Source: Brevundimonas sp. NIBR11 (GTDB lineage: Bacteria; Pseudomonadota; Alphaproteobacteria; Caulobacterales; Caulobacteraceae). Taken from it: DNA of 64,000 nucleotides. Made by a program: the position numbers and the translations under genes. Below, in pieces: positions 1 through 64,000 of this stretch. The DNA lies in assembly GCF_027912535.1 (NCBI RefSeq), contig NZ_CP115465.1, positions 600,001-664,000 on the forward strand. The letters run 5' to 3'. The notes below the pieces were generated by a model. That model was not told where the DNA came from. It searched no databases and saw only the letters and a list, made by a program, of their open reading frames with translations. Within the stretch, counting starts at the first letter, position 1, and each line of letters begins with the position of its first letter.

Positions 1-2124
<2,124 letters not shown>

Positions 2125-2235
2125 AGCAAAACTCATTCGATCTTTTGATCACCGACAATGTCTTCTCGACATTCTTCTTTGGCCTCACGCGCGTTCGCGC
2201 TGCGCGAGCCCAAGGATCTGCATATCCGCTCGGTT

Positions 2236-2352
2236 GACCTGGTGGTTATGTCGGAGGTTCCCCACCCGATCCCATCCCGAACTCGGTCGTTAAGCCCTCC
2301 AGAGCCAATGGTACTATGTCTCAAGGCATGGGAGAGTAGGTCGCCGCCGGGT
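2236..2352 (+). rRNA. rrf: 5S ribosomal RNA
   Basis: The 5S rRNA of the operon begins GACCTGGTGGTTATG and ends GCCGGGTC, so the two ends pair to form helix I. The internal CCCGATCCCATCCCGAACTCGG segment and GGGAGAGTAGGTCGCCGCC are typical of alphaproteobacterial 5S. The length of about 117 nt fits the family. It lies about 110 nt after the 23S end and 70 nt before the initiator tRNA, the usual order in this lineage. Confidence 0.96.
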
Positions 2353-2421
2353 CTACCCAGCGGATATGCAGATCAAGAACGAATGCCTCTCTCGAACGTC
2401 TTCCTTCACCCTACCGTTCGC

Positions 2422-2498
<77 letters not shown>

Positions 2499-2506
2499 AA
2501 CAACAT

Positions 2507-2541
2507 AAAGCCCCGCCGCCCAGTGCCGCGGGGCTTTCTGT
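2507..2541 (+). terminator. rRNA operon terminator
   Basis: A GC-rich hairpin follows the tRNA by about 10 nt. The arms AAAGCCCCGC and GCGGGGCTTT pair around a short loop and are followed by a T-rich stretch. It probably ends the rRNA-tRNA transcript before the convergent dctD gene. Confidence 0.85.
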
Positions 2542-2584
2542 TGCCTGCGACGCGGGGATCCAAGCGAACGTCACGACGCTTCCC

Positions 2585-3940
2585 CTACCTCATCTCACGC
2601 GCCCTGAACGCGCCGGGGCGCAGGCCGTGGCGGCGGAATTTGTCGTAAAGGGTCTTTCGCGGAATCCGCAGGGCCTCGGTGATGGCGACGATGTCGCCGG
2701 CGTGGCGATCCAGGGCCTCTTCCAGAACGGCCTTCTCGAACCGTTCGAGCCGTTCGGTCAGTCCTGCCGTACCCTCCTCCACCGATCCCCCGCCCGCCGG
2801 TGCGTCGATGTCGAGCGCGATCCGGTCGGCGAAATGGGCCAGCTCGCGCACATTGCCCGGCCAGTTATGCTCCATCAGGGTGCGGCGCACGGCCGTGCTC
2901 ATCGGCGGCGGCGTGCGCTGATGCTCGCCCGAGGCGCGGGCCAGGAAATGGGCGAACAACAGGGGCACGTCGTCGCGGCGTTCGCGCAAGGGAGGCACCC
3001 TGAGCTTCATCACGTTGAGCCGGTAGTAGAGGTCTTCGCGGAAAGCCCCGCGCGAAACGGCTTTCTCCAGATCGATCTTGGACGAAGCCAGAATCCGCAG
3101 GTCCAGCTGTTTCGGACCGGAGGCGCCCAAGGGCTGGATCTCGCGTTGTTCCACCACGCGCAGCAGGGCGATCTGCGCCGACATCGGCATGCTCTCAATC
3201 TCGTCGAGAAACAGGGTGCCGCGATGGCTCTGTTCGATCAGGCCGACGCGCCGCTTCACCGCGCCGGGGAAGGCGCCGGGCTCATGGCCGAACAGCTCGC
3301 TCTCGATCAGGCCGGCGGGCAGGGCGCCGCAGTTGACCGGCACGAAAGGATGCACGCGCCGCCGTCCGCTGTTGTGCAGGGCGCGGGCGACGACCTCCTT
3401 GCCGACCCCGGTCTCGCCCTCGATCAGGACGTCCATCCCGGCGTCGGCGACCTGTTCGATGACGGTCCGCAGGCGGGCGATGGAGGGGCTAGAGCCGAGC
3501 AGAGGCAGGTCGGGCGTCACCCGCGACACGGCCGCCGACAGGGCGCGGTTGTCGAGCACCAGGCCGCGCTTCTCCAACGCCCGGTTCAGACTGTCGGCGA
3601 GGCGGCCGAAGTCGAACGGCTTGGCCACGAAGTCGTAGGCGCCGTTGCGCAGCGCATCGACCGCGTCGGCGATGTCGCCGTGGCCGGTGATCATCACGAC
3701 CGGCAGACCCTCGTCCAGCGCCTGAAGCCGGGTCAGCAAGCCACGGCCATCCATGCCGGGCATGCGCAGGTCCGAGACCACGACGCCCGGATAGTCGGCG
3801 GTCAGCACCTTCAGCGCCGCCTCGGCCGAAGCGAAGGCCTGGACGTCCAGATTCTCGAGCTGAAGCCGTTCCAGAAGGGCGTCGCGGAAATCGTTGTCGT
3901 CGTCGATCAGGGTGACGCAGCGGGGGCGGGAGAAGTTCAC
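2585..3940 (-). CDS. dctD: DctD-like sigma-54-type response regulator
   Basis: This is a 451-aa NtrC-family response regulator, the partner of the DctB kinase encoded just upstream; the genes overlap by 4 nt. The receiver domain (about 1-120) has the acidic pocket LIDDD, phospho-acceptor D57 and conserved K107. The AAA+ domain (about 145-370) has Walker A GETGVGKE (175-182) and Walker B TLFLDE (242-247). A Fis-type helix-turn-helix lies near the C-terminus (IPRKTLYDKFRRHGL). In this family phosphorylation triggers oligomerisation and activation of sigma-54 polymerase at dctA. One oddity is that the sigma-54-contacting GAFTGA loop reads GAFPGA (222-227), so the usually critical threonine is proline. 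It could therefore act differently from a classical activator. Assignment as DctD rests on the neighbouring dctB and dctA. Confidence 0.9.
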   Translation of the reverse strand: MNFSRPRCVTLIDDDNDFRDALLERLQLENLDVQAFASAEAALKVLTADYPGVVVSDLRMPGMDGRGLLTRLQALDEGLPVVMITGHGDIADAVDALRNGAYDFVAKPFDFGRLADSLNRALEKRGLVLDNRALSAAVSRVTPDLPLLGSSPSIARLRTVIEQVADAGMDVLIEGETGVGKEVVARALHNSGRRRVHPFVPVNCGALPAGLIESELFGHEPGAFPGAVKRRVGLIEQSHRGTLFLDEIESMPMSAQIALLRVVEQREIQPLGASGPKQLDLRILASSKIDLEKAVSRGAFREDLYYRLNVMKLRVPPLRERRDDVPLLFAHFLARASGEHQRTPPPMSTAVRRTLMEHNWPGNVRELAHFADRIALDIDAPAGGGSVEEGTAGLTERLERFEKAVLEEALDRHAGDIVAITEALRIPRKTLYDKFRRHGLRPGAFRAREMR

Positions 3941-5784
3941 GACGCGGGCCTCAGGGAGATGACGAACCGGGCGCCGGTCGCGGACGGTCTCAGCGCCAAC
4001 TCGCCGCCGAAGCCGGCGACGATGTCGCGACAGATGACGAGGCCCAGACCCAGCCCCGCCGACTTTGTGGTGACGAACGGGGTGAACAGCGCGGCGGCGA
4101 CGGCGGCGTCCACGCCGGGCCCGTTGTCGGCGATGACGATCTCGATCCGGCGACCTTTCCTGGCGATGTCGATGGTCAGGGTCGGGGAGGGCGTGCCGGC
4201 CTCCGTCATCGCCTCGAAGGCGTTCTGGACCAGGTTGACGACGACCTGCTCCAGACGGATCGGCTCGGCCTGGACCTTCAGGTCGGGATCGCCGGTCCGC
4301 ACCAGTTCGACCCCGCCTTCGCGCAACCGCCCGCCGATCAGCAGCAGGGCGCCGTCGATGGCGGCGGCGGGGGAGACAGGGGTGTTTCCTTGCGTGCTCT
4401 TGCGGGAAAAGGCGCGGAGTTCGTCGGTGATGACGCCGATTCGGCCAGTGAGTTCGGCGACGCGGACCAGGCTGCGGCGAGCGGCCTCGGGATCATTGCG
4501 ATCCAGATAGGCGTTGGCGGTGTCGGCGTGGGTGCGGATGGCGGCGACGGGCTGATTGATCTCGTGCGCCACGCCCGCCGCGATCTGGCCCAGCGTCGCC
4601 AGTTTGTTGGCCTGGACCAGCTCTTCGCGAAGGATCTCCCGGCTGGCCTCGGCGCGGCGGCGTTCATCGATTTCTCGGCTCAACTGCCCGTTGGCGGCGC
4701 GCAGTTCCTGTGTCCGTTCGTCGATGCGTTGCTCAAGCTCGGCGCGCGCCTGTTCCTCCGCGATCGCCCTGGCCATGGCCTGCTGGCGGCGACGCAGCAG
4801 GACGCCCGCGCCGACGGCCAGCAGGGTCACCAGAAGGCCCGCCACGGCGCGCGCGCTCATGACATTGGCGACGATGGCTCCGCCGATCGGGTCGAGCAGG
4901 TGAAGGGTCCAGCCGGGGGTGTCCGTGGATGTGTGCGAGAGAATCCAGTCGCTGGGCGATCCGCCCGCCGCCGTGCGGACGATGCGCCCGGCGCCCGTCG
5001 TCTCGCTGTCGAAGGGCAGGGGCGCCAAGGCCTGGCCGGTCAGGGTCTGGTCCTCCAGGATGGCGGCGCGCTCGGCGGCGGTCAGGGTGCGGCTGCGGCG
5101 GAATCGCCATTCGGGGACGCTGGTGACCAGGACGACGCCCCGGGAATCGGTGACATAGGCGGGCTCTCCGGAGCTGCGCCAATCAGCCTCCAGGGCGTCG
5201 AATTCGACCTTCACCACCACGACGCCGAGGGGCTGATCGCGCGGGCCGATGCGGCGGGCGAGGTAGAGGCCGGGCCGTCCGCTGACGGTGCCCAGCGCAA
5301 AGAACTCCGCCGCCTCGTTCTGCATCGCGCCCCGGAAATAAGGGCGGAAGGCGTAGTCGGAGCCGACGAAGCTCGTGGGCTGGCGCCAGTTGCTGGCCGC
5401 CCGCGCGACGCCCGTCCGGTCCAGCACATAGATGGCGGCGGCGCGGGTCTGGCCGGCCAGGGTCTCCAGCTTGGCGCTGACGACGTCGGCGTCACCGCGC
5501 CCGGCGCCGGCGAGCAGGGCGACGACCTCGGGGTCCTGCGCCAGGACAACGGGCAGAGACCGGTGCTTCTCCAGTTCGCTGCGCAGGACGGCGGCGTGCA
5601 GGGCGGCGGCGGCGTCCGCCTGACGCGCCAGATCGGCTTGGGCGTCGCGACGCGCGATCTCTCCGGCGGCCGCCATCCCCAGAATGGCGACGACCAGCCA
5701 GCCGAGGACGAGGGCGATCCACGGCCTCGCCGACGGGTTGGAACCCCGGCCGGCGAGTCGATGCAGGCGTTGTGCGAACATCAT
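3937..5784 (-). CDS. dctB: DctB-like C4-dicarboxylate sensor histidine kinase
   Basis: This is a membrane sensor kinase of about 615 aa. An N-terminal membrane helix (IALVLGWLVVAILGMAA) precedes a long periplasmic region of the double-Cache type found in DctB. A second helix (AVAGLLVTLLAVGAGVLL) leads to a coiled coil (ERTQELRAANGQLSREI). The HisKA motif GVAHEINQP places the phospho-histidine at about residue 407, followed by an ATPase domain with N box LVQNAFEAM, G1 DNGPGVD and GLGLGL. It should sense C4-dicarboxylates and phosphorylate DctD. I chose the ATG pair at 5781-5784 because the longer form would run through the inverted repeat at 5790-5807. In-frame ATGs at 5817 and 5862 remain possible, and no start has a clear ribosome binding site. 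Confidence 0.88.
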   Translation of the reverse strand: MMFAQRLHRLAGRGSNPSARPWIALVLGWLVVAILGMAAAGEIARRDAQADLARQADAAAALHAAVLRSELEKHRSLPVVLAQDPEVVALLAGAGRGDADVVSAKLETLAGQTRAAAIYVLDRTGVARAASNWRQPTSFVGSDYAFRPYFRGAMQNEAAEFFALGTVSGRPGLYLARRIGPRDQPLGVVVVKVEFDALEADWRSSGEPAYVTDSRGVVLVTSVPEWRFRRSRTLTAAERAAILEDQTLTGQALAPLPFDSETTGAGRIVRTAAGGSPSDWILSHTSTDTPGWTLHLLDPIGGAIVANVMSARAVAGLLVTLLAVGAGVLLRRRQQAMARAIAEEQARAELEQRIDERTQELRAANGQLSREIDERRRAEASREILREELVQANKLATLGQIAAGVAHEINQPVAAIRTHADTANAYLDRNDPEAARRSLVRVAELTGRIGVITDELRAFSRKSTQGNTPVSPAAAIDGALLLIGGRLREGGVELVRTGDPDLKVQAEPIRLEQVVVNLVQNAFEAMTEAGTPSPTLTIDIARKGRRIEIVIADNGPGVDAAVAAALFTPFVTTKSAGLGLGLVICRDIVAGFGGELALRPSATGARFVISLRPAS

Positions 5785-5789
5785 TCGAG

Positions 5790-5807
5790 TATGCGGAAAT
5801 CCGCACA
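5790..5807. promoter_or_regulatory. Inverted repeat in the dctB-dctA intergenic region, candidate DctD site
   Basis: The sequence TGCGGA-AA-TCCGCA (5792-5805) is a perfect 6-bp inverted repeat. It extends to 8-bp arms with one mismatch (TATGCGGA / TCCGCACA). From memory it resembles the TGTGCG-type repeats of rhizobial DctD activating sites. It lies about 190 bp before the dctA start and just upstream of the dctB start. I did not find a GG-N10-GC sigma-54 promoter between it and dctA. Confidence 0.5.
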
Positions 5808-5994
5808 CTTTGGCCATATCGACGGCCGAAACTTCGGACATCGAGAGACGAAAAGTAAGCAAAACGCAGCATAATCAATCATTTGAAATCGACGAAACCT
5901 CGCTTTGTCCTCGCTCGCATCGCGGCCAGAATAAGGTTCTGGGACACGGCGTCAGACCGTGGGGAAACCGCGCCACGGGCGCCGGGGAGGTCGA

Positions 5995-7353
5995 GTGCAG
6001 CTTTCGGGCGATCACGGTCATGCGTCGGGCGCGCCGCGCGCCTGGTACCGGCACCTGTATGTCCAGGTCCTGGGCGCGATCTTGCTTGGCGGTCTGATCG
6101 GCCACTTCTGGCCCGAGTTCGGCGAGAGCCTGAAGCCGCTGGGCGACGCCTTCATCAAGCTGGTGAAGATGGTCATCGCCCCGGTGATCTTCCTCACCAT
6201 CGTCACGGGCATCGCCGGAATGCGCGACCTGGGCCGCGTCGGCCGCGTCGCCGCCAAGGCCTTCGCCTACTTCCTGACCTTCTCGACCCTGGCCCTGATC
6301 GTGGGCCTGGTGGTCGGCAATCTGATCCAGCCGGGTCGCGGCCTGAACATCGATCCCGCGACGCTCGACGCCGGGGCTGTCGCCCAATATTCGACCGCCG
6401 CCCATGAGACGACGATCATCGGCTTCCTCCTGGGCATCATTCCGGACACGGTGGTCAGCGCGTTTTCGACCGGCAACATCCTTCAGGTCCTGTTCGTCTC
6501 GGTCCTGTTCGGCATCGCGCTCGCTTCCATCGGCGACATCGGCAAGCCAGTCCTGAACTTCCTGGAATCGGTCAGCGCCGCCTTCTTCAAGCTGGTGGCC
6601 ATCGTGATGAAGGCCGCGCCCATCGGGGCGTTCGGCGCCTTCGCCTTCACCATCGGCGCCTACGGCATCGAGACGATCGGCAACCTGATCGCCCTGATCG
6701 CCACCTTCTATCTGACCGCCGCCATCTTCGTGGTGGGCGTGCTGGGCGCGGTCGGCATCGCCAACGGCTTCTCGGTCTTGAAGCTGATCCGCTATCTGAA
6801 GGAAGAGCTGCTGCTGGTGCTCGGCACCTCGTCGTCCGAAGCAGCCCTGCCGAGCCTGCTGCAGAAGATGGAGCGGGCCGGGGCGTCCAAGTCGGTCGTC
6901 GGCCTCGTCGTCCCGACCGGTTATTCGTTCAACCTGGACGGCACCAACATCTACATGACCATGGCGGCCCTGTTCATCGCCCAGGCGCTGAACATTCAGC
7001 TCACGCTCGAGCAGCAGGTGCTGCTGCTGCTGGTCGCGATGCTGAGCTCCAAGGGGGCCGCGGGCATCACCGGCGCCGGCTTCATCACCCTGGCCGCCAC
7101 CCTGGCCGTCGTGCCGACCGTGCCGATCGCCGGCATGGCCCTGATCCTCGGCATCGACCGCTTCATGTCGGAGTGCCGGGCCCTGACCAACTTCATCGGC
7201 AACGCCGTGGCGACCATCGTCGTGGCGCGCTGGGAGGGCGAGCTGGATCGCGACGCCCTCAAGGACGCCCTGAACGGAACGCCCCGCCCTCTGGCGGCCC
7301 AGCCCGACCCCGCCGCCGGACCCGGCGACGACCTGGCCCTCGCCCGCGACTGA
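5995..7353 (+). CDS. dctA: C4-dicarboxylate:cation symporter DctA
   Basis: This is a 452-aa inner-membrane transporter of the DAACS family that takes up succinate, fumarate and malate with protons or sodium. Multiple hydrophobic segments begin with [19 protein letters not shown]. The family signatures are present: a serine-rich segment ([18 protein letters not shown]), the [13 protein letters not shown] motif and [18 protein letters not shown] prefer the GTG at 5995 because GGGGAGG sits 4 nt upstream; an upstream in-frame GTG at 5959 lacks such a site. It is divergent from dctB-dctD, the classical arrangement. Only 46 nt separate its stop from the TonB receptor start, so the two may be co-transcribed. 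Confidence 0.95.
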
Positions 7354-7399
7354 CCCTTTTCACGTGCCGGAAAACAAAAAAGACTTTGGGAGGATGAAC

Positions 7400-10300
7400 A
7401 TGAACACCAAGAAGACCGCGATGCTGGCGACCACCGCCGCAGCCGCCCTGCTGAGCCTGGCGCCCGCCGCCTTCGCCCAGACCCAGAGCTCGGGCCAGAC
7501 GCAACAGACCCCGGCGCCCGTCCCCTCCACGACCCAGCTGTCGCAGGCCTCCCAGGCCATCGCCGACCAGGCCGAACAGGACGGCTCGCAGGTCGACGAC
7601 ATCGTCGTCGTCGGCTCCCAGATCCGGGGCGCGGACGTCACCGCCGCCCTGCCGGTCACGGTGCTGTCGGAAGAGCAGATCCTGGCCACCGGCGCGGTCA
7701 ACGGCGACGACCTGCTTCGCTCCATCCCCCAGATGGGCGACGTCCTGTTCTCGGCCGCCAACAACCCCCAGACCTCGAACGCGGCGCGCGGCGACGTCAA
7801 CTCGGTCAACCTGCGCTCGCTGGGCGTCGGCAACACCCTGGTCCTGCTGAACGGCCGCCGCATCGTGCAGCACCCGACCAGCCAGGGCACGACCGACACC
7901 GGCACCGTCCCGGTCCTCTCCTACAACTCCAACGCCATCCCGGTGACGGGGCTGGAGCGTCTTGAGGTCCTGCTGGACGGCGCGGCCGCCATCTACGGCG
8001 CCGACGCCGTGGCCGGGGTCGTCAACACCGTGCTTCAGGACGACTTCGACGGCCTGAAGATGAATGCCCAGTATGGCGGCGCAGAGGGCACCCATCTGCG
8101 CGAGTTCAACCTCGGCATCTTCGCCGGTAAGGACTTCGACCGCGGGAATATCTCGGCCTACATCGACTATACCGACCGCTCGGCGCTGCGGGCCGAGGAC
8201 CAGGAGTTCACCGCCACCGACAACCTGCGCTTCCTGTTCGCGGGCGACCCGACCTTCGCCTCCAGCCTGACGCCGGACTTCCGCAATACGCGCGGGCCTT
8301 GGGCCAACCTCGCCGTTGTCGGCGCCACGACCGCGATCCGGCGCGGCACGACCGCCCTGACCACGGCCGCCGGCGCTTTCCATATCCAGCCCAGCACCCT
8401 GACGGGCTGTCTGGCGCCCACGAACGCTGACGCCAGTATCTGCCTGGGTTCCGGCGCGCTTACCTTTAACGGGGCCCAGCGCGACCTGCGCTTCGACACG
8501 GCGCCGGGCACCACCATCCAGCCGGACACCCAGCGCCTCAACGTCTTCCTGCAGGGCCACTACGACATCAACGACACGGTCACCGCCTTTGGCGAACTGG
8601 GCTACTACACCGCCGACACCCAGCGAATTCAGCCGCCGGTGATCAATCTGAACACCCTGACCATCCCCACGACCAACTACTGGAACCCATTTGGGCCGGT
8701 CACCTTCGCCGACGGGCGGGTGAATCCGAACCGCCTCTCGGGGCTGACCAACGTGCCGGTCCAGGGTCTGGCCATCACCCTGAACCAGTACCGCTTCGTC
8801 GACGCTGGCTTCCAGAAGGTCGATGTCACCAACTACCAGGCCCGTGCTCTCGGCGGCCTGCGCGGCGAGTGGCGCGGATGGGACTGGGAGACGGCGCTGC
8901 TGTATTCGGAAGCCGAGGCGGTCGATAAATCTCTCGCCGTCAACAGCACCGCTCTTCAGGCGTCGCTGGCCCTGTCCACAACGGACGCCTACAACCCCTT
9001 CAGTGGCGGCTGCCTGAGCAACACCAGCGTCGGCGATTGCTCGCCCAGTTCCCAGGCCGCCATCGACGCCATCACCTTCACCCTGAAGCGTGAGAGCCGC
9101 ACCACCCTGACGCAGTACGACTTCAAGGTCTCGCGCGGCGACCTTTTCAGCCTGCCCGCCGGCGACGTCGGCCTCGCTTTCGGCTTCGAGGCCCGCAAGG
9201 AAACGCAGAACGACGACCGCGATTCCAATCTGGACGGCTCGAACCCGTTCCGTGACTCGGTCACCGGGGCGACCCAGTTGTCGAACGTCATCGCGGTCAG
9301 CCAGAACCCCGACACCCACGGCGAGCGCACCGTGACATCGGCCTATATCGAGTTCGCCGTGCCCGTCGTCTCGCCCGAGATGAACATTCCGCTGGTGCAT
9401 AATCTGGAGTTCCAGATCGCCGGTCGGGCCGAGCACTATTCGGACTTCGGCGATGTGGCCAAGCCCAAGATCGCCGGCGCCTGGGACATCTTCGACGGCC
9501 TGCGGATCCGGGGCTCGTACTCTGAAGGCTTCCGCGCTCCGAACCTGGAACAGACCAACGCCGCCACCTATGGTCGCCTGTCGACCAACCCGGACTACAT
9601 CCGCTGCGAGGCGGACCTGCGCGCCGGCCGCATCGCCACCTTCGGCGCCTGCTCGCGCTCGATCGGCGCGTCTCTGCTGGTGTCCGGCAATCCGGACCTG
9701 CAGCCGGAAGAGAGCAAGAACCAGTCCTACGGCGTGGTCTTCCAACCCCAGTTCATTCCCGCCGAGTGGGGCGACTTCACCTTCACCGTCGATCGCTGGC
9801 GGATCCAGCAGGAACAGATCGTCGGTCTGTTTGGCGGTCCGAACGCCGTCATCCTCGACTACGCAGAGCGCGTGCAGGGACGCTCCAACCCGCTGGTCAC
9901 GCGTGCGGCTGTAAACGCCGACGACATCGCCACTTTCGCTGGCACCGGCATCACACCGGTCGGCGTCATCACCTCGATCTCGGACCGGTTCGTCAACCTG
10001 CTGCCGCAGGACGTCGAGGGGCTGGACATCGGCTTCAACTGGCGGCTTCGGAACACGCCGCTGGGCAGCTTCCGCGTCAACATCGACGCCGCCAAGCTGA
10101 TCAAGTTCTCACGCGAGGCCGGCCCCCAGGTCGACGCCCTCTACGCCGCCCGCGCTGCCGGCGTCATCAATGCCGCGACCCCTCTGCCGGAATCATCGAG
10201 CCTGCTGGCGCAGAACGGCCGCCCGGAATGGCGTGTGTCAGGCTCCCTGACCTGGAGCCAAGGCCCCTGGCAGGTCGGCGCCTTCACCCAGTACATTTCA

Positions 10301-10549
10301 GCCGTGGACGAGACCGGCTTCCTCGATACGGCCGGCAACCCATGGGAGGTCGAAAGCCAGGTCACCGGCAACCTCTATGGCCAATATGAGTGGGAAGAGA
10401 ACAACGGCTTCATCTCCAACAGCCGTATCCGCTTCGGCGCTCGCAACATCACCAACGAGCGTCCGCCCTTGGCGTCGACTGGCTATCTGGGTTCGCTCTA
10501 TCGCCCGTACGGCCGCTACTGGTACGTGTCGATGGCCAAGGAGTTCTGA
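7400..10549 (+). CDS. TonB-dependent outer-membrane receptor
   Basis: This 1049-aa protein is an outer-membrane active transporter. A signal peptide (MNTKKTAMLATTAAAALLSL, cleavage near AFAQ) is followed by a linker, a TonB-box-like DDIVVVGSQIRG, and a plug domain (about 75-200) with NTLVLLNGRRI and VLLDGAAAIYGADAVAGVVN. The remainder is a beta-barrel ending in the terminal phenylalanine (SMAKEF). ATG 7400 is chosen because GGGAGG (7388-7393) lies 6 nt before it. The size and plug type match the large Caulobacter and sphingomonad receptors for complex organic nutrients rather than simple siderophore receptors, but the substrate is unknown. It sits between dctA and an exported hydrolase with short gaps, which hints at a shared substrate. 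Confidence 0.93.
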   Translation: MNTKKTAMLATTAAAALLSLAPAAFAQTQSSGQTQQTPAPVPSTTQLSQASQAIADQAEQDGSQVDDIVVVGSQIRGADVTAALPVTVLSEEQILATGAVNGDDLLRSIPQMGDVLFSAANNPQTSNAARGDVNSVNLRSLGVGNTLVLLNGRRIVQHPTSQGTTDTGTVPVLSYNSNAIPVTGLERLEVLLDGAAAIYGADAVAGVVNTVLQDDFDGLKMNAQYGGAEGTHLREFNLGIFAGKDFDRGNISAYIDYTDRSALRAEDQEFTATDNLRFLFAGDPTFASSLTPDFRNTRGPWANLAVVGATTAIRRGTTALTTAAGAFHIQPSTLTGCLAPTNADASICLGSGALTFNGAQRDLRFDTAPGTTIQPDTQRLNVFLQGHYDINDTVTAFGELGYYTADTQRIQPPVINLNTLTIPTTNYWNPFGPVTFADGRVNPNRLSGLTNVPVQGLAITLNQYRFVDAGFQKVDVTNYQARALGGLRGEWRGWDWETALLYSEAEAVDKSLAVNSTALQASLALSTTDAYNPFSGGCLSNTSVGDCSPSSQAAIDAITFTLKRESRTTLTQYDFKVSRGDLFSLPAGDVGLAFGFEARKETQNDDRDSNLDGSNPFRDSVTGATQLSNVIAVSQNPDTHGERTVTSAYIEFAVPVVSPEMNIPLVHNLEFQIAGRAEHYSDFGDVAKPKIAGAWDIFDGLRIRGSYSEGFRAPNLEQTNAATYGRLSTNPDYIRCEADLRAGRIATFGACSRSIGASLLVSGNPDLQPEESKNQSYGVVFQPQFIPAEWGDFTFTVDRWRIQQEQIVGLFGGPNAVILDYAERVQGRSNPLVTRAAVNADDIATFAGTGITPVGVITSISDRFVNLLPQDVEGLDIGFNWRLRNTPLGSFRVNIDAAKLIKFSREAGPQVDALYAARAAGVINAATPLPESSSLLAQNGRPEWRVSGSLTWSQGPWQVGAFTQYISAVDETGFLDTAGNPWEVESQVTGNLYGQYEWEENNGFISNSRIRFGARNITNERPPLASTGYLGSLYRPYGRYWYVSMAKEF

Positions 10550-10572
10550 TCGACTTGCGACGGAGAGGGACG

Positions 10573-11892
10573 ATGCGTTCAGTCATTTCGATCTTGACCC
10601 TCGCGGGCGCGATCTGGGCCGGGGCGGGCTTCCATGACCTCGTTTCGGCTCAGAGCGAGTCACTGACAATCTCCCCGGAACCCGCCGATTGTCCCGACAG
10701 CCTGCCCCAGGGCACGGTCTGTCATTCGGGGCGGTCGGCGGATGGGGCCTGGTTCTGGACGGCCTATCCGCGCGACTGGAACGGCACCCTGATCGTCCAC
10801 GCCCACGGCGGCCCGCGCACCGCCGAGCCCCAGCGCAACGATCCGGTCGAGGATCTCGAACGCTTCTCCGTCATGGTGTCGGAGGGCTACGCCTGGGCCG
10901 GCTCGACCTACCGCCGTGGCGGCTACGGCGTGCGCATGGCCGCGGCTGACACCGATGCGCTCCGCCAGATCGTCTGGGACGCTTTCGGCAAGCCCAAACG
11001 CACGATCCTTCACGGCCAATCCTGGGGCGGCAACGTCGCCGCCAAGGCTGCCGAACTCTACGCCGTCTCCGCCAACGGCGAACGCAACTACGACGGCGTC
11101 ATCCTGACCAGCGGCCTGTTGGCCGGCGGGTCACAGGGTTACGGCTTCCGCGCCGACCTGCGCGCCGTTTACCAATTCTACTGTCACAACCATCCCCGCG
11201 CGACTGAGACCCAGTACCCGCTGTGGCAGGGCCTACCCGAGGGCGCCGCCATGACCCGCGCCGAACTGACCGCTCGTGTCGAGGAATGCACCGGCCTGAG
11301 CCTTGCGCCCGAGGCCCGCAGCCGCGCCCAGGCCGATGCGCTCCGGAATATCCTTTCGGTGGTCGGCGTCACCCAGGACAATCTGGTCTCCCACCTCGCC
11401 TGGGGCACCAACCTGTTCCAGGACATGGTGTGGAAGCGTCTCGACGGTCGCAATCCGTTCTCCAACGCTCACACCACCTACCAGGGCTCCGACGACGACG
11501 TCGCCCTGAACCAGGGCGTCGAGCGCTTCGAGGCCGACCCCGCCGCCGTCGCCGCCCTGGCCTATGACGCGGACCTGACAGGCAACATCGTGCTGCCGAC
11601 CCTGACGATGCACGCCCGCTACGATCCCACCGTCTTCGTCTCGCATGAGGCGGCCTACGCCCGCACGGTCGCCGACGCCGGCCGCTCGAATCTGCTGAGC
11701 CAGGTCTTCACCACCGAGGCCCTGCACAGCCAGCTCAGCCTTCCCCAGTACGCCGGCATGCTGATCGCCATGACCCACTGGCTGGATACGGGGGAAAAGC
11801 CGGACGCGGACGACGTTCTGGCGGCCTGCCGCACGCGGGCGCAGACCTATGGCCAGCCCTGCCTCATCGATCCGGAGTTCGTGCCCCAATAA
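10573..11892 (+). CDS. Exported alpha/beta hydrolase
   Basis: This is a 439-aa predicted secreted or periplasmic serine hydrolase. The N-terminus is a signal peptide (MRSVISILTLAGAIWAGAGF, cleavage near SAQS). The nucleophile elbow GQSWGG puts the catalytic serine at 150, and likely partners are D351 (ARYDPT) and H385 (ALHSQ). HAHGG near residue 78 may form the oxyanion hole. Several cysteines (near 40, 50 and 228) could form disulfides, as in exported enzymes. The start at 10573 follows GAGAGGG. It begins 23 nt after the TonB receptor stop, so co-expression is likely. A role in cleaving an ester or amide taken up by the receptor is inferred; the substrate cannot be read from the sequence. 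Confidence 0.88.
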   Translation: MRSVISILTLAGAIWAGAGFHDLVSAQSESLTISPEPADCPDSLPQGTVCHSGRSADGAWFWTAYPRDWNGTLIVHAHGGPRTAEPQRNDPVEDLERFSVMVSEGYAWAGSTYRRGGYGVRMAAADTDALRQIVWDAFGKPKRTILHGQSWGGNVAAKAAELYAVSANGERNYDGVILTSGLLAGGSQGYGFRADLRAVYQFYCHNHPRATETQYPLWQGLPEGAAMTRAELTARVEECTGLSLAPEARSRAQADALRNILSVVGVTQDNLVSHLAWGTNLFQDMVWKRLDGRNPFSNAHTTYQGSDDDVALNQGVERFEADPAAVAALAYDADLTGNIVLPTLTMHARYDPTVFVSHEAAYARTVADAGRSNLLSQVFTTEALHSQLSLPQYAGMLIAMTHWLDTGEKPDADDVLAACRTRAQTYGQPCLIDPEFVPQ

Positions 11893-11914
11893 CCCTCTCC
11901 CGCTAGGGGAGGGT
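11892..11914. repeat. CCCTCTCCC hairpin, terminator- or REP-like
   Basis: ACCCTCTCC and GGGGAGGGT form a 9-bp hairpin directly after the hydrolase stop. No T-run follows, so it is not a textbook terminator. A related GAGAGG-type hairpin occurs at 21316-21354. It may end the hydrolase transcript or be a short extragenic palindrome. Confidence 0.55.
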
Positions 11915-12047
11915 CTAGAACACGAATTTATTCCTCTAAGCGGTTTGCGCCGACGGCATCACGCCGCCACGTCCCGCATCCGGTCTTTGACCGTCAGCCC
12001 ATTTCACGACCCGGCGGTTTCCCCGGACTCTGTTTTTCGAGTCCCGA

Positions 12048-13991
12048 CTAACCGACCGACCCGCCCCGGTTCTTCACCAGATCATCGACCACCGACGGAT
12101 CGGCCAGCGTCGACGTATCCCCCAGCGAGCCCAGATCGTTCTCCGCGATCTTCCTCAGGATCCGCCGCATGATCTTGCCGGACCGGGTCTTGGGCAGACC
12201 CGGCGCCCACTGGATGACGTCGGGCGCGGCGATCGGCCCGATCTCGTGGCGGACCTGGGCGACCAGCGCCTTCTTCAGGTCGTCCGTCGGCTCCACACCC
12301 CTGTTCAGGGTGACGTAGGCATAGATCCCCTGACCCTTGATCTCGTGCGGGAAGCCGACGACGGCGGCCTCGGCCACATCCTCATGCAGGACCAGGGCGC
12401 TCTCGACCTCGGCGGTCCCCATCCGGTGGCCCGAGACGTTGATGACGTCGTCCACCCGGCCGGTGATCCAGTAGTAGCCGTCCTCGTCCCGACGGCAGCC
12501 GTCGCCGGTGAAATACTTGCCTGGATAGGTCGAGAAATAGGTGTCGAAGAACCGCTGGTGATCGCCCCAGACCGTCCGCATCTGACCCGGCCAGCTGTCG
12601 GTGATGCACAGGTTGCCGGACACAGCCCCCTCCAGCACCCCGCCTTCGGCGTCGACCAGTTGCAACTCCACGCCCGGCAGAGGCTTGGTCGCCGACCCTG
12701 GCTTTAGTTCGGTCGCGCCGGGCAGGGGGGCGATCAGGGCGCCACCCGTCTCGGTCTGCCACCAGGTGTCGATGATAGGCAGGCGGCCCTCGCCGACCAC
12801 CTCGTGATACCAGCGCCAAGCCTCGGGATTGATCGGCTCGCCGACCGTGCCCAGCAGCCGCAGCGACTTGCGGCTGGAGCTTTTCACCGGCTCATCCCCG
12901 TCCCGCATCAGGGCTCGCAGCGCCGTCGGCGCCGTGTAGAAGATCTCGACCTGATGCTTGTCCACCACCTGCCAGAAGCGGCGGTTGTCCGGATAGTTGG
13001 GCGCCCCCTCGAACATCAGCGTCGTCGCTGCGTTCGCCAGCGCGCCATAGACGACATAGCTGTGCCCGGTCACCCAGCCCACATCAGCCGTGCACCAGAA
13101 GACCTCGCCCGGCCGGTAGTCGAACACCAACTCATGGGTCCACGACACCCAGAACAGATAGCCGCCGGTGGTGTGCAGCACGCCCTTCGGCTTTCCCGTC
13201 GAGCCCGAGGTGTAGAGGATGAACAGCGGATCCTCGGCATTCATCGCCTCGCACGGACAGTCATCCGACACTTTCGCCACCGCCTCTTCGAACCGCACGT
13301 CCCGGCCCTCGACGATGGGCACATCCGCCCCGGTATGGGCGATGAGCAGAACCTTCTCCACGGAGACCTTGGTCAGGGCTTCGTCGACATTGGCCTTCAG
13401 CGGGATGGTCTTTCCGGCCCTCAGGCCCTGATCCGCCGTGATGACGACCTTCGACCCGCAATCCTCGATCCGGCCGGCGATGCTGTCGGGGCTGAAGCCG
13501 CCGAAGACCACCGAATGCACCGCTCCGATCCGTGCGCAGGCCAGCATGGCCACCGCCGCCGCCGGGATCATCGGCAGATAGATGGTCACCCGGTCGCCCT
13601 TCGCGACGCCGAGACCCTTCAGCACGTTGGCCATGCGACAGACCTGCCGGTGCAGCTCCGCGTAGGTGATCGCGCCGGACACCGATGGATCGTCCCCCTC
13701 GAACAGGATCGCCGTCTGGCCGGCGCGCTCGGCCAGATGCCGATCAATGCAGTTGTACGCGACGTTCAGCACCCCGTCGGCGAACCAGCGGATGCGGAAG
13801 TCGTCCTTGTCGAAGGACACGTCCTTGATGACCGTCGGCGGCGTCGTCCAGTCCAGCCGCTTCGCCTGCTCGGCCCAGAAGGCGTCGGGCGTCTCCCGCG
13901 CCGCGCGCCGGGCGGCCTCGTAGCCGGCGGCGTCCATATGGGCGCGGTCGGCCCAGTCGGCGGGGACGGGATACAGGTTTTGATCGGTCAT
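12048..13991 (-). CDS. acs: Acetyl-CoA synthetase
   Basis: This 647-aa enzyme converts acetate, ATP and CoA to acetyl-CoA, AMP and pyrophosphate in the cytoplasm. Length and motifs match AMP-forming Acs. It has the P-loop-like [12 protein letters not shown], the acyl-adenylate region [31 protein letters not shown] with downstream TGD, and the C-terminal [11 protein letters not shown] whose lysine is the known acetylation site. An AGGAG ribosome binding site precedes the ATG at 13991. The gene is monocistronic and divergent from the lipoprotein gene at 14100. It fits a lifestyle that also uses dicarboxylates and threonine-derived acetyl-CoA. Confidence 0.98.
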
Positions 13992-14099
13992 GCTCGGTCT
14001 CCTGCGTCGACCCTATCGAAGCGGCATGGTCCGCGCCAAGGCGCAAGGGAGCCAATCCCGCAGAACGGAGTTAACCTTGAGCATTCACCGGGGATCGAC

Positions 14100-15017
14100 A
14101 TGAGCCTGAATCGCCTTCTCGCCGCCGCCGTCATCGGCGCGATGTCCGTGTCCGCCTGCACCCGCGAGGCCGAGGCGCCCGCCGAGCCGGTGAACCAGAC
14201 ACCCCCCGTCGCCCAGCCCACGCCGACCGCGCCCGCGATCGGCTACGCCTGTGAGAGCGGCCAGACGGTGACGGTCCAGTATCCCGACACGGCCACGGCC
14301 AGCGTCGTCTACAAGGGCCAGACTTATGCCCTGCGGCTCGTTCCGTCCGGCTCGGGAGCCCGCTATTCCGGCTCGGGCCTGGAGTGGTGGATCGCCGCGC
14401 GCGAGGGCCAGGAGAATGCGACCCTCAGCCGTCTCGGCCCCAACGACGACGTTGGCGTCGCCGTGCTCGAGCGCTGCAGCCGCCCGTCCGCCAACCCGAA
14501 CCTCCCCGTTCCCGGCCAGCCGACGACGCCCCAGCCCACGCCGGGCGGGGTCCTGCCCGCCTCCACTCCCTGCCGCGCGGCCAATCTGCGTCTGAGCACC
14601 GATACGGCCGATGCCGGCATGGGCGGCCGGACCCAGGTCCTCGCCTTGACCAATGCCGGAACCACGCCGTGCAGCGTGTCGGGCTATCCGTCGGTCAGCC
14701 TGCTGGACAGCCAGGGGCGCGGGCTGACCGCCGTCCGATCGGATCAGAACCCCAACACCGCGATGCCGGTGAACATCCCGGCGGGCGGCAAGGCCTATTT
14801 CGACATCCACTGGTCGGTGATCCCGAATGAGGGCGCGGGCGAGCGGACCTGTCCGACGGCGGCGCGGGTGCGGGTCCTGATCCCGGGAGACACGGCGGCC
14901 CTGGCCGTTCCGCTCGGCCTGACCGCGTGCGGGGGCCGCATTCGCGTCAATCCGTTCCGGGCTGGCGTCGAGCCCGGCGCGGCGCCCGCTGCGGTTCCGG
15001 CGGCTTCGTCCACCTGA
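14100..15017 (+). CDS. Lipoprotein with MliC-like and DUF4232 domains
   Basis: This is a 305-aa predicted lipoprotein with signal peptide and lipobox SVSAC (cysteine near 20), followed by a proline-rich linker. Residues about 45-125 (YACESGQTVTVQYPD, then AREGQENATLSR) resemble the MliC fold, the lysozyme-inhibitor domain of membrane-bound inhibitors. A second linker rich in proline leads to about residues 155-290 (CRAANLRLSTDTADAGMGG and SGYPSVSLLDSQG), which resemble DUF4232. The combination suggests an envelope protein that defends or senses at the cell wall, but its function is not known. The start has only a weak GGGAT upstream. The long ORF running into it from 12804 is antisense to acs and not real. 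Confidence 0.82.
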   Translation: MSLNRLLAAAVIGAMSVSACTREAEAPAEPVNQTPPVAQPTPTAPAIGYACESGQTVTVQYPDTATASVVYKGQTYALRLVPSGSGARYSGSGLEWWIAAREGQENATLSRLGPNDDVGVAVLERCSRPSANPNLPVPGQPTTPQPTPGGVLPASTPCRAANLRLSTDTADAGMGGRTQVLALTNAGTTPCSVSGYPSVSLLDSQGRGLTAVRSDQNPNTAMPVNIPAGGKAYFDIHWSVIPNEGAGERTCPTAARVRVLIPGDTAALAVPLGLTACGGRIRVNPFRAGVEPGAAPAAVPAASST

Positions 15018-15064
15018 CCGTCGCAGAGGTGGAAACCGTCTTCGAAAGGGCGTAGTCCGCCGCC

Positions 15065-16261
15065 ATGCAAACGACAGCCTTCCACGACCGCGTCGCGGCC
15101 GAGCTTTCCGACATCGACGCCCAGGGGCTGACCAAGCCCGAGCGTGTGATCGAATCCCGCCAGGGCCCGGTGATCGAGGTTGGGGGCCGCAGGGTTCTGA
15201 ACTTCTGCGCCAACAACTATCTGGGGCTCGGCGGCGACGACCGCGTCGTCGCGGCGGCCAACGCGGCGGCGGAGAGCCGGGGCGCCGGGACCGCATCGGT
15301 TCGTTTCATCTGCGGCACGCTCGACATCCACAAGCAGCTGGAACGGGCCATCGCCGACTATCTCGGCTTCGAGGATTCGATTCTGTTCGCCGCGGCCTTC
15401 GACGCCAACGGCGGCCTGTTCGAGCCCCTTTTCGGGGCCGAGGACGCCATCGTCTCCGACAGCCTGAACCACGCCTCGATCATCGACGGTGTCCGCCTCT
15501 GCAAGGCCAAGCGCTACCGGTTCGCCAACTCGGACATGGCCGATCTGGAAGCCCAGCTGAAACAGGCTCGGGCCGACGGCGCGCGCGACATCATCATCGC
15601 CACCGACGGCGCCTTCTCGATGGACGGCTATATCGCCAAGCTCGATGAAGTCCGGACCCTGGCCGACCGATACGGAGCCCTGATCATGGTCGACGATTGC
15701 CATGCGACCGGCTTCCTCGGTCCGCAGGGGCGCGGCTCCTACGCCCACCATGGGGTCAAGGTCGACTTCGTCACCGGCACCTTCGGCAAGGCCCTGGGCG
15801 GCGCCATGGGCGGCTTCATCTGCGCCACCGCCCCGGTGGTGCAGCTGCTGAAGCAGCGGGCGCGGCCCTATCTCTTCTCCAACGCCATCGCGCCCTCGGT
15901 CTGCGGCGCCTCTCTGGAAGCCATCCGCATCGCCCAGGGCGAAGAGGGCGACAGACTCCGGACCCAGCTGTTCGCCAACGCCGCCCGCTTCCGGGCTGCG
16001 ATGACCGAGGCCGGATTCGACCTCCTGCCCGGCGAGCATCCGATCGTCCCGGTCATGCTGGGCGACGCCAAACTGGCCCAGACCATGGCCGCGCGGATGC
16101 TGGAGCTCGGCGTCTACGTCATTGGCTTCAGCTTCCCGGTCGTGCCGCGCGGCCAGGCCCGCATCCGCACGCAGATGTCGGCAGCGCACACCTTCGAACA
16201 CATTGATCAAGCGGTCGCGGCGTTCACGACGGCCGGCAAGGAATTGGGAGTGATCAAATAA
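15065..16261 (+). CDS. kbl: Glycine C-acetyltransferase (2-amino-3-ketobutyrate CoA ligase)
   Basis: This is a 398-aa PLP enzyme of the alpha-oxoamine synthase family. It cleaves 2-amino-3-ketobutyrate with CoA to glycine and acetyl-CoA. Visible signatures are the N-terminal glycine-rich NFCANNYLGLGG, the SRGAGTASVRFICGTL substrate region, the cofactor segment VDDCHATGFLGPQGRG, and the PLP-lysine motif GTFGKALGGAMGGF. The length matches the E. coli enzyme. Its stop overlaps the tdh start by one base (TAATG), so the two threonine-degradation enzymes are translationally coupled. Confidence 0.98.
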   Translation: MQTTAFHDRVAAELSDIDAQGLTKPERVIESRQGPVIEVGGRRVLNFCANNYLGLGGDDRVVAAANAAAESRGAGTASVRFICGTLDIHKQLERAIADYLGFEDSILFAAAFDANGGLFEPLFGAEDAIVSDSLNHASIIDGVRLCKAKRYRFANSDMADLEAQLKQARADGARDIIIATDGAFSMDGYIAKLDEVRTLADRYGALIMVDDCHATGFLGPQGRGSYAHHGVKVDFVTGTFGKALGGAMGGFICATAPVVQLLKQRARPYLFSNAIAPSVCGASLEAIRIAQGEEGDRLRTQLFANAARFRAAMTEAGFDLLPGEHPIVPVMLGDAKLAQTMAARMLELGVYVIGFSFPVVPRGQARIRTQMSAAHTFEHIDQAVAAFTTAGKELGVIK

Positions 16262-17313
16262 TGACCGACACCATGAAGGCGCTGGCCAAGACCCAGCCCG
16301 GCATCGGCCTCGAGCTGATCGATGCGCCGATCCCCGTGGCCGGACCGGAAGACGTTTTGATCAAGGTGCATCGCACGGCCGTCTGCGGCACCGATATCCA
16401 CATCTGGAACTGGGACGAGTGGTCCCAGAAGAACGTGCCGACCCCGATGATCACCGGCCACGAATTCTCCGGCGAGATCGTCGCCATCGGCTCGGAAGTG
16501 AACCGCCCCCTGAAGATCGGCCAGCGCGTCTCGGCCGAGGGTCACGTCATCGACCTCAACTCCGAAGCGGCCCGCGCCGGCCACTTCCACCTCGACCCGC
16601 ACACGCGCGGCATCGGCGTGAACCGTCAGGGCGCCTTCGCCGAGTTCGTTGTGGCCCCGGCCTTCAACGTGATCGAGTTGCCCGACGACGTCTCGTACGA
16701 GGTCGCCTCGATGCTGGATCCGTTCGGCAATGCCGTTCACACGGCCCAGCAGTTCGACCTCCTGGGCGAGGACGTGCTGGTCACTGGCGCCGGCCCCATC
16801 GGCATGATGGCGGCGGCCGTTGCTCGTCACGCGGGCGCGCGGACGGTGGTCCTGACGGACATCAACGACTTCCGTCTGGAGCTGGCCCAGAAGGTCGCCC
16901 CGGGCGTCCGCACCGTGAACACGATGAACGAGGACCTTCGCGACGTCATGAAGGAGCTGGGCCTCAAGGTCGGCTTCGACGTGGCGCTGGAGATGTCGGG
17001 TTCGCCCGTGGCGTTCAAGCAATGCGTCGACACCCTGATCATGGGCGGCGGCATGGCTCTGCTGGGCATTCCGTCCAAGCCGATGGAGACCGACTGGGGC
17101 TCGATCATCCTCAAGGCCCTGACCATCAAGGGCGTCTACGGCCGCGAGATGTTCACCACCTGGCGCAAGATGCTGGGCCTGTTGAAGGCCGGGCTGGACC
17201 TGGAGCCCCTGATCACGCACCGTCTGGCTTACGACCGTTACCGCGAGGGATTCGACGCCATGAAGTCGGGTCAATCGGGCAAGGTCATCCTCGACTGGGA
17301 CAAGGCTGCATAA
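16261..17313 (+). CDS. tdh: L-threonine 3-dehydrogenase
   Basis: This 350-aa NAD-dependent medium-chain dehydrogenase oxidises threonine to 2-amino-3-ketobutyrate, the substrate of Kbl. The catalytic zinc ligands C42 (VCGTDIH) and H67-E68 (TGHE) are present. The nucleotide fold carries VTGAGPIGMMAAAVARHAGA. The usual four-cysteine structural-zinc lobe is missing: after SAEGH the segment reads VIDLNSEAARAGHFHLDP, with no cysteines between about residues 95 and 115. The rest, including GIGVNRQGAFAEFV, is orthodox, so function as Tdh is still the best call. A weak hairpin (17320-17340) follows the stop. Confidence 0.95.
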   Translation: MTDTMKALAKTQPGIGLELIDAPIPVAGPEDVLIKVHRTAVCGTDIHIWNWDEWSQKNVPTPMITGHEFSGEIVAIGSEVNRPLKIGQRVSAEGHVIDLNSEAARAGHFHLDPHTRGIGVNRQGAFAEFVVAPAFNVIELPDDVSYEVASMLDPFGNAVHTAQQFDLLGEDVLVTGAGPIGMMAAAVARHAGARTVVLTDINDFRLELAQKVAPGVRTVNTMNEDLRDVMKELGLKVGFDVALEMSGSPVAFKQCVDTLIMGGGMALLGIPSKPMETDWGSIILKALTIKGVYGREMFTTWRKMLGLLKAGLDLEPLITHRLAYDRYREGFDAMKSGQSGKVILDWDKAA

Positions 17314-17351
17314 GAGGGGGGCCGCCAGAGCTGAGCGGCCATAGGGGCTGA

Positions 17352-17798
17352 ATGAGCGCGCTCGTCGACTTCCTGAAGGGTGCGGGAACCGACGGCGCGG
17401 GCCGCACGGTCTTCGAGGTCGTGGCCATGAGCGACCGGGACATCGAAGAGAACCACGACTTCATCCAGTGGCTGTTTCCCCTGACCGAGCCGTCCGGGGC
17501 CAACCGGCGTGCGCCGGTGCTGACCGCCGAGGACGTGGCGGAAGTCCATGCCTCGGGGCTGGCCCAGATCGCTCTGGCGGCGGGCACCGACCGCATGGCC
17601 TTCTTCTACCAGCGCAACAGCCACTGGCTGACGGCCTACGACCACAATCATCTGCGGATCACCCGCATCATCAAGTCGCTGAGGCTCTTGCGCGGGCCGG
17701 GGGAGGCCGACGATTTCCGCCGGATCGTGCTGAGGCGCGACGAAGAGGCCGGCAAACCGATCAGCGCCGGCAGCCGCCAGCACTGGATCGAGGCCTAG
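17352..17798 (+). CDS. OGFr-domain protein
   Basis: This 148-aa protein has the opioid-growth-factor-receptor conserved region. The signature NHDFIQWLFPL (about 36-46) is followed by PVLTAEDVAEVHAS and a helical core with YDHNHLRITRIIKSLRLL. Bacterial members are cytoplasmic and of unknown function; the eukaryotic name does not imply a receptor role. The stop codon overlaps the convergent topoisomerase IB stop by about 3 nt. It starts 38 nt after tdh and could ride on the kbl-tdh transcript. Confidence 0.85.
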   Translation: MSALVDFLKGAGTDGAGRTVFEVVAMSDRDIEENHDFIQWLFPLTEPSGANRRAPVLTAEDVAEVHASGLAQIALAAGTDRMAFFYQRNSHWLTAYDHNHLRITRIIKSLRLLRGPGEADDFRRIVLRRDEEAGKPISAGSRQHWIEA

Positions 17799-18814
17799 CC
17801 TTTCAGCACCTTGATCAGGGCGGGCTCGAACCCCTTGGTGTCCGAGCCCGGAAGGACCTCGCCGATCTTGCCGCTCTCATAGAGTTCGAACACCGCCGGG
17901 TGGACATAGGAGCTCCGGCACACCGTAGGCGTATTGCCCAACAGTCCCGCCACGGCCTTGACGCAGACCGTGATCTTCCGTTTCGCATCGGTGGGCGAGG
18001 TCGGCGCCTCCATATCCCGAAGCGCCCGCGCCGCTGACACCGTCCCGGCCCAGGTGCGAAAGTCCTTGGCCGAGAACTGTTCGCCCATGGCGTCGCGGAT
18101 GTAAGCGTTCACATCGTCGGAGGTGATGGGACAAAGGTCGCCGTCCGCGTCGCGATACTTAAACAGATGTTGGCCGGGCAACTCTCGCAGCGAGCGGACG
18201 ACGGTGGCGAGGCGACGGTCCCGAACATTGACCTTGTGGTCCACGCCGCTCTTGCCGCGAAACGAAAAGCTGAGCGCAGCGCCGTCGATGTCGAGGTGGC
18301 GCTTGTGCAGCGTCGTCAGGCCATAGCTGCGGTTCTGTTTCGCATACTGGGCGTTGCCGACGCGGATCAGCGTGATCTCGAGAAGTCGAACAGCGGTGGC
18401 CAGGACCTTGTCCCGCGTAACGCCCCGCTTGCCCAAATCCGCCTCGACCCTTGCGCGCAGGCGCGGGAGGGCCTTGGCGAAGGCCGACATCTTGTCGAAC
18501 TTGTTGCCGGACCGATGGGTGCTCCAGTCGTTGTGGTAACGGTACTGCTTGCGGCCCTTCACGTCCCGGCCGGTGGCCTGGATGTGCCCGGTGGCCTGAG
18601 GGCAGATCCAGACGTCGGTCCAGGCCGGCGGAATGGCCAGCATGCGGATGCGGTCCAGGACCTTGGCGTCCTTCACGACCTTTCCGTGGGCGTCGCGGAT
18701 CGAGAAGCCTTTGCCGGCCTTGACGCGGGTCAGGCCGGGGTGGGCGTCGCTGCAGTAGGTCAGGCCCTGCGGGACCTCGTGCTCTGCGACGAAGGCGTGG
18801 CTGCCGTCAGGCAT
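17795..18814 (-). CDS. DNA topoisomerase IB
   Basis: This is a 339-aa poxvirus-like type IB topoisomerase that relaxes supercoils through a 3'-phosphotyrosine intermediate. The catalytic tyrosine lies in CRSSYVHPAVFELYESG near the C-terminus. Conserved arginines and lysine occur in ITLIRVGNAQYAKQN, TTLHKRH and FRTWAGT. The start is taken as ATG 18814, which overlaps the upstream stop by 8 nt (ATGCCTGA); the longer form from 18865 would run deep into the upstream gene. It is the third gene of a tightly packed set with the two small genes at 18807-19305. In other alphaproteobacteria such enzymes are often stress-regulated, but I found no clear GGAAC-CGTT promoter here. Confidence 0.94.
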   Translation of the reverse strand: MPDGSHAFVAEHEVPQGLTYCSDAHPGLTRVKAGKGFSIRDAHGKVVKDAKVLDRIRMLAIPPAWTDVWICPQATGHIQATGRDVKGRKQYRYHNDWSTHRSGNKFDKMSAFAKALPRLRARVEADLGKRGVTRDKVLATAVRLLEITLIRVGNAQYAKQNRSYGLTTLHKRHLDIDGAALSFSFRGKSGVDHKVNVRDRRLATVVRSLRELPGQHLFKYRDADGDLCPITSDDVNAYIRDAMGEQFSAKDFRTWAGTVSAARALRDMEAPTSPTDAKRKITVCVKAVAGLLGNTPTVCRSSYVHPAVFELYESGKIGEVLPGSDTKGFEPALIKVLKG

Positions 18815-19148
18815 CGGTCTTCTCGAGCTTGGCGTGAAGGCCCTCGACCCATGATCGACCCGCATCGCCGCCCCACAGCAGCCAGGCGATATAACCGGCC
18901 GAGGGCTTTTCCTTGTCCGCCCAGTTCTTCCCGCGCTTGTCGACGTCGTGGCGCGCGAAATAGGAGTACATCGACTTGATGTCGCGTTGGGAGACGGCCT
19001 CGCGGTTCTTCAGTTGGTTGGCGCGGCGACGACCGACCTCGGTCCCGCCCCGGCCATGCTGCTCGCGCAGTTTCAGACCCTTTTCCGCCTCCTTGGCGAC
19101 GGCCGCCGGAGGCGTACGCTGCTTTTCCGTCAGGGACGAGGCGCTCAC
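18807..19148 (-). CDS. Conserved protein of unknown function, upstream of topoisomerase IB
   Basis: This is a 113-aa soluble, basic, helical protein. The N-terminal half (SLTEKQRTPPAAVAKEAEKG, then KLREQHGRGGTEVGRRRANQ) is charged. The C-terminal half contains SMYSYFARHDVDKRGKNW and AGYIAWLLWGGDAGRSWVE. I recall similar short proteins in alphaproteobacterial and phage genomes, but I cannot assign a named family. The start is a GTG one base after the TGA of the preceding small gene (TGAGGTG), and its end overlaps the topoisomerase start. This coupling argues for a shared role, possibly DNA-related; no function is claimed. Confidence 0.75.
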   Translation of the reverse strand: MSASSLTEKQRTPPAAVAKEAEKGLKLREQHGRGGTEVGRRRANQLKNREAVSQRDIKSMYSYFARHDVDKRGKNWADKEKPSAGYIAWLLWGGDAGRSWVEGLHAKLEKTDA

Positions 19149-19149
19149 C

Positions 19150-19305
19150 TCAGGGCACCAGACCGGTCTGCGGACCCACGCCGTTTTCAGGGATGTTGTC
19201 TTCGTCCGGGATGGTCCCGTCGCGTTCGGCTCGCTCCTCGAGGGCGTCCGCCTCGTCTTCCAGCGTCTCGATTTCTTCAGGGGTCGGCGTGTTCGTGTCG
19301 GGCAT
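19150..19305 (-). CDS. Small acidic protein
   Basis: This is a 51-aa, strongly acidic, proline- and glutamate-rich protein (MPDTNTPTPEEIETLEDEAD and onward) with no cysteine, membrane segment or recognisable domain. CTGGAG lies 6 nt before the ATG at 19305. It is the first gene of the topoisomerase IB set and its stop is one base from the next start. Its composition suggests a disordered stress-type protein, which is inference only. Confidence 0.6.
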   Translation of the reverse strand: MPDTNTPTPEEIETLEDEADALEERAERDGTIPDEDNIPENGVGPQTGLVP

Positions 19306-19391
19306 GATCGTCTCCAGTCTGGATGCTGAAGTCGTGGGCGGGGCAGGGCGTTCCCTCTTGACCCGCACTGTCTGGAAGGACACGGGACGAC

Positions 19392-20210
19392 ATGAACTAT
19401 CGCCACAGCTTCCACGCCGGAAATTTCGCCGATCTGGTCAAGCATGCGCTCGTCCTGTGGCTGCTGAAGACGCGGCAGGCGGCCGGGCCGGTGGTCGTGC
19501 TGGACACCCACGCGGGGGCGGGGCTCTACGACCTGACCGGCGACGCGACGCGGTCGCGCGAGGCCGAGGCCGGGGTCGAACGACTGATGGCGGCAAGCCG
19601 TCGACCGACCTTGATCGAGGCCTTGGCGGCCGAGGTCGCGGCGCTGAACCCGGGCGGCGGGGTGCGCTTCTATCCCGGCTCGCCGGTGCTGGTCTCCCGC
19701 CTGCTGACGGCCGCCGACGCCTACGTCGGTTTCGAACTCCGCGAGGAAGTCGCCGGCTTGCTGCGCCAAAGCCTGTCGGGCTTCGCCAGCGCGCGGGGTG
19801 AGATTGGCGACGGCTATGAGCTGGTGCTGGCCGAGGCAAAGCAGGCGCGCGGATCGCTGGTGCTGATCGATCCGCCGTTCGAGCGGCCCGACGATTATCT
19901 GCGCGCGGCGGACACGGGCGCAGCGATCGTGAGGGCCGATCCGTCAGCGGTCGTCGCCATCTGGACGCCGCTGAAGGATCTGGAGACCTTCGACGGCTTC
20001 CTGCGTCGGCTGGCGTCTAGCACGAAGGCTCCGACCCTGGTGGCCGAGGCGCGGCTCAGGCCGCTGACCGATCCGATGAAGATGAACGGCTGCGCCATGG
20101 TGGTGGTCAATCCTCCCGACGGCGCGGACGCGGCGGCGACGGAAATCTGCGGCTGGGTCGCCGACACGCTGGGCGACGACGGCGCGAAGGCCGAGGTCTG
20201 GCGGGCGTGA
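19392..20210 (+). CDS. rlmJ: 23S rRNA (adenine-2030-N6)-methyltransferase RlmJ
   Basis: This is a 272-aa SAM-dependent methyltransferase that modifies A2030 of 23S rRNA. The family N-terminus MNYRHSFHAGNFADLVKHAL is nearly invariant. SAM binding is marked by LDTHAGAGLYDL (motif I), and the catalytic IDPPFERPDDY corresponds to the DPPF motif of N6-adenine enzymes. The length is typical. The gene is divergent from the topoisomerase set across an 86-bp spacer and convergent with the monooxygenase-like gene one base beyond its stop. Confidence 0.96.
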   Translation: MNYRHSFHAGNFADLVKHALVLWLLKTRQAAGPVVVLDTHAGAGLYDLTGDATRSREAEAGVERLMAASRRPTLIEALAAEVAALNPGGGVRFYPGSPVLVSRLLTAADAYVGFELREEVAGLLRQSLSGFASARGEIGDGYELVLAEAKQARGSLVLIDPPFERPDDYLRAADTGAAIVRADPSAVVAIWTPLKDLETFDGFLRRLASSTKAPTLVAEARLRPLTDPMKMNGCAMVVVNPPDGADAAATEICGWVADTLGDDGAKAEVWRA

Positions 20211-20211
20211 C

Positions 20212-20520
20212 CTACTCGATCACCTCGCCGGCCTCGTAGAGATTCGGCTCGAATGTGGCGATGGCCATGATCGGCAACATGGCGTTGGAGACGGCGTCGG
20301 TGCGCGTCATGGCCTTCCAGTCCTCGACCGAGCGCCAGACCGCCTGATTGACGACCGTCTTGCCGTTGAGGCCGCGATGGAGGGTCGCCGACACGAAGCC
20401 GGGCAGGCCGACCTGGGCGCGGGTCAGGGCCGCCAGAAGCTCCAGCAACTCGTCCTGCTTGTCGGGCTGCACCTTGAAGGTGTTGATCAGCACCACCGGG
20501 GCGTTGTCGTCATCGCTCAT
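20212..20520 (-). CDS. Antibiotic biosynthesis monooxygenase (ABM) domain protein
   Basis: This 102-aa protein has a dimeric ferredoxin-like ABM fold. Key features are the first strand PVVLINTFKVQPDKQDELLE, then FVSATLHRGLNGKTVVNQAVW and a central WKAMT. Members include small cofactor-free monooxygenases and heme-handling or quinone-reducing proteins, and no specific substrate can be read here. It is a single-domain cytoplasmic protein. The stop lies one base from the convergent rlmJ stop. Confidence 0.82.
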   Translation of the reverse strand: MSDDDNAPVVLINTFKVQPDKQDELLELLAALTRAQVGLPGFVSATLHRGLNGKTVVNQAVWRSVEDWKAMTRTDAVSNAMLPIMAIATFEPNLYEAGEVIE

Positions 20521-20580
20521 GGGCGGCGCTGTAGCTTGTTTGCCCTTGTCCCGCCATCTCAGTCCGGTCCCTATGGCCGG

Positions 20581-21309
20581 ATGAAACCGATCGCGATCCT
20601 GGAAACCGGCAAGCCGCCCGAGGCGCTGAAGGATGCGTTCGACGACTATCCGGCGCGGTTCCGGGCCCTGCTGGGCGAAAGCGTCAAGACGGTGCGGTTC
20701 GACGTCCAGGCCGGACGGCTGCCCGACGACCCGGGGACGTTTCAGGGCGCCATCGTCACGGGGTCAGCGGCGGGCGTCTACGACGACTTGCCGTGGATCG
20801 CGCGCCTGATCGACTGGCTGCGTTCGGCGCGCGGCAAGACGCGGTTGGTCGGCATCTGTTTCGGCCATCAGGTGATGGCTCAGGCCTTCGGCGGCCATGT
20901 CGCCAAGTCCGACAAAGGCTGGGGCGTCGGCCTGCATCGCTATCAGGTGATGAGCGAGGAGCCGTGGATGTTCCCGCGCGCGTCCAGCATCGCCATCCCG
21001 GTCTCGCACCAGGATCAGGTGCTGGTCCCGCCCGCAGACGCCCGGATCATCGCCGCCAGCGATTTCACACCGTTCGCGGGCCTGGCCTGGGACGACGCGA
21101 TGTCGTTCCAGTGCCACCCGGAGTTCCAGCCGGAGTACGCCGCCGCCCTGGTCGAGAGCCGGCGGGGAACGCGCATTCCCGAGGCTCTGGCGGACGAAGC
21201 CTTGGCCAGTCTGGCGAAGTCCAACGACCGCGCTGTTCTGACGGCGTGGATCCGCGCCTTCCTGATGCTGACGCCACCGCCGGTCGAGGGCGAGGGCAGC
21301 GGGATTTAG
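20581..21309 (+). CDS. Class I glutamine amidotransferase-like protein
   Basis: This 242-aa protein resembles stand-alone GMP-synthase-type amidotransferase domains. The nucleophile elbow GICFGHQVMAQAFGG carries the catalytic cysteine, and FQCHPEFQPEYA carries the His-Glu pair, so the triad is complete. The start is ATG 20581. The real guaA is longer and fused to a synthetase, so this is a paralogue that may act on gamma-glutamyl compounds or a small-molecule substrate. A hairpin at 21316-21354 separates it from convergent hemF. Confidence 0.9.
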   Translation: MKPIAILETGKPPEALKDAFDDYPARFRALLGESVKTVRFDVQAGRLPDDPGTFQGAIVTGSAAGVYDDLPWIARLIDWLRSARGKTRLVGICFGHQVMAQAFGGHVAKSDKGWGVGLHRYQVMSEEPWMFPRASSIAIPVSHQDQVLVPPADARIIAASDFTPFAGLAWDDAMSFQCHPEFQPEYAAALVESRRGTRIPEALADEALASLAKSNDRAVLTAWIRAFLMLTPPPVEGEGSGI

Positions 21310-21315
21310 GTCCCT

Positions 21316-21354
21316 CGTCATCTCTCCATCGCGCCAGGCGAGGGAGAGGTGACG
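21316..21354. terminator. Hairpin between convergent genes
   Basis: CGTCATCTCTCC and GGAGAGGTGACG pair with one G:T wobble around a 14-nt loop, between the stops of the amidotransferase gene and hemF. It may be a bidirectional terminator. There is no long T-run on either side. It shares the GAGAGG core with the hairpin at 11892-11914. Confidence 0.5.
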
Positions 21355-21362
21355 TTACCCGC

Positions 21363-22244
21363 CTAAGGCCACTTCACCACCGGCGGCATCGAGCTGAGGA
21401 TGGAATCGACGTTGCCGCCGGTCTTCAGGCCGAACATCGTGCCGCGGTCGTAGAGCAGGTTGAACTCGACGTAGCGGCCGCGACGGACCAGCTGTTCCTC
21501 CCGCTCTTCCGGCGTCCAGGCCTCGGTCATGCGGCGGGCGACGATGTCGCTGTAGGTTTGAAGAAAGGTCTCGCCGACATCGCGGGTGAAGGCGAAGTCC
21601 TTCTCGTAGTCGCCCGAGTCATGATGGTCGTAGAAGATGCCGCCCGTGCCGCGCGGCTCGTTCCGGTGCGGCAGGAAGAAATAGTCGTCGCACCAGGCCT
21701 TGAATTTCGGATGCCAGGTCGGGTCATGGCGGTCGCAGGCGGCCTTCATTCCGGCGTGGAAGGCGATCGTATCCGGCGCGTCCTGGGTGCGGTCGACGTC
21801 GAGCACCGGCGTCAGGTCGCCGCCGCCGCCAAACCAGCTCTTGGTCGTGGCGATGAAGCGGGTGTTCATGTGTACGGCCGGAATGCGCGGACTGACCGGG
21901 TGGCAGATCAGGCTGATGCCGGTGGCGAAGAAACGCGGGTCTTCCTCGGCGCCGGGGACCGTCCGCGCATAGTCGGCTGGGAACTCGCCGTAGACGGTGG
22001 AGACGTGGACACCGACCTTCTCGAACAGGCGGCCGTGCATCATGCCCATGACGCCGCCGCCGCCCGCCGGCCGGTCCCAAGCCGTGCGCACAAAGCGGCC
22101 CGGCTCGCCGGGGAATAGGTCGGCGGGGGCCGCGTCCTCCAGCGCCTCGAACCGCGCGTGGATACGGTCGCGCAGGGCCTCGAACCAGGCTCGGGCCTCG
22201 ACCTTCTTCAGGTCCAGGGGGGAAGGAGTCGTCGCGTCGCTCAT
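21363..22244 (-). CDS. hemF: Aerobic coproporphyrinogen III oxidase
   Basis: This 293-aa enzyme carries out the oxygen-dependent decarboxylation of coproporphyrinogen III to protoporphyrinogen IX in heme synthesis. Strong family blocks are visible: [20 protein letters not shown], the substrate-binding [26 protein letters not shown], and the C-terminal [20 protein letters not shown]. The start is placed at ATG 22244 because the family begins there; the upstream in-frame extension to 22565 lies opposite the next gene and has no homology I recognise. The gene supports an aerobic lifestyle together with petABC. Confidence 0.97.
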
Positions 22245-22341
22245 GGCGCGGCTTGAAGCATATCCGGCGCCCCGTCGCCATCTGCGGATGAACCCCAAAC
22301 GGCGGGGGCCGTTTGCACTGCAAGCTGTTGGAGAGTTTGCG

Positions 22342-22806
22342 ATGCGATCCATATTGATCCCCACACTGACGGTCGGCCTGCTGACCGCCGGAACCACATC
22401 GGCGCAGGAGACGAGCGTCTTCCGGGAGGCCGACTCGGGCCTGACTTGTGCGCAGATCGGCGACGAGGCGGCGCAACTGAGCCAGGCCATGGGCGATGCG
22501 ACGCCCCAGGGCGGCTGGCTGAGTTCTCTCGGCAATCTGGCAAAGACCGGCGCGTCTTTGATCATTCCCGGGGCGGGGTTGGCGGTCGCCGGCGCCGACG
22601 CCGTGCGGCAGCCGGGTCGAGAGCGCGCGGAGGCCGAACAGGCCGCGATCCAGAACCGCTGGTACTATCTGAACGGCCTGCACGCCGGGCGGGGCTGCCG
22701 CGAGCAGGCCGCTGCGGAGCCCGCCGCCATGCAGGCCCCGGCTCCGGGCCCGGGGCCTGGCGTTCAGACGCCCGACCTAAGCGCTCCGGTCCGCAGCGAC
22801 CGCTAG
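22342..22806 (+). CDS. Exported protein of unknown function
   Basis: This is a 154-aa protein with a signal peptide ([20 protein letters not shown], cleavage near SAQE). The mature part has [19 protein letters not shown], a small hydrophobic glycine-rich stretch ([16 protein letters not shown]), a helical segment with [16 protein letters not shown], and a proline- and alanine-rich tail. Two cysteines could pair. TTGGAG precedes the ATG. I recognise no family. It is probably periplasmic or loosely membrane-bound. Confidence 0.7.
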
Positions 22807-22880
22807 ACGGCGACGGATCGCCGCTTTTCCTCCAGAGCCGGCGTCTGCCACTGTAGGCGCTCACCCTTCGGAGGCCGTCC

Positions 22881-24146
22881 ATGATCCGCTCCTGCCTGCT
22901 CGCCGCATCCCTGCTGGCCCTGACCCCGCCGGCCGCCGTCCAGGCCCAGACGGATGACGGCTTGGCGAGGGTGGGCGAGATCCTGCGGGCCACGCCGCTG
23001 ATCGACGGCCACAACGACCTGCCCTGGGCCCTGCGTCAGGGGTTCGGCAACGACCCGCGCGCGGTGGATCTGGCGACCGATCTGGATGCCTCCACGCCCC
23101 TTCACACCGACATTCCGCGCCTGCGGGCCGGGGGCGTAGGCGGACAGTTCTGGTCCGTCTATGTGCCCGCGACCCTGCCTCCCACCGAGGCCGCGCGCGA
23201 GACCTTCGAACAGATCGACACCGTCCGCCGCATCGTCGCCGCCCATCCCGACGTCTTCGAACTGGCCGCCACGGCCGACGACGTCGAGCGCATCCACAGG
23301 GCCGGCAAGATCGCCTCCCTGATCGGCATGGAGGGAGGCTACTCGATCGACGATTCGCTGGGCCTGCTGCGCGAGTTCCATCAGGCGGGCGCTCGCTACA
23401 TGACCCTTACGCACTCTAAGACAACGACCTGGGCCGACAGCGCGACCGACGCGCCGAAATGGGGCGGGCTGTCTCCGTTCGGTGAGGCGGTGGTCCGCGA
23501 GATGAACCGCATCGGCATGATGGTCGACCTCAGCCACGTCTCCGAAGAAACCATGGTCGACGCCATCCGGGTGTCGGAGGCGCCGGTGATCTTTTCCCAC
23601 TCCTCGGCGAGGGCGGTGACGGACCATCCTCGCAACGTCCCCGACAGCGTCCTGGCTGCCATGGCGGACGATGGCGGCGTGGTGATGGTCACTTTCGTGC
23701 CGGGCTTCATTTCAGAGGCGGTGCGGAACTGGAACGCGGATCGGGCGGCGGAGGCGGCGCGGCTTCTGGCCCTGAACCCTGGCGACCCGGCGGCGGTGAC
23801 CTCGGGCACGGCGGCCTGGGACACGGCCCACCCCCAGCCGACGGCCGGGATCGACGACGTCGTCGCCCACATCCAGCACGTGCGCGAGGTGGCGGGCATC
23901 GACCACGTCGGCCTGGGTGGAGATTTCGACGGCGTGACCAGCCTGCCGACCGGCGTGGACGGCGTCGACGCCTATCCGCGCATCCTGTCGGCCCTGATGG
24001 CGGCCGGCTGGACCGAGGCCGATATCCGCAAGCTGGCCGGCGAGAACGTCCTGCGCGTCATGCGGGCGGTCGAGGCCGTGGCGGCGTCGAAGGCCGGCGA
24101 GCGGCCTTCGCTGGCCATGATTGCGACAGCCGCTTCGCCGGATTAG
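22881..24146 (+). CDS. Membrane dipeptidase, peptidase family M19
   Basis: This 421-aa exported zinc dipeptidase is related to renal dipeptidase. A signal peptide (MIRSCLLAASLLALTPPAAV) is followed by the zinc motif DGHNDLPWALRQGF. Further conserved parts are LIGMEGGYSIDDSLGLLREF, MTLTHSKTTTWADSATD, VDLSHVSEETMVDAI, IFSHSSARAVTDHPRNVPD and the C-terminal HVGLGGDFDGV. It hydrolyses dipeptides in the periplasm and may help recycle peptides. GGAGG sits upstream of the ATG. It is convergent with trmL, whose stop lies 3 nt away. Confidence 0.95.
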   Translation: MIRSCLLAASLLALTPPAAVQAQTDDGLARVGEILRATPLIDGHNDLPWALRQGFGNDPRAVDLATDLDASTPLHTDIPRLRAGGVGGQFWSVYVPATLPPTEAARETFEQIDTVRRIVAAHPDVFELAATADDVERIHRAGKIASLIGMEGGYSIDDSLGLLREFHQAGARYMTLTHSKTTTWADSATDAPKWGGLSPFGEAVVREMNRIGMMVDLSHVSEETMVDAIRVSEAPVIFSHSSARAVTDHPRNVPDSVLAAMADDGGVVMVTFVPGFISEAVRNWNADRAAEAARLLALNPGDPAAVTSGTAAWDTAHPQPTAGIDDVVAHIQHVREVAGIDHVGLGGDFDGVTSLPTGVDGVDAYPRILSALMAAGWTEADIRKLAGENVLRVMRAVEAVAASKAGERPSLAMIATAASPD

Positions 24147-24149
24147 GGT

Positions 24150-24614
24150 TCAGCCGCGCGTGGCTGACCCCGCCCCGCCGGTCTGTCTCAGCCCCTCGAA
24201 CAGGCCGATCCCCGCGCTGACCGACAGATTCAGCGACCGCGCCTCCGGCAGGATCGGGATGAAGACCCGCGCATCGGCCGCTGCGTGGACGAAGTCGGGC
24301 GCCCCCGAACTTTCCGATCCGAACAGAAGCGTGTCGTCCGGCCGAAAGACGAACTCCGTCAGCGGCGTCGCCCCCTTCGTCGTGAACAGACAGAGCCTTC
24401 CCGGCCCCCGCGCGGTCTGAAACGACGCCCAATCCCCATGACGCGTCATGTGCGACAGGGGGCCGTAGTCGAGCGCCGCGCGCTTCATCGCCCGGTCGTC
24501 GAACAGGAAGCCCGTGGGCTCGACAATGTGCAGCTCGACCCCGAAACATGCGGATAGCCTGATGCAGGCGCCCACGTTCTGGGGAATGGCCGGTTGAAAA
24601 AGGGCGAGACGCAT
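24150..24614 (-). CDS. trmL: tRNA (cytidine(34)-2'-O)-methyltransferase TrmL
   Basis: This 154-aa SPOUT-family methyltransferase modifies the wobble position of tRNA-Leu. The compact family pattern is clear: MRLALFQPAIPQNVGACIRL at the start, LLFGSESSGAPDFVH in the middle, and IPILPEARSLNLSVSAGIGL at the trefoil knot near the C-terminus. The start at 24614 is chosen because GGAGG lies 8 nt upstream and family members begin with MRLALFQP. The in-frame ATG at 24629 overlaps that binding site. Confidence 0.93.
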   Translation of the reverse strand: MRLALFQPAIPQNVGACIRLSACFGVELHIVEPTGFLFDDRAMKRAALDYGPLSHMTRHGDWASFQTARGPGRLCLFTTKGATPLTEFVFRPDDTLLFGSESSGAPDFVHAAADARVFIPILPEARSLNLSVSAGIGLFEGLRQTGGAGSATRG

Positions 24615-24811
24615 TCTAAGGCCCTCCATACGCGCGGGCAGGGGTCTTGTCGCGGTCAGTGTTGCGAGCGGTTCTCAAGTAACCTCAGCACCTTGTGGCG
24701 ATCCGCCGCAAATCCTGACCGGGCCGAAATCTCTTCATCGCGCTAAGGACATTTCCTCGATAGCGGGCCGTCTTCCCACGGGCCGCGATGCGAGTTTTAC
24801 AGAGGTGAGAC

Positions 24812-25354
24812 GTGGCCGAATCGGTCGTGACTGAACATCCCGAGGGCGACGCCACTCGCCGGGACTTCATCCATATCGCGGCCGGCGCCGCGGCCGCGGG
24901 CGCCGGCGTCATGGTGGTGTGGCCGCTGGTCAACTCCATGAACCCGGCCGCCGACACCCTGGCGCTGTCGACCGTCGAGTTCGACACGTCGAAGGTCGCC
25001 GAGGGAATGCAGATCGTCATCACCTGGCAGGGCAAGCCGGTGTTCGTGCGCAACCGCACTCCCGCTGAGCTGCAGCGCGTGATCGCCGACAACAACGCCT
25101 CGGACCTTAAGGAACCGCAGACAGACCAGGAACGCACCAAGGAGGGCCATGAGCCCATGCTGGTCGTGATCGGCTCCTGCACCCACCTGGGCTGCATCCC
25201 CACCTTCGGTTCGGGCGACTTCGGCGGCTGGTTCTGCCCCTGCCACGGTTCGCACTACGACGCCTCGGGCCGCATCCGTAAGGGTCCGGCGCCGAAGAAC
25301 CTGGTGGTGCCGGAATACGAATTCACCGCCGGCTCCACCATCCGGATCGGGTAA
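24812..25354 (+). CDS. petA: Ubiquinol-cytochrome c reductase Rieske iron-sulfur subunit
   Basis: This is the 180-aa [2Fe-2S] subunit of the bc1 complex. A twin-arginine signal ([11 protein letters not shown]) doubles as the membrane anchor ([15 protein letters not shown]). The cluster ligands are in SCTHLGCIP (C123, H125, C128) and CPCHGSHYD (C142, C144, H145); C123/H125 and C142/H145 follow the family pattern for iron ligation, with the other two cysteines forming a disulfide. The start is a GTG preceded by AGAGGTGAG. It is the first gene of petABC; the 197-bp spacer upstream should hold the promoter. Confidence 0.98.
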
Positions 25355-25362
25355 GAGACACC

Positions 25363-26691
25363 ATGAGCGGACACGAATCCACCTACGTTCCCAAAACCGG
25401 CATCGAGAAATGGCTCGACACCCGGCTTCCGATCGTGCGCTTCGGCGCTGACTACCTGTCGCTGCCGACGCCCAAGAATCTGAATTACTGGTACACCTTC
25501 GGCGGCATTCTGACGCTCTGCCTGGTCGTGCAGATCGCCTCGGGCATCTTCCTGGCGATGAACTACACGCCGAACACGGCCCTCGCCTTCGCCTCGGTCG
25601 AGCGCATCATGCGCGACGTCAACGGCGGCTGGCTGATCCGCTACGTCCACGCCAACGGGGCGTCGATGTTCTTCATCGCCGTCTACATCCACATGCTGCG
25701 CGGCCTCTACTACGGCTCCTACAAGGCGCCGCGGGAGATGATCTGGATCCTGGGCTGCGTGATCTTCTTCCTGATGATCGCCACGGCCTTCCTGGGTTAC
25801 GTCCTGCCGTGGGGCCAGATGTCCTACTGGGGCGCCGAGGTCATCACCAACCTGATCGGGGCCATCCCGGTTGTCGGCGAGCCGGTCCTGATCTGGCTGC
25901 GCGGCGGCCCGGCCATCGACAACGCCACGCTGAACCGCTTCTTCTCGCTGCACTATCTGCTGCCGTTCGTGATCTTCGGCGTCGTGGTGCTGCACCTGTG
26001 GGCCCTGCACACGGCCGGCCAGAACAACCCCGTCGGGATCCTGATCCCCAAGGAGCGTGAGGCCAAGGACACCATCCCGTTCCACCCCTACTACACGGTC
26101 AAGGACGGTTTCGCGGTCATCCTGTTCCTGATGCTGTTCGCCGTCTTCGTCTTCTTCATGCCGAACGCCCTGGGCCACGCCGACAACTACATTCCGGCCA
26201 ACCCGCTGCAGACTCCGGCCCACATCGTGCCCGAGTGGTACATGCTGCCCTTCTACGCGATCCTGCGCGCCATCCCGGACAAGTTCGGCGGCGTGGTGGC
26301 GATGTTCGGCGCCATCGGCGTCCTGTTCATCCTGCCCTGGCTGGACACCTCCAAGGTTCGCTCGATGCGCTATCGCCCGACGATGAAGGTCTTCTTCCTG
26401 ATCTTCGTGGCGGTAGGCCTGATCCTGGGCTGGTGCGGCGCCCAGCTGCCCGACGCCCCGGTGGTTCCCGGCATGCCGAGCTTCACCCTGATCGACGGCA
26501 AGCTGAACAGCTATCTGTGGCTGACCCGTCTGGCCACGCTCTACTACTTCGCCTTCTTCTTCGTCATCATGCCCTTCGTGGGCCTGAAAGAGACGCCGTT
26601 GAAGATCCCGGCCTCGATCTCCGAGCCGGTCCTCTCGGGGCCGGCCGTGATGAGCGGCGCCGTTCCTGCCGACGCCGAAAAGAAGGGCTGA
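25363..26691 (+). CDS. petB: Cytochrome b of the bc1 complex
   Basis: This 442-aa integral-membrane subunit carries hemes bL and bH and both quinone sites. Characteristic parts are the [20 protein letters not shown] helix with heme-ligand histidine, [20 protein letters not shown] of the Qo region, [15 protein letters not shown] with further heme ligands, and [19 protein letters not shown], the PEWY motif essential at the Qo site. Eight or more hydrophobic helices are evident. It lies 8 nt after petA and 5 nt before petC, so the operon is tight. Confidence 0.99.
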
Positions 26692-26696
26692 TCGCG

Positions 26697-27557
26697 ATGT
26701 CGATTTCTATTCGCAACCTGGCCCTGTCGCTGGCCGCCGTCGCGGCGGTCGGCGTGGCCTCCCCGGCCCTGGCCGAGGGCGGCGCCCATCACCCGCGTTC
26801 GGGCGGTTTCTCGTTCGAAGGTCCGTTCGGCACCTTCGATCAGGGCCAGCTGCAGCGCGGCTACAAGGTCTATCGCGAGGTCTGCGCGGCCTGCCACTCG
26901 ATGGACCTGATGCACTTCCGCACCCTGGGCGAAAAGGGCGGTCCCTTCTACGACCCGCACGCCGAAAACCCGGCCCAGAACCGCTACGTGCGCGCCCTGG
27001 CCGCGGAGATCGAGGTCGCGGACATCGACACCGAAACCGGAGAGGCGATCCGTCGCCCGGCGACCGCGGCGGACAAGTTCCCCAACCCCTATCCGAACCG
27101 CACGGCCGCGGCCGCCGCGAACGGCGGGGCGGCTCCGCCCGATCTGTCGGTCATGGCCAAGGCCCGTCACGGCGGCGCCGACTACATCTACTCGCTGCTG
27201 TCGGGCTACGAAGCCCCGCCGGCCGGCCTGCGGATGACGGCGACCCAGCACTACAACCCATATATGGCGGGCGACATGACCCCGTTCTGGGACGGCGACC
27301 CCGAGCACGTTCCGGCCGGCGGCTTCATCGCCATGCCCGCGCCGCTGACCTCCACGGGTCAGGTCACCTACGACGACGGCACCGAGGCCACGGTCGACCA
27401 GATGGCCAAGGACGTCGCCGCCTTCATCGCCTGGTCCTCGGACCCCAAGGCGACCGAGCGGAAACAGTCGGGCATCGGCGTCCTGGCCTTCCTGGCCATC
27501 TTCGCCGGCATCACCTACGCCAGCTACCGCCGCATCTGGAAGGGCGTCGCCCACTAG
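26697..27557 (+). CDS. petC: Cytochrome c1
   Basis: This is the 286-aa cytochrome c1 subunit of the bc1 complex. A signal peptide (SLAAVAAVGVASPALAE) exports it. The heme is attached at C63-A-A-C66-H67 (VCAACHSM), and FIAMPAPLT likely holds the axial methionine. The C-terminal helix (IGVLAFLAIFAGITYASY) anchors it with the heme domain in the periplasm. AGAAGGG upstream fits the ATG at 26697. The family motif PNPYPNRTAAAAANGGAAPP is present. A strong terminator follows at 27587. Confidence 0.98.
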   Translation: MSISIRNLALSLAAVAAVGVASPALAEGGAHHPRSGGFSFEGPFGTFDQGQLQRGYKVYREVCAACHSMDLMHFRTLGEKGGPFYDPHAENPAQNRYVRALAAEIEVADIDTETGEAIRRPATAADKFPNPYPNRTAAAAANGGAAPPDLSVMAKARHGGADYIYSLLSGYEAPPAGLRMTATQHYNPYMAGDMTPFWDGDPEHVPAGGFIAMPAPLTSTGQVTYDDGTEATVDQMAKDVAAFIAWSSDPKATERKQSGIGVLAFLAIFAGITYASYRRIWKGVAH

Positions 27558-27586
27558 GGTTTCGCGCTCCTCTGCGAACGAGAGCA

Positions 27587-27616
27587 GCCCGCCGGGTCCG
27601 CCCGGCGGGCTTTTTC
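27587..27616 (+). terminator. petABC terminator
   Basis: AGCCCGCCGGG and CCCGGCGGGCT form an 11-bp GC-rich hairpin with a 4-nt loop followed by TTTTT. It is a classical Rho-independent terminator 30 nt after the petC stop. Confidence 0.93.
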
Positions 27617-28140
27617 GTGCGCACAGGGGGGCCTTGCCAACCCGGCCGAAGCGAAGCGAAGAGCCGGGACGGGACCTAACCACGGCATCCCGGCCCCGGA
27701 GCGCGCAGCTCATCCGGGGCATTGGCTGGGCTCTCTCCATCTCCCCTGTTCAGCCCAGCGGGCTGACCGCGACGAAATCGGTCAAGGCCGAGCGTCCCCG
27801 ATCTCCGCTTCGCTTCGTCGGGGATGAAAAGGTGATCCTCGGCACAACCAGGATTCCTGTCGAAGATAAAAATCAATTCGACAGTCGCAAGCACGGCCCT
27901 GTCTGCTCCAGATGCCTGTTTCGACCGACTTGTTAGCCCTGGTGTCCGGGCGCCCTCCAATGGCGACTTCGGTTCGCGCAGAGAGCGGACACCGGTGTGT
28001 TTCGTCCTTTTCGTCACCTTTCGTCACGTTGCGCGCGTCATGACGAACCGGACGAACCAGCCCGTCTCACGGAAGAGGAGACACGATTGACGACGTTCTC
28101 CGAAAGTGCTTTGTAACGCAAAGTATATTGGGAGACCGCC
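27617..28140. other. Gene-free region after petABC
   Basis: About 520 bases without a convincing gene. Left part: three REP-like hairpins (27642-27823), described separately. Right part: a cluster of TTCGTC/GACGAA elements (28001-28056) and, before the next gene, TTGACG at 28087 with TTGTAA 18 nt later as a weak promoter candidate. GGGAG at 28130 is the likely ribosome binding site for 28141. Short ORFs here cross the palindromes and look spurious. Confidence 0.6.
27642..27823. repeat. Cluster of REP-like extragenic palindromes
   Basis: Three hairpins. The first (27642-27669) has stem CCCGGC/GCCGGG and loop CGAAGCGAAGCGAAGA. The third (27796-27823) is an inverted copy with stem CCCCGA/TCGGGG and a loop that is 15 of 16 identical when reversed. 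The stems differ by compensatory changes while the loop is kept. The middle hairpin (27695-27720) has stem CCCCGGA/TCCGGGG and inner GAGC/GCTC. The pattern matches REP or BIME elements of related alphaproteobacteria. Confidence 0.75.
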
Positions 28141-28719
28141 ATGACTGTTCCTACCGCCGCTGCCTTCGCCGCCTTGTCCTTGGCTTTCACGGCTGCGCCG
28201 GCCCTGGCGCAACAGACCGATCCCGCCGTCGTCGCCGCCCAGCGCCAGCACCTCTCGCAACTGGACTGGATGAACGGCGAGTGGACCGGGACCGCCGAGG
28301 TCATGGTCGGCATGGGCCAGACCCGCACGCTGCGCCACACCGAACGGATCGGCCCGATGCTGGACGGGGTCATCAAGGTCATCGAGGGCCACAGCTACGA
28401 AGCCGACGGCTCGACGGGCTTCAACGCCTTCGCCGTCCTGTCCTGGAATCAGGAACACGACCGCTACACGATGCGCTCCTATACCGGCGGCATGGCGGGC
28501 GACTTCCCCTTGGAGATCACCCCGACCGGGTGGCGCTGGTCCACTCCCGCGCGCGGGGGCGAGATGCTCTACGAGACGGTCCATACTCCCGACAGCTGGG
28601 TCGAGACCGGCGACTTCATCATGCCGGGCCGCGAGCCGATGCGGGTCATCACCCTGCGCCTGACCCGCAAGGGCGACACCGACTGGCCCGCCGGCGGAGC
28701 CGTAGCGCCCGGCGAATGA
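28141..28719 (+). CDS. Exported protein, DUF1579-like
   Basis: This 192-aa protein has a signal peptide (MTVPTAAAFAALSLAFTAAP, cleavage near ALAQ). The mature part begins QLDWMNGEWTGTAEVM and contains HTERIGPMLDGVIKVIEGHS, SWNQEHDRYTMRSYTGGM and a C-terminal DFIMPGREPMRVITLRLTR. This WxxGxWxG lipocalin-like layout resembles DUF1579 and related small exported beta-barrel proteins; no function is established. GGGAG precedes the ATG by 6 nt. The next gene starts 19 nt after its stop. Confidence 0.75.
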   Translation: MTVPTAAAFAALSLAFTAAPALAQQTDPAVVAAQRQHLSQLDWMNGEWTGTAEVMVGMGQTRTLRHTERIGPMLDGVIKVIEGHSYEADGSTGFNAFAVLSWNQEHDRYTMRSYTGGMAGDFPLEITPTGWRWSTPARGGEMLYETVHTPDSWVETGDFIMPGREPMRVITLRLTRKGDTDWPAGGAVAPGE

Positions 28720-28738
28720 GCGCTGCACACTCTCGCCC

Positions 28739-29440
28739 ATGACCGAGACGCCCAAGCTGGAAATGGCCCGCAGGCTCGACGCCTTCGTCGACGCCGCCTT
28801 CGCCTTCGCCATCACCCTGCTGGTCGCGGGCGGCGGCGACCCGCCGACGACCCTGGTCGAGATGCGGACGATGTTCCTGAGCGCGCCCTCCTATCTCGCC
28901 AGCTTCGCCCTGATCGTGATGTTCTGGCTCAGCTACCGTGACCTCGGCCGGCTCTGGCCGCATCGCGACGGCTTCTCGACAGCGCTAAGCCTCGGCGTCG
29001 TGTTCGTGGTCCTGCTCTACGTGTTCCCGCTCAGGCTGATGATGGCCTCGGCGCTTCACGCCATGTCGGGCGGAGCCCTACCCGGCGGCGATCTCATCGA
29101 GACGACCGACGACCTTCGCTTCCTCTACGTTGCCTATGGCGGCGGATGCCTGACCCTCTCCATGCTGTTCGCGGGGCTCTACCGCCACCACCTGAAACAG
29201 GGCGAGGCCAGCCCGACCCAGGCGGTCAGCGCGCGCATCTGGATCCAGAACTGGATCATCCTGTCCCTCGCATCGTTGGCCTCGATCCTCATCGCCTTGA
29301 CCGCGCCGGAAGGAATCGCCGACTGGGGCGGCGGCCTCGTCTACATGAGCGTGCCGGTGATGATCGGGATCGCGTCGGTCTTGCATGCGCGCGCCATGTC
29401 GCGGGCGGCTGTGATCGACAGCAGGGCCACCGGCCCCTAA
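28739..29440 (+). CDS. TMEM175/DUF1211-like membrane protein
   Basis: This is a 233-aa inner-membrane protein with about six helices, the size of bacterial TMEM175 potassium channels. The first helix (RLDAFVDAAFAFAITLLVAG) matches the family RxxxFSD pore motif except that FSD reads FVD. Other helices include YLASFALIVMFWLSYRDL, ALSLGVVFVVLLYVFPLRLM and NWIILSLASLASILIAL. Channel activity is not certain because the FSD serine is lost. It lies 19 nt after the previous gene and 32 nt before a peptidase gene. Confidence 0.8.
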   Translation: MTETPKLEMARRLDAFVDAAFAFAITLLVAGGGDPPTTLVEMRTMFLSAPSYLASFALIVMFWLSYRDLGRLWPHRDGFSTALSLGVVFVVLLYVFPLRLMMASALHAMSGGALPGGDLIETTDDLRFLYVAYGGGCLTLSMLFAGLYRHHLKQGEASPTQAVSARIWIQNWIILSLASLASILIALTAPEGIADWGGGLVYMSVPVMIGIASVLHARAMSRAAVIDSRATGP

Positions 29441-29472
29441 CCTTCGCCGACATTCGTTCAGTCGAGGGTTCC

Positions 29473-31119
29473 ATGCGTACGTTCACCGCCGCCGCCGCGC
29501 TCGTCGCGGGCTTGTCCCTGACCCCCATCGCCTGGGCTCAGGATCACACCGCGTTCGATGCAGCCCGTCTGTCCGAACATATCCAGACACTGTCCGGCGA
29601 CGCCTTCGAAGGGCGCGGCATCGCCACCCCGGCCGAACAGAAGGTCATTGACTACGTCTCGCAGCAGTTCCAGGCGGCGGGGCTGGAGCCCGGCGGCGAC
29701 AGCGGGGGCTGGACCCAGGCCGTGGCGCTGAACCGCTTCACCGCCTCGGAGATTCGGGCCCAACTGACGGTCGGCGACTGGACTCAGCCCCTGGCCCAGG
29801 GCGAGCAGATCGTGATCTCCAGCCGCCGCCCGGGCGAAAGCCATGTGATGCTGATGGACGCGCCCCTGGTCTTCGTCGGCTACGGCATCCACGCACCCGA
29901 GCGAAACTGGGACGACTTCAAGGGCCAGGACATGACCGGCAAGATCCTGGTCGTTCTGGTCAACGACGCGGACTTCGAGGAGCCCGCCCTGAACACCTTC
30001 GGCGGCCGGGCGATGACCTACTACGGTCGCTGGACCTACAAATATGAGGAGGCGGCGCGACGGGGCGCGGCGGGCGTGATCATCGTCCACGAGACCGAGC
30101 CGGCCTCCTACGGCTGGACCACGGTGAAGAACAGCTGGTCGGGCGCTCAGTTCGATATCGTCCGCGCCGATGCCGACGAGCGCGTTCCGATGGAAAGCTG
30201 GATCCAGCGCGATGTCGCCGTCCAGTTGTTCCAGCAGGCCGGCCTCGACTTCGAAGCTATGAAGGTTCAGGCGCGCAGCCGCGACTTTCAGCCGGTGCCG
30301 CTCGAAGGCGCCGAGATGGACGTCATGTTTGACGTAGCCTCCGAGCGGGTCGAGACCCACAACATCATCGGCCGCCTGCCCGGCGCGACGCACCCGGACG
30401 AGACCTTCCTCTACACAGCGCACTGGGATCACATCGGCGTCGGGACGCCGGACGCCAACGGCGACGCCATCTTCAACGGGGCCATCGACAACGCTTCGGG
30501 CATCGCCGGCCTGATCGAACTGGCGCGCGTCTATGCGGCGGGTGAGCGGCCGGAGCGGTCGATCGTCTTCATCGGCTTCGCGGCCGAGGAGAGCGGTCTT
30601 CTGGGCTCCGAATACTACGCCGCCAACCCGATCTATCCTCTGGCGACCACGGTCGGCGGGGTGAACATGGACTCGGCCAACGTCTATGGCCGCACGGCCG
30701 CCTTCGGCGTCGTCGGCTACGGCCAGTCCGACTTCGACGAGCGGATGGCCGCCATCGTCGAGGCGCAGCGGCGCGTGATACAGCCCGACGGCAACCCGGC
30801 CTCGGGCACCTATTTCCGCTCCGATCACTTCCCCCTGGCCAAGCGCGGCGTGCCGATGGCCTACGCCAAATCGGCCGGCGACTTCGTCGAGGAGCCGATC
30901 GCCGACCGTTTGGCCGCCCGCGCCGCCTACACCGCCAACCGCTATCACCAGGCGGACGATGAGTGGTCGGCCGATTGGGACTATTCGGGCCAGATCCAGG
31001 ATCTCGAGGTGTACTGGTCGCTGGGTCACACCTTGGCCAACAGCCGTGACTGGCCGGAGTGGAAGGAAGGCTCGGAGTTCGGACCCGCACGGGCGGAGAG
31101 CGCGGCGGAAAGAGACTGA
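29473..31119 (+). CDS. Exported M28-family aminopeptidase with PA domain (copy 1)
   Basis: This is a 548-aa exported zinc peptidase. After a signal peptide (FTAAAALVAGLSLTPIAWAQ), the N-terminal part includes a protease-associated insert (VFVGYGIHAPERNWDDF onward). The M28 catalytic domain follows, with likely zinc ligands and base H317 (TAHWDH), D339 (IDNASG), E372-E373 (FAAEES), the aspartate of NMDS, and the histidine of RSDHFPLA. The family cleaves N-terminal residues or dipeptides from peptides. It is followed 98 nt later by a paralogue of identical length. Confidence 0.92.
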   Translation: MRTFTAAAALVAGLSLTPIAWAQDHTAFDAARLSEHIQTLSGDAFEGRGIATPAEQKVIDYVSQQFQAAGLEPGGDSGGWTQAVALNRFTASEIRAQLTVGDWTQPLAQGEQIVISSRRPGESHVMLMDAPLVFVGYGIHAPERNWDDFKGQDMTGKILVVLVNDADFEEPALNTFGGRAMTYYGRWTYKYEEAARRGAAGVIIVHETEPASYGWTTVKNSWSGAQFDIVRADADERVPMESWIQRDVAVQLFQQAGLDFEAMKVQARSRDFQPVPLEGAEMDVMFDVASERVETHNIIGRLPGATHPDETFLYTAHWDHIGVGTPDANGDAIFNGAIDNASGIAGLIELARVYAAGERPERSIVFIGFAAEESGLLGSEYYAANPIYPLATTVGGVNMDSANVYGRTAAFGVVGYGQSDFDERMAAIVEAQRRVIQPDGNPASGTYFRSDHFPLAKRGVPMAYAKSAGDFVEEPIADRLAARAAYTANRYHQADDEWSADWDYSGQIQDLEVYWSLGHTLANSRDWPEWKEGSEFGPARAESAAERD

Positions 31120-31217
31120 CCCCTCTTTCCAGACCGGGGGCCTTCATGACGAATCCGTAATGAGCGCCCTTGGGCGGTCGCTTCTATGGTCCCGCGCAAA
31201 TGGCGAGGAGAGCCCTG

Positions 31218-32864
31218 ATGTTGCGTGCGTTGTTCGGTGGTGCGGCCGCCATGACCCTGATCCTGTCGGCCGGTCTGGCCCAGGCTCAGGACTTCTCCGC
31301 CGAGCGGATATCCGATGAGATCCGCCACATCTCGTCCGACGGCTTCCAAGGTCGCTATCCGGGCACCGAAGGCGAGCGGATGACCTTGGCCTGGCTTCAG
31401 GCCCAGTATGAGGCAATGGGCCTCGAGCCCGGCGGCCCGAATGGTCAATGGCTGCAAGACGTTGTTCTGAACCGGTTCACTCCGGTCGCGGGCTCAGCTT
31501 CGGCCAGCTGGACTGGACCCGACGGAACCGCACATCCGATGACGATCGGCACAGACATCTTGCTGCGGTCCGCCACCAATGACGGCAAGGCGGATGTGGA
31601 AAACGCCGGCCTCGTCTTCGTCGGCTACGGCATTCATGCGCCGGAACGGAACTGGGATGACTGGGGCGACATCGACGTGCGCGGCAAGGTCGTCATCGTC
31701 ATCGCCGGAGAGCCCAACACGCCCGCCGTCGCCGAACGCTTCAACGGCGCCTATCCGACCGCCTACTCGAACGGCTGGTACAAGAACGACGAGGCGTTCA
31801 AGCGCGGCGCCGTGGGCGTCATCACCTTGAACATGGTTCCGGCCACCGACGCGGGCTGGCTGCGCGGCGCCCAGTTCGCCAACCGCCAGCGCACCCTGAC
31901 GCCGGGCGCGGCGGATCTGGAGTTCACCGGCTCGATCAACCACGACGTCGCCTTGGCCTGGGCCCAGGCGGCCGGTCTCGACATGGCGGCTATGGCCAAC
32001 GTCGACAGCGGAGACTTCGAGGCTGTGGCCCTGACTGGCGTCACTCTGTCGGTCGCCAACGAGGAGGCCATGGATACATTGGTCACTCACAACCTGCTGG
32101 CCAAGATCCCCGGTACGGAACGCCCGAACGAGACCATCATCTATTCGGCGCACTGGGACCACGTCGGCGTCGGCGCGGACCACGTCAGCCCGGTCTCGAC
32201 GACCGAGGACAACATCTACAACGGCGCCTGGGACAACGCCTCGGGCACCATCGGCATCCTGGAGATGGCGCGCCAGATCAAGGCCGCTCCGCGTCCAGAA
32301 CGCACCATCGTCTTCGCTCATATGGCGGCCGAGGAAATGGGCCTGCTCGGCTCCTACGGCTACGCCGCCAACCCGGTCTATCCGCTGGAGACCACCGTCG
32401 CCGACATCAACATCGACATGCTGCCCTTGTCGCCTCCGACCCGCGATGTCGCCATCTTCGGCAAGGGCCAGAACACGCTCGAGGACGATCTGGCGGTGCT
32501 GGCGGCGGCCGAAGGTCGGGTGATCACCGACGACCGCCAACCGGAGCAGGGCTTCTACACACGCTCGGACCACTTCCCCTTCGTCCGCATGGGCGTCCCG
32601 GCTCTGATGACCTGGCACGGCGTGGACTGGGACGAGGGCGGCGTCGAGGCTGGCCAGGCCGCCTGGGACGCCAAGTTCGGCGCGGACTATCACAAGCCGT
32701 CGGACGAATGGTCGGCGGACTGGGATTTGCGCTCGGCTGTCGAGAACCTGACTTTGCTGTACCGTCTGGGCCTGCAACTGGCCAACAGCGACGAGTGGCC
32801 TACGTGGAAGCCGACTTCGGAGTTCGGCGAGCGCCGCGCGGCGAGCAACAGCGCCCGCCGCTAG
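31218..32864 (+). CDS. Exported M28-family aminopeptidase with PA domain (copy 2)
   Basis: This 548-aa paralogue of the preceding gene has the same architecture. The signal peptide is MLRALFGGAAAMTLILSAG with cleavage near AQAQ; ATG 31218 is preceded by GAGGAG with 7-nt spacing and is preferred over the in-frame ATG at 31200. The PA region (VFVGYGIHAPERNWDDW) is followed by SAHWDH, WDNASG, MAAEEM, NIDM and RSDHFPFV, so the M28 metal ligands are kept. The two copies differ widely outside these blocks, which argues for an old tandem duplication and divergent peptide preferences. Confidence 0.92.
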   Translation: MLRALFGGAAAMTLILSAGLAQAQDFSAERISDEIRHISSDGFQGRYPGTEGERMTLAWLQAQYEAMGLEPGGPNGQWLQDVVLNRFTPVAGSASASWTGPDGTAHPMTIGTDILLRSATNDGKADVENAGLVFVGYGIHAPERNWDDWGDIDVRGKVVIVIAGEPNTPAVAERFNGAYPTAYSNGWYKNDEAFKRGAVGVITLNMVPATDAGWLRGAQFANRQRTLTPGAADLEFTGSINHDVALAWAQAAGLDMAAMANVDSGDFEAVALTGVTLSVANEEAMDTLVTHNLLAKIPGTERPNETIIYSAHWDHVGVGADHVSPVSTTEDNIYNGAWDNASGTIGILEMARQIKAAPRPERTIVFAHMAAEEMGLLGSYGYAANPVYPLETTVADINIDMLPLSPPTRDVAIFGKGQNTLEDDLAVLAAAEGRVITDDRQPEQGFYTRSDHFPFVRMGVPALMTWHGVDWDEGGVEAGQAAWDAKFGADYHKPSDEWSADWDLRSAVENLTLLYRLGLQLANSDEWPTWKPTSEFGERRAASNSARR

Positions 32865-32958
32865 GTCCAACCCCGGGACGCTGGAGGGGTGGCGATGACG
32901 GGATCGCCGCCCTTCTTCATGTCAAGAACCTTGGCCGTGTTTTGGGCGTTGGGTTCAG

Positions 32959-33456
32959 ATGACTCCGATCTTCCGCACCTTCGCCCTTACGGCCTGCGCG
33001 CTGGGACTGTCCGCCTGTGGTGAGAGCGGTCCCGTTAATCCGCCCACCGAGCCGGCGGCCCCGGTCGCGGGCCAGGATCCCTCCGCCGTGCCCGCCGCAG
33101 GTCAGACCTCGATGCTGCCGGGACGCGGTCCGACCAGCTTTGTCGGGCGCTGGGCGGCGAACGTCAGCTGGTGTGCGACCCCGCAAGGCGAACGGCGGCC
33201 GATCGAAATCAGTTCGACCCGGTTTGAGGGCTACGAGAACTCGTGCGAGATCGCGGCGGTCGAAGAGGTGGCCGACGGCTACGTCGCCACCCTGGCCTGT
33301 GTGGCCGAGGGTGCGGCCAACTCCGAACGCGTCCGGTTCCAGGTCATCGGGAATGACATGCGCATGACCTACCTCGATCGCGCGGGCGACCCGGTCGAAC
33401 TGCACAAGTGCACGACGCTCACGGACACGGCGGTGAAGCCTCCCGCCGTTCCGTGA
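32959..33456 (+). CDS. Small lipoprotein of unknown function
   Basis: This is a 165-aa predicted lipoprotein. The signal sequence ends in the lipobox LSAC (MTPIFRTFALTACALGLSAC), with the lipidated cysteine at 20. A proline- and alanine-rich linker leads to a compact domain (about 60-155) with FVGRWAANVSWCATPQGERR, FEGYENSCEIAAVEE and a final ELHKCTTLTD. The mature domain has four cysteines that may pair. I do not recognise the family. It is convergent with ychF, with stops 6 nt apart. Confidence 0.72.
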   Translation: MTPIFRTFALTACALGLSACGESGPVNPPTEPAAPVAGQDPSAVPAAGQTSMLPGRGPTSFVGRWAANVSWCATPQGERRPIEISSTRFEGYENSCEIAAVEEVADGYVATLACVAEGAANSERVRFQVIGNDMRMTYLDRAGDPVELHKCTTLTDTAVKPPAVP

Positions 33457-33462
33457 GGGGAT

Positions 33463-34557
33463 CTAGTTGAAGAGGAAGTTCATCACGTCGCCGTCCTTGA
33501 CGACATAGGACTTGCCTTCGGCCCGCAGCTTGCCGGCCTCGCGGGCCTTGGCCTCGCCCTTGAAGGCGACATAGTCGTCGTAGGCGATGGTCTCGGCGCG
33601 GATGAAGCCCTTCTCGAAATCGGTATGGATGACGCCGGCCGCTTGCGGGGCCGTGTCGCCGATGTGGATGGTCCAGGCTCGAGCCTCCTTTGGCCCCACC
33701 GTGAAGTAGGATTGCAGGCCCAGCAGGGCATAGGCCTCGCGGATCAGGCGGTTCAGGCCCGGCTCTTCGAGCCCGAGGCCTTCCAGGAACTCGGCCTGCT
33801 CCTCGGCGTCGAGGACGGCCAGTTCGGAATCGATCTTGGCCGAGATGACCACCGACTTGGCGTTGTCAGCCGCGGCGCGCTGCGCGACCAGATCCGACAA
33901 CTCATTGCCCTTGTCGGCCGAGCCCTCGTCGACATTCGAGACGTAGAGGGCCGGAAGCGACGTCAGGAGCTGGAGCATGGCCCAGGGCTTCTGGTCCTCC
34001 TTGGAGATTTCGGCGGTACGCGCGGGCTTGCCGGCGCGCAGCTTCTCCAGCGCCAGATTGATCAGGCGGAGCGTCACCTGCATGTCCTTGTCGCCGGTCT
34101 TGGCGCGCTTCTCGACGTTGGCGTAGCGCTTCTCGAGGCTTTCCAGGTCGGCCAGCATCAGTTCGGTCTCGATGATCTCCAGGTCCGAGATCGGATCGAT
34201 GCGGTTCTCGACGTGGGTGATGTCGTCATCCACGAAGCAGCGCGCCACGAAGGCCACGGCGTCACAGTCGCGGATGTTGGCCAGGAACTGGTTGCCCAGA
34301 CCCTCGCCCTTCGACGCGCCGCGCACCAGGCCGGCGATGTCCACGAAGGTGATGCGCGAGGGGATGATCTCCTTGGAGCCGGCGATCTCGGCCAGGACGT
34401 CCAGACGCGGCTCCGGCACGGCCACGTCGCCGGTGTTCGGCTCGATGGTGCAGAACGGATAGTTGGCGGCCTGGGCCGCCGCCGTCTTGGTCAGGGCGTT
34501 GAACAGGGTGGACTTGCCGACGTTGGGCAGGCCGACGATCGCGACTTTAAGGGCCAT
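33463..34557 (-). CDS. ychF: Ribosome-binding ATPase YchF
   Basis: This is a 364-aa Obg-like P-loop protein that hydrolyses ATP and binds ribosomes. The G1 motif GLPNVGKSTLFNAL, G3 FVDIAGLVRGASKGEGLGNQ and the altered specificity motif YVSNVDE (in place of NKxD) are all present. The C-terminal TGS-like part includes YFTVGPKEARAWTI, GVIHTDFEKGFIRAE and the ending VKDGDVMNFLFN. The length is standard. The gene stands alone between two small gene groups. Confidence 0.98.
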   Translation of the reverse strand: MALKVAIVGLPNVGKSTLFNALTKTAAAQAANYPFCTIEPNTGDVAVPEPRLDVLAEIAGSKEIIPSRITFVDIAGLVRGASKGEGLGNQFLANIRDCDAVAFVARCFVDDDITHVENRIDPISDLEIIETELMLADLESLEKRYANVEKRAKTGDKDMQVTLRLINLALEKLRAGKPARTAEISKEDQKPWAMLQLLTSLPALYVSNVDEGSADKGNELSDLVAQRAAADNAKSVVISAKIDSELAVLDAEEQAEFLEGLGLEEPGLNRLIREAYALLGLQSYFTVGPKEARAWTIHIGDTAPQAAGVIHTDFEKGFIRAETIAYDDYVAFKGEAKAREAGKLRAEGKSYVVKDGDVMNFLFN

Positions 34558-34634
34558 GGGTCTCGGGAGCTTTCAATGAGCGCGAGCCTTTAGCCGGTTC
34601 GCACCGGTTTGTCAGGCTCGTGCTTCATGGGCGG

Positions 34635-35090
34635 TCAGGCGGCGGGTTGTCCCACGGTCGCCCTGACCTCGACCGGCGCGGCGTTGGCGAAGGCCAGGGT
34701 CAGAGGCACGGTGTCGCCGGTCTTCAGCGGCTCGGTGACACCCATCAGCATGATGTGGTTGCCGCCCGGGGCCAAGGCCACGGCCTGACCGGCCGGAAGG
34801 GGCAGACCCGCCTCCAGCTCGCGCATCATCATCATATTGCTCTCCATCCGCATCTCGTGGACCTGCGCCAGGGCGGCGACGGGAGAGCTGACCGACACCA
34901 GGGTATCGGCGTCGGGCGCGGTCAGTGTCAGGTAGCAGCCGGTGACCTGGCGGCCCTTCGGCGTCGGGCGGCAGATGGCGTCGGCGACGGCCACCGGTCC
35001 GGCGGCCTCCGACTTGCCGGACGAACCGGACTGACCGCAGGCGGCGAGGGTCAGGGCGGCCAGGGTCGCCAGGACGGGAAGGGATTTCAT
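34635..35090 (-). CDS. PCu(A)C-type periplasmic copper chaperone
   Basis: This is a 151-aa lipoprotein with signal and lipobox LAAC, the fourth gene of a copper-type operon. The mature domain keeps the copper-binding arrangement of PCu(A)C proteins: HEMRMESNMMMMRE followed about 20 residues later by NHIMLMG, giving methionine and histidine ligands for Cu(I). Such proteins deliver copper to cytochrome oxidase or hold it in the periplasm. It lies 13 nt after the PepSY gene stop. Confidence 0.92.
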   Translation of the reverse strand: MKSLPVLATLAALTLAACGQSGSSGKSEAAGPVAVADAICRPTPKGRQVTGCYLTLTAPDADTLVSVSSPVAALAQVHEMRMESNMMMMRELEAGLPLPAGQAVALAPGGNHIMLMGVTEPLKTGDTVPLTLAFANAAPVEVRATVGQPAA

Positions 35091-35103
35091 CGAGGCGGTC
35101 CTT

Positions 35104-36462
35104 TCAGGAGGCGAGGCTGCGGGGTCGGTTCAGGAACCAGACCAGTCGATCCAGCCCGACCGCGACGATCAGGCTGAGACCCGTCAGGGGATACAGGATG
35201 GCGAGGGGCAGGACGATGGCGAGAACGGCGGCTTTCGCCCGCGGACTGGGCGGGGCGACGGGCGCCGCCAGCCGACCCTTGGGCCGTCGCTTCCACCACA
35301 TGACCACGGCGCTGATCCCCAGCAGCCATATGGCGAGGCAGCCGCCCAGCATGACGAAGCGGTTGATCTGGCCGTACTGGGTGCCCTGATGGGCGGCGAT
35401 GCCCCATTCGATCGCCTTCGCGCCCGGGCCGAAGGCGGCGTATCCGATATCGGCCTTCACCGCGCCGGTCGCGCCGTCGATGTAGAGCGACCGGGTGTCC
35501 TCGACATGTGAGACCTGGCGCGAGGCAGTGAAGGCCAGGGTGGGATCTGCGGGGATCGAAATCTGATAGGGGCGGGCCAGACCTTCGTGCTCGGCTGCGG
35601 CGATCACGGTGGAAAGGCGCGCCGGGGCGGGATGGTCGGCGGCCATGACCATGCCCTCCATCGTCCAGCCAGTTCCCGATGGCGCATCGGCGGGGTGAGC
35701 GGCGTGGGCCCAGGGACTGGCGGCGACGGGCGCGGGCGGCCGGCCGAGGCCGCTGGACTTGACCCAGTCCCCGACCTGTTCGCCCCAGACCACCGACCAC
35801 GGCATGCCGGTCACGGCCAGGAACAGGATGACCCCGCCGGCGTAGAGCCCGGTGACGGCATGCAGGTCGCGCCAGAACGGACGGCGCGCCGTGTCGGTCG
35901 TGGACAAGGCCACGACCCCCACCGCCCGGCCGCGCGGCCACCACAGGAAGACGCCGGTCGCCACCAGAATGATGGCCCAGCCGGCCACGATCTCCACCAC
36001 GACGTTGGCCCAAGACCCGAACAGGACGAGGCTATGCAGCCGTTTCACCGGCTCCATCACCCCGCCGAAGCCGGTCACCCCGGTCACGCGGGCCGTGGCC
36101 GGATCGACGAAAACGGTGCGCTTCTGGCCATCCTCGCGGGTGATGCCGACACGGACAGCGCGGTCGGACCGTTCCGGGAGTAGCACGGTCGTCGCCCTCC
36201 CGCCTCCGGCTGTCTCTGCCGCAGCGCGCCACTCGTCCGGCGGAGCGTGGGCCGTCGAGGGCGCGACGGCCGCCATCGGCCGGTAGACGGCGTCGTCGAT
36301 CTCGCCCTTGAACAGATAGAGGGCGCCGGTCAGGGCCATCAGCATCAGCACCGGCAGGACCAGCAGCCCCGCGTAGAAATGCCACCGCCAGACGGTGCGA
36401 TAGGCGTCCGAGAGAAGGCCGGAAGCGGGCGAAGGCGCCCCCGGTTCGATGCGTCCGGACAT
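35104..36462 (-). CDS. PepSY-associated inner-membrane protein
   Basis: This is a 452-aa membrane protein of the PepSY_TM type. It begins with the motif YRTVWRWHFYAGLLVLPVLM and has four or five helices (LVLPVLMLMALTGALYLF; VVVEIVAGWAIILVATGVFL; LYAGGVILFLAVTGMPWS; LAIWLLGISAVVMWW; VLPLAILYPLTGLSLI) with large periplasmic PepSY-like loops. Relatives often accompany TonB receptors for iron or copper and are thought to act in metal reduction or transport. Its ATG shares one base with the receptor stop (TGATG). Confidence 0.88.
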   Translation of the reverse strand: MSGRIEPGAPSPASGLLSDAYRTVWRWHFYAGLLVLPVLMLMALTGALYLFKGEIDDAVYRPMAAVAPSTAHAPPDEWRAAAETAGGGRATTVLLPERSDRAVRVGITREDGQKRTVFVDPATARVTGVTGFGGVMEPVKRLHSLVLFGSWANVVVEIVAGWAIILVATGVFLWWPRGRAVGVVALSTTDTARRPFWRDLHAVTGLYAGGVILFLAVTGMPWSVVWGEQVGDWVKSSGLGRPPAPVAASPWAHAAHPADAPSGTGWTMEGMVMAADHPAPARLSTVIAAAEHEGLARPYQISIPADPTLAFTASRQVSHVEDTRSLYIDGATGAVKADIGYAAFGPGAKAIEWGIAAHQGTQYGQINRFVMLGGCLAIWLLGISAVVMWWKRRPKGRLAAPVAPPSPRAKAAVLAIVLPLAILYPLTGLSLIVAVGLDRLVWFLNRPRSLAS

Positions 36463-38522
36463 CAGTAGGCCACCCGAATGCCGACGAAGCCGGAGCGCCC
36501 CTCGCCAGGCCAGAACACCGCCGTCGACGCCGTTCGGGCGTCGGTCACGGCGCTGAAGTTCGAGACATAGCGTTCGTCGGCAAGATTGCGGGCGTCGACG
36601 AAGAGATTGATCCGTTCATCCAGTCGCCAGCCGGCGCCCAGATTCACCACCGTATAGCCCGGCGCCCTCAGGGTGTTCATGTAGTCGACCCAGCTGTCGG
36701 ACGGCGTCCATTCGACCTGCGGGGCCACGAACCAGCCCGCCGGGTTATCATAGCGCAGTTCGGCCCGGTACATGTGCGGTGGAACCAGGGGCAGGTCGCG
36801 GTCACCGTAGACCTTGTCTCCATCGAAGTGAAAGTCCGACAACGTATAGGTCTGACGCAGACGCCAACCGGTTGCGAAACGCCAGTCCAGTCCAGCCTCG
36901 ACGCCCTGATGGACCGTGGGTCCGGCGTTGAAGGTCGCCGCCGGAATGCCCAGCGTCGGGTTGACCACGAAGTTCAGCAGCTCGTTGTCCAGCTCCGCCC
37001 GATAGACTGCGACGTCCCACGAGAACGCATCCGTCCGGCCGCGCAAGCCGGCCTCGTAAGTCCAGGCTTCCTGCGCCTCGATCGGGGCGAAGCCGCCGGC
37101 GGTGGGCGACACGGAACCGAAGTTCGGCGGCTCGATCGACCGGGTGACGTTGGCAAAGGCCTGAGCGCCCGACGGCCCCTCCCAGAGAATGCCGATGCGT
37201 GGAGCGAACCAGTCGTAGTCCTTCTCGCGCGTCAGATCGAAGGTCGAGGCGACGCCCGGCAGAGCGAAGCTCTGATAGTCCCGCTCGGCCCTGCCGAACG
37301 TCCCGCCGGCGACCAGGGCGATGTGGTCGGTGACGAACAACCGGCCCTCGGCGAAGACGTCCAGAGCCTTGGCGTTCTGGCGGCTCTTGGCCGTGCGGCG
37401 TCCACTCGATCCGATGACGTTGACGAACTGCTGGGCGTCCAGATCCCCCACACGGTACCAGGCCCCGCCGAAAGCGTCTGCGCGCAGGCCGAACAGCGTC
37501 CCTTCCCAATCGAACCGGCCGAAGGTGCCGTAGTTGCGGCTCTGCTGGTCGACGACCTGGAAGATGGGGTGATGCAGGTCCTTCCAAGTGCCGTAGACGG
37601 CGCCCTCGAACACCAGGCCGTCGTTCAGCCGCCAACGGGTCGAGAGCGTGCTGCGCACGGAGGCGTAGTCGCGCTGATAGGCGCTGGCGACGTTGGCGGC
37701 GGCGGCCATGACCGGCGTCGTCAGCGCTTGGGTCAGGGTCAGGGAGCCGGGGATTTCCTGGTGAATATAGGCGCCCTGGACCGTCAGTCGGACTTCGCGG
37801 TCGTCGCCGAGCGATCGGCCGACGTTGGCGGTGATGTACTGTTGCTGACCGTCGGACTGCCGGCGCCAGCCCTCGGCCGTCGCGCCGGTCAGACCCAGAT
37901 AACCGTCCCAGTCGCCCCGGGATCCACCGACCTCGGCATGCAGTCGGGCCGTCTCCCACGAGCCGAAATCGACGCGCGCGCTGGCGGTCTCGGTGATGTT
38001 CGAGCCATTGGGGGTCACCAGGTTGACCGCTCCGCCCAACAGCGAGCCGCCGAAGCGAAGCGCATTGCCGCCCTTGTAGACCTCGGTGAACCGAGCCAGC
38101 AGGGGATCGACCATCTGCACGTCGCCATAGCCGTCGGCCTCGTTGAACGGAATTCCGTCCTGCGACACGAAGAGGCCGCGCAGGTGGTTGGGATTGCCGA
38201 TGCCGGAGCCCCGGATCGAGATGCGAACATCGCCGCCCCACTTCTTCTGGGCGTAAACGCCAGGCACGTCGCGCAGCACGTCTGCGATGTTGGGGGCGAA
38301 GCGGGTTTCGAGGCTTTCGGCGGAGACGACCGCGACGGCGCCCGGCGTGCGGGACAGGCGACGCCGGGCCTCGGCGACCGAAGGGGCGTCTTCCGGGTTC
38401 GGGGCGGCGGTGACGATGACTTCGCCAAGGTCGACCGAATCCTGTGGAGTGGTCTGGGCGAAGGCTGGGGCGCTCGCGCCGGCGAGCAGCAGCGCCAGCG
38501 GCGCCGCGGTGATCTTCAACAT
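36462..38522 (-). CDS. TonB-dependent receptor, likely copper
   Basis: This 686-aa protein is an outer-membrane TonB transporter of the compact, metal-type size. The signal peptide (MLKITAAPLALLLAGASAPA) is followed by a TonB-box-like VDLGEVIVTAAP, a plug with ISIRGSGIGNPNHLRGLFVS and NALRFGGSLLGGAVNLVTP, and a barrel ending GFVGIRVAY. I place the start at 38522, preceded by AGGA; the ORF extension to 38804 overlaps DUF2946 in another frame and is not real. Copper as substrate is inferred from the DUF2946, PepSY and PCu(A)C neighbours. Translation may be controlled by the leader ORF at 38593. Confidence 0.9.
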   Translation of the reverse strand: MLKITAAPLALLLAGASAPAFAQTTPQDSVDLGEVIVTAAPNPEDAPSVAEARRRLSRTPGAVAVVSAESLETRFAPNIADVLRDVPGVYAQKKWGGDVRISIRGSGIGNPNHLRGLFVSQDGIPFNEADGYGDVQMVDPLLARFTEVYKGGNALRFGGSLLGGAVNLVTPNGSNITETASARVDFGSWETARLHAEVGGSRGDWDGYLGLTGATAEGWRRQSDGQQQYITANVGRSLGDDREVRLTVQGAYIHQEIPGSLTLTQALTTPVMAAAANVASAYQRDYASVRSTLSTRWRLNDGLVFEGAVYGTWKDLHHPIFQVVDQQSRNYGTFGRFDWEGTLFGLRADAFGGAWYRVGDLDAQQFVNVIGSSGRRTAKSRQNAKALDVFAEGRLFVTDHIALVAGGTFGRAERDYQSFALPGVASTFDLTREKDYDWFAPRIGILWEGPSGAQAFANVTRSIEPPNFGSVSPTAGGFAPIEAQEAWTYEAGLRGRTDAFSWDVAVYRAELDNELLNFVVNPTLGIPAATFNAGPTVHQGVEAGLDWRFATGWRLRQTYTLSDFHFDGDKVYGDRDLPLVPPHMYRAELRYDNPAGWFVAPQVEWTPSDSWVDYMNTLRAPGYTVVNLGAGWRLDERINLFVDARNLADERYVSNFSAVTDARTASTAVFWPGEGRSGFVGIRVAY

Positions 38523-38548
38523 GGGATTTCCTGAACAGTGACAGGCGA

Positions 38549-38572
38549 GCGCGGCCCTGGTCAGGGGCGCGC
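38549..38572 (-). promoter_or_regulatory. Hairpin between DUF2946 leader ORF and TonB receptor
   Basis: Arms GCGCGGCCCTG and CAGGGGCGCGC pair over 11 positions with one mismatch around a 2-nt loop. It lies 20 nt past the DUF2946 stop and 27 nt before the receptor start. There is no T-run, so it is not an intrinsic terminator. It could be an attenuator or part of a Rho-dependent switch. Confidence 0.5.
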
Positions 38573-38592
38573 AGGCGAAGGATCGGTCTGGT

Positions 38593-38982
38593 TCAGGCGT
38601 GGGGAGGAGCGGTTGAAGGCGGACGGGGGGGACCGCGCGCGGGCGGCGGCGCGGCTTCGTGCTGGGCGACGAACACCGTGGCCGGGCGGACGGTCGCGCC
38701 GCGCAGAGGCGTGAGGCGCGGCGGATCGGGCAGGGCGGCGGCGAAGGCCAGGACGCAGGCGGCGCATTTGGCTCCGACCATCCCCTTGCCGGAGTCTTGA
38801 CCATCCATGCCGATGGAGATGGTCTGAGGCCCCTCGGTGGAGCAGATGACCATGGGGCGGCCCGGCGTCGAGGCCGCCAGCGCCGCGAACGGCATCAGGC
38901 TTCCGAACACGATGGCGAACGTCGCGGCCAGGAAGGCCAGCGAGCGCAGGGTCGACCAGGATTCGGCCTGCGGACGGGTCAC
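38593..38982 (-). CDS. DUF2946-type small protein, candidate copper-sensing leader ORF
   Basis: This is a 129-aa protein (GTG start) with an N-terminal hydrophobic helix (LAFLAATFAIVFGSLMPFAA), a conserved VICSTEGPQTI block, a CxxC motif (C73-A-A-C76 in AKCAACVLA) and a proline-rich C-terminus (residues about 112-129). This is the layout of DUF2946 proteins. In Bordetella a member called CruR acts as an upstream ORF: copper binding to the nascent CxxC peptide relieves a proline-induced ribosome pause and shuts off the downstream TonB receptor gene. Here too the ORF lies 70 nt upstream of a TonB receptor. That it works the same way is inference. Confidence 0.85.
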   Translation of the reverse strand: MTRPQAESWSTLRSLAFLAATFAIVFGSLMPFAALAASTPGRPMVICSTEGPQTISIGMDGQDSGKGMVGAKCAACVLAFAAALPDPPRLTPLRGATVRPATVFVAQHEAAPPPARGPPRPPSTAPPHA

Positions 38983-39019
38983 GGGGCGGCGATAGCCGAC
39001 GTCTGGTCTGCTGGAAAGC

Positions 39020-39634
39020 CTATTCGCCTTTCGCCGCGTGCGCGGCCTGTCGCGGACTGAATTTCGGCGCGGGGGCCAGGCGCATGACCTCGCCCTGATA
39101 GCGTTCGTCGTCGCCCCTGACCGCGAAGGGCAGGGCGTCGGCGCAGGCGTTCAGCATCGCCTCCAGCCACGGCTGCTCGGCCTTGTGGAAGTCGCCCAGC
39201 ACGTGGGGCATGACCAGGTGCGGCTCTCCGGGGTGGCCGATGCCCATGCGGGCGCGGCGGAAGTCGGCGCCGAGTTGGCTGATCAGGCTACGGACCCCGT
39301 TCTGGCCGGCCGCCCCGCCGCCCGTCTTCATGCGGAAGCGGCCGGGGGCCAGGTCGATCTCGTCGTGGAAGACGATGATGTCTTTTGGCGGGATTTTGTA
39401 GAAGCGCGCCGCCTCTCCGACGGCGCTGCCGGAGTTGTTCATGAAGGTCTGAGGCTTCATCAGGAGAATCTTCTGACCCTCGATCTCGCCTTCGCAGATC
39501 ACCGACTGGAACTTCGCCCGCTCCGAGCCGAAGCGCCACCGGCGCGCGATCTCGTCCACGGCCAAGAAGCCGACGTTATGGCGGTTCTTCTCGTATTTGG
39601 GCCCGGGATTGCCGAGGCCGGCGATGATCAGCAT
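39020..39634 (-). CDS. pth: Peptidyl-tRNA hydrolase
   Basis: This 204-aa enzyme recycles peptidyl-tRNA by ester hydrolysis. The N-terminus LIIAGLGNPGPKYEKNRHNV holds the catalytic His near 20. LMKPQTFMNNSGSAVGE, FHDEIDLAPGRFRMKTGGG and AGQNGVRSLISQLG follow in family order. A C-terminal extension is rich in charged residues, as in alphaproteobacterial forms. It follows rplY by about 70 nt with a terminator between, and precedes the DUF2946 ORF by 37 nt. Confidence 0.98.
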   Translation of the reverse strand: MLIIAGLGNPGPKYEKNRHNVGFLAVDEIARRWRFGSERAKFQSVICEGEIEGQKILLMKPQTFMNNSGSAVGEAARFYKIPPKDIIVFHDEIDLAPGRFRMKTGGGAAGQNGVRSLISQLGADFRRARMGIGHPGEPHLVMPHVLGDFHKAEQPWLEAMLNACADALPFAVRGDDERYQGEVMRLAPAPKFSPRQAAHAAKGE

Positions 39635-39652
39635 GGCGCTATCCGCAAATGA

Positions 39653-39685
39653 AAACGGCCCCGTCCGTCGCCGGAGGGGCCGTTT
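39653..39685 (-). terminator. Terminator after rplY
   Basis: AAACGGCCCC and GGGGCCGTTT pair around a 13-nt loop; on the minus strand the stem is followed by TTTTC. It probably ends or attenuates the rplY transcript before pth. Confidence 0.82.
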
Positions 39686-39706
39686 CCGAAATCAATGATC
39701 CGAAGA

Positions 39707-40411
39707 TCAGCCTTCCGACTTGTCGCCGTCTTCCGAGGCGTCTTCGTCGCCCTGTTCGGTGGCGGGAACTTCGTCCGCAGCGGCTTCTTCAGCGGCGGCG
39801 GCCTGTTCCTCGGCGATCGCTTCTTCGATCTCGTCAGCGGCCTTGGCGGCCGAGGAGGTCTTGATCGAGGCGATCACGAAGTCGCGGTCGGTGATGGTGG
39901 CGTCGACGTCCGAGGGGACCTTGACATCCGACCAGCGGATGATGTCGCCCAGCTTGTGGCCGGCCAGATCGACGATCAGGTCTTCCGGGATGTGGTTGGC
40001 CTTGACCATGATCTCGACCGAGTGACGGACGATCTCCAGCGAGCCGCCCTGACGGAAGGCCTTGCACTGGTCTTCGTTGATGAAGTGGATCGGCACTTCG
40101 ATCTTGATCGTCTGGTTCTCGTCGACGCGCATCAGGTCGAAGTGCAGCGGACGATCGGTGACTGGGTCGAATTGCACGTCCTTGGCGATGACCGGCTGGC
40201 TCTCGTCGCCGTATTTCAGGGTCACCAGATGGCCCAGCAGCTTGCCGGTATAAAGATTTTTGCGGAAGTCCTTCTCGTTGACCGAGATGGCGACCGGGGC
40301 CTTGTCGCCGCCGTACAGGATGCCCGGGACCGAGCCGGCGCGACGGGCCGCACGAGCGCCGCCGGTGCCCACGCCTTCACGGACGTCCACGTTCAGAATG
40401 ATCTCGGCCAT
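39707..40411 (-). CDS. rplY: 50S ribosomal protein L25/CTC
   Basis: This 234-aa protein is the long CTC form of L25 that binds 5S rRNA. The N-terminal L25 domain has GTGGARAARRAGSVPGILYG and YTGKLLGHLVTLKYGDESQP. The C-terminal beta domain carries MVKANHIPEDLIVDLAGHKL and SDVKVPSDVDATITDRDFVI. A highly acidic alanine/glutamate tail closes it, common in alphaproteobacteria. rplY next to pth is a widely conserved pair. Confidence 0.97.
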   Translation of the reverse strand: MAEIILNVDVREGVGTGGARAARRAGSVPGILYGGDKAPVAISVNEKDFRKNLYTGKLLGHLVTLKYGDESQPVIAKDVQFDPVTDRPLHFDLMRVDENQTIKIEVPIHFINEDQCKAFRQGGSLEIVRHSVEIMVKANHIPEDLIVDLAGHKLGDIIRWSDVKVPSDVDATITDRDFVIASIKTSSAAKAADEIEEAIAEEQAAAAEEAAADEVPATEQGDEDASEDGDKSEG

Positions 40412-40545
40412 CTGGCTCGCCTCAACAACAAAAACGCCTGCGCCAACCCTGTGGCTCGCGCGGCGGGGTCACGGACCCTCGAATTCAAGAGCGCGGGTCA
40501 TTACACGCAAGCGCCCGCGTGTGCAACCGGCCTTGAACGCGAGTT

Positions 40546-41619
40546 TCAGTTGGTTGCGGGCGCGGTCGCCGTCAGGGATGCGCTGGTCGCCTCGACCGCC
40601 ACCGGACTGACCACGGCGGTGGCCGTGACCGGGGTCGCCGGAACCGGAACCGTCGCCGCTGTCGCGCAGGTGGCCAGGTCGCGGATGACGTGGCGGCCCA
40701 GACAGAACATGTCCTCATAGCTGGGGCGCGCGGCCGCCAGACACTGGAAAAGGTTCAGCTTCGACATGTCCAGACAGAACTGGGCGTTGGTCTCGACCGA
40801 CAGGGCCTCGGTGTTGGCGCGGGCGTCGTCGCCGGCCGCGCCCATGGCCGCCAGGGCGGCGATGGCCAGGGCATTGACCACGGCGGGCGTGTAGGGCGGG
40901 GCGTTGCGGGCGGCGGGCAGATTCAGGCCCGTACCGCTGTTGGCGGCGGTGAACAGCCGCATCGATTCCTCGGCTGAGGGCAGCATCTGGCCGGCGGAGA
41001 TGCTCTTGATCGATTCCAGGCGAACTTCGCGGCTGGCGATCGGGGTCGTGGCCCAGCGGCGGCGCGGGTCGCGGCGTTCCTGGATCGTATAGGCGTCCGC
41101 TTCCACGCCGTCGGCGATAGCGGTCAGGGAAGCGATGTCCTGGCCCAGGGTCGAGATGATCAGGCCGGCGGCCACGTCGGCTCCGGGCAGGTTCGCCGCA
41201 TAGGCCGGGTCGCGAATGATGTTGGCGACGACGTCGGCGCGCGCCTGAGGGTCATTGACGTAGCTGCGCACGCCCTGGACGAACTCCGGCGACTGCAGGG
41301 CCAGGATGGAGGCATAGGCGATCATGCCGCGCGACAGGGTGGCCGGGTCGTAGGCCGCGCCCTTGCGCATGGCGGCCTGGATCGATTCGGCGTCCTGGAA
41401 GCCGCCGGCCTGGATTGTGCCGACGTCGCGGATGAAGGTGACGTAGATCGAGGCGGCCTGGGCCACGCCTTCGTTCAGGGTCACGGCCGGGGGCGGCGGC
41501 GGGGGCGGAGGAGGCGGCGGCGGGGGCGCCGGAGGCTCGGGCGTGCTGCATGCAGCCAGAACGGCGGCGGCGGCGACGGAAGCGATGGCGAGGCCGCGGC
41601 GCGAAAGGCCCAGACGCAT
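40546..41619 (-). CDS. Lipoprotein of unknown function with Pro13 run (paralogue B)
   Basis: This is a 357-aa predicted lipoprotein with lipobox LAAC (AVLAACSTPE). Immediately after it comes a run of 13 prolines. The body shares long blocks with the gene upstream: GVAQAASIYVTFIRDVGTI, a SRGMIAYASILALQSPEFVQGV block, and near the C-terminus FQCLAAARPSYEDMFCLGRH followed by VIRDLATC. A threonine- and alanine-rich tail ends it. I know no function. The family is likely restricted to close relatives. Thirteen consecutive prolines should make translation depend on elongation factor P. Confidence 0.75.
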   Translation of the reverse strand: MRLGLSRRGLAIASVAAAAVLAACSTPEPPAPPPPPPPPPPPPPAVTLNEGVAQAASIYVTFIRDVGTIQAGGFQDAESIQAAMRKGAAYDPATLSRGMIAYASILALQSPEFVQGVRSYVNDPQARADVVANIIRDPAYAANLPGADVAAGLIISTLGQDIASLTAIADGVEADAYTIQERRDPRRRWATTPIASREVRLESIKSISAGQMLPSAEESMRLFTAANSGTGLNLPAARNAPPYTPAVVNALAIAALAAMGAAGDDARANTEALSVETNAQFCLDMSKLNLFQCLAAARPSYEDMFCLGRHVIRDLATCATAATVPVPATPVTATAVVSPVAVEATSASLTATAPATN

Positions 41620-41750
41620 GATGGATTCCCCATAGGACGATAGGGCGCTCTCCGGCGCCGCGTCGGTATGGCGTTATAAGCCTTCGCTAAGGTTTTCCGA
41701 CCGTTAATCCGCGCCGCGCCGTTCAACTCTCCGGCGCCCAAGTTACAGCC

Positions 41751-42980
41751 TCAGTTGTTCGGGCCCGAGTTCAGCCTCTGTGTCGGCGACTGCTCCGGCC
41801 GTGGGGTGGCGGTGGAGTATCCAGCGGGGGCGGAAGGCGTAATCGGCAAAGGCGTCGGCGTGATGGAGGGCGCGGGCGTCGGCTGCTCTAGGGTCCGAGG
41901 CGCGATCGCGGGCGAGCGTTCCGGGGCGGCGCTGCGGCTCTGGGTCGGGTTGCCCACGGTGATGATGGCGGCCGGCAGGGCGGCGCCCCGCGCACAGGTC
42001 GACAGGTCGCGGATCACGTGTCGGCCCAGGCAGAACATGTCCTCATAGGTCGGACGGGCGGCCGCCAGACACTGGAACAGGTTCAGCTTGGAGCTGGCCA
42101 GACAGTCCTGGCTGGCGCGGTCGTACTGCAGGGCGTCGGTGTTGGCGCGAGCGTTGTCACCGGCCGCGCCCAGGGCGGCCAATGCAGCCATGGCGATGGC
42201 GTTGGTCACCGACGGCGCATAGGGCGGGCGGCGCAGGCGGCCGGCCGTGACGCCCAGGCCCGAACCGCTGTTCGAGGCGGCGTACAGGCGGGCCGCCTCC
42301 GACCCCGACGGGGCGATGGGGCGGCTCAGGTCCTTGATGGTCTGCAACCGGCCTTCGCGGTCCGCCGGGGTGGCGCGACCCCAGACGTTCCGCTGATCGC
42401 CGGTGTACTGAATGTTGTACGCGTCGCTCTCGACGGAGTCGGCGGCGGTCGACAGGGCGACGATGTCGGCTTCCAGCACCGACATGACCAGGCTGGCGGC
42501 CGCTTCCGCGCCGGGCAGGGTCGAGGCATAGGAGGGGTTTGCCACGATCCGATCGATGATCTGGCGCCGCGCCTCAGGCTCCGCGCCCGCCTGACGCACG
42601 CCCGACACGAACTCCGGCGACTGCAGCGCCAGGATGGAGCCGTAGGCGACCAGGCCGCGCGAAATCTGGTTCGGGTCGTAGGACGCCCCGCGGCGCAAGG
42701 CCTCCTGCACCTGAGCCGGGCTGGCGAAGCCGCCCCGGATCGTCGCCATGTCGCGGGTGAAGGTCAGATAGACGGCGGCCGACTGGGCCACACTGTCGTT
42801 CAGAGCCACGGGCGGCGGCAGGCGGGCGGCAATGGCGGCCGCTTCCTGGGCCGCGACGATGGCGGCCACGCGCGCTTCCTCGGCCTGCAGTTCGGCGCGA
42901 CTCGGACCGCAGCTGTTCAGCACGGCCGCGACGGCGATGGCGACCAGGGCCGGGCCCCGGCTACGGAAATTCAGACGCAT
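41751..42980 (-). CDS. Lipoprotein of unknown function (paralogue A)
   Basis: This is a 409-aa predicted lipoprotein with lipobox LNSC (AAVLNSCGPSR). A short coiled segment (EARVAAIVAAQEAAAIAARL) replaces the proline run of its neighbour. The shared core has SVAQSAAVYLTFTRDMATI, SRGLVAYGSILALQSPEFVS and, near the C-terminus, FQCLAAARPTYEDMFCLGRH. The tail is proline-, serine- and threonine-rich and probably disordered or cell-wall spanning. Three cysteines in the C-terminal block are kept in both copies. It starts 78 nt after the prs stop, so it may be part of a prs transcript. Confidence 0.75.
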   Translation of the reverse strand: MRLNFRSRGPALVAIAVAAVLNSCGPSRAELQAEEARVAAIVAAQEAAAIAARLPPPVALNDSVAQSAAVYLTFTRDMATIRGGFASPAQVQEALRRGASYDPNQISRGLVAYGSILALQSPEFVSGVRQAGAEPEARRQIIDRIVANPSYASTLPGAEAAASLVMSVLEADIVALSTAADSVESDAYNIQYTGDQRNVWGRATPADREGRLQTIKDLSRPIAPSGSEAARLYAASNSGSGLGVTAGRLRRPPYAPSVTNAIAMAALAALGAAGDNARANTDALQYDRASQDCLASSKLNLFQCLAAARPTYEDMFCLGRHVIRDLSTCARGAALPAAIITVGNPTQSRSAAPERSPAIAPRTLEQPTPAPSITPTPLPITPSAPAGYSTATPRPEQSPTQRLNSGPNN

Positions 42981-43058
42981 GGTGGTTCCCCGAAAGCTTC
43001 GTTCGACTGAAACGTCCAGTCCGGCGGTTTTGAGGCGGGTCGTCCGACGTTTTCGTGA

Positions 43059-43991
43059 TCAGTCGAACAACTTCGACACCGACTCTTCGTTGGCGATCCG
43101 ACGGATGGCCTCGCCGATCAGGGGAGCGACCGGCACGGTGCGGATCTTCACGCAGTTCAGGACCTCGTGCGGCTGCTCGATCGAATCGGTGATCACCAGC
43201 TCCTTCAGCGGGCCGTCCGTAACGCGCTGCACCGCAGGGCCCGACAGAACGCCGTGACTGATATAGGCGGACACGTCCGTGGCCCCGGCCGCGATCAGGG
43301 CCTTGGCCGCGTTCACCAGGGTGCCGCCCGAATCGACGATGTCGTCGAACAGGATGCATTCGCGGCCCGAGACGTCGCCGATGATGTTCATGACCTCCGA
43401 TTCGCCGGCCTTGGGACGGCGCTTGTCGACGATGGCCAGGTCCACGTTCAGGCGCTCGGCCAGCGAGCGGGCGCGCACCACGCCGCCGACGTCAGGCGAC
43501 ACGATCATCAGATTGCCGCGCTGGTAGTTTTCCTTGACGTCCTGGGCCAAAACCGGCGTCGCCACCAGATTGTCGGTCGGGATGTCGAAGAAGCCCTGAA
43601 TCTGGCCGGCGTGCAGGTCCATGGTCAGGACACGGTCGGCGCCGGCGCGGGTGATCAGATTGGCGACCAGCTTGGCCGAGATCGGAGTACGACCGCCGGT
43701 CTTCCGGTCCTGACGCGCGTAGCCGAAATAGGGAACGACCGCCGTGATCCGACGCGCCGAGGCCCGCACAAGGGCGTCGATGCAGATCAACAGCTCCATC
43801 AGGTTGTCGTTGGCCGGATAGGAGGTCGACTGGATGACGAAGACATCCTCGCCGCGGACGTTCTCCTCGATGACCACGAAGACCTCGTTGTCGGCGAAGC
43901 GCTTCACCTGGGCCTTGGTCAGCGGCATGTCGAGGTGGTCGGCGATGGCCTGGGCGAGTTGCCGGTTCGAGTTGCCAGCGAGCAGCTTCAT
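43059..43991 (-). CDS. prs: Ribose-phosphate pyrophosphokinase
   Basis: This 310-aa enzyme makes PRPP from ribose 5-phosphate and ATP for nucleotide, His and Trp synthesis. The family start [20 protein letters not shown], the catalytic [11 protein letters not shown], the divalent-metal site [16 protein letters not shown], and the PRPP loop [17 protein letters not shown] are all present. The length is typical for class I enzymes. It is divergent from bamD over a 200-bp spacer. Confidence 0.99.
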
Positions 43992-44194
43992 CCGGTCATC
44001 CTTTCGCCGTCATCGGACCGCCAATGACGTCAGTTCTGTACTGGCGCGCTCTTTAGCAGCGCGTCGGCCCGTATCAAGCCGTGATCGCCCTTATCCGGCG
44101 CATGGCGCGTTGCGAGCGCCGATGTTAGAGAACGCGGTCTTGATACCCTGGCGGCCCCTCACGGCGTCCGGGCGGCGTGTGATGAGGTTCCAGG

Positions 44195-45055
44195 TTGCCG
44201 ACTTCCTTCCAGTCTTCGTCCGTTCTGCGCCGGGGCGGCGTTCTCCTGATGGCGACCGCCGTCGTGCTGACCATGTCGGCCTGTGCGGGCCAGAAAAATC
44301 GCCCCCGCCTGGCCTATGAGGAGCGGCCGGTCGAGCTGCTCTACAATACGGGCTACGAGCGGCTTCAGCGTCACCGCTGGTCCGACGCCGTGGACTATTT
44401 CCAGGAAGTGGAGCGTCAGCACCCGTATTCGGAATGGTCGCGTCGCGCGATCCTGATGCAGATCTACGCCTACTACCAGAATGGAAATTACGAGGAATCG
44501 ATCGCTGCGGCGGACCGGTTCATCCAGCTGTTCCCGGGCAGTCCGTCGGCCGCCTACGCCTTCTACATGCGGGCCACCTGCCACTTCGAGCAGATCGTGG
44601 ATGTGGGTCGGGACCAGAATCAGGCCGAGCAGGCCTTGGCCGGTCTGCGTGACGTGGCCCGCCGCTATCCCGGGTCGTCCTACGCCACCGACGCGACCGT
44701 CAAGATCGACATGGTCAACGACCAGCTGGCCGGCAAGGAAATGAACATCGGTCGATACTACCAGCGCGCCAATCAGCCGCTGGCGGCCATCGGCCGCTAC
44801 AAGGCCGTCATCGACAACGAGGCCTTCCAGCGCACCTCGCACACGCCCGAAGCCCTGTATCGTCTGGTCGAGGTCTATCTGACGCTCGGCCTCAAGGACG
44901 AGGCGGAGCGCAACGGCGCCGTGCTCGGCTACAACTACCCGGGCAGCCCCTGGTATGCCGAGGCCTATGCGCTTCTGACCGAGGGCGGCCGCCAGCCCGA
45001 GACCGCCCCGACCGCCCAACGCGAAAGCTGGCTGCGCCGGATCATTCCGGGCTAA
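44195..45055 (+). CDS. bamD: Outer-membrane assembly lipoprotein BamD
   Basis: This is a 286-aa lipoprotein of the BAM complex that helps insert beta-barrels. Lipobox MSAC follows a hydrophobic signal. TPR-like repeats are visible in ELLYNTGYERLQRHRWSDAV, VDYFQEVERQHPYSEWSRRA and GNYEESIAAADRFIQLFPGS, ending with the family AERNGAVLGYNYPGSPWY. The TTG start at 44195 with GAGG 7 nt upstream is plausible; ATG 44249 would give a shorter signal. Gene order bamD-recN is conserved in alphaproteobacteria. Confidence 0.96.
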   Translation: MPTSFQSSSVLRRGGVLLMATAVVLTMSACAGQKNRPRLAYEERPVELLYNTGYERLQRHRWSDAVDYFQEVERQHPYSEWSRRAILMQIYAYYQNGNYEESIAAADRFIQLFPGSPSAAYAFYMRATCHFEQIVDVGRDQNQAEQALAGLRDVARRYPGSSYATDATVKIDMVNDQLAGKEMNIGRYYQRANQPLAAIGRYKAVIDNEAFQRTSHTPEALYRLVEVYLTLGLKDEAERNGAVLGYNYPGSPWYAEAYALLTEGGRQPETAPTAQRESWLRRIIPG

Positions 45056-45110
45056 CCGTTCCCGGCCTGTTCTGGTCTAGAGTGTCGGCGATGCCGAATC
45101 GAAGCGCCCC

Positions 45111-46811
45111 ATGCTGACCAGTCTTTCGATCCGCGACGTGGTGCTGGTCGATGTCCTCGATCTGGAGGTCGACGAGGGCCTGACCGTGCTGACCGGGGAG
45201 ACCGGGGCCGGCAAGTCGATCATCCTTGACGCCTTGGGCCTCGCGCTGGGCGGGCGAGGGGAGGCGGGTCTGGTCCGCTCCGGCGCCAGACAGGCCGTGG
45301 CCACCGCCGTCTTCACCGCCCCCGACGACGCGGACCTCCTGGCGCTGATCCGCGAGAAGGGCTTCGACGTCACGCCCGGCGAGGACCTGATCCTGCGCCG
45401 GGTCCTGTCCGCCGACGGCCGCAGCCGGGCCTATGTCAACGACCAGACCGCAGGCGTCGCCGCCCTTCGCGAGATCGGCGCCCGCCTCGTCGAGGTGCAC
45501 GGCCAGCATGAGACCGTGGGCCTGCTGGACTGGAAGACTCATCGCGGCCTGCTCGACGCCTATGGCGGTCTGGCGCCCCAGCTCGGCGGTGTCGCCGCCG
45601 CCTCGGACAAGTTGAAAGCGGCTGAGGCGAAGCTGGAAGGCTTGCGCGCCGCCGCCGCCGACGCCGCCGCCCGCACCGAGGAGATCACCCTCAACCTCGC
45701 CGACCTCGACGCCCTCGACCCACGCGAAGACGAGGAGACCGAACTGGCCGGCGAGCGCGCCGTCTTGGGCGCTGCGGAAAAGGCCGTCGCCGACCTCGCC
45801 GACGCCCGCACGAACCTCGGCGGCGACAAGCTGAGCCAGAAGCTCTCTGCCGCCCTGCGCGCCGTCGAACACGCCCGCCAGCGGGCCAGCCAGGCCGGCG
45901 TCGAAGCCGATCACCCTGTCCTGATCCGCCTGACCTCCGCCGCCGAGGCCATCGACCGCACCATGGTCGAGGCCGCCGAGGCCATCGCCGAGGTCGACGC
46001 CGCCGCCAACGCCTTCGACTTCGAGCCGGGCCGTCTGGACAAGGCCGAGGAGCGGCTGTTCGCCCTGCGCGCCGCCGCCCGCAAGCTGAACACCACCGTC
46101 CACGCCCTGCCGGCGCTGCGCATCTCCCTGCGCGAACAACTCCGGCTGATCGAGGACGGTGCCGAGGCCATGACCGTCGCCGCCCGCGACGTCGCCGTGG
46201 CGCGCGAAAACTACGACATCGCCGCCTCCTTGCTCAGCTCGGGCCGCGAAGCCGCCGCCGACCGGCTGGCCAAGGCGGTCATGGAAGAGCTCGGCCCGCT
46301 GAAACTGGACCGCGCCCGCTTCCGCGTCGCCCTGGAGCCCGTCGCCGAGGGCCGTCGCGGTCCTCTGGGGGTCGAGACCGCTCGGTTCGAGATCGCCACC
46401 AATGCCGGCACGCCCTTCGGGCCACTGGACGCTATCGCCTCGGGCGGCGAACTGGCCCGTTTCGCCCTGGCCATGAAGGCGGCTCTGGCGGGCCGCGAGG
46501 ACCAGCGCCAGCCCGTCATGATCTTCGACGAGGTCGATCAGGGCGTCGGCGGCGCCGTGGCTGAGGCCGTGGGCCAGCGCCTGAAACGCCTCTCGACCGG
46601 CGCCCAGGTCCTTGTCGTCACCCACAGCCCCCAGGTCGCCGCGCGCGGTCACGCCCACTGGAAGGTGCGCAAGGCCGACGCCGCTGGGGTCACCACGACC
46701 ACCGTGGATGCGCTCTCGGACGCCCAGCGCCAGGAAGAGATCGCCCGTATGCTGTCGGGCGCGACCATCACCGAGGAAGCCCGCGCGGCCGCCCGATCCC
46801 TGATCGGCTAG
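45111..46811 (+). CDS. recN: DNA repair protein RecN
   Basis: This is a 566-aa SMC-like ATPase acting in double-strand-break repair. The Walker A motif GETGAGKSIILDALGLALGG is near the N-terminus. A long coiled-coil middle follows, and the C-terminal head carries the signature ASGGELARFALAMKAAL and Walker B PVMIFDEVDQGVGG, then VVTHSPQVAARGHAHWKV. Length and layout are normal. Its stop overlaps the stop of the convergent LysR gene by 4 nt. Confidence 0.98.
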   Translation: MLTSLSIRDVVLVDVLDLEVDEGLTVLTGETGAGKSIILDALGLALGGRGEAGLVRSGARQAVATAVFTAPDDADLLALIREKGFDVTPGEDLILRRVLSADGRSRAYVNDQTAGVAALREIGARLVEVHGQHETVGLLDWKTHRGLLDAYGGLAPQLGGVAAASDKLKAAEAKLEGLRAAAADAAARTEEITLNLADLDALDPREDEETELAGERAVLGAAEKAVADLADARTNLGGDKLSQKLSAALRAVEHARQRASQAGVEADHPVLIRLTSAAEAIDRTMVEAAEAIAEVDAAANAFDFEPGRLDKAEERLFALRAAARKLNTTVHALPALRISLREQLRLIEDGAEAMTVAARDVAVARENYDIAASLLSSGREAAADRLAKAVMEELGPLKLDRARFRVALEPVAEGRRGPLGVETARFEIATNAGTPFGPLDAIASGGELARFALAMKAALAGREDQRQPVMIFDEVDQGVGGAVAEAVGQRLKRLSTGAQVLVVTHSPQVAARGHAHWKVRKADAAGVTTTTVDALSDAQRQEEIARMLSGATITEEARAAARSLIG

Positions 46812-47710
46812 TCCCGGTTCGCCTTGATGAAGTCCACGAAGGCGCGCAGCGGCGCCGGGACATGGCGTCGGCCGGGATAATAGAGAAACGGCCCCGAAAA
46901 CTCCTGCCACCAGTCCGCCAGGACCGGCTCAAGGATTCCGCTGTCCAGATGCGGCCTCAGCCAGTCCTCGAACAGGAAGATCACGCCGGTTCCGGCGAGC
47001 GCGGCCTGGACGGTCACCTCCGTCCCGGCGCCCAGATTGACGATCAGCGGGCCCGGCGGGTCGATCATGACGATCTCGCCCTCGCGTTCGAATTCCCACG
47101 GCAGCAGAGCCCCGCTGGAGCCCCGGCCGCGAAGACAGTCGTGCTGCAACAGGTCGCGCGGATGCTCGGGTCGTCCGCGCCGATCAAGATAGGCGGGCGC
47201 GGCGGCGGCGGCGAACCTCTGGCGGCGCGGACCTATGGGGACCGCGATCATGTCCTGCTCCAGCCTTTCCTCGTAGCGGATGCCCGCATCGCAGCCCGCC
47301 GCCAGGACATCGACGAACCGCTCGTCCACCACCAGCTCCAGAACGATGTCCGGATAGGCCTCCAGGAAGGCGGGCACGATCCGGGGCAGGACCATGAGAG
47401 CCGCCGAGACCGGCACGTTCAGCTTCAGCGTCCCCGCCGGCCGGTCGCCAAGTCCCTTCACGGTATCCAGCGCCGCCTGGACCTCGCCCAGCGCAGGCGT
47501 CAGCCGGTCCAGTAGCCTCTGCCCGGCCTCGGTCGGCGCCACGCTGCGGGTCGTGCGGTTCAGCAGACGCACGCCGAGCCGATCCTCCAGCCGCCGCACC
47601 GTCTCGCTTAGGGCCGAGGCGCTGAGCCCCGTGGCCCGGCCCGCCTGTCGAAAGCCGCCCGCCCGCGCCACGGCGACGAAGGCGTTCAGGTCGCCCAGAT
47701 CCGCAGCCAT
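46808..47710 (-). CDS. LysR-family transcriptional regulator
   Basis: This is a 300-aa LysR regulator. The N-terminal winged helix-turn-helix is LNAFVAVARAGGFRQAGRAT, then GLSASALSETVRRLEDRLGV and RLLNRTTRSVAPTEAG. The C-terminal ligand domain (about 90-295) is periplasmic-binding-protein-like. It is divergent from an aldo/keto reductase gene with 91 bp between the starts, the usual layout for a LysR regulator and its target. The inducer is unknown. Confidence 0.94.
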   Translation of the reverse strand: MAADLGDLNAFVAVARAGGFRQAGRATGLSASALSETVRRLEDRLGVRLLNRTTRSVAPTEAGQRLLDRLTPALGEVQAALDTVKGLGDRPAGTLKLNVPVSAALMVLPRIVPAFLEAYPDIVLELVVDERFVDVLAAGCDAGIRYEERLEQDMIAVPIGPRRQRFAAAAAPAYLDRRGRPEHPRDLLQHDCLRGRGSSGALLPWEFEREGEIVMIDPPGPLIVNLGAGTEVTVQAALAGTGVIFLFEDWLRPHLDSGILEPVLADWWQEFSGPFLYYPGRRHVPAPLRAFVDFIKANRD

Positions 47711-47801
47711 CGTTCGCTTTTCCGCACGGCCTGTTTCGATTGTATCGGCTTATCGCACGGAAGGGACGGGCGCACATAGGCCTGAACCAAGGAGACCGAT
47801 C

Positions 47802-48695
47802 ATGACCGACATCTCGAAAGCCGGAACCTTCACCCTGGGCGACCGCACCGTCCGCCGCATGGGCTATGGCGCGATGCAACTTGCCGGACCCGGCGTCTTC
47901 GGTCCGCCGCGCGACCGTCAAGCCGCCGTTGCCGTCCTGCGCGCCGCCGTCGACGCCGGGGTCAACCACATCGACACCAGCGACTTCTACGGCCCCCACG
48001 TCACCAACCAGATCATCCGCGAAGCCCTCCATCCCTATGGCGACGACCTGACGATCGTCACCAAGATCGGCGCCCGCCGCGACGGGACCGGAGCCTGGCT
48101 GCCCGCCATGTCCCCCGCCGAACTGACCAGGGCCGTCCACGACAACCTGCGCAATCTCGGCCTGAAAGCCTTGGACGTCGTCAACCTCCGCATCATGGGT
48201 GCGGCGGACGGCCACGGCCCGGCCGAAGGCTCCATCGCCGAACAGTTGGGAACGGTGGTCGAGCTCCAGGCGCAAGGCCTGATCCGTCACATAGGCCTGT
48301 CGACCGTCACCCCGACCCAGATCGCCGAGGCGCGCGGCATGGCCGAGATCGTCTGCGTCCAGAACCTCTACAATGTCGCCCACCAAGAGGACGACGCCAT
48401 GGTCACGGATCTGGCCGAGGCCGGCATCGCCTACGTCCCCTACTTCCCGCTGGGCGGCTTCACCCCGCTACAGTCCGACGCCCTGTCAGAGGTCGCGGCC
48501 GAACTGGGCGCCACGCCGATGCAGGTCGCCCTGGCCTGGCTGCTCCAGCGGTCGCCCAACCTCCTCCTGATCCCCGGCACCTCGTCGGTCGGGCATCTGC
48601 GCGAAAACCTGGCGGCCGCCGACCTCGCCCTGCCGCCCGAGGCCGTCGCCCGTCTGGACCGGATCGGCGTCCGACGGCCGGATTTCAAACTTTGA
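47802..48695 (+). CDS. Aldo/keto reductase
   Basis: This is a 297-aa NADPH-dependent aldo/keto reductase barrel. The catalytic tetrad region shows D51/Y-type context in HIDTSDFYGPHVTNQIIRE and the lysine in TIVTKIGARRDG. The cofactor end is NLLLIPGTSSVGHLRENLAA. The protein resembles the YajO/PdxI-like general branch. AGGAG precedes the ATG. It is probably controlled by the divergent LysR regulator; the substrate is unknown. Confidence 0.93.
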   Translation: MTDISKAGTFTLGDRTVRRMGYGAMQLAGPGVFGPPRDRQAAVAVLRAAVDAGVNHIDTSDFYGPHVTNQIIREALHPYGDDLTIVTKIGARRDGTGAWLPAMSPAELTRAVHDNLRNLGLKALDVVNLRIMGAADGHGPAEGSIAEQLGTVVELQAQGLIRHIGLSTVTPTQIAEARGMAEIVCVQNLYNVAHQEDDAMVTDLAEAGIAYVPYFPLGGFTPLQSDALSEVAAELGATPMQVALAWLLQRSPNLLLIPGTSSVGHLRENLAAADLALPPEAVARLDRIGVRRPDFKL

Positions 48696-48696
48696 C

Positions 48697-49482
48697 TTGC
48701 GAAGGCGGGGCGACGGCGCTTTGTGTGGGGCCTGCTTCTGGCGTCCGGGTGTCGTTGTCTTGCTTTCCCTCCGATTGAACCGCGGCCTTCAGCCGGACAG
48801 CTATCGCCCCGTCTTCAAGAGCCATCGCCGCCTGCATATCCCCGGCATCCTCGACGCCGCCTCCGCCGCCGCCCTTCACGCCCTGGTCGCCGGACCGAAC
48901 GAATGGACCCGCTCGGTGCATCTGGCGGCGGGCCAGGACGTCGACATTCTGGTCTCCGAACTGGAGGCCCTGACCCCCGAGCAGCGGGCGGAGTTCGAAC
49001 GGTCCCTGGTCGATTCCAGCTCCGAGAGCCTGAAATACGTCTTCGACACCGTGCGGATCTCGTCGGAGCTGGACGGCGGCCGGCCGGTCTCGGCGCCGAT
49101 GCGGTCCCTGCACGACTTCGTCAACGGCCCGGCCTTTCTGGACTTCTTCAGGCGGCTGACCGGAGACGACCGCGTGGCCTTCGCCGACGTCATGGCGACC
49201 CGCTATCTGCCGGGCCATTTCGCCGGCGCGCATGGCGACCACATCCCGGGGCAGCATCGCCTCTATGCCTATGTGCTGAACCTGACGCCGGACTGGCGCG
49301 CCGACTGGGGCGGGGTCCTGATGTTCCAGGACGAGGACGGCCATATCGCCGAGGGCTATACGCCGAAGTTCAACGCACTGAACGTCTTCGCCGTACCCCA
49401 GACCCACGCCGTCTCGATGGTCACCCGCCTGGCCCGCGCGCCCCGCCTGTCGGTGACCGGCTGGATCCACGCACGAGACTGA
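48697..49482 (+). CDS. 2OG-Fe(II) oxygenase family protein
   Basis: This protein of up to 261 aa has a double-stranded beta-helix oxygenase fold. The iron ligands are H and D in FAGAHGDHIPGQ with the distal histidine in PQTHAVSMV; the 2-oxoglutarate-binding arginine is probably in RLSVTGWIHARD. Such enzymes often hydroxylate proteins, including ribosomal proteins, but no substrate is evident. The start is uncertain: TTG 48697 is the ORF limit, and TTG codons at 48760 and 48775 are alternatives, none with a good ribosome binding site. Confidence 0.85.
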   Translation: MRRRGDGALCGACFWRPGVVVLLSLRLNRGLQPDSYRPVFKSHRRLHIPGILDAASAAALHALVAGPNEWTRSVHLAAGQDVDILVSELEALTPEQRAEFERSLVDSSSESLKYVFDTVRISSELDGGRPVSAPMRSLHDFVNGPAFLDFFRRLTGDDRVAFADVMATRYLPGHFAGAHGDHIPGQHRLYAYVLNLTPDWRADWGGVLMFQDEDGHIAEGYTPKFNALNVFAVPQTHAVSMVTRLARAPRLSVTGWIHARD

Positions 49483-49490
49483 GGGGCCGC

Positions 49491-50396
49491 TCAGACCCCC
49501 AGGATCCAGCCTTCTTCGTTCTCGACCTGGGCGATCAGGGCCTCGTCGGCTCCCTTCTTCGGACCGAAGGCGGCGGACAGTTCGCCGCGCTCGTCCATCA
49601 GGGCGAAATGCTCGGCCGTGGCCCGGACCTGGGCCTGGTCCTTGAACTCGCCTTCGGCCACGGTAATGGGCCACATCGACGGCCAGACTTCGGCGATCAG
49701 GACCGACAGGGGCTCGACGTCTACGGCGTCCAGCGCCCGCCAGCCGGTGCCAAGCGGCCAGACGGCGCCCGACGGCCCCAGGCTCTCAAGCAGACGACGC
49801 ACCATCGGGATGCCGACCAGGGTCTGCCCCCCGACCGCGCCCGCACCGTGCATCTGCCAGTTCGACTTGGGCTGCAACTTGCCCCTGCGCACGGCGCTCT
49901 CGGTCGCGCGGTATTCGGGGATGTCGCCCGAGCCCTGCGGCGGCTTGGTCGTGGTCAGCCAGCGCTGCGCCTGCTTGGTCGGCGCGCCCCAAAGCGGCCA
50001 GGCCTCGTCGGTCATCAGCCGGTTCATCTTGGCCGCGACCTGATAGCGGTTGTTGGTGTTGTCGGCCTTGTCGACGATGTTGGACGCGACGAATTTCCAC
50101 ATCGCGGTCCAGGCCGGCGTGCCCGTCAGTTGCAGGCGCGCGGCCGTCCCGACCGGATAGCCCAGCGAGAAGTCGAAGCCGAGGAAGACCTTGTCGCCGC
50201 GCTTCTTGTGATCGGCCAGGATCGACTGAATCAGGGCCTCGCCCTCGGCCCGCGTCGCGACATTGTGGGTCTCGGTGTAGAGGCGGAAGCGCACGTCGCG
50301 CTTGGCCACGCCGATCCACACCGAGTTTTCGCCCAGCTTCTTGCCCTCGGCGGCGGTCCAGTCGGCGATGACATAGGCGTCGAACAGGCGGGCCAC
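49491..50396 (-). CDS. Conserved protein of unknown function
   Basis: This is a 301-aa cytoplasmic protein. The N-terminus AYVIADWTAAEGKKLGENSV and a following GDKVFLGFDFSLGYPVGTAA suggest an RNase H-like or DUF429-like nucleotide-associated fold. I recall relatives in alphaproteobacteria that are sometimes labelled as cobalamin-biosynthesis proteins; I see no support for that here, as no cob genes are nearby. No signal peptide or membrane helix is present. It is convergent with the oxygenase gene, with 8 nt between the stops. Confidence 0.78.
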   Translation of the reverse strand: MARLFDAYVIADWTAAEGKKLGENSVWIGVAKRDVRFRLYTETHNVATRAEGEALIQSILADHKKRGDKVFLGFDFSLGYPVGTAARLQLTGTPAWTAMWKFVASNIVDKADNTNNRYQVAAKMNRLMTDEAWPLWGAPTKQAQRWLTTTKPPQGSGDIPEYRATESAVRRGKLQPKSNWQMHGAGAVGGQTLVGIPMVRRLLESLGPSGAVWPLGTGWRALDAVDVEPLSVLIAEVWPSMWPITVAEGEFKDQAQVRATAEHFALMDERGELSAAFGPKKGADEALIAQVENEEGWILGV

Positions 50397-50472
50397 GGCG
50401 GGCTCCTTCTAAGAGATACGCGAAACAGAGGTGAGGGCTTCTAGCGCCGGGCGGCGCTCGCCGAAAGGGCGA

Positions 50473-50988
50473 TCAGCCTTTCAGCAACGCCTCGAGGTGG
50501 CTCAGCCACCGCCGGCCCAGCCGCATGGCCTCGGGCGGAGAGCCTGCATGGCCCGGCGCCATGGCGTTCCACAGCGCCAGTTCGAACTCCGGATAGCGCG
50601 CATCCGCGAACAGCAGCCGCAGCGTCACCAGTTCCGCATCGGGCGCCATGACATCCAGCGCCTTCCTCTGCTCGCCGCGCCGGACCCGCGCCACCACATG
50701 GCCGTCGACGATGATCTCCCCGCCCTCGACCTCGTCAAAACTGTAGACCAACCCGTGCGCCCCGCGATCCCACAGGACGGCGATCTGGCCGCCTTCGAAA
50801 TCCAGAGCCGCAGCCCGACCCTCGTGCGCCGAAATCGCCTCGGCTTCGGCCACGGCGCCCAGTGACTTCAGCATGGCGCGACGCAGGCGGCGCTCCGGCT
50901 CCATCCACCAGTTCAGCGTCAGGGCGGCGGTGGTCAGGGCGGCGGCGGCCAGCGAAACCAGCAGGATGACGCGCAGCGCCTCGCCCAT
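50473..50988 (-). CDS. Membrane-anchored protein of unknown function
   Basis: This is a 171-aa protein with one N-terminal helix (ILLVSLAAAALTTAALTLNW) and a cytoplasmic or periplasmic domain with WDRGAHGLVYSFDEVEGGEI, VVARVRRGEQRKALD and RLLFADARYPEFELALWNAM. I do not recognise a family. Its ATG lies one base after the stop of xthA (TGAGATG), so the pair should be co-translated. Confidence 0.72.
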   Translation of the reverse strand: MGEALRVILLVSLAAAALTTAALTLNWWMEPERRLRRAMLKSLGAVAEAEAISAHEGRAAALDFEGGQIAVLWDRGAHGLVYSFDEVEGGEIIVDGHVVARVRRGEQRKALDVMAPDAELVTLRLLFADARYPEFELALWNAMAPGHAGSPPEAMRLGRRWLSHLEALLKG

Positions 50989-50989
50989 C

Positions 50990-51784
50990 TCAGTCGGCCA
51001 GCTCGATCACGACCGGCACGTGGTCGGAGGGCTTCTCCATATCGCGCGCGTCACGATGGGTCTCGACGCTGACGAACCGGTCGGCCGCCTGGGGCGACAG
51101 CAGGTGGAAGTCGATGCGGATGCCGTGGTCCCTTTGCCAGGCGCCGGCCTGATAGTCCCAGAAGGTATAGGTCCCCGGAGGCTGTTTGCCGAGTTCGCCC
51201 GCCTCGTACAGGCCCAGCCCTTTCAGCGCCCGGAAGGCGGCGCGGCTTTCGGGCTGGAACAGGGCGTCGTTGACCCAGGCGGATGGGTTCTTCGCGTCCT
51301 CGGGCAGGGGAATGACGTTGTAGTCGCCGCACAGGGTGAAGGCTTCTTCCAGCGCGAGCAGCGAGCGGGCATGGGCGTTCAGCCGCGCCATCCAGCGCAT
51401 CTTGTAGTCGAACTTCTCGGTCCCGATCGGATTGCCGTTGGGCAGGTAGAGGCCGCCGACGCGGACCGGTCGGGGCCCTTCGATCACCGCCTCGATATAC
51501 CGGGCCTGATCCTCGGCGCCTTCGGTCAGCAGGTCCTCGCCCGGCAGGCCGCGCCGCACGTCGGAGACCGGATATTTCGAAAGCAGGGCCACGCCGTTGT
51601 ACGACTTCTGCCCATGGACCTCGACATTGTAGCCGAGGCTCTCGAACGGCTCCCTCGGGAACTTCTCGTCGACCGTCTTGATCTCCTGGAAACAGACGAC
51701 GTCGGGCTGAGCCGCCCCCAGCCATGCGAGCACGGTCTCCAGGCGGGCGTTGACGGAGTTGACGTTCCAGGTGGCGATGCGCAT
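50990..51784 (-). CDS. xthA: Exodeoxyribonuclease III
   Basis: This is a 264-aa AP endonuclease and 3'-5' exonuclease of the EEP fold used in base-excision repair. Motifs are MRIATWNVNSVNARLETVLA, the metal-binding VCFQEIKTVDEKFP, GGLYLPNGNPIGTEKFDYKM, FTLCGDYNVIPLPEDAKNPS and the catalytic end SDHVPVVIELAD. Length and order match XthA. A small membrane-protein gene follows immediately. Confidence 0.97.
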   Translation of the reverse strand: MRIATWNVNSVNARLETVLAWLGAAQPDVVCFQEIKTVDEKFPREPFESLGYNVEVHGQKSYNGVALLSKYPVSDVRRGLPGEDLLTEGAEDQARYIEAVIEGPRPVRVGGLYLPNGNPIGTEKFDYKMRWMARLNAHARSLLALEEAFTLCGDYNVIPLPEDAKNPSAWVNDALFQPESRAAFRALKGLGLYEAGELGKQPPGTYTFWDYQAGAWQRDHGIRIDFHLLSPQAADRFVSVETHRDARDMEKPSDHVPVVIELAD

Positions 51785-51831
51785 CGCGCGGACGCTAAGC
51801 GGCGTCGGTCACCTCGGCAAGACGGTGCGGA

Positions 51832-52737
51832 CTACTGAGGCGCAGCCGCCACCGTCGTCAGCCGGCACCCGCCGCCGATGCGCTGCGCCTGTTCGCAGGG
51901 ATAGATGTTCAGCGGCTCGAAGCGGGGGGAGAACAGGACGACGAACCCGTTGCCCGCGCCGCATTTGGCCTCATAGACCCGGTTGCCGCCGGTGGAGCCC
52001 ATGTAGCGGCTCGCCGCCACGTCGCAGGCCGAGGCCGCACTGCCCGCCAGCCGCGCCTTGAGAGTCGCGGCGGCCTCCTCAGGCGTCGAGAATCGGCAGG
52101 TCGAGTTCTGGCTGGCGACGATGGCGCATTCGGTGGTGGACCAGCCCGTCGCGGTCTTCTCGATGCGGTAGCCGTCCAGGCCGTCGCAGCCGACCTCGTA
52201 CATCAGGGTGTTCTCGGCGGTCCGGCCGATCGCGGCGCCTTCGTCGACCGTGCAGGTGATGCCGGCCTCGGCGGCATAGGCGGACACGGCCCGGGCGACA
52301 TCCCTGTTCTGGGGGATGACGCATTGGACGCCGACATCGGCGTTGGGATCGGCGGCGCGGTTCGCCTCGGCCTGCCCGGCCAGAAGGATGCAGTCGCGCA
52401 CCTCGGGCGGCACGGAGTTTACGAAGATGTAGCCGGGGCCGGCAGCGCAGGCGACCTCATAGGTGATGCGCTGTCGGTCGGTGGTTTGGCCGATGACATT
52501 GGCCTCGGTCACGCGACAGGGATTTCCGGCGGCGGTCGCGATCCGCTGCGCCACGGCGATGGCGCCGGGGCCGGACATCGCCAGCGGCGGGGCCCGGTTG
52601 GGCGTTTCGGGCGCGACGGGCGCCGCCCCTGGGTCCTGCGGCATAGGGCTGCCCGCGTCCTGGGCGAAAGCCGGGAACGCCGTTGTGGCGAGGCCGATGA
52701 CGGCGGCGAGGGCGGCGATGAAGGAGGGTTTCAACAC
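51832..52737 (-). CDS. Exported protein with three four-cysteine repeats (paralogue 2)
   Basis: This is a 301-aa exported protein with a signal peptide (AALAAVIGLATTAFPAFAQ). The mature part has three repeats of about 75 aa. Each begins C-x-V and runs through G-x-T and YE-x-x-C with a glycine-rich turn, then has two more cysteines: CRVTEANVIGQT, then TYEVACAAGPGY; CTVDEGAAIGRT, then MYEVGCDGLDGY; CDVAASRYMGST, then YEAKCGAGNGF. The repeats together hold 12 cysteines, so disulfide-bonded periplasmic modules are likely. Function unknown. It follows a paralogue across an intrinsic terminator. Confidence 0.8.
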   Translation of the reverse strand: MLKPSFIAALAAVIGLATTAFPAFAQDAGSPMPQDPGAAPVAPETPNRAPPLAMSGPGAIAVAQRIATAAGNPCRVTEANVIGQTTDRQRITYEVACAAGPGYIFVNSVPPEVRDCILLAGQAEANRAADPNADVGVQCVIPQNRDVARAVSAYAAEAGITCTVDEGAAIGRTAENTLMYEVGCDGLDGYRIEKTATGWSTTECAIVASQNSTCRFSTPEEAAATLKARLAGSAASACDVAASRYMGSTGGNRVYEAKCGAGNGFVVLFSPRFEPLNIYPCEQAQRIGGGCRLTTVAAAPQ

Positions 52738-52759
52738 GGCTGCAAGTCCTGATGGCAGG

Positions 52760-52793
52760 AAAAAAGACCGGCGAGCCGAAAGCCCGCCGGTCT
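52760..52793 (-). terminator. Intrinsic terminator between the two cysteine-repeat genes
   Basis: On the minus strand AGACCGGCGGG and CGCCGGTCT form a strong hairpin followed by TTTTTT. It ends the transcript of the gene at 52804-53790, so the two paralogues probably have separate promoters or partial read-through. Confidence 0.92.
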
Positions 52794-52803
52794 GACGTTC
52801 AGC

Positions 52804-53790
52804 TTACTGCTGCGCCGCCGGAGCGGGCTCGACGGCCGGGGCGTCCGGCACGATGGTCAGGCGGCAGCCCCCGCCGATGCGCTGAGCGGTCTCGCAGGGA
52901 TAGACCTGCTGTACGGCGTACTGCGGGTTGAAGCGCACGATGACGCCGTTGCCCTCGCCGCACTTGGCTTCCCAGAAGGCGCCGTTGGCGTTTGAGCCCA
53001 TGTAGCGGCCCTCGGTCACGTCGCACGCGGCGGCTTCGGAGCCGACCAGACGGCTTTTGAAGGTGGCGACCTGTTCGGCGACCGTCGAGAAGCGGCAGGT
53101 GGCGCTTTCGGTGGTGACGATGGCGCATTCGGTGGCCTTCCAACCGGTTGGCAGCTTTTCGATCCAGTAGCCGTCCAGGCCGTTGCAGCCGACTTCATAG
53201 ATCAGGTTGCCCGCGCCCGACTTGCCGATCGAGGCGGCCTGGTCGACCGCGCAGGGCACCCCGGCCTCGGTCGCATAGGCCGAGATGACGCGGACGACGT
53301 CGGTGTTCTGGGGGATGACGCACTGGGTGCCGACGTCGGCGGCGGGATCGCGGGCGCGATCAACCTCGGCCTGACCGGCCAGGAGGACGCAGTCCACGGC
53401 CATCGGCGGGGTCGTGCTGATCAGGATATAGCCCGGGCCGGTGGCGCAGGCGGCTTCATACGACTTGGCGCCTTCGGCGGTCTGGCCGAGGAAGTTCGCC
53501 TGGCTGACCTGGCACGCGACGGAGGCCGAGGTCGCTATGGCCTGGGCCGCCTGGATGTTTTCTTCGGGGGTCGGCTCGGCCGGGCGGCTGTTGCGGTTGG
53601 GACGCTGGACGCGGCCGGTGCGTCCGCCGATTTCCGGTTGGACCTGGCGGTCCCGAAGACCGTCGCGGGTCGCGTCACTCGCGTCCTGCTGCTGGTTTTG
53701 TTGCTGATCCTGGGCATGGGCCGGCGCGACCACGGCGGTCGAAAGGGCGAACACCGCGCCGAGGGCGGCGATCAGGGGCGATTTGAACAC
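52804..53790 (-). CDS. Exported protein with three four-cysteine repeats (paralogue 1)
   Basis: This is a 328-aa exported paralogue of the gene at 51832. A signal peptide (ALGAVFALSTAVVAPAHAQ) is followed by a glutamine- and arginine-rich linker (about 27-75). Three repeats with four cysteines each follow (CQVSQANFLGQT; CAVDQAASIGKS; CDVTEGRYMGSN), matching the paralogue position by position. The C-terminal PCETAQRIGGGCRLTIVPD is nearly identical to its partner. The family is unknown to me. A strong terminator follows. Confidence 0.8.
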   Translation of the reverse strand: MFKSPLIAALGAVFALSTAVVAPAHAQDQQQNQQQDASDATRDGLRDRQVQPEIGGRTGRVQRPNRNSRPAEPTPEENIQAAQAIATSASVACQVSQANFLGQTAEGAKSYEAACATGPGYILISTTPPMAVDCVLLAGQAEVDRARDPAADVGTQCVIPQNTDVVRVISAYATEAGVPCAVDQAASIGKSGAGNLIYEVGCNGLDGYWIEKLPTGWKATECAIVTTESATCRFSTVAEQVATFKSRLVGSEAAACDVTEGRYMGSNANGAFWEAKCGEGNGVIVRFNPQYAVQQVYPCETAQRIGGGCRLTIVPDAPAVEPAPAAQQ

Positions 53791-53816
53791 GACTGGTCTC
53801 CTGGACCGCTATTGCG

Positions 53817-55022
53817 ATGCCAGAGCCTTGGCGAGGTGTCGGTGCGAGGTCAAGGCCGTCGCGTGGCGGAAGCTGGACGCGCGACGTGTTCGCGGCCTAT
53901 GGTGGCGCGTTGCATTTGGAGACGGACTTGGCGGACGGCGTCATCACCTTGGAGGGCGAGATCGAGCCCGGCGCCGACACCCTGCGCGGCCTGACCTATC
54001 CGCTCGGCGCGCCTCCGGCCCCCGGTGAGGCCATCCAGGCGGCGCCCGGCGTCCTGTGGCTGCGCCTGCCCCTGCCGATGCAGCTCAATCACATCAACGT
54101 CTATGCGATCGAGGACGGCGACGGCTGGGCCGTGATCGACACGGGCATTCGCACGCCCGACTGCATCGAGGCCTGGGAGACGGCGCTGGCGGGTCCGCTC
54201 GGCGGGAAGCGGATCACCCGGGTGATCTGCACCCATATGCACCCCGACCACATCGGCTTGGCCGGCTGGCTGTGCGAGCGGTTCGACGCGCCGTTGCTGA
54301 TGACCCAGCTGGAATACATCACCGGCCGGATGCTGGTCGCCGACACCGGCCCGGCCCCTGAAAGCGGCGCGGTCTTCTGGAAGGCGTCCGGCTGGACCGA
54401 AGCCCAGGTGGAAAACTACCGCGCGAGCTACGGCCGCTTCACCAAGGGCGTCTGGCCCATGCCCATGAGCTATCAGCGCGTGCGGGAGGGCGATGTCCTC
54501 TCCATCGGCGGCGAGGACTGGACCATTGTCGTCGGCAACGGCCACAGCCCCGAGCACGCCTGCCTGTGGAGGAAATCGGACGGCGTCTTCCTCTCGGGCG
54601 ACCAGATCCTGCCGCGCATCTCGTCCAACATCTCCGTCTGGCCGACCGAGCCCCTGGCCGATCCGCTCGACGACTGGATGCGGTCGCTCGACAAGCTCGG
54701 CGACCTTCTTCCGGCCGACCTGCTGGTCCTGCCCGGCCACGGCGAGCCGTTCACCGGCGTCCTGCCGCGCATCGAAGCCCTGAAGCGCGGTCACGCCGTC
54801 TCGCTCAAACGCCTCGAACGGACCCTGCGCGAGCCCAGGCGCGCCGTCGACATCTTCGCGTCCCTGTTCGCCCGCCCCGTGAGCGACGGCATCCTGGGCA
54901 TGGCCACGGGCGAGGCGATCGCCCACCTCAACTATCTGGCCGGTCAGGGCCGCGTGCGCCGCGAACGCGACGCCGACGGCGTGGACTGGTGGACCCTCAA
55001 CGAACCGGAGCCCGCCGCATGA
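53817..55022 (+). CDS. MBL-fold metallo-hydrolase
   Basis: This metallo-beta-lactamase-fold hydrolase is up to 401 aa. The metal motif is THMHPDHIGLAGWLCERF, with further ligands in GNGHSPEHACLW, LSGDQILPRISSN and PGHGEPFTG. A C-terminal winged-helix-like tail (MATGEAIAHLNYLAGQGRV) is typical of the LACTB2-like group. The start is uncertain: ATG 53817 is the ORF limit, GTG 53886 and TTG 53928 (with GGAG 6 nt upstream) are alternatives, and homology begins near LRGLTYPLGAPP. Its stop overlaps the enoyl-CoA hydratase ATG by 4 nt. Confidence 0.9.
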   Translation: MPEPWRGVGARSRPSRGGSWTRDVFAAYGGALHLETDLADGVITLEGEIEPGADTLRGLTYPLGAPPAPGEAIQAAPGVLWLRLPLPMQLNHINVYAIEDGDGWAVIDTGIRTPDCIEAWETALAGPLGGKRITRVICTHMHPDHIGLAGWLCERFDAPLLMTQLEYITGRMLVADTGPAPESGAVFWKASGWTEAQVENYRASYGRFTKGVWPMPMSYQRVREGDVLSIGGEDWTIVVGNGHSPEHACLWRKSDGVFLSGDQILPRISSNISVWPTEPLADPLDDWMRSLDKLGDLLPADLLVLPGHGEPFTGVLPRIEALKRGHAVSLKRLERTLREPRRAVDIFASLFARPVSDGILGMATGEAIAHLNYLAGQGRVRRERDADGVDWWTLNEPEPAA

Positions 55023-55789
55023 GCGACCCCATCCGCACCGACCTCGCCGACGGCGTCCTGACGGTCACCTTCGCCCGCGCGGACAAGAAGAACGCCATCA
55101 CCCAGGCCATGTATGCCCTGCTGGCCGAGGCGACGAACCGCGCCCGCACCGACGACGCCGTCCGCGTCCTGCTGTTCAAGGCCGAGGGCGATAGCTTCTC
55201 GGCCGGCAACGATATCGCCGACTTCATCTCCATCGCCCAGTCCGGCGGCGGCCAGGTCACCGACGCCCCGGTCTTCCAGTTCCTCAAATCCCTCGCCGAG
55301 ATGGACAAGCCGGTGGTCGCCGCCGTGCGCGGCCGCGCCGTCGGCATCGGCCTGACCCTTCTGCTTCATTGTGACATGGTCGTCGTGGCCGAGGACGCCC
55401 TGCTGTCGGCGCCCTTCATCAACCTCGCCCTCGCGCCCGAGGCCGCGTCATCCCTGCTGCTGCCCATGACCATCGGCCACCAGCGCGCCTTTGAGATCTT
55501 CGCCCTCGGCGAGCCCATCGACGGCAGGACCGCGCTGGCCTGGGGCCTCGCCAGCCGCGCCGTGCCTGCCGCCGAGGTCGATGCCGCCGCCGACGGCCTG
55601 GCCGCCAAGCTCGCCGCCCGCGCCCCCAACTCACTGAAGAAGACCAAGCGTCTGATGCGCGACGCCGAACAGCTCTGGACCCTGATGCAGCGAGAGGGCC
55701 AGGCCTTCGGCTCCCAGATGACCAGCCCCGAGGCCATGGAAGCCTTCATGGCCTTCACACAAAAGCGGGCCCCGAACTTCGCGCCGTAA
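55019..55789 (+). CDS. Enoyl-CoA hydratase/isomerase family protein
   Basis: This is a 256-aa crotonase-fold enzyme acting on acyl-CoA thioesters. The fold signatures are LTVTFARADKKNAITQAMY, the first oxyanion block FSAGNDIADF, the second AAVRGRAVGIGLTLLLHCDM, and LSAPFINLALAPEAASSLLL. The second block lacks the usual catalytic glutamate pair in an obvious form, so isomerase or other activity is possible. It is coupled to the MBL hydrolase by a 4-nt overlap. Confidence 0.92.
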   Translation: MSDPIRTDLADGVLTVTFARADKKNAITQAMYALLAEATNRARTDDAVRVLLFKAEGDSFSAGNDIADFISIAQSGGGQVTDAPVFQFLKSLAEMDKPVVAAVRGRAVGIGLTLLLHCDMVVVAEDALLSAPFINLALAPEAASSLLLPMTIGHQRAFEIFALGEPIDGRTALAWGLASRAVPAAEVDAAADGLAAKLAARAPNSLKKTKRLMRDAEQLWTLMQREGQAFGSQMTSPEAMEAFMAFTQKRAPNFAP

Positions 55790-55835
55790 AGCTGTGCCTT
55801 GATCCGGCCCCGCATTGGCCCTATCGGCCCGCGCC

Positions 55836-56324
55836 ATGAGCGCCGAGCCCATCCCGTCCACCTTCCGGATCCTTCCGGAGACCGACGCCGACCGTGAAGA
55901 GGTCGACGCCTTGGTCATGGCCGCCTTCGGCCCGGGCCGGTTTGCCAAGACCGCCGAGCGCATTCGCGAGACCGCCCGCATGACCGCCGCCTTCGTCGCG
56001 CGCGAGGATGGCCGGATGATCGGCTCGGTGCGGCTATGGGCGATCACGATTGACGGCCTCGACGCCCTCTTCCTCGGCCCCATCACGGTGGCGAAGGACG
56101 TCCGCAGCGGCGGCCTCGGCGCCGATCTGGTCGGTGCCTGCATCGGAGAGGCCCAGAACCGGGGCGTCGCGGGCATCCTCCTCGTCGGTGACCCGCCCTA
56201 TTTCCAGCGTTTCGGATTCCAGCCCGCCCCGGACGTGACCCTGCCGGGTCCGGCCGACCCGCGCCGTGTCCTGTGGCTGCCGATCGCCAGCTCGGCGCCG
56301 TCGGGGCTGACTGTGGCGGCCTGA
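55836..56324 (+). CDS. GNAT-family N-acetyltransferase
   Basis: This is a 162-aa acetyl-CoA-dependent acyltransferase. The fold order is visible: RILPETDADREEVDALVMAA, GSVRLWAITIDGLDALFLGP, the acetyl-CoA-binding VAKDVRSGGLGADLVGACIG, and the last block VGDPPYFQRFGFQPAPDVTL. This pattern is close to the YhbS-like group. The substrate is unknown. The ATG at 55836 is the first good start. A large inverted repeat follows the stop. Confidence 0.9.
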   Translation: MSAEPIPSTFRILPETDADREEVDALVMAAFGPGRFAKTAERIRETARMTAAFVAREDGRMIGSVRLWAITIDGLDALFLGPITVAKDVRSGGLGADLVGACIGEAQNRGVAGILLVGDPPYFQRFGFQPAPDVTLPGPADPRRVLWLPIASSAPSGLTVAA

Positions 56325-56333
56325 GCTCCACAT

Positions 56334-56457
56334 CCGTGCACCCCAGCGATGGCTGGGGTTTAGATCACGGGGCCAGACGGTTCGGACGACCCACCGGGAC
56401 CGCATCGTCGCCGTCGGAGTTTTCCATCTGGACCCCAGCCTTCGCTGGGGTGCACGG
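56334..56457. repeat. Large inverted repeat with two nested hairpins
   Basis: Outer arms CCGTGCACCCCAGCGA (56334-56349) and TCGCTGGGGTGCACGG (56442-56457) are 16-bp perfect complements. Inside each arm is a hairpin: CCCCAGC-GATG-GCTGGGG on the left and ACCCCAGC-CTTC-GCTGGGGT on the right. It fits a paired REP-like (BIME) unit between the acetyltransferase and DUF1285 genes. Confidence 0.85.
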
Positions 56458-56465
56458 TGAAGAGT

Positions 56466-57026
56466 ATGACCGAGGAATCGAGCAAAGGCCTCGCCGGCAT
56501 CACCGCCGCCGCCAAACAGGCGCCCGGTCGCGGTCTGCCGCCCGTTCACCTGTGGCGCCCGGCCCATTGCGGCGACATCGACATCGTCATCCGGCGTGAC
56601 GGCGTCTGGATGCACGAGAACTCGCCCATCGGACGGGCCGAGCTGGTGCGGCTTTTCTCCACCGTTCTGCGCAAGGACCCCGACGGCTATCACCTCGTCA
56701 CGCCGGTCGAGAAGATGCGCATCGAAGTCGAGGACTTGCCGTTCCGCGCCGTGACGATGACCCGCGACGGCGACGACCTCGTCTTCACCACCGACGTCGG
56801 CGACGAGACCCGCGCCGGGCCCGATCACCCTATCATCGTCGAGACTGACCCCGCGACCGGCGAACCCGCCCCCCGCGTCCACGTCCGCGCCGACCTGGAG
56901 GCACGCATCGCCCGCACGGTCTTCTACGATCTGGTCGAGATGGCCGAGGTCCGCGACGGACAACTCGCCGTCCAGTCTGGCGGCGTCTGGTTCCCGCTCG
57001 GCCCGCCGGGAGCCGGCGTCGAATGA
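56466..57026 (+). CDS. DUF1285 family protein
   Basis: This is a 186-aa protein of the DUF1285 family. The core has PPVHLWRPAHCGDIDIVIRR, DGVWMHENSPIGRAELVRLF and STVLRKDPDGYHLVTPVEKM, then the C-terminal VRADLEARIARTVFYDLVEM. The function is unknown, though it is conserved next to NUDIX and cca in alphaproteobacteria. The start is taken as ATG 56466 with GAAGAG upstream; GTG 56457 would begin inside the repeat. The stop overlaps the NUDIX ATG by 4 nt. Confidence 0.9.
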   Translation: MTEESSKGLAGITAAAKQAPGRGLPPVHLWRPAHCGDIDIVIRRDGVWMHENSPIGRAELVRLFSTVLRKDPDGYHLVTPVEKMRIEVEDLPFRAVTMTRDGDDLVFTTDVGDETRAGPDHPIIVETDPATGEPAPRVHVRADLEARIARTVFYDLVEMAEVRDGQLAVQSGGVWFPLGPPGAGVE

Positions 57027-57688
57027 GCCATCAGACCCTGAAGGACCGCCTGACCGAACGCCTCGCGCCGGTGCACGACTGGCGAGCGGAGACCCGCGCC
57101 GTCCGCTCCGACTTCGACCTCAACCCCGGCATGACCTCTTGGGCGAAGGGCCCGCTGAAGCCCGCCGCCGTCCTGATTCCGATCATCGCCAATCCGAACG
57201 GCGCCTGCGTCCTCCTGACCCGCCGCGCCGACAGCCTGGCGCATCACACGGGTCAGGTCGCCTTCCCGGGCGGCCGCCTCGACCCCGGCGAGACCGCCGT
57301 CGAGGCGGCGCTTCGCGAGGCGAGGGAGGAGGTCGATCTCGACCCCGCCGCCGTCACCGTGCTCGGCCTGTCAGACGCCTACGAGACGGGCACCGGCTAT
57401 CTGGTCACGCCGGTGATCGGCTGGATCGACGCCCTGCCGCCGCTGAAGGCCTCGCCGGACGAGGTGGCCGAAATCTTCCAGGCGCCATGGGACTTCCTCA
57501 TGGACCCGGCCAACCACACCCGCGACCATCTGGATGCGCCCGAGGGCGTCAAACGCTGGTTCTGGTCCATGACCTGGGGCGAGCAATACATCTGGGGCGC
57601 CACCGCCGGCATCATCCGGGCGCTGCGCACGCGCCTGTACGGCGACGAGGCCAACGTGCCGGCCTCGGCCGCCGAGGACGCCGCGTGA
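57023..57688 (+). CDS. NUDIX CoA pyrophosphatase
   Basis: This is a 221-aa NUDIX hydrolase of the CoA-diphosphatase subgroup. The CoA signature LLTRRADSLAHHTGQVAFPG lies just before the Nudix box GGRLDPGETAVEAALREARE followed by EVDLDP. Members cleave CoA derivatives to 3',5'-ADP and phosphopantetheine. It is the middle gene of DUF1285-NUDIX-cca; the ends overlap the neighbours by 4 nt each (ATGA and GTGA). Confidence 0.95.
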   Translation: MSHQTLKDRLTERLAPVHDWRAETRAVRSDFDLNPGMTSWAKGPLKPAAVLIPIIANPNGACVLLTRRADSLAHHTGQVAFPGGRLDPGETAVEAALREAREEVDLDPAAVTVLGLSDAYETGTGYLVTPVIGWIDALPPLKASPDEVAEIFQAPWDFLMDPANHTRDHLDAPEGVKRWFWSMTWGEQYIWGATAGIIRALRTRLYGDEANVPASAAEDAA

Positions 57689-58881
57689 CCCGGCTGGAGG
57701 GTCAGGATTGGCTGACCAGTCCGGCCACCGCCGCCGTCTTCGATGCGCTGGAGGCGGTTGGCGGCCCCGACTGCGCCCGCTTCGTCGGCGGCAGCGTGCG
57801 CAACGCCTTGGTCGGTCGCCCCGTCGACGACTTCGACATCGCCACCCGGCTTAGGCCCGAGGACTCCATGGCCGCCCTCAAGGCCGCCGGCATCAAGGTC
57901 GTCCCCACCGGCCTCGCGCACGGCACGGTCACCGCCGTCTCGGAAAAACGACCCTACGAGGTCACCACCCTGCGCAAGGACGTGGAGACCGACGGCCGCC
58001 ACGCCGTCGTCGCCTTCACCGACGACTGGGCCGAGGACGCCGCCCGGCGCGACTTCCGCCTGAACGCCCTCTACGCCGACCGCACTGGCGCGATCTTTGA
58101 CCCGACCGGGCAGGGGGTTGAGGACGCACTGGCCGGTCGCGTCGTCTTCGTCGGCGATCCGAACACTCGCATCGAAGAGGACTACCTTCGCATCCTCCGC
58201 TTCTTCCGCTTCTTCGCCTGGTATGGCCGATCGGAGCCCGACCCGGAGGGCCTCGCCGCCTGCGCCGCCCATGCCGAGGGCCTGACACGACTGTCGGCCG
58301 AGCGAGTGTCCAAGGAACTGTTGAAACTGCTCGCCGCCCCCGATCCGCGGCCAGCGGTCCATGCCATGGCCGAGGCTGGGGTGCTGATCCGCCTCTTCCC
58401 CGCTGTCCCCGACCTGGCCCCCTTTGACGCCCTCTGCGGGGCGAGCGACGACCCGGTCCTGCGCCTGTCCGCCCTGCTGCCTGACGACCCGGCCGCCGTC
58501 GCCGAAATCGCGCGCGTGCTTCGCCTGCCCAAGGCCGTCGAACGCCGCCTCGCCGAGGCCGCCGTCGGGCCGCTTGATCCGGCGACCGACCCGTGCACCC
58601 TCCGCGCCCTGATCTATCGCGAGGGCGCCCAGGCGGTTCATGACCGCATCCAGCGGGGCGCGGCCGTTCGTCCTGGCTCGAACGCCGCCCCCGCCCTGAC
58701 CCTGATCCAAACCTGGCCCGCGCCCCGCTTGCCCGTCGGCGGCCGTGATTTGACGAAACTCGGCATCGACCCCGGCCCCGAGCACGGCCGCATCCTGAAC
58801 GCCTTCGAGGCCGAATGGATCGCCGACGACTTCCCCGCCGACGGCCACGCGGCAAGGCTCAGCCGGCTGGCGCGGCCCTGA
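57685..58881 (+). CDS. cca: CCA-adding tRNA nucleotidyltransferase
   Basis: This 398-aa enzyme adds or repairs the 3' CCA of tRNAs. The class II head has FVGGSVRNALVGRPVDDFDI with the catalytic DxD, and TGLAHGTVTAVSEKRPYEVT. DAARRDFRLNALYADRTGAI and RIEEDYLRILRFFRFFAWYG complete the neck motifs. The C-terminal domain is shorter than in E. coli and lacks an HD phosphohydrolase, as in other alphaproteobacteria. The GTG start overlaps the NUDIX stop. Its 3' end overlaps the convergent EEP gene by 23 nt. Confidence 0.95.
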   Translation: MTRLEGQDWLTSPATAAVFDALEAVGGPDCARFVGGSVRNALVGRPVDDFDIATRLRPEDSMAALKAAGIKVVPTGLAHGTVTAVSEKRPYEVTTLRKDVETDGRHAVVAFTDDWAEDAARRDFRLNALYADRTGAIFDPTGQGVEDALAGRVVFVGDPNTRIEEDYLRILRFFRFFAWYGRSEPDPEGLAACAAHAEGLTRLSAERVSKELLKLLAAPDPRPAVHAMAEAGVLIRLFPAVPDLAPFDALCGASDDPVLRLSALLPDDPAAVAEIARVLRLPKAVERRLAEAAVGPLDPATDPCTLRALIYREGAQAVHDRIQRGAAVRPGSNAAPALTLIQTWPAPRLPVGGRDLTKLGIDPGPEHGRILNAFEAEWIADDFPADGHAARLSRLARP

Positions 58882-59824
58882 CGAAGCGGGTGATCACCGG
58901 CCGGTGGTCCGACCCCGTCGGCCGCCCCAGCCTGCGATCGACGACCGCCAGTTCCGGCGAGCGATAGACCTGGTCGATCGTCATCCCGGCAAAGGCGGGC
59001 AGGGGGCTCGGCCAGGTCCCCGGCCAGCCCGGCGCAGGGATCAGGCCGCCGTCGATCCGGATGATCTTGCCGATCCGGGCGCCCGCCACGCTGTTGAAAT
59101 CCCCCGCCGCGATCACCGGCCCCTCGACCGAGGCCGCCCAGTTTGACAGCCCCTCGGCCTGACGGATCTGCTCCCACTGCACCTGATAAGGCCAGGGCCG
59201 AGTGAAGTGGACCCCCGCGATGGTCACCGGCCCCAGCGGCGTCTCCGCCACCGCCCCCACGACGTGCAGCACCGGAATTCTCAGCTCGATATCCCGCAAC
59301 GGCCGTCGCGACGCGATCAGCGACAGCGCCGGCCCGTCCGGTCGGTCCAGCCGCCCGGTCACGACCCGATACGGATATCCAACCAGGATCCTGTCGATCG
59401 CCGCCCTGGGCGCGTTCCCGACCTCGACCAGCACGACGACATCGGCGTCGGCAGCGGCGATGGAGGCGGCCATCGCCGCCACATCGATGTTCCGGACATA
59501 GAGGTTGGCCGAATAGAGGGTGAAGCCCGGCGATCCGGCCTCGGCCTTTCCTCGCGGCGGCGCCCACTGGCTCCACCCCGCCGCCAGCGTTAGGACGCAG
59601 ACCCCTGCCGCCGCCACGATCAGTCCGCGCACCCGCACCAACGCCGCTGCCGCCAGTCCCACGATGGCCGCGGCCAGCGCCGGTCCCGTGAACTGGGCGA
59701 GGATGTCCACCCAACGGTGACCGATCCCGCTCAATCCCGCCAGCGCGATTCCCAGCGGGGCCAGCAAGGCCAGCCCCACGACCCCGGCCGCGAACAATCG
59801 CACAGGCGACACTCTGTCAGACAC
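58859..59824 (-). CDS. Membrane-anchored endonuclease/exonuclease/phosphatase family protein
   Basis: This is a 321-aa protein. The first 90 residues hold two or three helices (AAGVVGLALLAPLGIALAGL; LAAAIVGLAAAALVRV; LIVAAAGVCVLTLAAGW). The EEP catalytic domain follows with LYSANLYVRNIDVAAMA, VVVLVEVGNAPRAA, VTIAGVHFTRPWP, VIAAGDFNSVAG and the final TGSDHRPVITRFVR. The domain should face the periplasm. Relatives (YafD-like) have unknown substrates. It overlaps the cca 3' end. Confidence 0.88.
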   Translation of the reverse strand: MSDRVSPVRLFAAGVVGLALLAPLGIALAGLSGIGHRWVDILAQFTGPALAAAIVGLAAAALVRVRGLIVAAAGVCVLTLAAGWSQWAPPRGKAEAGSPGFTLYSANLYVRNIDVAAMAASIAAADADVVVLVEVGNAPRAAIDRILVGYPYRVVTGRLDRPDGPALSLIASRRPLRDIELRIPVLHVVGAVAETPLGPVTIAGVHFTRPWPYQVQWEQIRQAEGLSNWAASVEGPVIAAGDFNSVAGARIGKIIRIDGGLIPAPGWPGTWPSPLPAFAGMTIDQVYRSPELAVVDRRLGRPTGSDHRPVITRFVRAAPAG

Positions 59825-59843
59825 GAAGACTTGCTATCCTGGG

Positions 59844-59868
59844 TGAACGCGGGTCGATGTGGGGCGTT
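59844..59868 (+). promoter_or_regulatory. Weak EcfG/SigT-like promoter candidate
   Basis: TGAAC (59844-59848), 16 nt, then CGTT (59865-59868) matches the GGAAC-N16/17-CGTT pattern of alphaproteobacterial general-stress promoters except for one base of the -35 box. It lies 22 bp before the DUF4112 start. It could be a chance match. Confidence 0.3.
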
Positions 59869-59890
59869 GACCACTCGCTTGGAGGGCGAA

Positions 59891-60352
59891 ATGGCGAAAC
59901 GGTCGATCGGGGATATCGAGAAGATCTGGTCCAATGTCGAGGGCGTCAAGAAGCTCTCCGACCGGGCCATCGGCCTGGGCCCATTTGGCATCGGCATGGA
60001 CGGCCTGCTGACCTGGATTCCCGTCGTCGGCACCGTCTATTCGGTCGGCGCGGGCGGCTGGCTGCTGATGCAAGCGGTGCGCGCCAAGGCGACGCCCTAC
60101 ACCCTCGCTCGCATGGCTGGATATCTGGGTACGGACGCCGTGACCGGAAGCGTGCCGGTGGCCGGCAGCGTCGTCGACTTCTTCTTCCCCGGTCACCTGA
60201 TGGCGGCCAAGGCGCTGCAGAAGGACATCGAGACCACCCATTGGGTCGAGGCCAACGAGCGCGAGGCCCGCGCCTCCGGCGATCACGACCGCCACGTCGC
60301 GGCGATGAAGGCCGACCCTAAGAAGCGACGGATCGTCTACCTGCACGACTAA
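59891..60352 (+). CDS. DUF4112 family protein
   Basis: This is a 153-aa protein of the DUF4112 family. Two hydrophobic stretches (LLTWIPVVGTVYSVGAGGWL and a VTGSVPVAGSVVDFFF segment) with the PVVG/PVAG motifs are the family hallmark, and the protein is probably membrane-associated. A charged, histidine-containing C-terminus follows. GGAGGG precedes the ATG by 4 nt. The function is unknown. It is divergent from the EEP gene. Confidence 0.88.
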   Translation: MAKRSIGDIEKIWSNVEGVKKLSDRAIGLGPFGIGMDGLLTWIPVVGTVYSVGAGGWLLMQAVRAKATPYTLARMAGYLGTDAVTGSVPVAGSVVDFFFPGHLMAAKALQKDIETTHWVEANEREARASGDHDRHVAAMKADPKKRRIVYLHD

Positions 60353-60427
60353 CGGTCCTGTTTTGCTTGACGGATTAGCCGGGGCCACGCCAAGTCAGCC
60401 GACCGACACCGCGCCCGGACTTGCCCG

Positions 60428-60985
60428 ATGACCCCCATGCTGACGCGAGACGAACTGGCCGCGGCCCTCGGCGAAGCGGGCGGCGGCGACCGCGCCGCCT
60501 TCAAAAAGGTCTATGAGGCGACCTCGGCGAAACTGTTGGGAGTCTGCCTGCGTATCTTGTCCGACCGCCAGTTGGCCGAGGACGTCTTGCAGGACACCTA
60601 TCTCACAGTCTGGAGGAAGGCCTCGACCTTCGACCCCTCGCGCGCCAGCCCGATCACCTGGCTCGTGACGATCGCGCGCAACCGGTCGATCGACCGCCTC
60701 CGCTCGGGCGCCCCCATGCGCAAGACCACGCCGGTCGAGGAAGCCTACGGTCTGGCCGACGCCGCTCCCCTGGCCTCGGACGTCGTCGAGACGACCGACG
60801 AGGTGGGTCGCCTGAACCGCTGCCTCGACACCCTGGAGGACAAGGTGCGCGGCGTGATCCGCACCGCCTTCATGGAGGGCGTGACCTACGACGCCCTGGC
60901 GACGCGCGAGAACGTGCCGCTGGGCACGATGAAGAGCTGGATCCGGCGGGGGCTGTTGCGGCTCAGGAGCTGCCTCGAATCATGA
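60428..60985 (+). CDS. ECF RNA polymerase sigma factor
   Basis: This is a 185-aa group-4 sigma factor. Region 2 has LLGVCLRILSDRQLAEDVLQ and DTYLTVWRKASTFDPSRA, then WLVTIARNRSIDRLRS. Region 4 has LEDKVRGVIRTAFMEGVTYD and LATRENVPLGTMKSWIRRGL. It resembles the SigK/ECF19-like group that pairs with RskA-type anti-sigma factors, and such a gene overlaps its stop by 4 nt. The stimulus is unknown. Confidence 0.95.
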   Translation: MTPMLTRDELAAALGEAGGGDRAAFKKVYEATSAKLLGVCLRILSDRQLAEDVLQDTYLTVWRKASTFDPSRASPITWLVTIARNRSIDRLRSGAPMRKTTPVEEAYGLADAAPLASDVVETTDEVGRLNRCLDTLEDKVRGVIRTAFMEGVTYDALATRENVPLGTMKSWIRRGLLRLRSCLES

Positions 60986-61722
60986 CCGACCCCATCGCCC
61001 CCGAAGAGGAAGACCGCGCGCTCGCCGGCGAGCTTGCCCTGCGCGTCCTGCCGCCCGCCGAAGAGGCCGCCGCCCAGGCCCGCGAGGCCTCCGACCCCGC
61101 CTTCGCCCGCGAGGTCGAGGTCTGGAACGAGCACTTGGCCGGCTTCATCGCCGAAATCCCCTCGGTCCAGCCCTCGCCCCAGGTCTGGCCCCGTGTCGAT
61201 GCGGGCATCTCCACGCCCGCCGCTGCCCCCATGGCTGCGAACGACAATCGCGCCAGCTTCTGGCGCGCCTGGGCCCTCGGCTCGACGGGCCTTCTGGCCG
61301 CCAGCCTCGTGGCCGTCGCCATTCTCGTCGCTCGTCCGGCCCCCCTGCCGGTGATTGAGCCGGCCCCCGTGGTCGGCGTCACCCGCGTCGCCACCATCGC
61401 CATGACCGACGGCGGCACGCCCGTAGTCGCCCTGGCCTACGACACCGCTACTGGCCGTCTGTTCGTCGCCCCCATGGGCCAGATGGGCGCCGGCGCGGCC
61501 GTCCCGCACCTCTGGCTGGTCAAGCCTGACGAGGCCGGGGTCCAACTGATCGGCGCCATCGACGGCTCGGCCGCCTCCCAGCATCAGCTGGACGCCGTCC
61601 TGGCCTCCACAGCGGGTCAGGCGGTCGCCGTCGCCATCTCCATGGAGACGCCCGGCCACACGCCCGCCTCCGACAAGCCCGACGGCCCTGTCGTCGCGGC
61701 CGGCGAGCTGAAAGCGCTTTAG
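60982..61722 (+). CDS. RskA-like anti-sigma factor
   Basis: This is a 246-aa membrane protein. The cytoplasmic N-terminus (DRALAGELALRVLPPAEEAA) resembles a zinc-free anti-sigma domain, followed by one membrane helix (WALGSTGLLAASLVAVAILV) and a periplasmic C-terminal RskA-type domain (VALAYDTATGRLFVAPMGQM, VPHLWLVKPDEAGVQLIGAI). It should hold the preceding ECF sigma inactive at the membrane. Overlap by ATGA ties their expression. Confidence 0.92.
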   Translation: MTDPIAPEEEDRALAGELALRVLPPAEEAAAQAREASDPAFAREVEVWNEHLAGFIAEIPSVQPSPQVWPRVDAGISTPAAAPMAANDNRASFWRAWALGSTGLLAASLVAVAILVARPAPLPVIEPAPVVGVTRVATIAMTDGGTPVVALAYDTATGRLFVAPMGQMGAGAAVPHLWLVKPDEAGVQLIGAIDGSAASQHQLDAVLASTAGQAVAVAISMETPGHTPASDKPDGPVVAAGELKAL

Positions 61723-61976
61723 AAACTGCATCCAACCTCGCGCCGCCTTCGTAACTCGATGCGATCGGGTCGGCATCGCCGCCGCCTTGCGCGACGTCGT
61801 GGGTCCTGACAGCCGCGACCCGGTCAGCGGGGAGACCGCCCAGCCCTTCCAATGGTCTCCCCGCACCCCGTATGGGCCGATACCCATCAACGGATCGCCC
61901 TAGGACCTCAATGAAAACAACGGTCGGCATTATTTAAAGCCATTATCCGCGCCCCCCTCCGGAGCGCCCGCACACT

Positions 61977-62003
61977 GATCTCCGCTTTCACACGGAGATC
62001 GAA
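61977..62003 (+). promoter_or_regulatory. Hairpin sequestering the ribosome binding site of the DUF2793 gene
   Basis: GATCTCCG (61977-61984) and CGGAGATC (61993-62000) form a perfect 8-bp stem with an 8-nt loop, ending 3 nt before the ATG at 62004. The downstream arm contains GGAGA, the only ribosome binding site candidate. The mRNA hairpin should therefore block translation until opened. Confidence 0.6.
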
Positions 62004-63452
62004 ATGCCCTCGAACCAGAGCGCGCGCCTGGACCTGCCCTATCTCGCGGCGGGCCAGCTTCAGAAGCACGTCACCCTAAACCAGGCCCTGACCCGGCTGG
62101 ACGCCCTGGCCCAGACGGCCGTGGTCAGCCGCAGTCTCGCGGCCCAACCTGCAGCCCCCGAAGACGGCGACCTCTACATCCTGCCCGCCGGCCCCACCGG
62201 CGCCGTCTGGTCCGCCTGGGCCGAGGGCGACCTCGTTCGCGCCGAGCTCGGGGGCTGGACCCGCGTCCCGGCGCCGGAGGGCGCGCTCGCCGTCGTGCTC
62301 GACGAAGGCGGCCTGGTCGTGCGCGGCGAGGACGGCTGGAGCCCGTTCCCGGCCCGGCTCCAGTCTCTCGAACGGCTCGGCCTCAACACCGCGGCCGACG
62401 CCGACAATCCCTTCGCCGCCAAGCTGAACAAGGCGCTGTGGACCGCGCGCTCGACCGGCGACGGCGGCGACGGGAGCTTGCGCTTCACCTTCAACAAGGA
62501 CACGGCGTCTGACGTTCTGTCCCTGCTGTTCCAGAGCGGCTACGGCGGCCGGGCCGAACTGGGCCTGATCGGCGACGACGACCTCCGCCTCAAGGTCAGC
62601 TCTGACGGCGGGACCTGGCGCGAAGCCCTGCGCATCGACAAGGACGACGCCCGCGTCTGGTTCGCCAACGGCGCTGTCCGCGCCGAGACCGTCCGTCTGA
62701 CCGCGAGCGGCGACTTCATCCCGCCCGATTGGGCCCGCCTGCTGATCGTCACCGCTGTCGGCGGCGGAGGCGGCGGCGGCGTCGGAGCCTTCGGGGCCGG
62801 CGGCGTGCGTCAGGGCGGCGGCGGGGGCGGTGGCGGCGGCCTGTCCCAGGCGATCTGGCGGGTCGAGGACCTGCCCGGCGACCTGACCGTCAGCCTCGGC
62901 TCCGGCGGAGCTTCCGCCGCGGCCGGCGGGGACACCACCATCACCGCGTCCGGCGCGACCCTCCTGACCGCGCGCGGCGGCCAGCCCGGCGCGAACGGCT
63001 CGGCGGGCGGAGCAGGGGGCGCCTCGGGCGCCGGCCTCGACGGCGGCAATCCCGGCGGCGCGGCCTCGACCACGGCCACGGCCGCGACGGGCGCCAGCCT
63101 GACCAGCCCCGGCGCGTCCGGCGGCGGCGGGGGCGGCGGCGGCCTCGACGCAGGCGGCGTGGCCCGCGCGGGCGGACCCGGCGGCGACGGCGGCGTCCTG
63201 GCCTCTCCCGCTCCGGGGGGCGCCGGCGGAAGCTCGGCCGCCGGCTCGGTGGGATCGACGCCCGCGACTCTCGGCTCGGTCTCGGGTGGCGGGGGAGGGG
63301 GCGCGGGGGCGGTCACGTCAGGCGCGGGCCTGTCCGGCGGAGCGGCGGGCGGCCATGGCGCGGGCGGCGGCGGGGGCGGCGCGGGCGTGTCCGCGGGCGG
63401 GGCGGGCGGCGCCGGTTCGGCCGGTGTGGTCGTCATCCTGATCCAGGGCTGA
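62004..63452 (+). CDS. DUF2793 and glycine-rich phage tail-fibre-like protein
   Basis: This is a 482-aa protein. The N-terminal region (about 1-105) matches DUF2793, a domain found in phage or gene-transfer-agent tail proteins, with RLDLPYLAAGQLQKHVTLNQ and EDGDLYILPAGPTGAVWSAW. The middle has a beta-rich fibre-like region. From about residue 250 the protein is a long glycine-rich domain (LLIVTAVGGGGGGG, many GGxGG repeats) ending AGVVVILIQG, like polyglycine tips of phage adhesins. Its composition differs sharply from neighbours. A structured hairpin covers its ribosome binding site. Confidence 0.85.
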   Translation: MPSNQSARLDLPYLAAGQLQKHVTLNQALTRLDALAQTAVVSRSLAAQPAAPEDGDLYILPAGPTGAVWSAWAEGDLVRAELGGWTRVPAPEGALAVVLDEGGLVVRGEDGWSPFPARLQSLERLGLNTAADADNPFAAKLNKALWTARSTGDGGDGSLRFTFNKDTASDVLSLLFQSGYGGRAELGLIGDDDLRLKVSSDGGTWREALRIDKDDARVWFANGAVRAETVRLTASGDFIPPDWARLLIVTAVGGGGGGGVGAFGAGGVRQGGGGGGGGGLSQAIWRVEDLPGDLTVSLGSGGASAAAGGDTTITASGATLLTARGGQPGANGSAGGAGGASGAGLDGGNPGGAASTTATAATGASLTSPGASGGGGGGGGLDAGGVARAGGPGGDGGVLASPAPGGAGGSSAAGSVGSTPATLGSVSGGGGGGAGAVTSGAGLSGGAAGGHGAGGGGGGAGVSAGGAGGAGSAGVVVILIQG

Positions 63453-63457
63453 GGCCG

Positions 63458-63649
63458 ATGCTGCATCCGCCCCAGCCCCACGCCCCCGATCCCTTCTTCG
63501 ACGGCGACGAGCCGCTGCTGGATTTCGACGCCGTCGAAGACGCGTTCGCCGCGCCGCGCCGCCTGTCCCGCGAGGAGAGCCGTGTCGCCATCGGCCCGGA
63601 CTGGGCCTGGACCCACCTGACTTCCGACGAGGAGACCGCCGATGACTGA
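63458..63649 (+). CDS. Small protein in the phage-like cassette
   Basis: This is a 63-aa acidic protein (MLHPPQPHAPDPFFDGDEPL onward) with a proline- and histidine-rich start and a tryptophan pair in GPDWAWTHLTS. No membrane helix. I know no family. It begins 5 nt after the fibre-like gene and overlaps the next gene by 8 nt. Confidence 0.65.
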   Translation: MLHPPQPHAPDPFFDGDEPLLDFDAVEDAFAAPRRLSREESRVAIGPDWAWTHLTSDEETADD

Positions 63650-63911
63650 CGACAATCCCCAGACCCCACCGCCGCTTGCGGAAGCCAAATGGCTGTGGCG
63701 CAGGCTCTATGTCTTCGCCGCCAGCTTCGCATTGTGGCGAACACTGTCCGCCATCGTGGATCGCACCCAGCCCGTCGCCCTCCCGGCCGTGGCGTCCGGC
63801 CTGATGTCGCTGCTGGCCCTGACGCTGGTCCTCTATCTGGTGGCCCCCACGGCCCAGCAGCTCGCCGCCCTTCTGGCCGATCTGCGTCTGCGTCTTGGAG
63901 GCCTGAAATGA
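63642..63911 (+). CDS. Holin-like small membrane protein
   Basis: This is an 89-aa protein with two predicted helices (LYVFAASFALWRTLSAIV and ASGLMSLLALTLVLYLVAP), a polar N-terminus and a short helical C-terminus. Size, topology and position before an endolysin-like gene fit a holin. The call rests on context, not on a named family. It overlaps both neighbours (8 nt and 4 nt). Confidence 0.65.
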   Translation: MTDDNPQTPPPLAEAKWLWRRLYVFAASFALWRTLSAIVDRTQPVALPAVASGLMSLLALTLVLYLVAPTAQQLAALLADLRLRLGGLK

Positions 63912-64000
63912 GCTTCCGCCTTTCCGCCCGCTCGCGCGGCCGGCTCAAGGGCGTGCATCCCGCCCTCGTCGGCGTGATCGAGGCGGCCATTCTGACCACT
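63908..64000 (+). CDS. M15-family peptidase, endolysin-like (5' part only)
   Basis: The first 31 codons are visible before the right edge. FRLSARSRGRLKGVHPALVG followed by VIEAAI matches the start of phage M15 L-alanyl-D-glutamate peptidases and VanY-like endolysins. The catalytic zinc residues lie beyond the window. It overlaps the holin-like gene by 4 nt, so lysis or cell-wall opening during particle release is the likely role. Confidence 0.7.
   Translation, partial: MSFRLSARSRGRLKGVHPALVGVIEAAILTT

Follow-up and report, generated by a model that had tools for sequence, protein, structure and literature searches.

In Brevundimonas sp. NIBR11, the open reading frame that precedes a TonB-dependent receptor gene in a 64,000-nucleotide stretch of contig NZ_CP115465.1 (hereafter the window) is a leader ORF of the DUF2946 (CruR/CutF) family. 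Both the family assignment and the leader reading are well supported, and by analogy with that family the ORF would sense copper as a nascent chain. The observations are probably best explained by a copper-sensing leader whose arrest opens a lock on the Shine-Dalgarno (SD) sequence of the receptor gene and turns the operon on, copper relieving the arrest and turning uptake off.

In the proposed mechanism, the mRNA end of the leader ORF (uORF) and the spacer behind it would form the SD lock. A ribosome arrested at the C-terminal x[AG]PP motif would lay its footprint over the anti-SD arm and make the SD more accessible, leading to translation of the receptor/PepSY_TM/PCuAC operon, and it may also shield a C-rich, rut-like stretch from Rho. 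Binding of Cu(I) to the nascent CxxC would relieve the arrest, upon which the ribosome would depart and the lock would close, possibly together with Rho termination, and copper uptake would be shut off.

The DUF2946 leader and its operon

The genes and protein motifs concerned all lie on the minus strand:

39020-39634 (minus): pth, peptidyl-tRNA hydrolase, 37 nt upstream of the uORF
38593..38982 (minus): DUF2946 leader ORF (uORF), GTG start, 129 aa, Pfam PF11162
38755..38766 (minus): CxxC codons (CAAC, residues 73-76), presumed to bind Cu(I)
38626..38637 (minus): motif 1, RGPP codons, residues 116-119, 39 residues past CxxC, additional arrest-type motif
38602..38613 (minus): motif 2, TAPP codons, residues 124-127, 47 residues past CxxC
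36462..38522 (minus): TonB-dependent receptor (Pfam barrel and plug), presumed importer of a copper complex
35104..36462 (minus): PepSY_TM protein (Pfam, 211 bits), occupying the CrpH position
34635..35090 (minus): PCu(A)C copper chaperone (Pfam PF04314, 123.9 bits), lipoprotein-like N terminus

An earlier sequence-only reading had proposed a DUF2946-like ORF of 129 aa, and this ORF is real, matching the PF11162 profile with 33.1 bits against a gathering cut-off of 23.7. The C73xxC76 pair is present and reads C73-A-A-C76, and the last 18 residues are Pro-rich as described, containing both RGPP and TAPP. The start and sequence of the uORF are kept among Brevundimonas relatives, its N terminus looked signal-like by eye, and a profile search found one DUF2946 match in the genome. 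The arrangement that had been read from the letters was also borne out, with the uORF placed behind pth, a gap of 70 nt between the uORF stop and the receptor ATG (38522), and PepSY followed by PCu(A)C downstream. The full order on the minus strand is rplY-like, pth, uORF, TonB receptor, PepSY_TM, PCuAC and ychF-like, where the flanking genes are, from their sequences, what we take to be rplY and ychF. Further along the same strand, an adjacent pair of similar lipoprotein-like genes (40546-41619 and 41751-42980) was observed, with a run of 13 prolines in the first.

An OprC-type copper receptor was considered for the TonB receptor and rejected, as the score of 23.4 bits with the TIGR01778 copper receptor model fell far short of its cut-off (472). 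The search of solved structures with the receptor returned only YncD and a PQQ transporter (about 1e-28).

The tie between the uORF and the receptor operon, on which the sequence-only reading depended, proved tight. A receptor-only scan of genomes yielded 44 loci, 3 of them cut at a contig end, and the uORF was found in 40 of the 41 others, which have upstream sequence; the single locus without it (L070) is a distant verrucomicrobial one with 37% identity. Among the 44 loci, several of which are incomplete, the neighbours included pth in 20, ychF in 19, PepSY_TM in 25 and PCuAC in 36. The gene order of the window recurs at other Brevundimonas loci. No pth was seen in Phenylobacterium and Caulobacter loci within the stretch examined around each, and the placement of pth beside an arrest-type leader, as seen in Brevundimonas loci, is perhaps only positional.

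Receptor upstream regions were also taken from 40 of 109 family genomes, some repeating the 44-locus set and 15 being Brevundimonas chosen because they had no DUF2946 match listed (13) or only one elsewhere (2). A leader was present in 37 of these 40 regions, including genomes without a listed match, indicating that the Pfam search misses many leaders. Three Brevundimonas receptors of this family (L251, L253, L255) had no upstream leader ORF that could be found.

A survey of the genus gave 53 DUF2946 matches in 52 of 131 genomes. Fifty of these loci were examined: 39 stand before this receptor, 4 before PepSY_TM and 1 (L023) before a receptor remnant, and the rest, labelled by eye, comprise 2 before other TonB receptors, 2 before an efflux-like protein and 2 unassigned. 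L023 (about 1845-2080) retains the leader and the predicted lock ahead of a short remnant, an ORF with the start and end of the receptor and the middle missing, which is followed by PepSY_TM.

A predicted Shine-Dalgarno lock and its conservation

The RNA features of the window locus are as follows:

38560..38660 (minus): rut-like region with C in excess of G, C minus G between about +18 and +36 % over 78-nt windows
38591..38597 (minus): 5' arm CCTGAAC (anti-SD), spanning the TGA stop of the uORF (38593-38595), from MFE and centroid pairing
38549..38572 (minus): inner GC-rich hairpin, 5+4 bp on either side of a C.C mismatch, loop of 4 nt
38530..38536 (minus): 3' arm GTTCAGG, predicted to pair, holding most of the receptor SD (AGGA 38529-38532)

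The hairpin that had been described as one of 11 bp exists, albeit with 9 bp in the MFE structure rather than a clean 11. The absence of a T-run 3' of it was confirmed, and an intrinsic terminator was rejected on this ground. It turned out to be the inner part of a longer structure, a point absent from the earlier reading: in the fold prediction, CCTGAAC at the uORF stop pairs with GTTCAGG at the receptor Shine-Dalgarno, enclosing the hairpin within an outer helix over the SD. The fold of the 130-nt region beats 200 of 200 dinucleotide shuffles (z -3.34), and 44 of 45 aligned sequences retain every pair of CCTGA/TCAGG; as the core helix does not vary within the genus, Brevundimonas offers no covariation. 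A match to a known RNA family was dismissed as chance (12.7 bits, gathering score 40, E 0.17).

For comparison across loci, the lock was scored as S, the summed probability of the SD region pairing with the 36 nt from the third codon of the motif, and called strong at S>=5; the starts of the next genes and of control genes were set heuristically, and all locus counts ignore kinship. The main set held 97 distinct Caulobacterales loci selected for x[AG]PP and a Pro-rich end irrespective of CxxC, drawn from 123 receptor loci that include some found via the DUF2946 search. The wider set started from 139 loci outside the main set and was non-random, consisting of the best matches plus 80 hand-picked from the upper part of the match lists. 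From it, 21 were dropped: 3 had no next gene, and 18 showed no xxPP within the final 18 residues of the followed frame, in some cases owing to a frame lost by the script or to a longer tail. Another 12 with spacers outside 25-180 nt were dropped to leave 106, one (L193) belonging to the window's own order.

All of the RNA evidence is in silico. A strong lock was predicted in 89 of the 97 Caulobacterales loci (mean S 7.84 vs 1.37 shuffled) and in 80 of the 106 class- and phylum-level loci (mean 6.99 vs 1.98 shuffled), while ordinary same-strand gene pairs reached S>=5 in 42 of 240 cases (mean 2.21 vs 2.01 shuffled). The strong wider loci were divided between Alphaproteobacteria (44/58) and other Pseudomonadota (36/48), and 33 of 37 families had at least one. 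In 65 of the 106, the observed S was reached by at most 2 of 40 shuffles; weak cases amounted to 26 with S<5, of which 16 had S<1. Conservation of the modelled lock across most members examined is well supported by computation. At L003, L004, L027 and L084, the leader and its lock stand directly ahead of PepSY_TM with no receptor between (S 6.0-8.1), suggesting that the lock travels with the uORF.

Exchange of 3' arms among the 106 loci gave the same picture at the level of the set, in that none of 5000 permutations reached the mean duplex energy of the real arm pairs (-12.41, against a mean of -8.58 after swapping), a difference to which between-genome variation in G+C may contribute; at only 35 of 106 loci did the own arm rank in the best 5% of its swaps. 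Against shuffles of the same 28-nt arm, the own arm was in the best 5% in 70 of 97 Caulobacterales and 46 of 106 wider loci. The arms change between genera yet stay complementary, being CCTGAA/TTCAGG in Brevundimonas, CCGAACG/CGTTCGG in L060 and CCGTCTCAAAC/GTTTGAAACGG, with one mismatch, in L065. In 2 of 20 divergent Caulobacterales loci (L059, L072), Brevundimonas 3' arms fit better than the own ones.

This helix bears on a mechanism identical to that of CruR, in which arrest would only keep Rho off a rut site, copper would relieve the arrest, Rho would terminate before the receptor and the helix over the SD would be incidental. The uORF end does carry a strong C>G stretch compatible with Rho, in support of the sequence-only reading. 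C minus G is +28 % there, whereas 97 gene ends in the window average -1.1 (sd 9.6) with 2 reaching +20, and it is at least +10 in 96 of 97 Caulobacterales loci. The kinds of genes also match cruR-crtA-crpH, according to the available text of PMC9426467, PMC12914433 and PMC13038864. However, such a stretch, expected of a rut site, is also produced by Pro codons, and a helix well above shuffles, swaps and ordinary gene pairs is hard to explain as incidental; this account is considered unlikely. Rho and the lock would nonetheless be compatible, since both would lie under a stalled ribosome, and Rho may play a part in Brevundimonas. CruR-type Rho termination as the output would cover only part of the picture, and the sequence-only interpretation as a whole is partly supported.

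Putative sensor site, arrest-type motifs and ribosome position

The protein signature was counted in sets with different entry criteria, and every count reflects the filter applied to its set. Among 62 distinct loci selected for CxxC and a Pro-rich end, x[AG]PP lies 46-49 residues past CxxC and 2-5 from the C-terminal end in all 62; in the 97-locus set, CxxC lies 45-49 residues ahead of motif 2 in 85. The first residue of motif 2 in these 97 is T in 52, Q in 17, R in 14, C in 12 and H in 2, with RAPP at the canonical place in 8 and RGPP in 6. The motif of class- and phylum-level loci is RAPP in 97 of 118 and RGPP in 13 of 118, with a CxxC-to-motif spacing of 44-47 in 94 of 102 measurable cases. 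Judged by this spacing in both Caulobacterales and wider loci, TAPP and not RGPP occupies the RAPP place of CruR in the window, although the Pfam profile nonetheless aligns its end to RGPP (residue 119).

The Caulobacterales twist, as far as sequences tell, would be an additional R[AG]PP that lies eight residues ahead of the canonical site. [RQH][AG]PP is found there in 75 of 97 loci. It occurs in 57 of the 64 loci with a motif 2 devoid of R/Q/H and in 18 of the 33 with one of these residues in motif 2, which looks like a trade-off between the two sites.

Twelve of the 97 leaders were scored without CxxC, and 11 of them retain a single Cys there, as C-x-F or C-x-M. In the twelfth, L086, the CxxC part and the arrest tail lie in different frames, owing to a frameshift or a sequencing error. 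A strong lock is absent in 6 of the 11 single-Cys leaders (L071, L073, L272, L276, L278, L281; the others are L061, L067, L252, L254 and L273) vs 2 of 85 CxxC leaders, kinship ignored, indicating that sensor and lock tend to be lost together. The single-Cys leaders may sense something else or have lost sensing. A second DUF2946 type with a PRASP end instead of RAPP was observed at L197, L204, L210, L212, L215, L216, L223 and L226, with L197 and L204 lying no more than about 1 kb from RAPP-type genes of their own genomes (L126, L128).

In an arrested ribosome, the third motif residue sits in the P site, as the available text of PMC10987492 and, for CruR, of PMC12992588 has it. The 5' arm of the window begins +10 from the third-residue codon of motif 2. 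In the wider set, the arm start has a median of +7 nt (5-95%: 0 to +19), and the outermost 5'-arm base lies 0 to +15 nt from this codon in 72 of 79 loci. Since a ribosome covers mRNA downstream to about +15, the arm, starting a few nt past the motif, falls where the stalled ribosome would sit.

The same geometry was weighed against plain translational coupling, whereby ribosomes ending at the uORF stop would open the SD helix regardless of copper and the peptide would be no sensor. The overlap of the 5' arm with the stop codon in Brevundimonas speaks for coupling, as does the partial movement of the arm start with tail length, whose slope of 1.0 nt/residue lies between 0 (motif-anchored) and 3 (stop-anchored); the spread of arm starts has an sd of 5.0 nt when anchored on the motif vs 5.7 nt on the stop. 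However, loci of Phenylobacterium, Caulobacter and Asticcacaulis have an arm that begins well ahead of the stop codon, the leaders keep CxxC, its distance to motif 2 and the tail, and loss of the helix is commoner in the single-Cys leaders described above, which makes plain coupling very unlikely.

For the copper-sensing leader, opening of the lock by arrest was modelled with the RNA hidden to +15, leaving out 9 of 97 and 6 of 106 loci with unrecognised SD cores and 71 of 240 control pairs with the same defect or a short spacer. The pairing probability of the SD barely fell, from 0.81 to 0.75 in Caulobacterales, from 0.86 to 0.68 in the wider set and from 0.75 to 0.72 for the window SD core, as weaker pairing nearby replaces the helix; only 5 of 88 and 28 of 100 loci showed a fall of 0.3 or more. 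The opening energy, chosen as a second measure after this result was seen, dropped from 6.5 to 2.4 kcal/mol in Caulobacterales (88 loci) and from 5.9 to 2.8 kcal/mol in the wider set (100 loci). The drop was at least 2 kcal/mol in 78 of 88 and 62 of 100 loci vs 16 of 169 control pairs; in the window, the cost went only from 7.3 to 4.1 kcal/mol with the ribosome at motif 2. A ribosome eight codons upstream left the Caulobacterales cost at 6.3 kcal/mol, and with one at the RGPP of the window the modelled lock stayed shut at 7.1 kcal/mol. If the lock is the output, motif 2 would thus be the site that matters, and the role of RGPP may be to slow the ribosome or to prepare the arrest. While we infer that the TAPP/RGPP tail arrests ribosomes, arrest at motif 2 of the window is not assured, because it is TAPP, and R and A changes in the RAPP of CruR abolished expression (PMC9426467, available text).

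Comparison with CruR, CutF and other arrest peptides

CruR (bp2923 of Bordetella pertussis, in cruR-crtA(bfrG)-crpH) arrests at RAPP, and the arrest is relieved by Cu, in the available part of the published account; the roles of Rho termination, RAPP and CxxC were shown by mutants (PMC9426467, same limitation). The Brevundimonas uORF resembles it in the DUF2946 domain, the CxxC, the C-terminal Pro arrest-type motif, the first place before TBDT and PepSY_TM genes, and the C>G stretch at the uORF end. The claim that the same switch operates here is nevertheless not supported in that form. RAPP lies at 45 residues in CruR, whereas here TAPP takes the canonical place at 47 and an R-type motif, RGPP, lies 8 residues further upstream at 39. 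The spacer measures 70 nt, against 162 in CruR. Among the loci folded, which leave aside the B. pertussis spacer, the RNA feature that is conserved is a predicted SD-masking helix, a CutF-kind output, and not a terminator, whereas CruR is described as Rho-dependent. In our reading, which is not that of the CruR authors, the CruR mutant data (expression lost with RAPP changes and early stops) fit a lock as well as Rho. The available text of the CruR paper (PMC9426467) has 0 occurrences of both 'Shine-Dalgarno' and 'ribosome-binding' and no discussion of SD masking. That of a C. crescentus study (PMC8224329), consulted for published copper RNA-seq of this operon, names no ortholog that could be matched to the operon.

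CutF (Rhodobacter capsulatus, cutFOG) shares the DUF2946 leader, the signal-like N terminus, the Pro-rich end and the stem-loop masking the SD of the next gene, here predicted and in R. capsulatus shown. Its authors give intergenic lengths rather than loops across the family and conclude that modes of action differ (PMC9973294, available text for both points). The opposite copper sign, with copper strengthening the arrest and the receptor operon on, would suit this SD-masking loop of cutF-cutO in the same bacterial class. CutF, however, has CxxxC and heads a detoxifying multicopper oxidase induced by copper, whereas a receptor and a chaperone follow CxxC here, as in CruR, whose operon copper represses; the CutF sign is regarded as quite unlikely, and copper would presumably repress the Brevundimonas operon.

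In the copper-sensing leader as proposed, the output resembles that of SecM, in which arrest frees a masked SD. The C-terminal R[AG]PP-like motif likewise recalls SecM-type arrest peptides and the RAPP/RGPP (RQH) group, in the motif only and as a likeness without homology shown, and the described members monitor protein export and have no metal site, unlike the present leader.

It is reasonably probable that CruR and CutF represent one mechanism, in which DUF2946 leaders of Pseudomonadota set an anti-SD arm a few nt past the arrest codons, so that metal-controlled arrest would be read out by an SD lock of the SecM kind irrespective of cargo (TBDT, PepSY_TM, PCuAC or others), with Rho as a follow-on, and in which Caulobacterales would carry a tandem tail of R[AG]PP and x[AG]PP eight codons apart, with only the second site able to open the lock. 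No description of a family-wide SD lock in DUF2946 leaders was found in the open literature, subscription papers and bioRxiv lying outside the scope. The two DUF2946 papers give seemingly different outputs, Rho termination for CruR and an SD loop for CutF. A shared lock, if true, would bring a large family of metal-sensing nascent chains under a single testable rule, predicting the effect of arrest on the next gene and naming the nucleotides to change.
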